A DNA stretch of 30,939 nucleotides from a virus. Shown here one piece after another: positions 1 to 30,939 of the stretch; the stretch's first letter is position 1, and each line of letters opens with the position of its first letter. The position numbers were made by a program, and so were the translations under genes. The notes beneath the pieces are model-generated. The model was not told where the DNA came from, made no database searches, and saw only the letters and a list, made by a program, of their open reading frames with translations. The DNA is taken from positions 1 to 30,939 of the IMG/VR virus record IMGVR_UViG_3300020180_000090, one strand, 5' to 3'.

Positions 1-111
1 TCACCAACTACATACCTACCAGTAGCCTCATTCGTAGCACCAGGTGCCATTGGACAAGTCGGGTCCACTCAATGGTACCGTATCGCGTCAGTATTCTATT
101 TTAACGGCTAA
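1..111 (+). CDS. C-terminal end of a phage structural protein (partial)
   Basis: An open frame enters from the left edge and stops at TAA 109-111, giving the last 36 residues of a protein. The tail ends in QWYRIASVFYFNG and is rich in Gly, Val and aromatic residues, as in beta-structured fibre or capsid-decoration proteins. It sits 14 bp upstream of a receptor-binding-type gene on the same strand, so a tail or fibre role is likely by context. The start and the domain content lie outside the window, and no family can be named. Confidence 0.6.
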   Translation, partial: SPTTYLPVASFVAPGAIGQVGSTQWYRIASVFYFNG

Positions 112-125
112 TAACTAATACATCT

Positions 126-2255
126 ATGCCATTTCCAACACCAGGAGGAGGAGGAGGTTCCTCATCATCTCTCACCAGAACAATCACACAAACAGCTCAC
201 GGGTTCACAGTAGGTCAGTGGGTATACCTTTCCGCTGCAAGTACCTACGCATTAACTGATGCAGACCTGTCACAACCGTCAGACAGCATCGGAGTAGTTT
301 CAACTGTCGTCGATGCTAATAACTTTACTCTGCTAACGTCAGGATATGTTATAGGGCTAACAGGACTCACCGCAGCAGAACCTCATTTCCTCTCAGGAAC
401 TCCAGGAACAATCACTGCTACAGAACCAACTAACCCTGCACAGATACGCAAGCCTGTTCTTATAGCAGACACGACTACATCAGGTTGGGTAATCGACCGT
501 AGTGGAACACCAGTAGTCGGACAGACAGCAGTAGTGAACAGCGGAGTGAACACTACTATCACAAATAATACATCCACGGGATCCCTTACGTTTGTGGATG
601 TACCAGGTGGGTCATTTGTTTTACCAGTGGCTGGAACTTATAAGGTAACGTATTCAGTACCGTGCCTTAACGCTGCAGCAAACGGAGTATTTATCCAACT
701 AGCTGATAGTGCCAACGTATCTGTGCCTAATAGCATAGCTTTTCATTCATTGGGCAGTGCCAATAATTACATCAGTATCTCCCAGGCGGTCTTGATAACT
801 GTTACAGCTGCAACCACATACAAGCTGCAATTCAGAGTGGGTGGTGGTACAGGTTTTATTGCAAACAGTACAGCTAACGGAAATGCGACGATTGTTTGGA
901 CCCAGCTAGGTGGCACACCAGTCCCAATGAGTATGGCTGGAGAGCATGGTGAAGTAGCACTCACCTCAGCTGATGTGACAATTACCACGAGTGCGACAGA
1001 TATTTTATCATTTACAGTACCAACAGCTGGAATATGGCGAATACTTGCAAACGTACAACTTAATTATTTGAGTTCTACTCTTGGTTACTTATGGCTGTCT
1101 GATAATAGCAATGCAGAGCAACCATTTACGCGACAGTATATGCAGTCTGGTACCTCAACGGCTAACTTAGGAATTGCTCAAACATTGGTTTCGACAGTAG
1201 TAACCTCTGGACCACAAACATTCAAAATACGAGGCTCAACTGGTAGTGCAACCATGATAGCATATAGGTTTGCAACACCACTTAACTCGTCATCAGGTGG
1301 AACAAGAGTTGTGTTTGAGAAGATGAGCGGGTTTATCCCCACGACCGGTAGCACGGTTGACTATGTGAATGCGAGAATAACATCATCTACGACGATACTG
1401 GCGGCAGCTGCTAATACTGCAGCTGCGAATATTCCGTTTGCCACTTACTCAGGAAATATCCCCAACACTTCGGGAGTGTTTAGTCTTACGGCAGGGAAGA
1501 CGTATGCAATATCCGGTAGGATTTATTTTGCTGGTTCCGTTGGAGCAGCTTCTAATGGTTATCTTGTCTATAAATGGGTGGACGCTGTAACCGGGTCAGC
1601 ATTAGACGCTACTAGCGGGTCAGGAATCATAACATCCTCCAACGGAACTACGCCTTACGCCCAACAAAACCAAGCTAGTATTGTTTACACCCCTGTGGCA
1701 AATCAGACCATTGTTTTGAGATTGTTCACCTTTTCTTCGTACACATCTGTTAGCGTAAGCTCGGGTACCGGAGCCAATGCAGAAAGCTCGGCGACCATCG
1801 TTCAAATCGGTTCGACCGCGACGACACTAACAACTCGTGTAAATGTTATCAACCGTGGTAAGACAGTAGTCAACTCAATGCTAAATAACACTTGGGTAAA
1901 GCATACAAACTGGATTAACATAACCGACCCAACAAACTCAATGAATGTAGCAACTGGAGTGTTTACAGCTCCACGTACAGCAAACTATTCTTTTACAGGA
2001 GGTAACTATATACCGAACAACGCAAGCGGTCAGTATGCAGGTTTATCGGTCTACAAGAATGCGGTCACTCAGTTATATTCGGTGATATTCGTAGTAGCTG
2101 GTCCAACCAACTATCCCTCAACCTCAGGTGTCATAGAATTAGCAGCAGGAGACACGCTTGAGCTACGAGGGTACAATGGTGGTGCAACAGCAAACGGCAA
2201 TATCTCCGCATCTGACAACTGGTTTACCATTACTGAAATAAACCCAACTTTCTAA
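126..2255 (+). CDS. Tail fibre / receptor-binding protein with repeated C1q/TNF-like beta modules
   Basis: A 709-residue virion surface protein, predicted to contact the host. It has a Gly/Ser-rich N-terminus (MPFPTPGGGGG). A module at about residues 20-125 resembles N-terminal domains of phage fibre proteins (TAHGFTVGQWVYL, then NNFTLLTSG). Three or four roughly 130-residue beta-rich repeats follow. Each has the pattern of a stretch ending in a G-x-Y/W turn (PVAGTYKVTYS, TAGIWRILANV, TAGKTYAISGR, RTANYSFTGG), as in C1q/TNF-like jelly rolls. No Cys-rich or enzymatic motif is seen, so depolymerase activity is not supported. The ATG follows ACATCT with no Shine-Dalgarno sequence. It stops 4 bp before the next fibre-like gene. 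The fold assignment is by eye. Confidence 0.75.
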   Translation: MPFPTPGGGGGSSSSLTRTITQTAHGFTVGQWVYLSAASTYALTDADLSQPSDSIGVVSTVVDANNFTLLTSGYVIGLTGLTAAEPHFLSGTPGTITATEPTNPAQIRKPVLIADTTTSGWVIDRSGTPVVGQTAVVNSGVNTTITNNTSTGSLTFVDVPGGSFVLPVAGTYKVTYSVPCLNAAANGVFIQLADSANVSVPNSIAFHSLGSANNYISISQAVLITVTAATTYKLQFRVGGGTGFIANSTANGNATIVWTQLGGTPVPMSMAGEHGEVALTSADVTITTSATDILSFTVPTAGIWRILANVQLNYLSSTLGYLWLSDNSNAEQPFTRQYMQSGTSTANLGIAQTLVSTVVTSGPQTFKIRGSTGSATMIAYRFATPLNSSSGGTRVVFEKMSGFIPTTGSTVDYVNARITSSTTILAAAANTAAANIPFATYSGNIPNTSGVFSLTAGKTYAISGRIYFAGSVGAASNGYLVYKWVDAVTGSALDATSGSGIITSSNGTTPYAQQNQASIVYTPVANQTIVLRLFTFSSYTSVSVSSGTGANAESSATIVQIGSTATTLTTRVNVINRGKTVVNSMLNNTWVKHTNWINITDPTNSMNVATGVFTAPRTANYSFTGGNYIPNNASGQYAGLSVYKNAVTQLYSVIFVVAGPTNYPSTSGVIELAAGDTLELRGYNGGATANGNISASDNWFTITEINPTF

Positions 2256-2259
2256 ATAT

Positions 2260-3123
2260 ATGTCAACATCAAACATATCAACGGTACTCGGTAACATAGC
2301 AGCACCTGCATTCGTAGGGTCTACATCAGGTGCTCCAGGAGTGATTGGTCTCGTACCAGCTCCTGCAGCTAACCCAAACGAGGCACGAGTACTAACTGAC
2401 GCAGGTACATTTCAAGGGCTGTCAACAATCCGACCGACTCTTGATACACCACCAAAGATAACTCGTTTCATTATTCCAGGGGTGTTCACCTTTACGCCAG
2501 ACCCACTAGCCAAGTATGCAATGGTAGAAATAACAGGCGGAGGTGGATCAGGTGCAGGATGTGCAGCGACAGGAGGTTTACAAAACTCAGCCGGGTCAGG
2601 CGGAGGTGGCTCTACTTATCTTCAAATGAGGGTGTCAGCAGCCCAAATGGGTACAGCAAATAGAACAGTAACGGTCGGAGCTGCAGGCGTGGGAGGTACA
2701 GGAAACGGTACAGCAGGAGGTACGTCATCTATCGATTCGATGATGATTACTCCAGGAGGTTCTCCAGGTACAACTGTGGCACCATCAGGAGGCGAGATTG
2801 ACCAAACTGGTGGTGCAGGTAACTCTAGTCAGTCTTTCTCTGGGGCTGCTCTTATCAAGTCCATCACAGGGCAACGAGGAGGCACGACCGCTTGCAACTC
2901 AGGAGGTTCATTTAGGACCGTAGGTGGTGCAGGAGCATCCTATCTAGGTCTAGGAACACTGGCTAGACCAGTAAGTGGAGCTGGTGGTATTAAACTAACA
3001 GGACAGACAGGAAGTGGATATGGTTCAGGCTCGTCAGGTACGTTCAACTCAGCATCCCAGACAGCAACCTCAGCAGTAGATGCACAAGATGGAGCAGTGT
3101 TTATCGTAGAGTACTACCAGTAG
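2260..3123 (+). CDS. Glycine-rich tail fibre / adhesin protein
   Basis: 287 residues. About 90 N-terminal residues carry repeats of Ala/Gly/Pro turns typical of fibre attachment regions. A Gly-rich domain follows from about residue 85, with EITGGGGSGAG, GSGGGGSTY and TVGAAGVGGTGNGTAGG, ending DGAVFIVEYYQ. This is the pattern of the phage glycine-rich tip domain, in which polyglycine loops form the host-contact face and the final beta strand ends in E-Y-Y. The gene begins 4 bp after the larger fibre gene and ends 3 bp before a small membrane-protein gene, so it is co-transcribed with both. A receptor-binding tip is the best guess; the family match is from pattern recognition only. Confidence 0.75.
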   Translation: MSTSNISTVLGNIAAPAFVGSTSGAPGVIGLVPAPAANPNEARVLTDAGTFQGLSTIRPTLDTPPKITRFIIPGVFTFTPDPLAKYAMVEITGGGGSGAGCAATGGLQNSAGSGGGGSTYLQMRVSAAQMGTANRTVTVGAAGVGGTGNGTAGGTSSIDSMMITPGGSPGTTVAPSGGEIDQTGGAGNSSQSFSGAALIKSITGQRGGTTACNSGGSFRTVGGAGASYLGLGTLARPVSGAGGIKLTGQTGSGYGSGSSGTFNSASQTATSAVDAQDGAVFIVEYYQ

Positions 3124-3126
3124 TAT

Positions 3127-3348
3127 ATGAAGTGCAACCTCGACAACAAAGAATGTGGCGATAAACACGAGCTGTTGCTTCATCTGGTCGGTGACCTAAC
3201 GAGGGACGTGACACATCTACAGGAGGAGGTCAATGACTGTCACACATTTATTACTCAACTGAAAGGTGTGTTGGCAGTATTCCAGTGGGTATCAGCGAGT
3301 GCTATTGTTGCGATAACTATCTACCTAATCGAAACGGTTATTGTATAA
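3127..3348 (+). CDS. Small coiled-coil protein with C-terminal membrane anchor, possible holin/lysis accessory
   Basis: 73 residues. Residues 1-45 are polar, heptad-like (LLLHLVGDLTRDVTHLQEEV) and contain three Cys (C3, C10, C38). Residues 48-72 form one hydrophobic segment (VFQWVSASAIVAITIYLI). A coiled coil followed by a single C-terminal helix is the layout of XhlA-type haemolysin/holin accessory proteins. The gene lies 10 bp before another single-helix protein and about 380 bp before the endolysin, which supports a lysis role. No Shine-Dalgarno sequence precedes the ATG (AGTAT-ATG). Could also be a virion membrane-contact protein. Confidence 0.55.
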   Translation: MKCNLDNKECGDKHELLLHLVGDLTRDVTHLQEEVNDCHTFITQLKGVLAVFQWVSASAIVAITIYLIETVIV

Positions 3349-3349
3349 T
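3344..3349 (+). promoter_or_regulatory. Candidate -10 box (TATAAT), near-leaderless
   Basis: A perfect TATAAT overlaps the TAA stop of the upstream gene and ends 8 bp before the next ATG at 3358. A start point 7 nt downstream would leave a 2-nt leader. No convincing -35 box is seen, so this rests mainly on the repeated geometry elsewhere in the window. Confidence 0.4.
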
Positions 3350-3357
3350 AGATAGGT

Positions 3358-3624
3358 ATGCACCAAGCATTACAAGTAGTACTATTTATAAGCCTATCCT
3401 TAACCATAATAATATTTATGTTAAACCAAATTTTCCAGCAGTTTATTCAGGTATACAATAATATAAAATCACAGGTTATTAACCTGAACGAACGTGTAAA
3501 TGGTATCGATGCTCGCATGTCTAGTTTTGAGCAAATGCTCAATGAGGTACAGGCTCGCCAGAATAACTCAGAGTCTATCGGCGACCTCTCAGGAATCCAT
3601 CAACAGCTTGACCAGTTGATGTAA
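3358..3624 (+). CDS. Small membrane protein with N-terminal helix and coiled coil
   Basis: 88 residues. One hydrophobic helix at about residues 5-30 (LFISLSLTIIIFMLNQIF) is followed by a polar, heptad-patterned region to the end (INLNERVNGIDARMSSFEQML). The topology is the reverse of the preceding gene: anchor first, coiled coil last. Together the two could act as a holin and partner or as spanin-like parts, but there is no lipobox Cys, so an o-spanin is not supported. It stops 1 bp before the next small gene. Function not recognised beyond the lysis context. Confidence 0.55.
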   Translation: MHQALQVVLFISLSLTIIIFMLNQIFQQFIQVYNNIKSQVINLNERVNGIDARMSSFEQMLNEVQARQNNSESIGDLSGIHQQLDQLM

Positions 3625-3625
3625 T

Positions 3626-3736
3626 ATGGAAACTAATGAGAGGGACTTAGAATGCCGCATCGATAAGCTCAATAGGATACTTGATATTGCTCTCCTCGTC
3701 TCTCTCGTAGTAGTGTTAACACTAACAATCCTATGA
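3626..3736 (+). CDS. 36-residue single-helix membrane micro-protein
   Basis: Reads METNERDLECRIDKLNRIL followed by a hydrophobic helix (residues 20-36, IALLVSLVVVLTLTIL) and TGA. It starts 1 bp after the previous stop, and its TGA overlaps the endolysin start as ATGA (3733-3736). This tight translational coupling supports it as a real gene despite its size. A charged amphipathic N-terminus plus one C-terminal helix fits a small holin or antiholin-like lysis protein; this is inference from position. Confidence 0.5.
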   Translation: METNERDLECRIDKLNRILDIALLVSLVVVLTLTIL

Positions 3737-4488
3737 CAAGAAAAACATTTCAAAGTTTCTACCCTGATAACAAAGGAGCACTGGACTGCTATGACCTCAT
3801 TAAAAAAGCTCTCGAAGAGTTTGGTATCATGTCAGACAATACTCTGCTAGGAGCAATCGCTACTGTCAGAACAGAAGTCGGACGAAGTTACCGACCTATC
3901 ACAGAGATAGCATCAGGTGTGGCTTACGAGGGACGGAGAGATCTAGGAAACTTCATCAAAGGAGACGGAGTTAAGTTCAAAGGACGAGGATACCTCCAGT
4001 TGACTGGAAGAGCGAACTACGCACACTACGGTAAGCTGATTGGTGTAGACCTTGTCTCAAACCCAGAACTAGCTAACGACCCTAACAACTCTGCTCGTAT
4101 CCTGGCTGTATACTTCAAAGACAGAAATGTCCACACAGCATGCGACAAAGGACAGTGGGAAACAGTACGTCGTTTAGTAAATGGAGGGCTTAATGGCTAT
4201 GAGACATTCGAGAAAGTTATTGCTGACTTTCAAGGACGTATCGCATTAGAAACACCACCACCTGTAAAAGCTAAACTACCTGATATGAAACACAAGACGT
4301 ACGTCGGAATACTCCTACTCCTCCTATCAGCACTTGAAGCTCAAGGACTTATACCTAATATAGGACCAGCAGGTTACCAAGAGATAGTGGGGTACGTCTC
4401 CACAATCATCGGAGCAGCCGTAGCTATCTACGGGCGACTCGATGTTGGCGAGAGACTAGCAGTAGCTACAGGGGGGCAGGACTCTTAA
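3733..4488 (+). CDS. Endolysin: GH19 (chitinase-like) muramidase with C-terminal membrane segments
   Basis: 251 residues. Residues 30-170 match glycoside hydrolase family 19 endolysins, which cut the glycan of peptidoglycan: AIATVRTEVGRSYRPITE carries the likely catalytic E48 and E58, followed by GDGVKFKGRGYLQLTGRANY and ELANDPNNSARILAVYF. After a Pro/Lys linker (about 171-187) come two hydrophobic segments, TYVGILLLLLSALEA and IVGYVSTIIGAAVAIYG. A soluble GH19 endolysin normally ends near the catalytic domain, so the C-terminal pair is an unusual membrane module, possibly a fused holin or anchor. The start ATG overlaps the upstream stop (ATGA). Catalytic assignment is strong; the role of the membrane part is inferred. 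Confidence 0.88.
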   Translation: MTRKTFQSFYPDNKGALDCYDLIKKALEEFGIMSDNTLLGAIATVRTEVGRSYRPITEIASGVAYEGRRDLGNFIKGDGVKFKGRGYLQLTGRANYAHYGKLIGVDLVSNPELANDPNNSARILAVYFKDRNVHTACDKGQWETVRRLVNGGLNGYETFEKVIADFQGRIALETPPPVKAKLPDMKHKTYVGILLLLLSALEAQGLIPNIGPAGYQEIVGYVSTIIGAAVAIYGRLDVGERLAVATGGQDS

Positions 4489-4523
4489 TCATAATTAACA
4501 CTTAACAGTAAACTATAAACCAT

Positions 4524-4709
4524 ATGATAACCAAAAACTCAGTAGTAATCATCATTGTAGTAGCAGTACTTGCTATCGCACTGGCATTCATTATAAAGAA
4601 ACCAGACGTTGAAATCGTACCGATCAACACTGCTGCTCCGATAACTGCAACCGTAGTTACCCCTGAGACAGTAGTGGCTCCACTTGACGAAACGGTGAAG
4701 ACTAACTAA
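4524..4709 (+). CDS. Small membrane-anchored protein at the end of the lysis cassette
   Basis: 61 residues: short MITKN head, one strong hydrophobic helix (residues 6-25, VVIIIVVAVLAIALAFII), then KK and a Val/Thr/Pro/Ala-rich tail of about 35 residues without Cys. The KK just after the helix suggests an uncleaved anchor. The gene lies 35 bp after the endolysin and directly before a strong terminator, so it closes the lysis operon. It could be an i-spanin-like or holin-modulating protein, but no motif decides. The ATG follows TATAAACCAT with no Shine-Dalgarno sequence. Confidence 0.5.
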   Translation: MITKNSVVIIIVVAVLAIALAFIIKKPDVEIVPINTAAPITATVVTPETVVAPLDETVKTN

Positions 4710-4750
4710 ACACAATAGAAGCCCACTATCCACTAGTGGGCTTTGTGTTA
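4709..4750 (+). terminator. Intrinsic terminator after the fibre/lysis operon
   Basis: GCCCACTA (4721-4728), a 5-nt loop and TAGTGGGC (4734-4741) form a perfect 8-bp stem followed by TTTGTGTT. An outer AACACAA/TTGTGTT pairing (4709-4715 with 4743-4749) extends it. Confidence 0.8.
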
Positions 4751-4754
4751 TACT
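4746..4754 (+). promoter_or_regulatory. Extended -10 promoter (TGTTATACT)
   Basis: TGT directly precedes TATACT at 4749-4754, the extended -10 form that can work without a -35 box; none is seen. It overlaps the tail of the lysis terminator. The predicted start is near 4761, just at the foot of the structured leader. Confidence 0.5.
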
Positions 4755-4757
4755 ATT

Positions 4758-4846
4758 AAGGTAGGCACGAGCGAAAGCACGTGCATATATCGCCTTAGAC
4801 CTTGTGTCTAGGGTACAGGGAGCTCTGGTGGGAATTCCTTGTACCC
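4758..4846 (+). ncRNA. Structured 5' leader with two hairpins, candidate cis-regulatory RNA
   Basis: Hairpin A: GCACGAGC (4765-4772), GAAA tetraloop (4773-4776), GCACGTGC (4777-4784), one A/A mismatch, flanked by AAGGT (4758-4762) pairing with ACCTT (4799-4803). Hairpin B: GGGTACAGGGA (4811-4821) pairs with TTCCTTGTACCC (4835-4846) through G-U allowances, giving a stem of about 11-12 bp that ends 5 nt before the ATG at 4852. A GNRA tetraloop and a long stem close to the start codon suggest translational control or a protein-bound leader. It matches no riboswitch class I recognise. Confidence 0.5.
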
Positions 4847-4851
4847 TGAAT

Positions 4852-5337
4852 ATGAAGTTATCTCTACGTGCTATCGGACTCTACTCCTTATTACAAAAGC
4901 CTAAATACATGGCTGAGATTATTGAGTTAACAACAGATATGGAGACGGCAGTCATCGGGGCTTTCAATGAGTTAGTAAAGAACAAGAGAGGTGTGCTCCT
5001 CAACGACATGTACTACGCTACAGAAGAACACGGGTCCATGGAGCTAAAAGAGAGGTTCCATAAGCTTTTCGTTATGACTCGGACATACGCGATTATACTG
5101 TGGTGGTATGAGGAACTTATCGAAACACTGGGGTATAATATAGACTTCGGGGACGATCATAATATGAGAGAGATGGTGGAGCGTGAGTACGCTACAGCAA
5201 GAGAACTCTCATACAAAACAACCGACCAAGACCTATATGAATCTTTCAAAACTATGGCGAAAAATATGGACAAGGACGAGAAGACTATACCTCGTCTGTC
5301 TGGATTGTTTGACTACTCCAAGAGAATTGACAGGTAG
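4852..5337 (+). CDS. Putative winged-helix DNA-binding protein
   Basis: 161 residues from the ATG at 4852, chosen over an in-frame GTG at 4804 because the latter lies inside the predicted leader hairpins. Residues 1-50 (MKLSLRAIGLYSLLQKP, then a helix with ELTTDMETAVIGAFNELVKNKRG) resemble the winged helix-turn-helix at the N-terminus of phage replisome-organiser and related regulators. The rest is helical and charged with no enzyme motif. Its end overlaps the following HNH endonuclease frame. A regulator acting with that endonuclease is possible; the match is modest. Confidence 0.45.
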   Translation: MKLSLRAIGLYSLLQKPKYMAEIIELTTDMETAVIGAFNELVKNKRGVLLNDMYYATEEHGSMELKERFHKLFVMTRTYAIILWWYEELIETLGYNIDFGDDHNMREMVEREYATARELSYKTTDQDLYESFKTMAKNMDKDEKTIPRLSGLFDYSKRIDR

Positions 5338-5950
5338 TCCAGGAGCTGGACTACGAAAGAACATCGATGATATCACTTCGAACGTACTGACGAACAAGCA
5401 ACTAGGTTCGCATATCGAGAGAATAACAAACAACTTTTACTCAGAGATTGCAAATCAGCTCGCAGTGCTCTCGTGGGACCTGTTCAACAGGACCCATAAC
5501 AGAGAAGTCGTGACTAAGTTTATGGATATAGCCTACTCTCTCGAATGCGAGTGGCGAGCTGTACACGTGAAAGAGTTACTATTCTGCAGACTGGTTAACC
5601 CAGATTCTTTAGATACGGTAGACTTCATGGAGATATACACACTGGACAGTAAGTACGCCTCCATGTTTGTGAAGCAATTGAAGTCGCTGCCTTATCGTGA
5701 GTACCTCACCACAAGTTATTGGAAAGCTATCCGTAGACGTATGCATCGGATATACAATGGTAAGTGTGCACACTGTGAAGAAACACAGCACTTAGAGGTA
5801 CACCACATGTGTTACAACTTCCTCGGTGAAGACCACCTACACCTTGATAACCTCATTGTCATGTGCAGGGCACATCACCAGCGATTCCACGATATTGATA
5901 ACATGAAGAAGCAGGTAAAAGAAAAGAAGTGGGGCAAGGTGGGGCAATAG
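5327..5950 (+). CDS. HNH endonuclease (uncertain start)
   Basis: The C-terminal third carries a clear HNH nuclease with a zinc knuckle: SYWKAIRRRMHRIYNGKCAHC, LEVHHMCYNFLGEDHLHLDNLIVMCRAHHQRFH. It would cut DNA as a homing-type enzyme. The open frame extends back to an ATG at 5183, but residues encoded upstream of about 5325 look like an out-of-frame reading of the preceding gene. No ATG lies at the boundary; TTG at 5327-5329, 6 bp before the upstream TAG, is the likeliest start. It could also be reached by a +1 shift from the previous gene, or a sequencing error may split one gene. A roughly 125-residue helical region precedes the HNH domain and is not recognised. Confidence 0.7.
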   Translation: MTGSPGAGLRKNIDDITSNVLTNKQLGSHIERITNNFYSEIANQLAVLSWDLFNRTHNREVVTKFMDIAYSLECEWRAVHVKELLFCRLVNPDSLDTVDFMEIYTLDSKYASMFVKQLKSLPYREYLTTSYWKAIRRRMHRIYNGKCAHCEETQHLEVHHMCYNFLGEDHLHLDNLIVMCRAHHQRFHDIDNMKKQVKEKKWGKVGQ

Positions 5951-5952
5951 AA

Positions 5953-5972
5953 AACCGTGATTTCTCACGGTT
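5953..5972. terminator. Hairpin between convergent genes
   Basis: AACCGTGA (5953-5960), TTTC loop, TCACGGTT (5965-5972): a perfect 8-bp stem directly after the HNH stop codon and 8 bp beyond the stop of the minus-strand gene. The U-tract is weak on the plus strand (GTGTTGTTT) and short on the minus strand. Confidence 0.5.
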
Positions 5973-5979
5973 GTGTTGT

Positions 5980-6153
5980 TTAGTTAAATAGGGCGACAAG
6001 CATTACGGAGAGTATACCAGCGAGTAGGAATGTACTTACTATTGTGAATCCTGTGATTACTCGGGTGTCTACTTTTAGATATACTGGCTGGAAGACGGGT
6101 GCTTTAGCAACAGCCTTTTTCTTAGCTGGTGCTTTTTTTGTTTGGTCGATCAT
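5980..6153 (-). CDS. 57-residue lysine-rich membrane protein
   Basis: Reads MIDQTKKAPAKKKAVAKAP, then a short linker and one hydrophobic helix (residues 34-57, VITGFTIVSTFLLAGILSVM). A basic, Ala/Lys/Pro-rich head resembling a histone-like tail on a single membrane anchor is unusual. The gene stands alone on the minus strand between two plus-strand blocks. A perfect TATAAT preceded by TGT ends 8 bp before its ATG, and a hairpin follows its stop, so it looks like an independent, near-leaderless transcription unit. Function unknown; a membrane-tethered nucleic-acid-binding or superinfection-exclusion protein would be speculation. Confidence 0.55.
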   Translation of the reverse strand: MIDQTKKAPAKKKAVAKAPVFQPVYLKVDTRVITGFTIVSTFLLAGILSVMLVALFN

Positions 6154-6161
6154 ACCGATGG

Positions 6162-6170
6162 ATTATAACA
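6162..6170 (-). promoter_or_regulatory. Extended -10 promoter of the 57-residue membrane protein
   Basis: On the minus strand TGTTATAAT; the TATAAT (6162-6167) ends 8 bp before the ATG at 6153. The predicted leader is about 2 nt. Confidence 0.55.
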
Positions 6171-6179
6171 CACAAGCCC

Positions 6180-6229
6180 ACCTAGTCTAGGTAAGCCGCT
6201 CTAAGGGCTACTGTAGGAACTTAATCTAC
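6180..6229. other. Three consecutive short inverted repeats
   Basis: ACCTAGTCTAGGT (6180-6192); AGCC/GGCT (6194-6197 with 6206-6209); GTAG/CTAC (6213-6216 with 6226-6229). They lie between two divergent promoters and may be operators or a folded RNA. No tRNA T-loop or full cloverleaf could be built. Confidence 0.35.
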
Positions 6230-6237
6230 GGCACACC

Positions 6238-6265
6238 TTGACCAGTATACCTTAAAGGGTATACT
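6238..6265 (+). promoter_or_regulatory. Promoter with 22-bp palindromic operator
   Basis: -35 TTGACC (6238-6243), 16-bp spacer, -10 TATACT (6260-6265). The region from spacer to -10 is an inverted repeat: AGTATACC (6244-6251) and GGTATACT (6258-6265) with a 6-bp centre. A dimeric repressor bound here would block the polymerase. Predicted start near 6272. Confidence 0.65.
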
Positions 6266-6271
6266 ATATAC

Positions 6272-6376
6272 GCGGGGGGCGGAAGTGGAGCAATCCACCT
6301 ATGTCACTCAAAAAGGTACAGCTAGCTTAAGATAGCCACGCCATTTAGAACATCCTATTGCAAGAGGGTGTTTTTT
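6272..6376 (+). ncRNA. Predicted ~105-nt structured non-coding RNA
   Basis: Bounded by the promoter at 6238-6265 and an intrinsic terminator at 6349-6376. The core folds as GTGGA-GCAA-TCCAC (6285-6298) with a GNRA loop, enclosed by GGCG/CGCC. A downstream GCTA...TAGC hairpin competes with a CTAT/ATAG pairing, so two alternative folds exist. There is no open frame of useful length with a good start. Candidate roles are an antisense or protein-binding regulatory RNA, or the attenuated leader of the late operon at 6475. I do not recognise a family. Confidence 0.5.
6349..6376 (+). terminator. Intrinsic terminator of the predicted ncRNA
   Basis: AACATCCT (6349-6356) pairs fully with AGGGTGTT (6365-6372), one U-G pair, 8-nt loop, followed by a run of six T (6371-6376). 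Confidence 0.75.
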
Positions 6377-6392
6377 GTTACATAATACATTT

Positions 6393-6418
6393 GAGTTCAG
6401 GTCGATCTGAACTCTTTT
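6393..6418 (+). terminator. Second stacked terminator
   Basis: GAGTTCAG (6393-6400), 6-nt loop, CTGAACTC (6407-6414), a perfect 8-bp stem followed by TTTT. Confidence 0.65.
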
Positions 6419-6419
6419 C

Positions 6420-6448
6420 AAAAATGCATGTTCATGACATGCTTTTTT
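6420..6448. terminator. Third stacked terminator, A-run and T-run flanked
   Basis: GCATGT (6426-6431) and ACATGC (6437-6442) with AAAAA before and TTTTTT (6443-6448) after; it can work in both directions. It insulates the late operon start at 6475 from upstream transcription. The same palindrome could also be an operator for the promoter that follows. Confidence 0.6.
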
Positions 6449-6460
6449 GATTGCGTAAGG

Positions 6461-6466
6461 TATAAT
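6461..6466 (+). promoter_or_regulatory. -10 box of the structural operon
   Basis: Perfect TATAAT ending 8 bp before the ATG at 6475, directly after three terminators. The predicted leader is about 2 nt. The -35 region is poor, suggesting dependence on an activator. Confidence 0.55.
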
Positions 6467-6474
6467 ACGAGTAT

Positions 6475-7353
6475 ATGAAAAGCGTAACAGAATTAAGAAC
6501 GGTATATGCAGACTTTACTCGTAATTCCAATACTGCTCACGTGGACAAAGGAATAGACGCTATCAACAACGCAGCTTACCGTAGGCTTTATGGATTTGAT
6601 TATACTTTTTTGGAGCAGACCGAGATAGTAAACACTATAGCTTCTTTAGCAACATACCCAATACCTATCAACGTAGGTAAGATTAGATCCGTGTCAGCAC
6701 TGGTGGGTACTAGCCAGAAGTATGTACTACGAGAAGTGGCTACACGACAAGAGTGGGACCAATTATTTTATACACCAGTGGAGTCAAACATACCTGCATG
6801 GTTTTACATTGAGAACGACACGATTAGTGTGTACCCAATACCTTCTGATTCCAACGTACCTATCTACTTGAACTACAAAAAGAAGATGTACCCAGCTACA
6901 CAACCAGACTTTATCAACAACAACCTCCAGTTTACTAATGGGTCAAAGGTGGTGATGCTAACCGCTGGGGTACTTCCAACATGGATAAATATACAAGGAT
7001 ACGTAACCGACGAGAACGGTAGAGCATACAGTATCTCCACCAGGGATAGTGCTGTTCAACTAACGCTACACCAGAACTACCAAGGTGATACAGGGGTAAA
7101 AACTACTCTTATCTCGCAAGGATTGCTCTTCCCAGAAGGGCTAGAGTATCTACCCTTATACGATGCTGTCTCTGATTACTACCTGTCTCAAGAGGGTAAA
7201 TTAGACGCCTCAAACCTATGGAAAGCCCGGGCAGATGAACTAGTCGCAATGCTTAACAGTGAGTTCGGAATGAAGACGACTGACCTACATATTGTCATTA
7301 GAGACAAAGGTGGTTACGATCGATACAATCCGAACAACTACCCAGTTATTTGA
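6475..7353 (+). CDS. Head-tail adaptor protein (podovirus SU10-adaptor-like)
   Basis: 292 residues. The N-terminal part (MKSVTELRTVYADF, then DKGIDAINNAAYRRLYGFDYTFLEQTE) has the helical opening of phage adaptor proteins: a short helix, 'xxINxAyrxi', an aromatic segment and a beta 'TIxxLATYPIP' turn. A central beta-rich region (WFYIENDTISVYPIPS) and a C-terminal helix (DAVSDYYLSQEG, then LWKARADELVAMLN) complete the pattern. Such proteins form the ring under the portal. It is the first gene of the structural operon and is followed by an inserted HNH gene and a nozzle-like protein, consistent with tail-machine assembly. The family call is by pattern only. Confidence 0.55.
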   Translation: MKSVTELRTVYADFTRNSNTAHVDKGIDAINNAAYRRLYGFDYTFLEQTEIVNTIASLATYPIPINVGKIRSVSALVGTSQKYVLREVATRQEWDQLFYTPVESNIPAWFYIENDTISVYPIPSDSNVPIYLNYKKKMYPATQPDFINNNLQFTNGSKVVMLTAGVLPTWINIQGYVTDENGRAYSISTRDSAVQLTLHQNYQGDTGVKTTLISQGLLFPEGLEYLPLYDAVSDYYLSQEGKLDASNLWKARADELVAMLNSEFGMKTTDLHIVIRDKGGYDRYNPNNYPVI

Positions 7354-7365
7354 CATAATATATAT

Positions 7366-7950
7366 ATGTTGTACCATAACCATCAAAAAACAAGTTTAAG
7401 TATTGAGGTGCAGTGTAAAGCCTGTTCTACAATTTTCTATACAGTAAAGTCTAAGCAAGAAAGAGTTAAGTACTGCTCTAAGGCATGTAAGTTTCAAGGT
7501 ATCCCCTTAGAGGAAAGGTTCTGGAAAAAGGTAGATAAAACAAGTACCTGCTGGTTATGGACTGGAGCTAAAGTGAACAACGGATATGGTGTGGTAGCAA
7601 ACAAATACTCAAATATAAGAGCTCATGTGTATTCATATGAACTAGAAAATAAGGTTAAAGTTCCTAAGGGGATGCTTATATGCCACAAGTGTGACGTACC
7701 GTCCTGTGTGAACCCTGACCATTTGTTTATGGGTACGTCACAAGACAACTCGGATGACATGATCAAAAAAGGTAGAAAAGCTGTTGGTGTTGCTACTAAT
7801 AGGGCTAAGCTAACACCGAGTAGTGTTAGGAGTATGCGTAAGATGGTATCAAAAGGAATGTCTGACATTTCTATCTCTAAGGTGTTTAATGTTTCATCTG
7901 GGACAGTCTGGCAAGTTAAAAACAATAATGTGTGGAAACACGTAACATAG
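7366..7950 (+). CDS. Free-standing HNH homing endonuclease with zinc finger and HTH
   Basis: 194 residues. A zinc site C17-x2-C20 with C37-x3-C41 is followed by the HNH_3-type core at about 60-135 (CWLWTGA, RAHVYSYEL, LICHKCDVPSCVNPDHLFMG, DNSDDMIKKGR). A C-terminal helix-turn-helix at 150-190 (VRSMRKMVSKGMSDISISKVF) ends in KNNNVWKHV, typical of intron-encoded and free-standing homing nucleases, where it aids site recognition. The gene sits between adaptor and nozzle genes, with 12 bp and 1 bp spacing, as if inserted without disrupting them. A CATAAT box ends 6 bp before its ATG, so it may have its own near-leaderless promoter. Confidence 0.9.
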   Translation: MLYHNHQKTSLSIEVQCKACSTIFYTVKSKQERVKYCSKACKFQGIPLEERFWKKVDKTSTCWLWTGAKVNNGYGVVANKYSNIRAHVYSYELENKVKVPKGMLICHKCDVPSCVNPDHLFMGTSQDNSDDMIKKGRKAVGVATNRAKLTPSSVRSMRKMVSKGMSDISISKVFNVSSGTVWQVKNNNVWKHVT

Positions 7951-7951
7951 T

Positions 7952-9424
7952 ATGGCTCGTTTCAAAGAACAACTTGAAAAGTTTGACGCTTTGGTGACTA
8001 ACCCATTTGGAGAGAAAGGAGCAGCTGCTTTCCAGCACCTAAGTAACGACCCTGGTGCCACTATTTTATATCCCAACAACGCAAGAGTCTCAGCGACCAC
8101 CAAGATACCAGGTTTCCCAAGTGACATACGACGTGCACTGGTGGTTAGCTCAAATGGTTCTCAGAGTGGTAAGGCTGCAGTACTCTATGCAAACAACATT
8201 GGCTTTGTGGACCAAGACAGCTTTACTGTTTCGGCACAGGCTTCAGGAATGGCTAACCCGTCTACCACCATGTTTACCGAATTCGACGGTGGTCTTTACT
8301 ATGTAACACCAGGTGGTACCGACCTCCGTAGGTTCGACATCAACACTAGCGGTAATGTTTCATGTAACACTACTGTTGGGTACACCTCCGCATACTCAGC
8401 GGTTGCTTCATACATCAACGCTCTCATAACCGCATACAATAGTAACTCTACGACAGATGTCTACATCACCTACGCAGCTACAACTACAAACCCTACACAG
8501 AACCAAGTTCTCTCACCCGGTACACGTATACCATTCCCGGTGGTGTCTATGGATGAGTATAAGAACTATGTGGTAATGCTCTGTGAGTACAAGACAGGAG
8601 CAATGGTTACCTTTTACGACGGTAAGAGTTCGCTCCCAAGCTTCTTTGAACCTGTTCCACAAGGGATACCGTTATTCGTCAGAAACGTTAACGGTTACTT
8701 ACTGGTGGTAACATTCGACAAGAATGTGAACAGTAGGACTTTGATAATATCTGTATTTGATGGAACCAAGTTTACAAAACTATTTGAATACAAGAAGTAC
8801 AACCCATCCGTATTTGCCGTAGACTTGCATGACTCTGGTGCTACTGTTGACGACGGGTCCCTCTACTTTACCGGACGGTTCTGTGAGCAACATGGTATGT
8901 GGAAATTTAACGTAGAGACCAACGAACTCACACTGGAGAGTTACTACGACAATGGCGGTATAGCGACATTGGTAAATTACAGTCTGTACAACACTTTGGT
9001 GCTTCCAAGCCAGATAGGGTTAGTGATGAACACTACCGGTGCCACGCTATACCAGAATGATTTCAATAATTACTCAGTTGTCTCACCTATGTACATCACA
9101 CGTCGGTTTGATGGTGGTGCAAAGAACATAAAGAAGAAGTGGTTGTCAGTTGGATTAACCACACACACTGGATTCGATGAGGTATCTTCTATACCTGCAA
9201 ACAGGAGCATCCTTGTAGAGTACCGTATCGATAACACTACCGCCTGGACCACTATGGGTACTCACACTGCTAGTAACGAAGTGTTCACAGAGTTCACTTA
9301 TGAGAACACCCAGATAACCATAACTGACTACCACACCATACAGTTCAAGCTCACTTGGACAGGTCTTAGTTACCTTGATGATTTTTATGTAACGCATGAT
9401 GGACTACCAGAAATAGAAAACTAA
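7952..9424 (+). CDS. Tail nozzle/tube-like structural protein (beta-propeller-like)
   Basis: 490 residues, with a short helical N-terminus (MARFKEQLEKFDALVTNPFG) followed by an almost wholly beta pattern. Recurring units (DGGLYYVTPGG, DEYKNYVVMLCEY, NGYLLVVTF, DGSLYFTGRFCEQHGMW) are like blades of the propeller-containing tail nozzle proteins of short-tailed phages. The last 100 residues form a separate beta domain (RSILVEYRIDNTTAW). The start is 1 bp after the HNH stop. No enzyme motif. A structural tail role is well supported by neighbours; the propeller assignment is inference. Confidence 0.6.
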   Translation: MARFKEQLEKFDALVTNPFGEKGAAAFQHLSNDPGATILYPNNARVSATTKIPGFPSDIRRALVVSSNGSQSGKAAVLYANNIGFVDQDSFTVSAQASGMANPSTTMFTEFDGGLYYVTPGGTDLRRFDINTSGNVSCNTTVGYTSAYSAVASYINALITAYNSNSTTDVYITYAATTTNPTQNQVLSPGTRIPFPVVSMDEYKNYVVMLCEYKTGAMVTFYDGKSSLPSFFEPVPQGIPLFVRNVNGYLLVVTFDKNVNSRTLIISVFDGTKFTKLFEYKKYNPSVFAVDLHDSGATVDDGSLYFTGRFCEQHGMWKFNVETNELTLESYYDNGGIATLVNYSLYNTLVLPSQIGLVMNTTGATLYQNDFNNYSVVSPMYITRRFDGGAKNIKKKWLSVGLTTHTGFDEVSSIPANRSILVEYRIDNTTAWTTMGTHTASNEVFTEFTYENTQITITDYHTIQFKLTWTGLSYLDDFYVTHDGLPEIEN

Positions 9425-9425
9425 T

Positions 9426-10106
9426 ATGGAGAATCACCTAGAACCTGTTAACTTCAAGTTGGACACGTCCTTCTTCAGAGCTGGTAACCAGAACTATACA
9501 CAGTATGGACAGGTGTTTACCGTGTACCACAGTATTTCAAAACGGAGACCTGTTAATAACACTATCACCATACCTGCCCAAACCATACCTGCGAGGTCTG
9601 TGCCTGTCACTGGTGGTGGTGGTGGAACAGTAAACATACCTGCCTACATCATACCTAGTTACTCGGTACAAGGTCCAGAACAGTCTCAATTCGAGTTGTT
9701 CTACCCGTTCTTCATGGTCCCATATGGTGCTTCTGCAGGGTTAGACCCGTTCGAGAACGGTTGGTTAGGTGACAAACCTGTGACACTAGTAGGGGGGACA
9801 ATGGCTGTATCACCTGTTGGAGGGGCTTTGGATTCTGTCATAGCACTTGATGTGCGTGTACACGGACCAGGTGTGCCAGTATGGCCGATACCTACCAACC
9901 CTGGTGGGTATGTAATAGCGAGTACCTTTGCAACTTCAGCAGGGCACCAAAACACAGCTCGAGGTCTCGTACTGGACGACAGCCCACAGGTTCGTACCAT
10001 TAGCCGAGGAGACAGGCTAGGTGTATATCCTGATTTTGGCTTTACGCCACCTGGTAGTATCGAGTTCGATTCCATTCTTATTAGTCTGCAATTTCTTATC
10101 AATTAA
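9426..10106 (+). CDS. Structural protein, beta-rich, unknown
   Basis: 226 residues. After a 45-residue lead comes an internally repetitive Pro/Ile segment (TIPAQTIPARSVPV and NIPAYIIPSYSV around a GGGGG run), then a Gly/Pro/Val-rich beta domain to the end (FDSILISLQFLIN). It begins 1 bp after the nozzle-like gene and precedes the predicted internal proteins, so it is probably a virion component such as a tail plug, stopper or fibre base. No family recognised. Confidence 0.5.
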   Translation: MENHLEPVNFKLDTSFFRAGNQNYTQYGQVFTVYHSISKRRPVNNTITIPAQTIPARSVPVTGGGGGTVNIPAYIIPSYSVQGPEQSQFELFYPFFMVPYGASAGLDPFENGWLGDKPVTLVGGTMAVSPVGGALDSVIALDVRVHGPGVPVWPIPTNPGGYVIASTFATSAGHQNTARGLVLDDSPQVRTISRGDRLGVYPDFGFTPPGSIEFDSILISLQFLIN

Positions 10107-10108
10107 TG

Positions 10109-10114
10109 TACAAT
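10109..10114 (+). promoter_or_regulatory. Candidate -10 box (TACAAT), near-leaderless
   Basis: TACAAT ends 8 bp before the ATG at 10123; a weak CTGCAA lies 17 bp upstream of it. AGGA 5 bp before this ATG is one of the few Shine-Dalgarno-like sequences in the window. Confidence 0.35.
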
Positions 10115-10122
10115 AGGATTAT

Positions 10123-11448
10123 ATGATAGCTAAAACTAACCCTTATAAGCAAATACTTGGAAAAGGTCTTAACGCATTATCACAGACTAAATCGATGCTA
10201 CCAAAGTTTGGACCTATGATTGCACCAGTAGCTGGTGCGATGTCATTTGCAAACAGTCTGACCAAATCTGCATACAATAAGTTTTCAGCTCCTGTGGCTC
10301 CTGTGGCTCCTGTATCGACCGGAACTCCGTTCAACATACCTATGGGGCAAACTATGGTAACGAACCCACAGAACATACCTGCAGGGCAAACAAATCCTTT
10401 ACTGTCAGGTGCACCTCAAGCGCCTCAAGCGCCTCAAGTAGCACCAACGATGGCACCACCCCAGCAACCAGGTGGCATGATGGCTCCTCCAGTAGCTCCT
10501 CCAGTAGCTCCAGTGCAGGCAGGTGGGGTTATGCCACCAGTCGGTGGAACTACAGGCACCACCACAACCACAGGTGGTGTTAATAGTGGGCTGCCAGAGT
10601 TTGTTACGGCTACCCCAGAAGAACTAGCGCTACAGCAGAGCTTGGCGACTAAGAAGTCTCAGTTCGCACAGCAGTACGAGGACATCTTTACACCATCAGG
10701 TATGAAGACTATGGCTGGTGCTACAGGACTCGCTGGTATTATCGGTGACCGATCGAAGATGGACCAAGCTAATATCGTAGACGAATTAGCTGTAGCGTCT
10801 GGTAACAGAAAAGAAAAGAACAACTTCAACCAGAAGAACTTTGAGAATCAGCAGTCACTGGTGAACAGTGCATCTGAGCAAACACGATGGGACAAGGAGA
10901 TGGCATTTAACCTAAAGAAATTTGATGCAGAGATGAATATAAAAAGACAAGAGATGCAGATATCTCGTGAGAAACTGAGCAGAGGAGAACCATTATCTAT
11001 AACAGACCAGATAAAGTTGAACGAGTTCACACAGAAACAATCTGCCGACAGGCAATCAGCAGAGACTGCAATTCCTGCACTTAAAAGGCTCCTACAGTAT
11101 AAGGGTTCAGCTATAGCAGGGCGTGACTTCAGTAGTGGAGCTAGTAGAATGGCAACGAAGGGGCTGACATGGACGTTTGGTGGAGAAGGAAGAGCCTTCT
11201 ATGACTTAAAGAACCTGATTGGAGCTGACGCTCAGTTACAAGCGTCAGCAGTATTAAAGGGAGGAGGTTCTATTTCAAACTTAGAGCGTGCAATCTTGGC
11301 TAATAAAACCGGTTTGAACGCTGCTACGGCAACAGAGTACTGGGCAGCGGTAGAGAAGACGTTAGCCCAGGTAGAGCGAGAAGCATATGGTGCTCAGGAT
11401 ATGACCAATGAACAGTTATTAGCTGAGTACTCAGCTCTTGCTCAATAG
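10123..11448 (+). CDS. Putative internal virion / ejection protein with Pro-Ala-rich repeats
   Basis: 441 residues in three parts. Residues 1-55 are basic with an Ala/Gly amphipathic stretch. Residues 56-155 are low-complexity Pro/Ala/Gln/Gly with tandem units (APVAPVAPV, APQAPQAPQ, two APPV). Residues 160-441 are helical and charged, including a long coiled coil (about 225-310, KEMAFNLKKFDAEMNIKRQE). This organisation, together with the neighbouring 722-residue coiled-coil gene, resembles internal core or ejected proteins of short-tailed phages. The short DNA repeats could vary by slippage. No catalytic motif seen. Confidence 0.5.
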   Translation: MIAKTNPYKQILGKGLNALSQTKSMLPKFGPMIAPVAGAMSFANSLTKSAYNKFSAPVAPVAPVSTGTPFNIPMGQTMVTNPQNIPAGQTNPLLSGAPQAPQAPQVAPTMAPPQQPGGMMAPPVAPPVAPVQAGGVMPPVGGTTGTTTTTGGVNSGLPEFVTATPEELALQQSLATKKSQFAQQYEDIFTPSGMKTMAGATGLAGIIGDRSKMDQANIVDELAVASGNRKEKNNFNQKNFENQQSLVNSASEQTRWDKEMAFNLKKFDAEMNIKRQEMQISREKLSRGEPLSITDQIKLNEFTQKQSADRQSAETAIPALKRLLQYKGSAIAGRDFSSGASRMATKGLTWTFGGEGRAFYDLKNLIGADAQLQASAVLKGGGSISNLERAILANKTGLNAATATEYWAAVEKTLAQVEREAYGAQDMTNEQLLAEYSALAQ

Positions 11449-11450
11449 TT

Positions 11451-13619
11451 ATGAACCCTAATGATACAAAAAGACTTGCTCTGGAAAAGGAAATGGTACG
11501 AAGGGGTATGGGGTCTTTCGGTACTAGCAAAACTAAAAATAAAAGTCTACTAGGTGAGACTTTTGATACATTGGTAAAGAAACCATTTAACTACGGAGTA
11601 GACTCAATGAAGAGAGCAGCTGGGTTTATAGGTAACGACTTAAAAGGTATCGTACCAAGTGCAGTAGACTCGTACACTAAAAGTGGTGGTGATACAGTCG
11701 CAGCTAATATGCAGTTCGCTAGTAAAGCCATTGGAGCTGCTGGTAATGTACTACCAAATATCGCAGCTGGGTACTTCCCAGAGACTGCGAGGAAAGTACG
11801 AGAAGGGCTAGGTGGTGCGCTGGGACCAGTAATTCAAGGGGCAACGGATATCTATGACGAGAAGGTTCTTCAGAACATAGACGACCCGGCGCAACGTGAA
11901 CGAGCCCGTGTAGCTCCTGGTCTTGTTCTGAACACTGCAGGAACAGTGGCTGAGTTTGGTGGTCTCTCAAAACTACCGGGTCAGCTGAAAAGAGCTGGTA
12001 CAGCGTTAGATGATAGTACTGATGCGATAAAAGGAAGGCTTAATAAAATTGGACCAGACGGAGGAAGTGGTGCTCCACCGGCTCCACCAGCTCCACCAGG
12101 TTTTGTAGCAGGTCAGTCGCTTGTTGATATGTTTGGACCGATCAGGTCACTGCCACAAGAGCAACAAAGGTTCGGGACTAAAGGGCGTAGACCTGGTGAG
12201 AAACTGATAGCTGCTCAGTCGCCTACGTATGGTTCAGCTGAACTTATGGAAGAAGCTGTTTCATCGATTAGGAAGTACAGTTCAGAAGAAATGCCTGATG
12301 GCGTACCTTTCAACGGAGACACCTTTGGACAAGCAGCACCAATAGCTATACAAAATATGGCTAACTCGACTGACAGAATACTTCAGCAGTCTGGAATACA
12401 TCTATCAGGAGCAGATGAGTTTCATAATATACTTAAAGCCACAGGGGACGCAATAACGAACAACCCAACTAAGTATGGTATTGAAGGTTCCCGAGCTTGG
12501 GAAAATATCTTAAAAGAATGGGAATTTATTGATTCGTATGCATTTAGTGTCGATGGTAACGGAGTATCTCTATTTGGTTTGAAAGAATTACAAAGACGGG
12601 TAAGACAACTGAGGCAGGAATCAGGTGGTTTCAAAACAAACAGTGGTAAAGGACCTAATCCAGTAGCTGATGTGTACAAGAAGGTTGATGACGCTTTATC
12701 TGGTAAGATAATGACACTACTCTATGAACAGTCTCCCGATCTCGCAAATGCCTACAGCTCCATAAATAAAAGTGCATCAACTGTATTAACATTAGGTGAC
12801 CACTTATACGAAGCACTAGCAGATTACGCTAAGTCAAAAGGTATCGACTTTGAAGGAGCCTTCAATGACAGAAGTCTCGTATGGGGACTTACCTCAGGTA
12901 GCCCAATGTACGCAGGTGTTATTATTGGTAGTAAAGTGATGCAAGACTTAATAACTGGGTTCTTCAAAAGACTTAAGATGGATAAAGCACTTGAATCAAT
13001 AGGTCAAAAGGCAGACCTTGAATCAAGTATTGCTCCTGGAATAAAGGCAGCTGAGATGGTTGTTCCCGTTCAAGCTGCGACAGGTAAGCTGAGAGGCTAC
13101 CTTGGTAAGAACGAACCAGGTAGTACCCAGTACCAAAAGCTACAAGAAAGTGTTATGAACCAACAGAAAGCTGCTCAGCAAGTAGCCCAGAAAGAGGCTG
13201 CACTTACACAAGGAGAAGATGCTTTCAAGCAACGTAACCTACAGATGAAGAACCAACAAGTTGATGCAAAGCAACAAGCTATGGTAGACAAGAAAGCAGC
13301 AGACCAAGAGAAGGTAATGAGACAGCAACAAGATGACCAAATTAAACGAGCAGCGGAGCAGGACAAGTTGGTACAAAAGCAACGAGTTGATGCTGACAAG
13401 GCGGTACTCGATAAGCAAAAGCTAGACACAGCTACAGAGATGGATAAGATGAAATTGGAAAAGGCAAAGCTAAAGCACGAGGCAGACCTGAAAGCTATCA
13501 AAGAAAAAGAGAAGGCTGCGGCTGCAGCTGCAGCTCTGAAGGCTAAAGGCAAGCTAGGTCCCATAAAGAAACCAGCAAAAGCACCAGCAAAGAAACCACT
13601 TGGCAAACCAAAAAAGTAG
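11451..13619 (+). CDS. Putative internal virion protein, large, with C-terminal coiled coil and basic tail
   Basis: 722 residues. The first 170 are Ala/Gly-rich and amphipathic (AANMQFASKAIGAAGNVLPN), like membrane-interacting segments of ejected proteins. A Pro-rich hinge at about 205-215 (APPAPPAPPG) leads to a helical middle. Residues 570-690 form a long Lys/Gln/Ala coiled coil, and the end is strongly basic (KAPAKKPLGKPKK), suitable for DNA contact. It starts 2 bp after the previous gene and ends inside a terminator. A role in DNA ejection or the internal core fits; no lytic transglycosylase motif was found. Confidence 0.5.
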   Translation: MNPNDTKRLALEKEMVRRGMGSFGTSKTKNKSLLGETFDTLVKKPFNYGVDSMKRAAGFIGNDLKGIVPSAVDSYTKSGGDTVAANMQFASKAIGAAGNVLPNIAAGYFPETARKVREGLGGALGPVIQGATDIYDEKVLQNIDDPAQRERARVAPGLVLNTAGTVAEFGGLSKLPGQLKRAGTALDDSTDAIKGRLNKIGPDGGSGAPPAPPAPPGFVAGQSLVDMFGPIRSLPQEQQRFGTKGRRPGEKLIAAQSPTYGSAELMEEAVSSIRKYSSEEMPDGVPFNGDTFGQAAPIAIQNMANSTDRILQQSGIHLSGADEFHNILKATGDAITNNPTKYGIEGSRAWENILKEWEFIDSYAFSVDGNGVSLFGLKELQRRVRQLRQESGGFKTNSGKGPNPVADVYKKVDDALSGKIMTLLYEQSPDLANAYSSINKSASTVLTLGDHLYEALADYAKSKGIDFEGAFNDRSLVWGLTSGSPMYAGVIIGSKVMQDLITGFFKRLKMDKALESIGQKADLESSIAPGIKAAEMVVPVQAATGKLRGYLGKNEPGSTQYQKLQESVMNQQKAAQQVAQKEAALTQGEDAFKQRNLQMKNQQVDAKQQAMVDKKAADQEKVMRQQQDDQIKRAAEQDKLVQKQRVDADKAVLDKQKLDTATEMDKMKLEKAKLKHEADLKAIKEKEKAAAAAAALKAKGKLGPIKKPAKAPAKKPLGKPKK

Positions 13620-13637
13620 GAGCAATCCTACTTTTTT
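13610..13637. terminator. Perfect bidirectional terminator shared by convergent genes
   Basis: AAAAAA, GTAGGA (13616-13621), GCAA tetraloop, TCCTAC (13626-13631), TTTTTT. Symmetric A-run and T-run make it intrinsic in both directions. The TAG stops of both flanking genes (13617-13619 plus; 13628-13630 minus) lie in its stem. Confidence 0.9.
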
Positions 13638-13969
13638 AGTATCTTATCGATTATCTTTTCTTTATCATCAATGCTCTGGACGTACTCGAGTGCCTTGTCT
13701 ATGGTGGTGATACCTGATATGACAGACTTAGGACCATACTGCTTACCACCTTCATTGGTGTGTCCGTAGGACAGTATGGTGCCTTTACGAGTAACCCAAC
13801 CCCACTTGTCTCCATAGATATTCTGGATGAAGATGAGCCCGTAGTGCATACCGATAGGTATCATGATGCTGTACCCGTACTGATATGCCCGTGTCTTGTA
13901 GTGGTCCAACTTCTTCTTGTCTGCGAGTAGCATTGCTATATCTCCCTTGATTACGATTTCTTTTTCCAT
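13628..13969 (-). CDS. Unknown early protein
   Basis: 113 residues from the ATG at 13969 (a TTG three codons upstream is in frame but lies in the predicted promoter spacer region). MEKEIVIKGDIAMLLADKKK is followed by an alpha/beta pattern with many aromatics (GDKWGWVTRKGTILSYGH) and a helical end (EKIIDKILKK). No family recognised. It is the most downstream minus-strand gene but has its own strong promoter, so it is expressed separately from the recombination operon. Its stop codon is inside the shared terminator. Confidence 0.6.
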   Translation of the reverse strand: MEKEIVIKGDIAMLLADKKKLDHYKTRAYQYGYSIMIPIGMHYGLIFIQNIYGDKWGWVTRKGTILSYGHTNEGGKQYGPKSVISGITTIDKALEYVQSIDDKEKIIDKILKK

Positions 13970-13977
13970 ATTGTCCA

Positions 13978-14005
13978 ACTATACACTACTACTGACCTGT
14001 GTCAA
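13978..14005 (-). promoter_or_regulatory. Promoter with TGAC-N4-GTCA operator
   Basis: On the minus strand: TTGACA (14005-14000), 16-bp spacer, TATAGT (13983-13978), ending 8 bp before the ATG at 13969. The inverted repeat TGAC-N4-GTCA (13993-14004) overlaps the -35 box; the same arrangement occurs at two other promoters. Confidence 0.7.
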
Positions 14006-14415
14006 GTAGAGAGTACCACCCATCTTTGTATCTCGCTCCGTTTCCATGACTGCTCGAATAGCTCTTGGGTAGGCAATAGTAACTGCATCTGCTCATCATC
14101 TGCCCACACCAGTACAAGATACTTTTTTCTACAGAGTACGATGTCTACAAATTTATTGTGTAGTCCGATGTCTCGTATCTTGGTACCAACGAGACCTTCT
14201 GAGAGCAGGGTGAGTACTTGGTTCTTCTCCATTATGGCTGGGTTGAACGTACCTCCACGCACCAATTTAAGCTCAATAGCCCCGTCTACGTCGTGGTCTT
14301 TCAACCAGTCGTAAACGGGGCTATAGTAATCCTTTTCTACCTTAGAACGGATCTGCGTCTTTGAGCTTTTTACCTGCCTCGATTTTGTCTTTGATGAACT
14401 CAGGGAAGGTGTCAT
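14002..14415 (-). CDS. Putative PD-(D/E)XK-type nuclease (resolvase-like)
   Basis: About 137 residues from the ATG at 14415 (another in-frame ATG is at 14442). The core VYDWLKDHDVDGAIELKLVRGG, then AIMEKNQVLTLL, shows an acidic residue followed by E-x-K and a downstream Gln, as in Holliday-junction resolvase-like and VRR-type nucleases. The beta hairpin KFVDIVLCRKKYLVLVWAD follows. The first 25 residues overlap the end of the SSB-like gene in another frame and look like a shadow of it. No start codon exists at the true domain boundary, so a frameshift from the SSB-like gene or an unusual start must be considered. Nuclease assignment is moderate. Confidence 0.5.
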   Translation of the reverse strand: MTPSLSSSKTKSRQVKSSKTQIRSKVEKDYYSPVYDWLKDHDVDGAIELKLVRGGTFNPAIMEKNQVLTLLSEGLVGTKIRDIGLHNKFVDIVLCRKKYLVLVWADDEQMQLLLPTQELFEQSWKRSEIQRWVVLST

Positions 14416-14887
14416 AAATATCTTTATCAGGGTTTTCTGCATCGAAGAATACGAGAGGGTTTACACGGTCACCGACAGTTAGCCCTTTCATCATAGGAGA
14501 GTATCCTTTGATGTTGTTGTACTCTCCACTTTCTGTTACGTCTATTGAGAGCATCAGGGTCTTGTCGAGTAGTTGTTCTATCTCCATGTCTGGGTTGCTC
14601 GCATCCTCTGAAACAGCTTTACAGAGCTTTGTCAGTCCTGCTTTCGCATGAGAGGATAGAGTTTCTTCTTTGGAGAATACATACGGCTGAGGTCCTTTGT
14701 CTGCATTGAACACGTATGTTTCTGATGGTACCTCGAATGTAATTCGTACTTTTGGTTTGATGCTTTTAACACCTTCCCACTCGTTCTCTTGCAATCCAAT
14801 AGATAGGATAGACACGATACGAGCTGCGTAGGTACCTGGGTCGATTACAGGAGCTTTGTTATAACTTTTTTGTGCTGGTATTTTCAT
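14342..14887 (-). CDS. Single-stranded DNA-binding protein (phage type)
   Basis: 181 residues. The opening PVIDPGTYAARIVSILSIGLQ, followed by KPKVRITFEVPSE, matches the OB-fold start of phage SSBs that accompany recombination genes, in which 'pGty.ari..i.dlG.q' precedes a 'k.ritfElp' strand. The C-terminus ends in DADPF, like the acidic D-x-P-F tip of bacterial SSB that recruits partner proteins. It would coat ssDNA during replication and recombination. The gene is preceded by a promoter region and an A/C-rich leader containing a repeated TTAAACCAA unit, and is followed in an overlapping frame by a nuclease-like gene. Confidence 0.65.
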   Translation of the reverse strand: MKIPAQKSYNKAPVIDPGTYAARIVSILSIGLQENEWEGVKSIKPKVRITFEVPSETYVFNADKGPQPYVFSKEETLSSHAKAGLTKLCKAVSEDASNPDMEIEQLLDKTLMLSIDVTESGEYNNIKGYSPMMKGLTVGDRVNPLVFFDAENPDKDIYDTFPEFIKDKIEAGKKLKDADPF

Positions 14888-14924
14888 ACGTTTAATTGGT
14901 TTAATTGGTTTATACTTATGACTG

Positions 14925-14942
14925 ACTTGTCATATGTCAAGT
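14925..14942. promoter_or_regulatory. Near-palindromic operator with -35 box upstream of the SSB-like gene
   Basis: ACTTGTCATATGTCAAGT is an 18-bp palindrome broken by a single T/T pair. On the minus strand it contains TTGACA (14940-14935). The best -10, TATAAA, is 20 bp further on, longer than ideal, so an activator or a weaker box may be used. Confidence 0.5.
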
Positions 14943-14947
14943 ATACA

Positions 14948-15256
14948 CTACTTTCGCTTAGATGCAAGTAGCCATCTTTTATAATCTTCTGGTACCTCAC
15001 TGAGCTTATACCCAATGTGCATACCGAAGTCGAGTACTGGGTCGAGGTAGACTGATATGCTTTTACACTCCATGCAGACGAGGTGGTCAAAATGGTCCTG
15101 TGACAACTCCCACTCTTTACATTCTTCACACCACCATACATCGTAGTTAAGCGGATGCTTAAAGACCGTGTCGGGTACCGACTCAAAGTAGTCTGCGCAG
15201 AAATCAAATCGTTTCTCTGGTCCATAGTCTAATCTTATTTGGTGGTAATCTTGCAT
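14948..15256 (-). CDS. Zinc-ribbon protein of unknown function
   Basis: 102 residues. A four-Cys zinc ribbon lies in the middle: WWCEECKEWEL, then HLVCMECKSISV (two C-x2-C knuckles 17 residues apart). The ends are helical and acidic/aromatic. It starts inside the last codons of the helicase gene (overlap 15235-15256), so it is translationally coupled to it. It may be a partner of the helicase or nuclease. An overlapping alternative frame (14884-15225, minus) lacks conserved features and was discarded. Confidence 0.6.
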   Translation of the reverse strand: MQDYHQIRLDYGPEKRFDFCADYFESVPDTVFKHPLNYDVWWCEECKEWELSQDHFDHLVCMECKSISVYLDPVLDFGMHIGYKLSEVPEDYKRWLLASKRK

Positions 15257-16389
15257 AGGTGTTCTGCGTCGAGCATTACGAGGTCTAAGTCTTTACCGTT
15301 CTGTAGAGCTGTAAGCATGGTCTGGTCTACAGATTTGTATCGATTCAGGTCGTATTTACACATGAGGAAGTAGTAGTAGTTTGGTTTAAGGAACTTCTTC
15401 CTATCTATTCTACCTTGTGACTGAATAAATGATACATACTTAGGTGAATAGCTAAAGTATATAGCAGTGTTGTGGTATGGAGCCTCCCAACCTTCTGCAG
15501 TGTCAATCTGGACCACATACATAGGTGTATCCTCTAGGTCGACAATGGTGTTCTTAGTACCATGTGAGAAGGGGATACCGAGTTCTTTGGCGATCCATTC
15601 CACTTCAAGCTTGTAGTAGGCAAAGATTATAATCTTACCCGTGTTTAACTGGTCTATAATATCTTTGACTGCCTTGAGCTTATTAGGATGTCGGTTCTCT
15701 AACCGATACACATCATGGTACGAGTTGATATCTAACTTACGCTTGTCTAACTCACTCATCTTGATCGGAACCTCCACGGTCTCGTAGATGTTGTGGGTAG
15801 TATCAGCTGGTACGATATCACACAGTACATGAAGTCTTTTAAGTAACTTCTCTTTTGTGTGGCTATCACGAGCTTGTAACCATCGTGAGGTTGGTCCCAT
15901 CTTTACCAACTTGGAGAATGACGCACGCCACTCAATGAAGTTGGGTCGTAAACCAAACAGCTTGTAGTAGGTGTACACATTTAACCAAGTACTTCGGTAC
16001 GGTGTGGCAGTAAGAAGTAGTAGGCGAGCGGTCTGGTTGAGACCCCTTAGCTTTTCTAGTTTCTTGTACAACCCTGAGGTGTACATACTAAAGTGCTGAG
16101 CCTCATCCACTATAATTCCATCGTAGTCGCTCTCGAGCACATAGTGGTCCCTGAACCACTCTTTGGTTACGATGGTGATAATGGGTGTGTAGAACCTAAT
16201 CTCTCTAGCCCATGTCGCCTGGACCTTCTTGGGGCATATGATGAGTACATTTCGACAGTCCTTGAGACACTCTAGAGCCGTCACAGTCTTACCTTTGCCA
16301 GTAGCAAAGTTCAAGATCCGTTGGTCATGTTTTGCGAGTATAGTCTTCACTTGGTACTCGGTTAGCTCTAACCCTGATTTACTTATCAT
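15235..16389 (-). CDS. SF2 DEAD/DEAH-like DNA helicase
   Basis: 384 residues with the full superfamily 2 motif set: LTEYQVKTIL (Q-like region), Walker A FATGKGKT (28-35), DEAQH (95-99), LTATP (126-130), and motif VI FIQSQGRIDR near residue 330. This is a short phage helicase of the restriction/SNF2-like group with two RecA folds and no extra domain. It would unwind or remodel DNA in replication or recombination. The start ATG overlaps the end of the RecB-like nuclease gene, placing both in one coupled operon, a pairing reminiscent of helicase-nuclease recombination modules. Confidence 0.88.
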   Translation of the reverse strand: MISKSGLELTEYQVKTILAKHDQRILNFATGKGKTVTALECLKDCRNVLIICPKKVQATWAREIRFYTPIITIVTKEWFRDHYVLESDYDGIIVDEAQHFSMYTSGLYKKLEKLRGLNQTARLLLLTATPYRSTWLNVYTYYKLFGLRPNFIEWRASFSKLVKMGPTSRWLQARDSHTKEKLLKRLHVLCDIVPADTTHNIYETVEVPIKMSELDKRKLDINSYHDVYRLENRHPNKLKAVKDIIDQLNTGKIIIFAYYKLEVEWIAKELGIPFSHGTKNTIVDLEDTPMYVVQIDTAEGWEAPYHNTAIYFSYSPKYVSFIQSQGRIDRKKFLKPNYYYFLMCKYDLNRYKSVDQTMLTALQNGKDLDLVMLDAEHLCKITTK

Positions 16390-17035
16390 ACTCGGACAAC
16401 AAGTCTTTGTTACTGTGCACGATACACGACGCCTTTATAACCGCTGTGGTGAACATAAACCTGGTATTCTCCATGTCCGCCTCGCTGTACTGCACTTCGT
16501 AGGTATGGTGGTTACCTGTCTCCACTCCATCATCCATCTCGATAGCTACGACTCGGAACCGAGGTATCAAGCCTGTAAGTTCGTACACCGCTAGACAACC
16601 TAGCCTGAATTGGATATGCCCAAAGACAGAACGCTGGTTCCAATTTGTCGTCCCATTCACATCGTAGGTCTTGTCGTCTTGTAGCAGTGTGTAGTCTTCA
16701 GAGATACTATCTGGTCGGGTATAGAGACACACTTTGATATCACTACTTGTAAGTGTGACAGGCACTATCAAGTGCTTTTCTCGTTTCTCCAAAGAGGGGT
16801 ACTTGTTGATATACTCTTCGTTGAACTCTCTCTTGTCTGCGAACTCTTTACCAACTCGTATCGCTTTGATATGGCTCAGGTCCATCTTGTTACCCTTGAT
16901 GTAGTGTTCCACCCAACGCTCTTGGTTTGAAAGCATCTTGATAGAGCTGTACGAAAGATAACCATTGGGAATGACATAGTCAAGAGAGCCACCTTGGTTG
17001 ACTCCTGCGTCTTGCCATTTCTCGTATTTGTTCAT
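16379..17035 (-). CDS. RecB/Cas4-like PD-(D/E)XK exonuclease
   Basis: 218 residues. GYLSYSSIKMLSNQERWVEHY (residues 25-45) is the entry motif of PDDEXK_1 nucleases. D109 (TRPDS), D120-D-K122 (LLQDDK) and Q142...Y151 (HIQFRLGCLAVY) supply the metal-binding D, D-x-K and QxxxY motifs. Such phage enzymes resect DNA for single-strand annealing. The motif is D-D-K rather than E-x-K, still compatible with activity. It starts 1 bp after the upstream gene's stop (TAA-T-ATG) and overlaps the helicase start. Confidence 0.75.
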   Translation of the reverse strand: MNKYEKWQDAGVNQGGSLDYVIPNGYLSYSSIKMLSNQERWVEHYIKGNKMDLSHIKAIRVGKEFADKREFNEEYINKYPSLEKREKHLIVPVTLTSSDIKVCLYTRPDSISEDYTLLQDDKTYDVNGTTNWNQRSVFGHIQFRLGCLAVYELTGLIPRFRVVAIEMDDGVETGNHHTYEVQYSEADMENTRFMFTTAVIKASCIVHSNKDLLSEYDK

Positions 17036-17036
17036 A

Positions 17037-17501
17037 TTAAAGCGTTACTATCTTCTCGTACATCAGCTCACATCCTGGTACAGGGCTACCTGACTTGATA
17101 GACTCTTCAATCTTCGCAGTGTTAGGTAACATGTATTCGAGTGGTATCAGATGAACATCCACGATGCGTAAAGAACACTTGGTTCGGTACTTAGCAATAG
17201 GAGCCACCATAGCTCCTACGGTCATATCGATCGCTGGGCTCAGGCTGTTCTTAATGTACTCAATACGACTTTTAGCTCCTAGCTTTATGGTTCCGATAGT
17301 CTCCTCGATATCACGATAACGGTCTCGTATCTCCTTAATCGCTTTGTTCAGTGGAGCCGTAAGTTTCTTCTTATCTTCATCTATCAGTTTCTCTGCATGT
17401 GAGGCTTTCTTGTATAACTCGTATGACTCTTCTTCTGTTAGACGGTTAATCTCATCAGATGTGTACACCACCATACTACTCATCACATCTGTTATTGACA
17501 T
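17037..17501 (-). CDS. Phage recombination-associated coiled-coil protein
   Basis: 154 residues. Residues 20-90 form a long charged coiled coil (ASHAEKLIDEDKKKLTAPLN, then RDRYRDIEETIG). The C-terminal domain ends with SLRIVDVHLIPLEYMLPNTA and SPVPGCELMYEK. This is the layout of a widespread uncharacterised phage protein in which a coiled coil is followed by 'xWxxEVxDlxxlPreYLvPD...vPGvrfye', usually encoded beside recombinase or exonuclease genes. Position directly before the nuclease and helicase fits. The function is unknown; Gam- or Mur-like end protection is sometimes inferred from coiled-coil shape only. Confidence 0.6.
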   Translation of the reverse strand: MSITDVMSSMVVYTSDEINRLTEEESYELYKKASHAEKLIDEDKKKLTAPLNKAIKEIRDRYRDIEETIGTIKLGAKSRIEYIKNSLSPAIDMTVGAMVAPIAKYRTKCSLRIVDVHLIPLEYMLPNTAKIEESIKSGSPVPGCELMYEKIVTL

Positions 17502-17803
17502 AGAGTTTCAAGTGTCCGATCGAACTCCGAAAGGAATAGGGTTGGTAATGGTATCCCGTCGAGACACATGTCGTTCATACCCTCAAAGGAGAGGTCTACT
17601 GTACCGTTTTGTAGGTCTATACAGACTTTGAATGTACCAGGATGTGAAATAATCTCATCGTTCTGACCCATGTTAAAGTCACCCTTATACTGGATAAAGA
17701 TATGATGACCACATATATCTCGCTCTATGATGTCTGCCTTGTTAATTGGTGTGTAAGCACATAGTGCCTCTTCGATAGCTTGTGCTACTTTGAATGTTTC
17801 CAT
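17492..17803 (-). CDS. First gene of the recombination operon, unknown
   Basis: 103 residues: a helical N-terminus (METFKVAQAIEEALCAYTPI), beta-rich centre (GHHIFIQYKGDFNMG, GTFKVCIDLQNGTVDLSFEG) and a helical end. No family recognised. It overlaps the next gene by 10 bp and is preceded by a 44-nt G-poor leader behind a strong promoter, so it is the promoter-proximal gene of the recombination operon. Small beta-rich proteins in this place are often modulators of the recombinase; that is only positional inference. Confidence 0.5.
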   Translation of the reverse strand: METFKVAQAIEEALCAYTPINKADIIERDICGHHIFIQYKGDFNMGQNDEIISHPGTFKVCIDLQNGTVDLSFEGMNDMCLDGIPLPTLFLSEFDRTLETLCQ

Positions 17804-17853
17804 ATAGTTTATTGTTTATTTTCTTATTATGTCCACGACTAATGGACCTACCT

Positions 17854-17881
17854 AGTATATCATATAGTTAACGCATGTCAA
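17854..17881 (-). promoter_or_regulatory. Strong promoter of the recombination operon
   Basis: On the minus strand ACTTGACA (TTGACA 17881-17876), 16-bp spacer, TATACT (17859-17854), followed by an A/T-rich leader to the ATG at 17803. Shares the ACTTGAC extension with the other minus-strand promoters. Confidence 0.75.
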
Positions 17882-17893
17882 GTTATATGATAC

Positions 17894-17922
17894 CAAAAAC
17901 CGTAGGGTATAAGCCTACGGTT
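17894..17922 (-). terminator. Intrinsic terminator of the upstream small-gene operon
   Basis: On the minus strand AACCGTAGG, 7-nt loop, CCTACGGTT, then TTTTT (17898-17894). It ends the transcript of the gene whose stop is at 17938. Confidence 0.8.
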
Positions 17923-17937
17923 GAGGTCTGTTCTTGC

Positions 17938-18180
17938 CTAATCTTCTTCCGATGCAGTCTTAGCCAATACCTCCACTACTGCTGACAATAAGTCGCTGTT
18001 CGATGTTTTCAGCATGTGGGAAGCCCTGAAGCCTACACCGTCAACGTCTTTTCTACCGAACACCACGAAGTACTCTTTGCAGTCATATTTTTTGAATGCC
18101 GCCTCTATCTCCTTGGATAAGTTAACCGCTTTTACAAAGTCAGGTCGAGCTGTTAATTCAGGGTCGTTAAGATGTTTCAT
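17938..18180 (-). CDS. Small unknown protein
   Basis: 80 residues from the ATG at 18180 (MKHLNDPELTARPDFVKAVN). A longer in-frame GTG start at 18267 would overlap the zinc-finger gene almost fully and is rejected. Alpha/beta content with YFVVFGRKDVDGVGFRASHM and an acidic end (KTASEED). No family recognised. It overlaps the upstream gene by 14 bp and is closed by a terminator, so it is last in an operon of tiny genes. Confidence 0.5.
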   Translation of the reverse strand: MKHLNDPELTARPDFVKAVNLSKEIEAAFKKYDCKEYFVVFGRKDVDGVGFRASHMLKTSNSDLLSAVVEVLAKTASEED

Positions 18181-18328
18181 AATTATGTGGTGGGTAGGTG
18201 AACCTTTTATTATCATTGATAGACTTATCTCTGAACATCCGAACTCGTGTGACCACACATGGTTCACAAGCCCCTCCGCACACTATTTTACAGTGACAGT
18301 ACCTGCACGTGTGAAATACCTTATTCAT
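18167..18328 (-). CDS. 53-residue cysteine-rich zinc-finger-like protein
   Basis: Starts MNKVFHTCRYCHCKIVCGGA and continues CEPCVVTR, with Cys at 8, 11, 13, 17, 21 and 24: enough for one or two zinc knuckles. The rest is basic and polar (MFRDKSINDNKRFTYPP). It begins 1 bp after the stop of the membrane-protein gene (TAA-C-ATG) and overlaps the next start, a coupling pattern seen throughout this strand. Probably a small nucleic-acid- or protein-binding regulator; the function is unknown. Confidence 0.5.
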   Translation of the reverse strand: MNKVFHTCRYCHCKIVCGGACEPCVVTRVRMFRDKSINDNKRFTYPPHNYETS

Positions 18329-18329
18329 G

Positions 18330-18491
18330 TTACAGGTACTTGTTAATAAGGTAGTACGCAGCAGCGATTACGATGACGATACGTATCAACATCTTGATAG
18401 GTGGGCTCATAGGGATGTATTGTTCAATGAAGTACAACACCATCCCTACAATGGCAAGGCTCAAGATTTCTAAGATGAGTGGTTTTAACAT
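18330..18491 (-). CDS. 53-residue two-helix membrane protein
   Basis: Two hydrophobic helices (LILEILSLAIVGMVLYFIE and LIRIVIVIAAAYYLI) are joined by the motif QYIPMSPPIKMLI. The 'PMxPxIKxxIxxVVVI' core recurs in small phage membrane proteins I have seen grouped as Thivi_2564-like; the function is unknown. The gene has its own TATAAT ending 8 bp before the ATG. It is unlikely to be the holin because it sits with early genes; a superinfection or membrane-remodelling role is speculative. Confidence 0.55.
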   Translation of the reverse strand: MLKPLILEILSLAIVGMVLYFIEQYIPMSPPIKMLIRIVIVIAAAYYLINKYL

Positions 18492-18499
18492 ATGATTAT

Positions 18500-18505
18500 A
18501 TTATA
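18500..18505 (-). promoter_or_regulatory. Internal near-leaderless -10 (TATAAT)
   Basis: Minus-strand TATAAT ends 8 bp before the ATG at 18491; ACGACA lies 18 bp upstream as a partial -35. Confidence 0.45.
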
Positions 18506-18518
18506 TCATTATTCTGTG

Positions 18519-18662
18519 CTAAATGTCGTAACCTTTTTCTTTTAATGAAATCCAAGCATGTACCTCTACTGTGGTTCCTACGAATAGTGGGTCACTATTG
18601 CTACCCAATGTGTACACAGCGTACTGCTTATCATGCCAGAGTCTTATCTTGTATTTGTTCAT
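18519..18662 (-). CDS. 47-residue small protein
   Basis: Reads MNKYKIRLWHDKQYAVYTLG, continuing to KEKGYDI. The beta-strand pattern with many aromatics and a central G-N-S-D-P turn suggests a compact small beta protein. It starts 2 bp after the upstream stop, so it is coupled to the zinc-finger gene. No family recognised. Confidence 0.4.
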   Translation of the reverse strand: MNKYKIRLWHDKQYAVYTLGSNSDPLFVGTTVEVHAWISLKEKGYDI

Positions 18663-18664
18663 AG

Positions 18665-19123
18665 TTATTTCTTCCGTCTATTAGCTAGTAGTTGTTTGTG
18701 TTCCTCTCTACGTTCGTAGTTGGTCGATACACCTTCGACAAATCGAGTAGGCTCACCAGACCTTATAAGGTTCTGAGCTACTACAATGTCAAAGTTCTTA
18801 GCTATAGCATCTAGGAGTTTCTCCTTTGTGCTTTCTGCACAGATACCTTTACGCATAAGGCCAAAGTGTGCTTTGTACTCTGCCTCGGTCATCTGATGTC
18901 TTTGAAACACATGGGACATAGGTTTTTTATAAAATTTCCCACATAGCTTACATTCAATCTTGCCACCTTTCTGTGTCGATGCAATGTTATCGAAATACCT
19001 TAGTTGTGCCTCTGCTCGTTTAAGTTTGGTATTAGGAAAACTTTCCCTGCACTGCAAAGAACAAAATAGTTGGCTGTTTGACCTTGGACTCATTGCTCTT
19101 ACGCAGTGTAGGCAGTTTTTCAT
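18665..19123 (-). CDS. MucR/Ros-like zinc-finger protein
   Basis: 152 residues. The N-terminal zinc knuckle pair (NCLHCVRAMSPRSNSQLFC, then SLQC) resembles the 'C-x2-C...F-C-S-x2-C' finger of phage HNH-associated proteins. A second domain at about 55-95 (ECKLCGKFYKKPMSHVFQRH, then MTEAEYKAHFGL) matches the C2H2-like Ros/MucR pattern, where 'H...HgmT..eYr..fGL' forms the DNA-binding core. The basic tail (REEHKQLLANRRKK) fits DNA contact. Likely a transcriptional regulator of the early region; it could also be a remnant homing-nuclease accessory. Confidence 0.6.
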   Translation of the reverse strand: MKNCLHCVRAMSPRSNSQLFCSLQCRESFPNTKLKRAEAQLRYFDNIASTQKGGKIECKLCGKFYKKPMSHVFQRHQMTEAEYKAHFGLMRKGICAESTKEKLLDAIAKNFDIVVAQNLIRSGEPTRFVEGVSTNYERREEHKQLLANRRKK

Positions 19124-19151
19124 ATAGTTAGTAGCTAATTGTTGTTAGTTG

Positions 19152-19640
19152 TTATGCGACCCTTCCGAAGTCTCCGTGATGTTGCTTGCTCCCCTCTTTG
19201 TACAGCTCGTGAGCTTCTTCTGCGGTTGGTCGTGTTCCGAGGTGGATTACCTTACCATTAAGGCATATTTTTGCAATGAAGCCTTTTCCATTTCGGAAAA
19301 CACCCTTGTATCCTGTGGTGTTGGTAGTCTGCATTCCTCTGTTCATGTTGTTTTGAGATGTCGTGCATAAACGTAAATTGGAGCGTTGATTGTTGAGAGT
19401 GTTATTGTCGATATGGTCGACTATTTGTCCTTTCTGTGCGTTCATAATGGCTCTGTGGAGTTTTACTGTTGCCCGTTTGCCATTGATAGTAACATTTCGT
19501 AACACTCTGAAACAGTTTCTGTCCCAAGATGCGTACCAGTTATACTGATTCAACTCCTCGTACATGTCGTCATCTACCATAGCGAATTGTCCTTGCGTGA
19601 GCTGTATAAGTTTCATAGCTTTATTCCGCATTAACCCCAT
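19152..19640 (-). CDS. HNH endonuclease with AP2-type DNA-binding domain
   Basis: 162 residues. The conserved opening KLIQLTQGQFAMVDDDMYEE, then NWYAS, leads to the HNH core (KLHRAIMN, IVDHIDNNTLNNQRSNLRLC) and a C-terminal AP2-like beta domain (GYKGVFRNGKGFIAKICLNG, then LGTRPTAEEAHELY). This is a common free-standing mobile nuclease of phages and bacteria. The ATG at 19640 follows the upstream TAG by one base; an internal ATG eight codons later is where family similarity begins and may be the real start. Confidence 0.88.
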   Translation of the reverse strand: MGLMRNKAMKLIQLTQGQFAMVDDDMYEELNQYNWYASWDRNCFRVLRNVTINGKRATVKLHRAIMNAQKGQIVDHIDNNTLNNQRSNLRLCTTSQNNMNRGMQTTNTTGYKGVFRNGKGFIAKICLNGKVIHLGTRPTAEEAHELYKEGSKQHHGDFGRVA

Positions 19641-19641
19641 G

Positions 19642-19968
19642 CTATTTCTTACCAGCTCGCATCATGAAGAGGGCAACACGGTAACATGCTGACTGAACTT
19701 CATAAGTTGTTATGTTCATTTCTCGAGCGATACGTGTGTATCCTGCACCATCTTCAAACTTCTTAGCGATCTTGTAATCGTTAATAGTAGGCGAAGTTAA
19801 TACTGAACCCATTCTCTGCTTAGAGTTATCTTTATATTGGTCATAGAACTTATCTTGTTCTATTTGTGACATGAATCTTGCGAGTACTTTACCTGCGAAA
19901 TATCTTTCCTCAAAAGCTCGTTCTCCTAGTCTTTTAAGTGTATTTGTAGTTGTTTTTGTTTTTTTCAT
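19642..19968 (-). CDS. HTH DNA-binding protein
   Basis: 108 residues. The basic N-terminus (MKKTKTTTNTLKRLGERAF) is followed by a helical body; residues 68-100 (KIAKKFEDGAGYTRIAREMN, then ITTYEVQSACYRV) form a helix-turn-helix of the sigma/terminase-small type. It could be a regulator of the early operon or a small terminase-like protein, but position among early genes favours regulation. Its leader is G-poor with a repeated AACAACTAACAAC unit. Confidence 0.5.
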   Translation of the reverse strand: MKKTKTTTNTLKRLGERAFEERYFAGKVLARFMSQIEQDKFYDQYKDNSKQRMGSVLTSPTINDYKIAKKFEDGAGYTRIAREMNITTYEVQSACYRVALFMMRAGKK

Positions 19969-19969
19969 A

Positions 19970-20001
19970 TAATTGTTATTGTTAGTTGTTGTTAGTTGTT
20001 G
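19970..20001 (-). repeat. Repeated G-free leader (CTAACAACAA units)
   Basis: On the minus strand the intergenic leader consists of three CTAACAAyAA units ending in TTATATG. A related CTAACAACAATTAGC leader precedes the gene starting at 19123. Unstructured A/C-rich leaders may replace a Shine-Dalgarno sequence. Confidence 0.45.
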
Positions 20002-20205
20002 TTAGTTTTTTTGTTCACCTCTTATTTTATTCTCATATTCTGAGAGTTGTAGTGACAAGAGTTCATAACTCGTATCATCGGTCAATGCATCAACTATAGT
20101 ATTATGGATGTCCGTAACCTCCTTAACGATTGAGAAAGCGTCAGCGTCTGAAAGGTTAGGGAAGTGAGACATTAATTCTTCTACTTGCTGTTGAAATGTT
20201 TTCAT
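20002..20205 (-). CDS. Small helical acidic protein
   Basis: 67 residues, MKTFQQQVEELMSHFPNLSD then helices rich in Asp/Glu/Leu to KIRGEQKN. All-helical, possibly dimeric coiled coil. Preceded by the leader ATATTAAAACGT without a Shine-Dalgarno sequence and 11 bp after the upstream stop. No family recognised; early-region small proteins of this kind are often antihost or regulatory factors. Confidence 0.5.
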   Translation of the reverse strand: MKTFQQQVEELMSHFPNLSDADAFSIVKEVTDIHNTIVDALTDDTSYELLSLQLSEYENKIRGEQKN

Positions 20206-20216
20206 ACGTTTTAATA

Positions 20217-20654
20217 TTATTTTGTATTTTTTATCTTGTAAATTTTATAATGATTTTTTACTAATGTTAGATATGATATCTTTCCAGACGGGAGATATGA
20301 GTAAGCTCCATAGAATGGTGCTCTCTTATTGAGTTCGTTTAACCAACGAGATACCTTAGTCATATTACTTCTGGATGAGAGCACAAATAACTTATATAGT
20401 AGTCGTTTGTATAATATAGTGTTTGTATCAAGTACGGCTCTGTACAAGAATGAAATGCGTGACCAGATGCTATATCCCTTAGATTTTTCAATCTCCATAG
20501 GTATGAAGTTTCCGTAGCACACAAACTCTTTATCATCATTACCACCAGTACCATTTTTCCATATCGAGTTGCTATAGACCTTTCCGTCTTCAAATGAGAG
20601 GGTTACAGATCTAAGCTCTTCGCTATGTTTGATTGGTATATGTATTTTTAGCAT
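20217..20654 (-). CDS. Unknown early protein
   Basis: 145 residues with a beta-rich N-terminal half (MLKIHIPIKHSEELRSVTLS, FVCYGNFIPMEIEKSKGYSI) and a basic helical C-terminal half (LYKRLLYKLFVLSSRSN). It is promoter-proximal in the early operon, driven by two promoters and an inverted repeat. No family recognised. Its DNA is more AT-rich than its neighbours, which may indicate recent acquisition. Confidence 0.5.
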   Translation of the reverse strand: MLKIHIPIKHSEELRSVTLSFEDGKVYSNSIWKNGTGGNDDKEFVCYGNFIPMEIEKSKGYSIWSRISFLYRAVLDTNTILYKRLLYKLFVLSSRSNMTKVSRWLNELNKRAPFYGAYSYLPSGKISYLTLVKNHYKIYKIKNTK

Positions 20655-20665
20655 ATTGTTTTATA

Positions 20666-20721
20666 ATTATATCTCTTTCGATGAGATAGTTAAAGTCTAG
20701 CATATAACTGACAGGTGTCAA
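20666..20721 (-). promoter_or_regulatory. Tandem early promoters with two inverted repeats
   Basis: Distal: TTGACA (20721-20716), 16 bp, TAGACT, with TGAC-N4-GTCA (20709-20720) over the -35. Proximal: TATAAT (20671-20666) 11 bp before the ATG at 20654, with TATCTC/GAGATA (20670-20675 and 20683-20688) in its spacer as a candidate operator. Confidence 0.6.
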
Positions 20722-20762
20722 GTGGTATATATGCAATACGCATAAATGTGGGGGTTTTCCTA

Positions 20763-20790
20763 TTGCTTTATCCACAGACTATGTTATATT
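20763..20790 (+). promoter_or_regulatory. Promoter overlapping a DnaA-box-like site
   Basis: TTGCTT (20763-20768), 16 bp, TATATT (20785-20790). TTATCCACA (20768-20776), the consensus DnaA box, fills the start of the spacer. DnaA binding could repress this promoter or mark an origin. Confidence 0.5.
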
Positions 20791-20796
20791 AACTGA

Positions 20797-20873
20797 AGTC
20801 AGGGAAGGCCTGACAATTTATTTTAATTTCTCTACCGAAGTTCGACCCTAGAGACCTGCTTGCAGGTCTTTTT
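20797..20873 (+). ncRNA. Predicted ~77-nt small RNA
   Basis: A predicted transcript starts near 20797 and ends at an intrinsic terminator. It has a 5' hairpin GTCAGG/CCTGAC (20798-20803 with 20809-20814), an A/U-rich single-stranded middle, and a terminator AGACCTG-CTTG-CAGGTCT followed by T5 (20852-20873). No open frame. This is the layout of a small regulatory RNA; it could alternatively be a replication primer transcript or an attenuated leader of the primase gene. Confidence 0.5.
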
Positions 20874-20893
20874 GTATTATCCAGAAATGTGTG

Positions 20894-20967
20894 TATAATA
20901 CCCACCAAGTCACATCTCCGTCGAACAGAGGTAGTGACGTATTAGTTAATTTTCGGTGTATACATAT
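20894..20967 (+). promoter_or_regulatory. TATAAT -10 and hairpin leader of the primase-helicase gene
   Basis: TATAAT at 20894-20899 (weak TTGTAT 16 bp upstream) predicts a start near 20906 and a 62-nt leader. The leader folds GTCAC (20909-20913) on GTGAC (20934-20938) with an inner CTC/GAG. The ATG at 20968 follows ACATAT. Confidence 0.5.
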
Positions 20968-23694
20968 ATGAATATGGAAAATAGCTCGAATACCGTGTCT
21001 GACCCCTTAATGCTTAAGGTGTACAGATACTACGCTGAGAATAGTATCACCACCATACCGCTCCATCCTCTTTCTAGGTGCACCCCAGAGGACCCGATGA
21101 GGTATAAGCACCCGATGATATGCCAGTACACCACCATGTCGTATGACTGGTGGTCTGAGGACACGGCTGACTACTCCTTTCAGGTAACTGATGGGTCAAG
21201 GAGCATAACACCTGCTAACTGGGAGGTTACAGGGGTCTCAGACGCCATTTCTCGTGGTTGTGGTATTGGTGTGGTTTGTAATGACGGATATGCCATGCTC
21301 GATTTGGACCTCCATAATGAGGACCCGAACATCTCACCAACAGACCCCAATTATAAGGGTTTTATTGTAGGAACTAAGGAAGACCTCCTTTCTCGCTTAG
21401 AGCAGGTAGGTCACAAAGATGTATCGTTCTCTGCCCGAGGTGGTATCCACATAGGTGGTTCGTCTGATACTAGTAATTATGTTGGTGCCACTATCTCTTT
21501 GTTTAGTGGTGATTTTGTTATACAAGGATGTGAGGTGGCAGCCCGAGGAAGTAGACAAATGGTATCTCCACCCACACTTGGAGGTGCTGGATACACAGGT
21601 GGTACTGGGTGGCTTGAGATGATAGAAACATGTGCCCCGTTAATGACTATGCCTGCGTTCGAAGTGATATCTTCTGATGGTAAGTCAGATACTAAGGGAG
21701 ACGGAGCCACCACATACCCATATGATTATGTTACAGGGATGAAAGAGAAGTATCCTCGGAAGTTTGGTGATGTTCTTATATCTCTACGACGCAAGTTCCC
21801 CATGTACATGAAACCGAATGGCATCCCCAGAGGTTCTCGTAACAACAAGATGTTTGAACTGGCTAGTGATGTCATACGGTTTACTGAACTAGCTGAGTTT
21901 GCTAGTGAGGATGAACGCATCTCGTTCTGTTTGGTGGTCATGTCACACATACGATTGTCATATGTTGAAGATGTAAAAGGATACACCCTTGGTGAGCTAG
22001 AAAACTCCGTGATATACAAATACGCAGGTCGCAAGAACTATGAGGATCTGAACGCCTCACTTGGTGTGAGAGATGATAGCTCCTCACAAGAGCTTAGCAC
22101 CATTGTGAATGCTGGTGTTACTGCGGATGGTACAGCCCTCCCCACATACTACAAGGAGAAACTTGCCCAAGACGCACAGGATCGTCTTGCTGTAGAGATG
22201 TATCTCGATAAGCCAGTTGGTGGGGTGGGTGCTGTTACCACCATATCTACTGCATCCCAGCACACACAGTCCCCACAGTCCCCACAGTCCCCACAGAAAC
22301 CACTGCAGAAACTTGCCAGCTGGTCCGAAAGGTTGTCAACCACCAAGAGTTTCTCCCAGCATATGCAGTTGATATACCCACATAACTTCTATGACGCCTC
22401 ACGAGGTGTATGGTGGTTGTATGATGAGGTTCTGGGATACTGGAAAGAGTTTGGGGGTACAGGTACAGAAGCGTATATGCTCCAGTTAGTGAAGAACGAA
22501 CTGTTGCGTAGTGGCGTGATATCCCTTGAGAAGTTCAACAAGAAAGGGCTATGGACAGATGTCTTGACAGATTGGAAAACTGATGTGGCTCGTATGAGTG
22601 GTATCAGAGCCAATGAGATGTTGTGGGGTAAGAGTGGTTCCATGAGGAGTAAGGTAGACTGGTTGATAAACGTCCAAAATGGGGTGTACGACGTTATAAA
22701 TGATGTGTTGCTACCACACTCACCATTGTACGAGTTTGAGGGTGTCATGAACGGTTCTTGGGTTGATATAGGGTATCAGGATGATGTGGTTACTGGGTTT
22801 ATTGAAAGCATAGCCCTTGGAAGAGCTGATACCTCACTAGCCCTGAGCCATTGTATTGGCTTGTGTTCTGTGAGCACCACATCTGCTGAAGTCATCATGG
22901 TTCTTAATGGTGTGCAAGGTTCTGGTAAGAGTACTTTTATTGGTGCGCTTCATTCATTACTAGGGTCACGAGATAATGGTGGTTTTGCGGTTACCAAGAC
23001 CCTGGAAGACATGGAATCACCACATAGTAGCGAGCATTTCCCTGGAGCCACCATGGTGTCTATCCATGAGGTTGAAAATACTAGGAACAAGTCTGGGAAA
23101 CTCAAATCCATATCAAGTGGTAATGTTATGACTTCTAATCCTAAAGGTATATCTGAACGAACCTACTATGGTGGTATCCAAATAGTAATCGGTTCTAACA
23201 AAACACCACGATTCTCTGACGGTGATGATTCAATACGAGCAAGGCTTCGCATCATCTCTTTTATAAGGTCATATCGAGAAACTACTGGGGCTGACAAGTT
23301 CTTGGCTGAGAAACTGGCTACACCATCTGCCCTATCTGCCATCCTTGCTCTGGCTGCGAGTGGGTTACGAGACCTACGGTCAAGGGGTATGCATGTACCA
23401 CATACTGCTGAGAGCGAGGAGATAATTGAAGAGATACTTCTTGAGAGCGATCCTGTGCTCCACTTCCTGAGTGAGACTGTTACCATGACGGGTGTCTGGG
23501 ATGATACTGTTCAGAGTGGTGAACTGTACAAACTGTATCAAGATTTTGCACGAGCTGGAGGATATGCACAGAAGAGTGCTAAGAGTTTCACAAGAGATAT
23601 GAAGTCTCACAGGTGTGCATACTATGCGAGTATTCGGTTTGATGGGGTGGTTAGGGGTGGGTATAGAGGTATGATCTTGAATACTGGGATTTAG
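20968..23694 (+). CDS. Primase-polymerase / SF3 (D5-like) replicative helicase
   Basis: 908 residues from the ATG at 20968 (an in-frame GTG at 20956 is less likely). Residues 10-235 form a bifunctional primase-polymerase (AEP) domain: GIGVVCNDGYAMLDLDLH carries the catalytic D-x-D, with FSARGGIHIGG downstream. A Ser/Pro/Gln linker (QSPQSPQSPQ) leads to a D5_N-like region (GVWWLYDEVLGYWKEF). The SF3 ATPase follows: Walker A GVQGSGKST (about 648-656), HEVENT as the acidic motif, and sensor GSNKTPRFSDGDDSIRARL. It both primes and unwinds, as in many phages and plasmids. It stands alone on the plus strand between a control region and a candidate origin. Confidence 0.88.
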   Translation: MNMENSSNTVSDPLMLKVYRYYAENSITTIPLHPLSRCTPEDPMRYKHPMICQYTTMSYDWWSEDTADYSFQVTDGSRSITPANWEVTGVSDAISRGCGIGVVCNDGYAMLDLDLHNEDPNISPTDPNYKGFIVGTKEDLLSRLEQVGHKDVSFSARGGIHIGGSSDTSNYVGATISLFSGDFVIQGCEVAARGSRQMVSPPTLGGAGYTGGTGWLEMIETCAPLMTMPAFEVISSDGKSDTKGDGATTYPYDYVTGMKEKYPRKFGDVLISLRRKFPMYMKPNGIPRGSRNNKMFELASDVIRFTELAEFASEDERISFCLVVMSHIRLSYVEDVKGYTLGELENSVIYKYAGRKNYEDLNASLGVRDDSSSQELSTIVNAGVTADGTALPTYYKEKLAQDAQDRLAVEMYLDKPVGGVGAVTTISTASQHTQSPQSPQSPQKPLQKLASWSERLSTTKSFSQHMQLIYPHNFYDASRGVWWLYDEVLGYWKEFGGTGTEAYMLQLVKNELLRSGVISLEKFNKKGLWTDVLTDWKTDVARMSGIRANEMLWGKSGSMRSKVDWLINVQNGVYDVINDVLLPHSPLYEFEGVMNGSWVDIGYQDDVVTGFIESIALGRADTSLALSHCIGLCSVSTTSAEVIMVLNGVQGSGKSTFIGALHSLLGSRDNGGFAVTKTLEDMESPHSSEHFPGATMVSIHEVENTRNKSGKLKSISSGNVMTSNPKGISERTYYGGIQIVIGSNKTPRFSDGDDSIRARLRIISFIRSYRETTGADKFLAEKLATPSALSAILALAASGLRDLRSRGMHVPHTAESEEIIEEILLESDPVLHFLSETVTMTGVWDDTVQSGELYKLYQDFARAGGYAQKSAKSFTRDMKSHRCAYYASIRFDGVVRGGYRGMILNTGI
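22263..22297 (+). repeat. TCCCCACAG tandem repeats in the primase-helicase linker
   Basis: A 9-bp TCCCCACAG-type unit repeated about four times encodes SPQ repeats of the interdomain linker. Copy number could vary without breaking the frame. Confidence 0.6.
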
Positions 23695-23704
23695 GGGGAC
23701 TATT

Positions 23705-23746
23705 TGGTGTGATTCTTGTGGTGTGATTCTTGTGGTGTGATTCTTG
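23705..23746 (+). repeat. Three perfect 14-bp tandem repeats
   Basis: TGGTGTGATTCTTG repeated at 23705, 23719 and 23733 without spacer, starting 10 bp after the primase-helicase stop codon. Confidence 0.9.
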
Positions 23747-23761
23747 ATTTACCCCTACACT

Positions 23762-23800
23762 TTTTGGGATTTGGAGAGCCACATTTTGGGATTTGGAGAG
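23762..23800 (+). repeat. Two 17-bp direct repeats, 22-bp period
   Basis: TTTTGGGATTTGGAGAG at 23762-23778 and 23784-23800, about two helical turns apart, suggesting same-face protein binding. Confidence 0.85.
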
Positions 23801-24064
23801 ACACACCGAGAGGGGTGGTTTTTTGAGAGGACTTTGGGCCATTGACGGAATTGGGATGTGTGGTGAATGTGAAAACTGTAGGGGTTGTAGGGTTATTTGC
23901 CCCTACTTCCCATTAGGGCCATATTTTTATTTTATTTTTGTATTTTAGTACTGTTTACCCCTACTCCCCCTACAATAATTATAATAATATTAAATATATC
24001 TAGTAAAAGAAGGGAGTGTAGGTATGGTGACAAGGGAAAATGGTGTAGGGGCAAATAAATTTTG

Positions 24065-24169
24065 CCCCTACTAGCCCCTACTAGCCCCTACAGACTTTTT
24101 TCAATTATTGAAGTTCTGGCTGATAGTGGAATTTGACCCTACTGCCCCTACAACCCCTACAACCCCTAC
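24065..24169 (+). repeat. Phased CCCCTAC iteron arrays
   Basis: Three copies at 10-bp spacing (24065, 24075, 24085) with CCCCTACTAG units and three at 9-bp spacing (24145, 24154, 24163) with CCCCTACAA units. Confidence 0.85.
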
Positions 24170-24355
24170 AAACTTGACAACCCCTATGCCCTTGTGGTCA
24201 ATGAGCCCTTACAGATCCCTTATCCCTTACCCCTATAGAGTAGTGTCAAGTGTAAAAAAAATCTTTTGTAAAAAATCAAAATAAAATAAAAAAAATAAAA
24301 TAAAAAAACACCATACAGGCTTGAGGTATATCAACTGTATACTAACTGTATATAC

Positions 24356-24388
24356 TTGACGTAGGTCAACAGTATGCTATACTTGACG
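24356..24388 (+). promoter_or_regulatory. Promoter of the amidoligase cassette
   Basis: TTGACG (24356-24361), 16 bp, TATACT (24378-24383), with TGAC-N4-GTCA (24357-24368) over the -35. A second TTGACG (24383-24388) follows directly. The leader to the ATG at 24429 is AT-rich. Confidence 0.65.
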
Positions 24389-24428
24389 GGTAGTAATAAG
24401 GCTACACAATAAAAAATATATATTATAT

Positions 24429-25250
24429 ATGCAAGATAAATTTTTGAATGGTCAATACGGGATCGAATTTGAGATGATAAAAAAAGTGAGTGAGCGTATT
24501 GGTAATGGTAAATACTTTACCCATTGCGGGGACGGTTCAATTAGTGGTTGCGACAGTGGCGAGCATGGTATCGAATATAAAACTAGAATACTTGACGGGA
24601 CAAAGTGGCACGTTGTCAAGCGGTTTCTGAATCGGTGCAAAACTGCAGTGGTCAACAGGTCAACAGGTTTGCATATCCATTTCGGTATACATGATAGACT
24701 AGATCACGATGAGCGAGTTGTAACACTTGACAGGTTCGAGTTACTAGTACAATTTATCGTAAGGCATGAAGATTTAATATTTTCACTAGTACCAAAGTCA
24801 AGGCGTAACAATAAATACTGTAAAAGTATGAAGCCAATAGTTACTGGTATATGTGCTAGATGTAATGGCACTGGTGACTGTGAGCGTGATAGTGATGAGG
24901 ATTGTGATTGTGATTGTGACTGCACATGTAATGATTCAATACTTGAAAAGTGGACGGGTAGCAGGTATTACTGGGTCAATATTCAAAATGTACCACAACA
25001 CCATAATGCGCATATTGAAGTGAGACTACACAGCGGGACGTTGTCATATATAAAAACAAAATACTGGCATGACTTGATGTATAAATTTTTACAATATGGA
25101 TATTATCACCCATATATGCATTTCAAATCACTGCATGATATGTTGGACGGGTTGGACATTGACAAGGTACAGCAGTTGCACTGGTATCAGAGACGGGACA
25201 TGTTTAACAGTGGTCAAGTGGTATCGAATAGCGATACCGAGATAGAATAA
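24429..25250 (+). CDS. Amidoligase (COOH-NH2 ligase, glutamine-synthetase-like fold)
   Basis: 273 residues matching the Amidoligase_2 pattern: YGIEFEM (10-16) with metal-binding acids, DGSI with later HGIEYKTRIL (47-55), STGLHIHFGI (78-87), and WVNIQNVPQHHNAHIEVRLHS near 182-202. Family members use ATP to join a carboxylate to an amine and are found with peptide- or cell-wall-modifying genes. An insertion at about 141-167 carries CARCNGTGDC and a run of Asp-Cys pairs (DCDCDCDCTC), a possible metal site, encoded by a GATTGT-type tandem repeat. The stop is 1 bp before the amidotransferase ATG. The cassette lies between the candidate origin and AT-rich DNA, so it looks inserted. Confidence 0.8.
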   Translation: MQDKFLNGQYGIEFEMIKKVSERIGNGKYFTHCGDGSISGCDSGEHGIEYKTRILDGTKWHVVKRFLNRCKTAVVNRSTGLHIHFGIHDRLDHDERVVTLDRFELLVQFIVRHEDLIFSLVPKSRRNNKYCKSMKPIVTGICARCNGTGDCERDSDEDCDCDCDCTCNDSILEKWTGSRYYWVNIQNVPQHHNAHIEVRLHSGTLSYIKTKYWHDLMYKFLQYGYYHPYMHFKSLHDMLDGLDIDKVQQLHWYQRRDMFNSGQVVSNSDTEIE

Positions 25251-25251
25251 T

Positions 25252-26241
25252 ATGTGTGGCATAATTTCTAACTTTTATCACAAACCGATTGACGGGAAGG
25301 ATAACAAGGCTATCATTGCAAAACAATATTACAAACAGCAGTCACGGGGAACGCAAGGGGCTGGATATATTGTAATAGATAACGATAACAAAATACATGT
25401 ACATCGAGACAGCAACAACACAAACGCATTGATACAACTAGCAAAATATGAATATGTGAAGGCATGTATTTTTCACCATAGGTTCCCGACAAGTACCGAT
25501 AATATTGCACAGTGTAGTCACCCGATACATGTATCAATAAAGGGACTTAAATATGATTACTATGTGGTACATAATGGCGTCATAAATAATGATGATGCAC
25601 TGAAACTGGTTCATAATAAAGAAGGTATTGTATATAATACCGAGCACGTCCAGGTGGACGGCACAACGTACACGTTTAACAATGGTGATACATACGAATC
25701 CAACAGTGACAGCACACGATACAATGATAGCGAGGGCATAGCGATAGAGTATGCACGATTGATCGAAAATAAAGTTACAACACTTGAGCATGTTACAGGT
25801 AGCTATGCACTCATGGCGGTACAGGTTGACAGGAAGACAAAGAAGGCGGTTGCGGTATATAGTTATCGTAACAGTTTGAACCCATTGAAGTTATCGGGTG
25901 ACTACGTGTTTTCACTAGCTAGTGAAAATACAGGGACTGATATAGTTGCTGGACGGTTATACACTTGCGACATGCAAGGCGTGATTACTGATAGGCTGGT
26001 AATTGAATACTTGCCCGTCACGTCGCAAGCTGGTTTCTATAAGGGGACGACAAGTACCACGTACATGGGTACATTGCCATGGACTGATGATGATGAAGAG
26101 TATAATGCACCATATAGTGAGATGGCTGATTATGACAAACTAGATGCACTGTATGACGAATTCAAGCGAGCCAAGACCAGGGCGGACACAAAGCGTATAA
26201 AGCGTGAGATTGATACACTGGAGGCAGTACTGTGGCGGTAG
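25252..26241 (+). CDS. Class II glutamine amidotransferase (Ntn-type)
   Basis: 329 residues beginning MCGI, so C2 becomes the N-terminal nucleophile after Met removal. HHRFPTSTDN (75-84), SHPIHV (89-94), YYVVHNGVINN (103-113) and GSYALMAV complete the class II glutaminase domain, which releases ammonia from glutamine. No SIS or asparagine-synthetase domain follows; the last 100 residues end in a charged coiled coil (YDEFKRAKTRADTKRIKRE) and may dock a partner. Placed 1 bp after the amidoligase, it probably supplies ammonia to it or remodels an amide. Such pairs were predicted from comparative genomics; the substrate is unknown. Confidence 0.85.
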   Translation: MCGIISNFYHKPIDGKDNKAIIAKQYYKQQSRGTQGAGYIVIDNDNKIHVHRDSNNTNALIQLAKYEYVKACIFHHRFPTSTDNIAQCSHPIHVSIKGLKYDYYVVHNGVINNDDALKLVHNKEGIVYNTEHVQVDGTTYTFNNGDTYESNSDSTRYNDSEGIAIEYARLIENKVTTLEHVTGSYALMAVQVDRKTKKAVAVYSYRNSLNPLKLSGDYVFSLASENTGTDIVAGRLYTCDMQGVITDRLVIEYLPVTSQAGFYKGTTSTTYMGTLPWTDDDEEYNAPYSEMADYDKLDALYDEFKRAKTRADTKRIKREIDTLEAVLWR

Positions 26242-26250
26242 AGATGACAA

Positions 26251-26284
26251 ACAAGATACATGCTAGCAATAGCATGTATTTTGT
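26251..26284 (+). terminator. Terminator after the amidoligase cassette
   Basis: ATACATGCTA (26256-26265), GCAA tetraloop, TAGCATGTAT (26270-26279), a perfect 10-bp stem with outer ACAA/TTGT pairing; the tail has TTTTG. Confidence 0.8.
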
Positions 26285-26488
26285 TATGTATGTGATATCG
26301 CACAATGTAATAAAAACGATATGCGAAGCGGATAGGAGATGTTAAAAGGCAGTTTTACTTTCTCTTTGACTTCTTCTCCTCACAATAAAAAATTTACCAA
26401 AATTTTTCAACGCTTGACCAATTTTCTCGCAAAAAAAAAAAATTTTACACGAAGTTTTATTTTTGCTTAACGGGGGTTAATTGCTTGA

Positions 26489-26526
26489 TCGCACGAAGTG
26501 CGTGCAGTCTCGCACGAAGTGCGTGC
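26489..26526. repeat. Tandem 17-bp hairpin repeat
   Basis: TCGCACGAAGTGCGTGC occurs at 26489-26505 and 26510-26526 (21-bp period). Each copy folds GCAC-GAA-GTGC (triloop). Two-turn spacing suits cooperative protein binding. Confidence 0.85.
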
Positions 26527-26550
26527 CCTCTATTTCACTTTTGCCGAGTT

Positions 26551-26579
26551 TTTGAGCTAACGTACCTCTATGGTAGTAT
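26551..26579 (+). promoter_or_regulatory. Promoter of the packaging operon
   Basis: TTTGAG (26551-26556), 17-bp spacer, TAGTAT (26574-26579), ending 7 bp before the chosen ATG at 26587: a near-leaderless transcript. Confidence 0.5.
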
Positions 26580-26586
26580 ATGGTAC

Positions 26587-27063
26587 ATGTTATCCCCGTA
26601 TTCAGACAGGAACTCAGTCGGACTCTCCCAACAAGTAGCTGACATTATGCAATTAGATGAAAAGACGAGCGAAGCTCTGTTTTTCCTCTGCGATAATATG
26701 TCGACTGCAGGTCATGGAGAGACATTCCAAGACATATACGACTTTGTACTCACCGTACACCCCAAGATTAACTCGAAGAGGTTATTTGAGTCATACGAGA
26801 AGTATTTTCAGCTGCGCTTGGCGAAGCAAGCGTTGGAGAAAAGTCTTGAACAGGGCAACGCAAGTGTTATCAAGAAAGCCCTAGATGACCTAGAGTCGTT
26901 CAATATCAACCCACCAGACCAGATCGTTACGGATACACTAACGGACCAGCAGGAACAGGTCCTCAGAGGCTATATGGACATGTTGGACAGTTACGAAGTG
27001 ATGTACAAGGACCTATATAAGGACCAGGAAGACCAAACCAAACCGGAAGTGTATGAGCTATAG
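26587..27063 (+). CDS. Putative small terminase subunit
   Basis: 158 residues from the ATG at 26587 (MLSPYSDRNSVGLSQQVADI); the frame stays open upstream but reads through the hairpin repeats, so the shorter start fits the promoter. The N-terminal region LSQQVADIMQLDEKTSEALF resembles an HTH-type DNA-recognition domain; the middle is helical (KRLFESYEKYFQLRLAKQAL) and the C-terminus acidic (DLYKDQEDQTKPEVYEL). Size, helical makeup and position directly before and overlapping the large terminase suggest the DNA-recognising subunit, but no family signature is decisive. Confidence 0.45.
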   Translation: MLSPYSDRNSVGLSQQVADIMQLDEKTSEALFFLCDNMSTAGHGETFQDIYDFVLTVHPKINSKRLFESYEKYFQLRLAKQALEKSLEQGNASVIKKALDDLESFNINPPDQIVTDTLTDQQEQVLRGYMDMLDSYEVMYKDLYKDQEDQTKPEVYEL

Positions 27064-29671
27064 CTCCTCGACGGAGTCGAGGGGTACTAGCCCCTCGACG
27101 GAGTCGAGGGGAAGTAGCTCTCAAGAAATAAAGATGGTAATTACTCTCCAGCAGGACTTAGTCGGGCTACTTCTCCGGTTGTCCAAGGAGCGTCCAGAAA
27201 TCCGTAGAGCGGTACTAGCTCACAAGACCTTTGGTCTTACACTCTACGCACTCATGTATCACACCGCGAAGCTCACCTACCCGTTCTCCAAGACCCATTT
27301 GAACTACCTGTATGACCTACAACGGCTACTCACACCAAGCCACCCACACTCCTTGTCTACCTTGTTGGTCATCGGAGGGAGAGCTCAAGCAAAAACCGCG
27401 TTAGCGGTGATTGCGATGGAGTTCTCGATAACGATGTCGCTCCAGAAGTACACGGTCATCACGGCTACAGATCCCCAGAACTCATCGGAATACTTGTATT
27501 CCATCAAGAACAACCTGCTCACCGATCCATACCTGAAGCGTGACTTTGGTGCTTTGATACCGACATCCCGAGTCAACCAAGACACCAAGGCGGTAAATCG
27601 ACAAAAAGCCCAGGACTTCATCGCTGAGAATCCTCTCCGATCTCGATTCGAAGCCATCTCTACCCAGCAATCTCTGAGAGGGCGTTTGTATGATGGTAGC
27701 AGAATCACGACGATTCTCTTGGATGACATCGAGACAATCACTACGGTACGTAGTGAAGTTATAACAAACCAAATCATCAATCAAGTCAAGGAGTCAGAGA
27801 ATGCGGTAGCAGACAATCACTCTATATTACTACTTGGTAACAAGCTCTCTAACTTCTCCAACGTCGCCCAGTTGGAGCGGAAGTACAAATCACTTCCACA
27901 CACCAAGATCATCAGGATACCGTTATACGACGATGACTATAAGATAATATGGGACACCAAGTTCGTACACAGTACCGAGGAAGCTAACCGACTCAACGAG
28001 AAGTACAAGGTGAACCTCCAGTCGGTCCAAGCTATCCGAGAGCGTAACGATAAGCTCACGTTCGCTGCGGAGCATCTTGCAAGTCCTCTCGATAACTTAC
28101 TAGCTATATTCAAACCAGAGATGTTCAGGCACCACCCAATAGAAGATTTGGAAAAGAACCACCATGATATTTCTTACATCTTCATATCTTTGGACACCGC
28201 AGTTACAGCAGAGACCAGTAGCGATAACACAGGAATTACCATTCGGTACCATAACCACACAACACCGAACAAGCACTATGTGCATACATATGGTGTGAAG
28301 TTGTTACCGGAACAGCTCTTTAATCACATCAAGAACATCTACACCACACTACGTGCAGACTTTCCAGAGGCAACGATTCAGGCAGGATGGGAAAAAACCA
28401 TGCAGACCCAGACATTAACGCAGTTCTGGGCCATCTACAGGAAGGAACACAACTTGGCGTTGCATATGTATGAGTTTGAGCACAAGTCGAAGAAGAAGGA
28501 GGATAGGATCCTGTCATCGTTGTTACATCGGTACGAGACGGGGAAGATGTACCATCTCACGCGAGAGAACAGGAACTTGTGCAAGGACCTAGAACAGGAG
28601 TTGGTGCTCTTCCCAGAGCTCAATAAAACGGATGACCTTTGTCTAGCAGGAGACACGTTGGTGGAGACAACGGTAGGTACGGTACGAATAGACGAAATCA
28701 CAACAAGCCATCAGGTTCTAACACGCAAAGGACCAAGACGAGTACTCTGGGCTGGTCAAACAGGGTGTCATCCAGTAATTACGAATATGGGAATTACGGG
28801 TACACCGAACCATCCAGTAATCACACAAGACGGAGTTAAGGAATTGAGATATGTCAGCGAGTCTGATATACTCTTCATATGGAACCAATCAAAGATGGAA
28901 GTAGAGAATATGTCATATACAAGGGTAAAAAATGGAACAGGTACCCTGAGTCTTCAAGAAAACATCTCAGGGTGTATTACACTCATCACTTCAATGCAGG
29001 GTCTCCAAGGGCACTACACAGAGAAATCTACGCAGACACACATGGAAAGATTCCTAAAGGTATGCACATCGATCATATCAACGGTAACCCACTGGACAAC
29101 AGGATTGAAAACTTGCAGTGCCTCACAAGTAAAGAACACAACAAGAAGACAAGGGAGCAAAACCCAGAATTCGTGGAGAAAATGCGTAAGTACAATTCAG
29201 ACAACCATGACAGACTCCACGAGGACCGCCAAGACTGGGCTAAGACAGCAGAAGGTAAAAAATGGTATACCGAGCATACAAAGCACAGCATACACAAACA
29301 GCGAGACATCATATGCAAATGGTGCTTTGTTAAGTGTGTTACCATCACATCAAACGGGAACTCATGCAGAAGTAGACCATGTCTACTTGCAAGAGGTCGA
29401 GACGAACAAAATAAGATACGAGCTAGACGAAGAGCTAGGGAGCAAGGTATATAACTTGACGATTGAGGGCGAGCATGAGTTTTTCGCTAATGGAATTTTG
29501 GTTCACAACTGTGACAGTTTGAGCTATAGCTTTGCACCTATCTTCGAGATGAAGTTGTCGTCTACGGACTGGGCAGAAATGATCGCAACATCTCCCAAGA
29601 GACAACGTGCACAAGAGACACAAAGCTTGTTTCAAAAAAGAGGAATTGACCTAGGTCGTCAAACACGATAA
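27053..29671 (+). CDS. Terminase large subunit precursor interrupted by an intein
   Basis: 872 residues; the spliced protein would be 582. It packages DNA into the head. The ATPase has a deviant Walker A, GGRAQAKT (108-115, Ala for the usual second Gly), and Walker B ILLDDIE (221-227). The nuclease has SLDTAVTAETSSDNTG (D381, D391). The last nuclease motif, TDDL-CDSLSYSF (the D-D-x-x-D-x-L-x-Y motif), is split by the intein at residues 530-819. The Ser-rich first 27 residues are encoded by a tandem hairpin; MVITLQQDLV at 27134 is an alternative start. It overlaps the upstream gene by 11 bp. Confidence 0.85.
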   Translation: MSYSSSTESRGTSPSTESRGSSSQEIKMVITLQQDLVGLLLRLSKERPEIRRAVLAHKTFGLTLYALMYHTAKLTYPFSKTHLNYLYDLQRLLTPSHPHSLSTLLVIGGRAQAKTALAVIAMEFSITMSLQKYTVITATDPQNSSEYLYSIKNNLLTDPYLKRDFGALIPTSRVNQDTKAVNRQKAQDFIAENPLRSRFEAISTQQSLRGRLYDGSRITTILLDDIETITTVRSEVITNQIINQVKESENAVADNHSILLLGNKLSNFSNVAQLERKYKSLPHTKIIRIPLYDDDYKIIWDTKFVHSTEEANRLNEKYKVNLQSVQAIRERNDKLTFAAEHLASPLDNLLAIFKPEMFRHHPIEDLEKNHHDISYIFISLDTAVTAETSSDNTGITIRYHNHTTPNKHYVHTYGVKLLPEQLFNHIKNIYTTLRADFPEATIQAGWEKTMQTQTLTQFWAIYRKEHNLALHMYEFEHKSKKKEDRILSSLLHRYETGKMYHLTRENRNLCKDLEQELVLFPELNKTDDLCLAGDTLVETTVGTVRIDEITTSHQVLTRKGPRRVLWAGQTGCHPVITNMGITGTPNHPVITQDGVKELRYVSESDILFIWNQSKMEVENMSYTRVKNGTGTLSLQENISGCITLITSMQGLQGHYTEKSTQTHMERFLKVCTSIISTVTHWTTGLKTCSASQVKNTTRRQGSKTQNSWRKCVSTIQTTMTDSTRTAKTGLRQQKVKNGIPSIQSTAYTNSETSYANGALLSVLPSHQTGTHAEVDHVYLQEVETNKIRYELDEELGSKVYNLTIEGEHEFFANGILVHNCDSLSYSFAPIFEMKLSSTDWAEMIATSPKRQRAQETQSLFQKRGIDLGRQTR
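27066..27111. repeat. Tandem 19-bp palindromic repeat at the terminase start
   Basis: CCTCGACGGAGTCGAGGGG at 27066-27084 and 27093-27111 (27-bp period, nine codons). Each folds CTCGAC-GGA-GTCGAG; the second copy has a 9-bp stem (27091-27111). In frame it encodes STESRG twice. No T-run, so not a terminator; it may control translation of the large subunit. Confidence 0.85.
28844..28872 (+). promoter_or_regulatory. Promoter inside the intein for the nested HNH gene
   Basis: TTGAGA (28844-28849), exact 17-bp spacer, TATACT (28867-28872), each box one base from the sigma-70 consensus. The -10 ends 6 bp before the ATG at 28879, predicting a transcript starting at that ATG. The HNH frame has a TGA at 28864-28866, so read-in from upstream is blocked. 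Confidence 0.65.
28879..29454 (+). CDS. HNH homing endonuclease nested in the intein in another frame
   Basis: 191 residues, wholly inside the terminase/intein gene but in the -1 frame relative to it. Residues 10-45 (EYVIYKGKKWNRYPESSRKH, then FNAGSPRALHREIYADTHG) lead to the HNH core KGMHIDHINGNPLDNRIENL, then KEHNKK (60-90; H66, N74, H87). A Cys set follows at 146, 149, 153 and 163. After about residue 163 the frame reads out-of-phase intein C-terminal DNA and ends RARRRAREQGI. It should cut intein-less terminase genes to spread the element. Own promoter, (T)CATATG start; no read-through from upstream is possible. Confidence 0.85.
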   Translation: MEPIKDGSREYVIYKGKKWNRYPESSRKHLRVYYTHHFNAGSPRALHREIYADTHGKIPKGMHIDHINGNPLDNRIENLQCLTSKEHNKKTREQNPEFVEKMRKYNSDNHDRLHEDRQDWAKTAEGKKWYTEHTKHSIHKQRDIICKWCFVKCVTITSNGNSCRSRPCLLARGRDEQNKIRARRRAREQGI

Positions 29672-29683
29672 CATGTAACTTAT

Positions 29684-29995
29684 ATGACCAAATCAATGAA
29701 CAAACAAATAACCATCGCAATAGACGATATCGTACTACCATCACAATCATTACTACTGGAGCCTATTTTTATCGAGACTGCAATAGAGGTGGAGGATACA
29801 AATGGTGACAAGAGCATTCAGATGCAACAGCAACCTCAGGACCTGTTTAAGGTACTCAAGGTGGCGGATGACGTAACACAACGAGGAACACATGTGTTCG
29901 CTAGAGTATTCATGCCAGATGTGGTGCAGCTAGGTGAGCAGAGGTACTGTTTCCTTGATGCTGTGGGTATCCTGGGGTGGGCGACAGAGGAGTAG
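29684..29995 (+). CDS. Small protein between terminase and portal, GroES-like in outline
   Basis: 103 residues, starting 12 bp after the terminase stop. MTKSMNKQITIAIDDIVLPS, then LLLEPIFIETAIEVED, a variable acidic loop, and FKVLKVADDVTQRGTHVFAR followed by EQRYCFLDAVGILGWA. The order of a beta strand, an expansion loop, 'VxxGxxV' and a final 'eYxflxexdIL' strand recalls GroES-type co-chaperonins, which some phages carry for head assembly. The match is weak; it could equally be a small head protein of unknown function. Confidence 0.45.
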   Translation: MTKSMNKQITIAIDDIVLPSQSLLLEPIFIETAIEVEDTNGDKSIQMQQQPQDLFKVLKVADDVTQRGTHVFARVFMPDVVQLGEQRYCFLDAVGILGWATEE

Positions 29996-29997
29996 GT

Positions 29998-30288
29998 ATG
30001 GTGCCTATCTACAGGGAGACACTGAGAGGGAAGCTTTGCAGAGGACAACACAAATGGAGAAATACGAGGCACGACACCTCTGCAGTGGTGGTGGTGTGTC
30101 GAGAATGTAAGTCAACACTGAAGTGTGCAATCAACGATGCGAACATACCTATGTTGCATCTCAAGAAATACTTTGGGCATGAGTTGGACCAGCACACGAA
30201 GAGATATCACAGGCACAACAACTTAACACAGGAAGCGGAGGAGAGACTAAACGCTTCCATACAGGATAACAAACAAACTATACTATAA
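29998..30288 (+). CDS. Small zinc-binding protein
   Basis: 96 residues from the ATG at 29998, 2 bp after the upstream stop. C16 and H20 (LCRGQHKW) with C36-x2-C39 (VVVCRECKSTL) make a possible zinc site. The rest is helical and His/Lys-rich (FGHELDQHTKRYHRHNNLTQ). It lies between the terminase and portal genes and may be an assembly or packaging accessory. No family recognised. Confidence 0.5.
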   Translation: MVPIYRETLRGKLCRGQHKWRNTRHDTSAVVVVCRECKSTLKCAINDANIPMLHLKKYFGHELDQHTKRYHRHNNLTQEAEERLNASIQDNKQTIL

Positions 30289-30290
30289 GT

Positions 30291-30939
30291 ATGAACCCTC
30301 TCAAAAAACTAGCAGCGATGACCAATAGTATTTTCTCTCCGATAAACCGAGCACGTACGCAGGTTATCGATGGTGCACTGGACGGTGAGGAGCACGCACT
30401 ACAGATACTTCCAAGCGACTCAACGAAGGACAAGGAGTTACTAGAGCTATCACAAACATGGATGGACTCGTACAACAACTACCAGTCTAAGATAACCAAT
30501 CGGCAGGAGGCGAACTATAAGTATTGGAAAGGTACACAGCAACCGATGTACACGGAGAACGTGGACACGAGACGTCGTGTGGCGTCTAACATGATATTTG
30601 AGGCTACAGAGACATTCTTACCTGCAGCGACTAAGAACAACCCGGAATGTTACGCGACCATCGAGGATGAGTCAGAGGAGGCACAACGGTACACATCTCT
30701 TCTCAAGGATTTACTGAACCAGCAAGGAAAGCGACATGGGTTGAAATTCAAAATTCGGGACGCTACTAGAGGGTGGCTTTTTGACCTTATCGGGGTAATA
30801 GGTATTTCATGGTCAATGGCGCTAGACGATTTTGAGGTACAGAAGATAGAGGCGAAACGAATGATATTTGATGTGGAGGGGTATATCGACTGGGATGGTT
30901 CTTTCCAGGGTAGGTACTTGGGATACATACGAACAATGC
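30291..30939 (+). CDS. Portal protein, N-terminal part (runs off the right edge)
   Basis: 216 codons are visible. The start MNPLKKLAAMTNSIFSPINR is followed by an acidic helical stretch (WMDSYNNYQSKITNRQEANY), then RRVASNMIFEATETFLPAATKNNPECYA, the 'r.s.N.if...et..p.l.s.nP' motif typical of podovirus portal proteins, and a beta region GWLFDLIGVIGISWSM. The portal is the dodecameric ring for DNA entry and exit. Position two genes after the terminase agrees. A TATACT box ends 6 bp before the ATG, so it may have its own promoter. The C-terminal part is outside the window. Confidence 0.7.
   Translation, partial: MNPLKKLAAMTNSIFSPINRARTQVIDGALDGEEHALQILPSDSTKDKELLELSQTWMDSYNNYQSKITNRQEANYKYWKGTQQPMYTENVDTRRRVASNMIFEATETFLPAATKNNPECYATIEDESEEAQRYTSLLKDLLNQQGKRHGLKFKIRDATRGWLFDLIGVIGISWSMALDDFEVQKIEAKRMIFDVEGYIDWDGSFQGRYLGYIRTM

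Follow-up and report, generated by a model that had tools for sequence, protein, structure and literature searches.

A divergent two-gene amidoligase and glutamine amidotransferase pair in an unclassified phage, a putative glutamine-dependent amide synthetase

Introduction

What do two adjoining phage genes for an amide ligase and a glutaminase make together, and on which substrate do they act? The locus that raises this question lies in an IMG/VR virus record from an unclassified phage, classed as linear and 30,939 bases long, the whole of which is referred to here as the window. An earlier reading of the window made from its letters (the sequence-only reading) had placed the pair among combinations predicted by comparative genomics. 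This agrees with a pairing of amide ligase and Ntn glutaminase that Iyer et al. reportedly predicted in 2009, as relayed by the papers that cite it. Amidoligase clusters, predicted since that year, are found in hundreds of sequenced phages, and their two-gene version offers the simplest setting for tracking down the substrate. Amidoligase and glutamine amidotransferase (GATase) genes have already been described in LUZ24-like, OM43 and other phages, where a modification of the cell wall against superinfection was proposed; in the publications on these clusters we found no report testing the cell-wall idea or any substrate. Published annotation also lists both genes as auxiliary metabolic genes (PMC10580990; PMC10945688).

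Results

Two adjoining genes carry the signatures of a ligase and a glutaminase

The first gene (24429–25250, plus strand, 273 aa) encodes an Amidoligase_2 protein (PF12224), a COOH-NH2 ligase of the GS/GCS superfamily, as indicated by profiles, motifs and fold. It matched PF12224 with an E-value of 1.1e-10 and 42.2 bits against a curated cut-off of 22 (40.8 bits in a six-frame search of the window), and phrog_2443 'amidoligase enzyme' with 1.5e-14. Its motifs are GIEFE (E13, E15), E49, HIH (H82, H84), SRRNNKYC (R125) and IEVR (E197, R199). Motifs of the ExE, HxH and ExR type bind metal, ATP and the acyl phosphate in glutamine synthetase; in the window protein, E13, E15, E49, H82, H84, E197 and R199 are present, and they were kept in 94–96 of 98 amidoligase sequences. 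Across the same number of amidoligases, E13, E15, D35, S37, E49, H82, H84, E114, R125, E197 and R199 were each more than 90% conserved, and the window protein has all of them; judged by sequence, its motifs are those of active enzymes. A structure model of moderate confidence (pLDDT 65) had the GS-superfamily fold throughout, with a Z of 11.9 to glutamine synthetase. All top fold matches were GS, YbdK, GshF or PafA, and GCS was also among the matches. Searching the PDB by sequence with the ligase gave nothing useful.

One base separates the amidoligase stop (25250) from the ATG of the second gene (25252–26241, plus strand, 329 aa), so that both open reading frames and their 1 bp spacing were as the sequence-only reading had described them. 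This gene encodes a class II (Ntn) GATase according to NCBIfam, motifs and fold. It carries the motifs MCG, RG, R77..T80, HP, HNG and DS, with Cys2 as the predicted nucleophile once Met is removed. The match to a GlmS-type NCBIfam model (2.8e-9 over residues 1–196) was far under that model's whole-protein cut-off, and Pfam GATase_6 scored 17.5 bits with a cut-off of 27. C2, G3, R32, G33, R77, T80, N108, G109 and D159 were invariant across 24 GATases and are all present in the window protein. The structure model, again of moderate confidence (pLDDT 71), had a GlmS/PurF-type fold with a Foldseek E-value of 6.2e-11 to GlmS, and PurF and EgtC were among the matches; a PDB sequence search with the single GATase sequence gave nothing useful. 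Families, motifs and folds agree with the proposed ATP-dependent amide ligase and Ntn glutaminase, and the ligase metal-site and N-terminal Cys motifs, which had been set beforehand as the test of that proposal, were present at both the sequence and the fold level.

Each protein contains a segment that sets it apart from its relatives. In the ligase, nine Cys fall within 40 residues from position 131, and the densest part, CARCNGTGDCERDSDEDCDCDCDCTC (residues 142–167; 24852–24929, plus strand), follows the SRRNNKYC motif in the sequence comparison. A Cys-rich pattern at the matching place was seen in no other amidoligase examined; Cys-rich regions occur at other places in the ctRwf057 amidoligase and in a few bacterial proteins. 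The segment is possibly a metal-binding insert, in a part of the model where confidence is low. The ctRwf057 protein, from a phage with the pair only, is 684 aa long with a Cys-rich N-terminal region (L013:7642-9693). In the GATase, the alignment placed an insertion within residues 118–158, between the HNG and DS motifs (25603–25725, plus strand), which was absent from the compared homologs.

Flanking elements and genomic setting of the pair

The pair had been credited with its own promoter and terminator. A strong hairpin with a U-rich 3' arm at 26247–26289 (plus strand, z −5.2) is the likely terminator of the pair. The promoter-like site upstream (24356–24383, plus strand; TTGACG-16-TATACT, the second hexamer preceded by TG) is plausible but not above chance regionally, with 13 such sites in the region compared to 10.6 ± 3.0 in shuffles. 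Upstream of the pair and after the primase gene lies a long non-coding stretch (23695–24428) in which the 14-bp TGGTGTGATTCTTG is repeated exactly, three times in tandem, at 23705–23746, followed by eight copies of CCCCTACA on both strands (23752–24170) and then an A/T-rich run, a candidate origin or regulatory region. All eight CCCCTACA sites of the window fall in this interval, with about one expected by chance in the whole window. The repeat region that the sequence-only reading had taken for a candidate origin beside the pair is real, and its sequence features make 23695–24428 a candidate replication origin; we do not count it as part of the cassette.

Downstream, the pair precedes the genes for the terminase (27053) and the portal (30291), with one small open reading frame between pair and terminase. 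The portal-like protein (30291–30938) was identified via its relation to a TM7 phage protein that adjoins the terminase gene of that phage. The genome appears incomplete, because the portal-like reading frame runs off the end of the window, and further cluster genes could therefore sit in the missing part. Both the portal-like protein and an adaptor-like protein (6475–7353) matched a single annotated phage, the TM7 (Saccharibacteria) phage DolZOral124_53_65, with about 23% identity. We take this as a hint that the window phage comes from a lineage whose hosts are Patescibacteria or some related group, a lead and not a host assignment; profile searches did not find the amidoligase–GATase pair in DolZOral124_53_65.

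Composition did not bear out the self-contained cargo module that the sequence-only reading had seen in the pair: its genes have a slightly low GC content of 39–42%, compared to roughly 43–51% in neighbouring genes, and ordinary codon usage. The anti-defence and host-surface modification roles suggested there are likewise no more than possibilities. We found no obvious substrate gene in the window, in line with the sequence-only reading. DNA hypermodification was set aside, with no base-modification enzyme recognised among the scanned window proteins. PADLOC defence models gave zero matches to the pair up to an E-value of 1, an absence that proves little. Neither Rfam families nor tRNAs were found in the window.

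An intein and several HNH-type reading frames were seen elsewhere in the window. The intein interrupts the gene for the terminase large subunit (27053–29671; Pfam Intein_splicing, E 2.5e-7), and a strongly matching HNH_3 endonuclease reading frame (28879–29454, E 4e-18) lies inside this terminase/intein stretch in a different reading frame. Two more, free-standing HNH_3 genes are found at 7366–7950 in the tail region and at 19152–19640 in the minus-strand module. Two further reading frames, 4804–5337 and 5183–5950, overlap in different frames; the C-terminus of the latter is HNH-like by eye (CAHCEETQHLEVHH...C.AHH), and Pfam gave no match over the cut-off for either.

Single-sequence searches of IMG/VR with each protein of the pair returned zero relatives, as did the window primase and a portal alignment that included the TM7 phage. 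The terminase query found five loci, which were matched through its intein portion. A plasmid search gave zero matches.

The combination is widespread in phages, mostly as part of larger clusters

The survey of other phages did not support a view of the pair as notably rare or unusual; the pair is a reduced form of a system present in hundreds of them. Among 50,697 annotated phage records, the LUZ24 amidoligase had relatives in 312 and the LUZ24 amidotransferase in 342, and the two counts were nearly equal within each host genus. A GATase alignment found 80 IMG/VR loci, for which companion genes were counted within 8 kb. An amidoligase was present in 76/80; in the four remaining loci, the GATase lies within about 1 kb of the sequence end. 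An ATP-grasp ligase was likewise present in 76/80, a PF14395 COOH-NH2 ligase in 72/80, a Peptidase_C26-type protein in 42/80 and a gamma-glutamyl cyclotransferase (GGCT) in 34/80. The usual system is thus larger than the sequence-only reading had recognised, with two further ligases and a gamma-glutamyl-cleaving enzyme. Its commonest orders are C26-COOH-amidoligase-GATase-ATP-grasp and COOH-amidoligase-GATase-ATP-grasp-GGCT. Larger clusters are expressed, because proteomics of phage SU10 detected the ATP-grasp, GATase and cyclotransferase proteins (PMC4281155). The larger cluster of LUZ24, RIO-1 and phiEco32 has replication genes as neighbours and is away from head genes.

Peptidase_C26 and the cyclotransferase proved nearly mutually exclusive (p 1e-8; dereplicated p 5e-7): in the IMG/VR loci (L026–L105), 27 had only the former, 18 only the latter, 3 both and 2 neither. 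PuuD-like gamma-glutamyl hydrolases belong to the Peptidase_C26 family, and the two proteins behave as if they were interchangeable gamma-glutamyl-cleaving steps. This near-exclusion suggests cleavage of a gamma-glutamyl bond at some step in the pathway of the larger cluster. In the 31 kb of the window, from what appears to be an incomplete genome, the respective profiles detected no ATP-grasp ligase, PF14395 ligase, GGCT or Peptidase_C26; since the last two are missing, the exclusivity pattern weighs less for the window pair.

The two-gene form recurs and often lies near head genes

The window pair has the two-gene form: the genes are adjacent, on the same strand and amidoligase first, with no second ligase in 31 kb. 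In the complete phage genome ctRwf057 the pair stands alone, with no other ligase detected. Pairs without another ligase in the stretch read were also found in phage ctgrD200, OM43 phage MEP402, a Marvin-type mycobacteriophage and a faecal phage; for a Bifidobacterium phage the profile confirmed the GATase only. A genome scan with an amidoligase alignment gave 67 bacterial loci, mostly in Bacteroidota, a host range that is biased because the alignment was built around Bacteroidota-like sequences. In 32 of the 67, a class II GATase was next to the amidoligase or close by on its strand, usually 0–70 bp downstream, and a further ligase was not detected. No class II GATase was detected in the other 35 loci, and likewise in Porphyromonas phages.

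The sequence-only reading had also overlooked that head and packaging genes are frequent neighbours of the two-gene form. The pair of several Bacteroidota prophages is flanked by portal and scaffold/capsid genes or precedes the terminase by a few kb, and in five of them (L109, L112, L115, L118 and L170) it sits in the head operon between the portal and a scaffold-like gene (phrog_5824). A head or packaging gene was nearby in 17/32 pair loci compared to 4/35 amidoligase-alone loci (p 4e-4, kinship ignored), loci that are not independent because related prophages share gene order by descent.

A quick tree split the amidoligases into 70 from clusters and 45 from pairs or solo loci, and placed that of the window with the latter (99% SH-aLRT). 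The AU test did not reject a grouping of the window amidoligase with the cluster set (p 0.66), and therefore we claim no clade for it. In the GATase tree, the window sequence was too diverged to place (end branch 3.4), and the divergence in the broad alignments A1 and A2 was too great for their use as search queries. Taken by its sequences, the window pair is a divergent representative of an already known phage amidoligase–GATase combination in its smallest, two-gene form.

Discussion

We see an about even chance that the two proteins form a glutamine-dependent amide synthetase, in which the GATase would supply ammonia and the ligase would amidate a carboxylate. The Ntn glutaminase would hydrolyse glutamine with Cys2 and release ammonia, the GS-fold ligase would use ATP and Mg to activate the carboxylate as an acyl phosphate, and capture of the released ammonia, or of another small amine, by the ligase would yield the amide. 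We infer the physical coupling, the ammonia transfer and the acyl-phosphate step from established chemistry of the GS superfamily and class II GATases. The basis of this model is formed by the protein families, the conservation of the catalytic residues, the folds, the close spacing of the genes on one strand and the recurrence of the two-gene order elsewhere. Besides the moderate confidence of the structure models and the apparently incomplete genome, two points speak against it. The amidoligase need not depend on a class II GATase, because it is found without one in more than half of the bacterial loci (35/67) and in Porphyromonas phages, and class II folds include gamma-glutamyl hydrolases such as EgtC, which the structure model picked up as a GATase match.

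The latter point leads to the main rival, a gamma-glutamylation cycle, which we consider rather unlikely. Here the ligase would use the gamma-carboxyl of glutamate to couple it to an amine, and the glutamate would be taken off again by the Ntn enzyme as a gamma-glutamyl hydrolase, in the manner of EgtA/EgtC or PuuA/PuuD. The EgtC match of the GATase and the YbdK, GshF and GCS matches of the ligase fit such a cycle, as does the near-exclusivity of C26 and cyclotransferase in the larger cluster, which would be expected of interchangeable cleaving steps. However, the window has neither of these two enzymes, and its GATase family agrees best with the glutaminase domains of GlmS, PurF and asparagine synthetase. 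Motifs cannot separate a glutaminase from a gamma-glutamyl hydrolase, because both bind the gamma-glutamyl group.

Within the amide synthetase model, the target is the least certain part. A host-envelope carboxylate, for example in the peptidoglycan stem peptide, is perhaps the first choice by analogy; below it we would tentatively rank a virion head protein and then a soluble metabolite. That a head or packaging protein is amidated or cross-linked, a choice of target with the same chemistry, appears rather doubtful to us. The enrichment of head and packaging genes around the Bacteroidota prophage pairs (17/32 compared to 4/35) and the position of the window pair upstream of terminase and portal point towards it. 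This evidence, however, is one of neighbourhood, drawn from related prophage loci whose gene order is shared by descent, and the larger cluster in LUZ24, RIO-1 and phiEco32 keeps company with replication genes instead. More speculative still is a late-expressed two-gene amidation cassette that would act during assembly on a virion head protein or on the host envelope and whose ligase would choose its substrate by means of a metal-binding, Cys-rich insert; if true, it would be a phage protein or cell-wall modification of a kind not yet demonstrated. That the two genes are metabolic accessories with separate roles in nitrogen or amino-acid metabolism and no single pathway, as their published annotation as auxiliary metabolic genes (PMC10580990; PMC10945688) might imply, is very improbable given their near-constant adjacency across very diverged phages and the repeated two-gene occurrences.

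Two clues come from the survey: in Bacteroidota prophages, head genes are frequent neighbours of the two-gene form, and larger clusters nearly always have exactly one of two unrelated gamma-glutamyl-cleaving enzymes.

Comparison with known systems

Among cellular enzymes, EgtA/EgtC serve ergothioneine synthesis and PuuA/PuuD putrescine degradation. As in the window, both combine a ligase of the GS/GCS fold, here with a gamma-glutamyl-cleaving enzyme, and EgtC shares the Ntn fold of the GATase; they catalyse defined metabolic steps, whereas in the window we recognised no genes of an accompanying pathway. MurT/GatD and LtsA are known cell-wall amidation enzymes. They work in the way proposed for the window pair in that an ATP-dependent ligase and a glutaminase produce a primary amide, but their ligase folds are those of a Mur ligase or asparagine synthetase, and GatD is a class I glutaminase. 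For MurT/GatD, the role in cell-wall amidation is described in PMC3267633.

The LUZ24/phiEco32-type cluster (Amidoligase_2, PF14395 ligase, class II GATase, ATP-grasp, and GGCT or Peptidase_C26) has the two families of the window pair in common and the same usual order, amidoligase then GATase on one strand. The window differs in that ATP-grasp, PF14395, GGCT and Peptidase_C26 are absent from its 31 kb, and identity is about 20%. Closest in arrangement are the two-gene pairs of Bacteroidota prophages, ctRwf057, ctgrD200, MEP402 and Marvin-type mycobacteriophages, which share adjacency, order and the lack of another ligase with the window. Their proteins are roughly 20–32% identical to those of the window, whose insertions were not seen in those compared, and the Bacteroidota two-gene GATases are mostly short (about 170 aa), compared to 329 aa in the window.

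Follow-up and report, generated by a model that had tools for sequence, protein, structure and literature searches.

The question raised by this locus is whether an intein can hold a homing endonuclease in a reading frame other than its own, with splicing and mobility encoded in two frames of the same DNA. The window analyzed here is the virus record IMGVR_UViG_3300020180_000090, taken at its whole length of 30,939 nt. A preliminary description of this DNA had reported intein blocks in the terminase frame and an HNH core in the -1 frame at 28879-29454, and we recovered both: a complete class-1 intein with a predicted Hint fold is present, and the -1 frame contains an ORF that matches HNH_3 (PF13392, 4.4e-18). 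The features of the locus are the following:

27053..29671, plus strand: ORF of the terminase large subunit with the intein in frame; 872 aa, single ORF
28640..29509, plus strand: class-1 intein, 290 codons, from C1 to H-N, with the +1 Cys at 29510
28640..28891, plus strand: N-terminal part of the Hint domain, blocks A and B, intein residues 1-84; pLDDT about 96-98
28831..28872 (approximate), plus strand: putative leaderless promoter, sigma-70-like TTGAGA-N17-TATACT with extended -10 TGA, proposed from sequence and comparison
28864..28866, plus strand: TGA stop of the HNH frame, 12 nt 5' of the ATG, excluding read-in
28879..29454, plus strand: nested HNH endonuclease ORF, 191 aa, ATG start, -1 (= +2) frame, HNH_3 match
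28892..29440, plus strand: middle of the intein in the terminase frame, residues 85-267, stop-free; low-confidence structure prediction
29441..29509, plus strand: C-terminal part of the Hint domain, blocks F and G

The terminase frame matches phage TerL (phrog_38, 1.8e-29). Its match to Intein_splicing (PF14890, 2.5e-7) is weak and falls under the Pfam gathering cut-off for the window protein alone; the same family is matched by 41 of 45 relatives, the best at 3.8e-27. The bounds of the intein were taken from the sequence (C1 at 28640, TPNH as the TxxH motif, H-N at 29504-29509, +1 Cys at 29510), and all class-1 residues are in place, i.e., C1, the block B TxxH, the C-terminal N, and C, S or T at +1. 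The insertion site (NKTDDL^CDSLSYS) appears to lie in the terminase's C-terminal nuclease motif. Using alignments made without rows from annotated phage records, AlphaFold2 predicted the Hint fold confidently at residues 1-84 and about 268-291, with pLDDT of 93-98 across most of the Hint parts and about 40-50 in the middle of the intein, which is probably unstructured filler, predicted to be disordered. The closest solved Hint structure is that of the gp41-1 intein (6qaz; sequence profile 1e-20, fold 3.7e-5).

The product of the nested frame has an HNH_3 domain whose His/Asn and cysteine pairs are conserved (H, N and C columns of the alignment) and a confidently predicted fold (mean pLDDT 92), for which the best match, I-HmuI (1u3e), is weak (E 0.06). 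One of two C-terminal zinc-finger-like cysteine sets, present in most of the first six relatives, is absent from the window protein. The TAA stop of this gene falls in the block F codons (Tyr-Asn), and the TGA at 28864-28866 is the stop by which the preliminary description had excluded read-in. There are three more HNH-like genes in the window, at 5183-5950, 7366-7950 and 19152-19640 (minus strand), the latter two matching HNH_3 and the first having no Pfam match from 5330 on; the contig seems rich in homing endonucleases. Elsewhere, 24429-26241 contains an Amidoligase_2 gene (PF12224, 1e-10) followed by an ORF that starts with MCGI and has a weak class-II glutamine amidotransferase match, together a possible peptide-modifying pair.

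The layout is not peculiar to this virus; it is widespread, with more than 100 diverse viral relatives. We searched viral contigs separately with the intein and with the HNH, and then scanned them with home-made profiles; the scan of the genome collection used a 6-row HNH alignment. The yield was 160 inteins in 128 clusters (85% nucleotide identity), and the HNH is present in 127 clusters (<85% nucleotide identity), in every one at the same -1 offset. The intein-based search leans toward the nested layout, since DNA that is similar as HNH is similar in the intein frame too; unbiased counts were therefore taken from the HNH-based search, which is neutral as to frame. In that search, Hint N and C lie in one ORF with the HNH at -1 in 65 of 80 loci; one locus is split, five have only the N half recognized (one at +1), nine are free-standing or other, and none of the 80 has the HNH in frame. 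Closure of the terminase frame across the HNH in homologs, named in the preliminary description as evidence that would count against it, was looked for, and the frame is open in 127 non-redundant relatives; the zero stops are partly by construction, because Hint N and C were required to share one ORF, whereas the null model for the window (see below) and the HNH-based survey are independent of this requirement. Since the layout recurs in so many assemblies, a sequencing artifact involving a pair of indels is not expected.

The host ORFs, in a sample of 45, are nearly all large terminases, while some match DegT aminotransferase, anaerobic ribonucleotide reductase or helicase families. Named carriers include Acinetobacter phage Highwayman, Tetrasphaera phage TJE1 and Rhodobacteraceae phage LS06, in whose records the separate HNH gene is unannotated; bacterial contigs carry the nested layout as well, e.g., Frankia sp. 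AgB32. Three cases have another offset than -1 (L170, L275 and the first intein of L131, which has a different HNH type). This additional, unrelated intein of L131 (L131:1105-1980) sits at the P-loop of the terminase and carries a NUMOD4-like HNH in the +1 frame; the locus also holds a -1 nested intein. Two nested-HNH inteins each are found at L081, L097, L147 and L149, and in L207 and L214 a tandem pair of HNH profile matches lies inside one nested frame. The window itself is without a close relative (top HNH identity 41% over 124 columns), and its placement on the HNH tree is unsure.

The anatomy of the nested gene is stereotyped among the relatives. The HNH starts a median of 254 nt into the intein, directly past the Hint N-domain, with ATG in 119 of 127 cases; 88 of 126 starts draw on the TGG of a Trp codon of the intein. 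A stop closes the HNH frame a median of 12 nt 5' of the start, and only 2 of 127 are open back into the extein. At the other end, the HNH gene terminates at block F, most commonly where the intein frame reads Tyr-Asp or Tyr-Asn.

An open terminase frame across a foreign gene calls for comparison to an expectation. The HNH coding sequence of the window has 18 sites (a codon xTx before an A- or G-initial codon) at which a terminase-frame stop could occur. When its own synonymous codons were shuffled, 5.9 stops were expected versus 0 observed (P0 = 5e-5); with genome codon usage, 7.2 were expected and 0 of 20,000 recodings were open. The earlier estimate that chance would leave the frame open with a probability of about 0.0005 was conservative. 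By comparison, the equivalent frame is interrupted by 9, 12 and 17 stops in the three other HNH genes of the window. Among the relatives, a null that preserves the HNH protein and codon usage predicts 2.6 stops per locus in the intein frame, and the third frame carries 18.6, so that the -1 offset needs the fewest stop removals.

The two-frame comparison of constraint proposed in the preliminary description gave a consistent result. Substitutions in the overlap peak at position 3 of the HNH codons in 21 of 21 independent pairs, and in the same pairs and the same DNA the amino acid identity is 0.67 in the HNH frame versus 0.45 in the stop-free intein frame; the Hint N-domain alone has the usual third-position pattern in its own frame. 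By these patterns, the HNH frame is under purifying selection. The overlap thus evolves as HNH while the intein frame is kept open; over the shared DNA, the constraint on the intein frame is mainly the avoidance of stops.

Presence and absence were compared in the relative L120. Its 807-bp element is missing from nine contigs (L224-L232) whose flanks match those of L120 at about 85-91% identity; the empty sites show a zero-gap junction, exactly between CAT and TGY, and L233-L235 hold the element. These empty sites indicate that gain or loss of the elements is precise. No empty site was found for the lineage of the window itself, which is without a close relative. Acinetobacter phage BP10 was rejected as an empty-site relative of Highwayman, the terminases not being close homologs. 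In BP10, EauM-23 and Poludnitsa, HNH relatives outside recognized inteins adjoin terminase genes; such neighborhoods would be expected had the gene moved into the intein as a unit, an order of events that we infer.

How the nested gene may be started is suggested by the arrangement TTGAGA-N17-TATACT-N6-ATG, in which the -10 box ends 6 bp before the HNH ATG. This gap would place the transcript start at or beside the ATG. The extended -10 TGA doubles as the 5' in-frame stop of the HNH frame. As the null model, the intein protein was fixed and its codons were recoded (126 loci, 300 nulls). A -10 box 4-8 bp before the start was found in 24 of 126 loci versus 9 expected, 23 of the 24 at exactly 6 bp; an extended -10 (TGn) was found in 20 of 126 versus 4.3 expected (maximum of 9 in 300 nulls). 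Of the 24 carriers of a -10 box, 13 also have a -35 that matches at 5/6 or better, versus about 18% in the null. Shine-Dalgarno (SD) motifs precede the start in 41 relatives versus 25 expected. The -10 box and SD occur together in only one locus (Fisher p = 5e-4), and a clear -10 and SD are both absent in 63 of 127 relatives. The sisters L070 and L080 have SD where L115 has TTGACA-N16-TATACT; the promoter label is scattered over the HNH tree, one clade containing 13 of the 24.

These comparisons suggest that the HNH of the window is probably made from a leaderless transcript of an internal sigma-70 promoter. The leaderless promoter of the preliminary description thus gains comparative support from the recurrent 6-bp spacing, whereas most relatives use other signals, often SD. 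It should be noted that the promoter could be a chance match, with the HNH started through the long terminase transcript or by weak internal initiation; half of the relatives have neither signal, and the -10 overlaps codons of the common residues D-I-L. Because of the -10 excess over a null that keeps the protein, the spacing fixed at 6, the near exclusion between -10 and SD, and the -35 excess, we regard this possibility as unlikely, though one to be taken seriously.

We consider it very probable, judging by the sequence comparisons, that the locus is a mobile intein with an overprinted homing endonuclease, splicing and mobility being encoded in two frames. The terminase frame encodes a Hint splicing domain that is interrupted, where endonucleases usually insert, by about 180 filler codons, and once the whole protein is translated, the intein would excise itself along with the filler. 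In the -1 frame, the DNA of the filler is an entire HNH gene that has a start and a stop of its own and would be translated independently, probably leaderless from the promoter within the Hint N-domain codons in the window and from SD in many relatives. The HNH would cleave terminase genes without the intein in co-infecting phages, and the element would be copied as a whole into the cut gene during repair. The separate encoding of splicing and mobility, suggested in the preliminary description, is thereby borne out by the relatives, the substitution patterns, the avoidance of stops and the empty sites in a relative.

Several other readings were weighed against this one. The intein may splice while the HNH mainly serves the terminase as a DNA-packaging helper and not as a homing enzyme; most hosts are large terminases, free-standing relatives adjoin terminase genes, and HNH proteins beside terminases have been reported as packaging components (cited in PMC12613952; HK97, PMC10448857). 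This is improbable, given that nearly identical phages lack the element at the precise site and that some hosts belong to the aminotransferase, reductase and helicase families named above. More doubtful still is a fusion of the HNH, without a start of its own, to the N-part of the intein by programmed -1 frameshifting. The offset of the main family, always -1, would fit such a fusion, but -1 is also the offset that needs the fewest stop removals; the closure of the HNH frame so near an almost universal ATG leaves little room for a slip site, the frame rarely opens back into the extein, and promoter or SD motifs precede the start above expectation. The 5' stop in the HNH frame likewise makes frameshift or read-in fusion unlikely. 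We give the least credence to a decayed intein, in which a once in-frame HNH was shifted by indels and both parts are remnants: canonical inteins do hold the endonuclease in frame at the same point, but the HNH is under purifying selection in its own frame, the splicing residues are intact in 124 of 127 relatives, and a single constant offset is kept over a deep tree in which no in-frame members were found.

The overprinted intein resembles several known systems in part. Group I introns with internal endonuclease ORFs, including the 'genes within genes' of T4, likewise express a mobility gene independently inside a splicing element; here, however, splicing would be at the protein level, so that the overlapping frame must stay open. 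A group I intron with an ORF was ruled out by the open terminase frame and by the lack of any Rfam match in 26400-30939. With inteins that have an in-frame endonuclease (LAGLIDADG or HNH), the locus shares the Hint domain, the insertion point, the functional motif of the host and the precise empty sites, whereas its endonuclease, with its own start and stop, is in another frame and the filler is predicted to be disordered; it is thus not a canonical homing intein. Fractured genes with split inteins, reportedly described by Dassa et al. in 2009, are said to have an endonuclease gene between the halves. They share with the window a separate endonuclease gene at the split point, and the closest Hint here is that of gp41-1; by contrast, the host gene of the window is a single ORF, which excludes this class, and splicing would be in cis. 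In MIJ3, an endonuclease gene lies between the halves of a split intein (PMC6892783). The terminases of CL2 (Lactobacillus), Vibrio 1.238.A and a Staphylococcus borealis contig also look split within the intein, with the HNH between the halves, and that of Brochothrix BL3 is perhaps likewise split, its HNH being unconfirmed; annotated records list separate genes at these loci (L221, L219, L273 and L216, respectively).

The closest published case found is the ShiLan insertion. The ShiLan domain and Pacc40 are out-of-frame HNH insertions in phage DNA methylases, for which the authors report neither splicing motifs nor the fold of an intein (PMC11855218). As here, the HNH is out of frame and the host frame is open, leaderless translation has been proposed, and the ShiLan HNH carries zinc-finger motifs (PMC11855218); in contrast, a complete Hint intein encloses the window HNH, and its motifs exclude a ShiLan-type insertion. 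Thus, the statement of the preliminary description that no equivalent was known stands for true inteins, although out-of-frame HNH genes have been published for this non-intein element. We found no account of an out-of-frame endonuclease in a splicing-competent intein in the searchable literature, which leaves out most subscription papers; a preprint on actinobacteriophage inteins with 'non-canonical architecture' (10.1101/2025.01.02.630785), outside that literature, may contain one. In contrast to collaborative homing (described in PMC10448857), the endonuclease and the splicing element form one unit here; the free-standing HNH relatives beside terminase genes are a plausible source.

On balance, we favor the view that a large and ancient class of mobile elements has gone unrecognized, namely overprinted inteins, in which the splicing domain and the endonuclease share DNA in two frames, codons of the Hint N-domain would double as a leaderless promoter or ribosome-binding site, Hint codons would supply the start and stop of the endonuclease, and nesting would have arisen in the other offset as well (L170, L275 and the other L131 intein). 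The relatives offer more than 100 natural overlapping gene pairs for measuring dual-frame constraint, and cis-inteins that tolerate about 180 arbitrary residues are of practical interest. The layout connects nested inteins with fractured genes whose inteins are split, and it suggests that endonuclease genes enter inteins whole, with their own signals included, in a frame that can stay open. Splicing would be parted from mobility inside the intein while the host gene remains uninterrupted, and the endonuclease could therefore have another timing and level of expression than the terminase gene.
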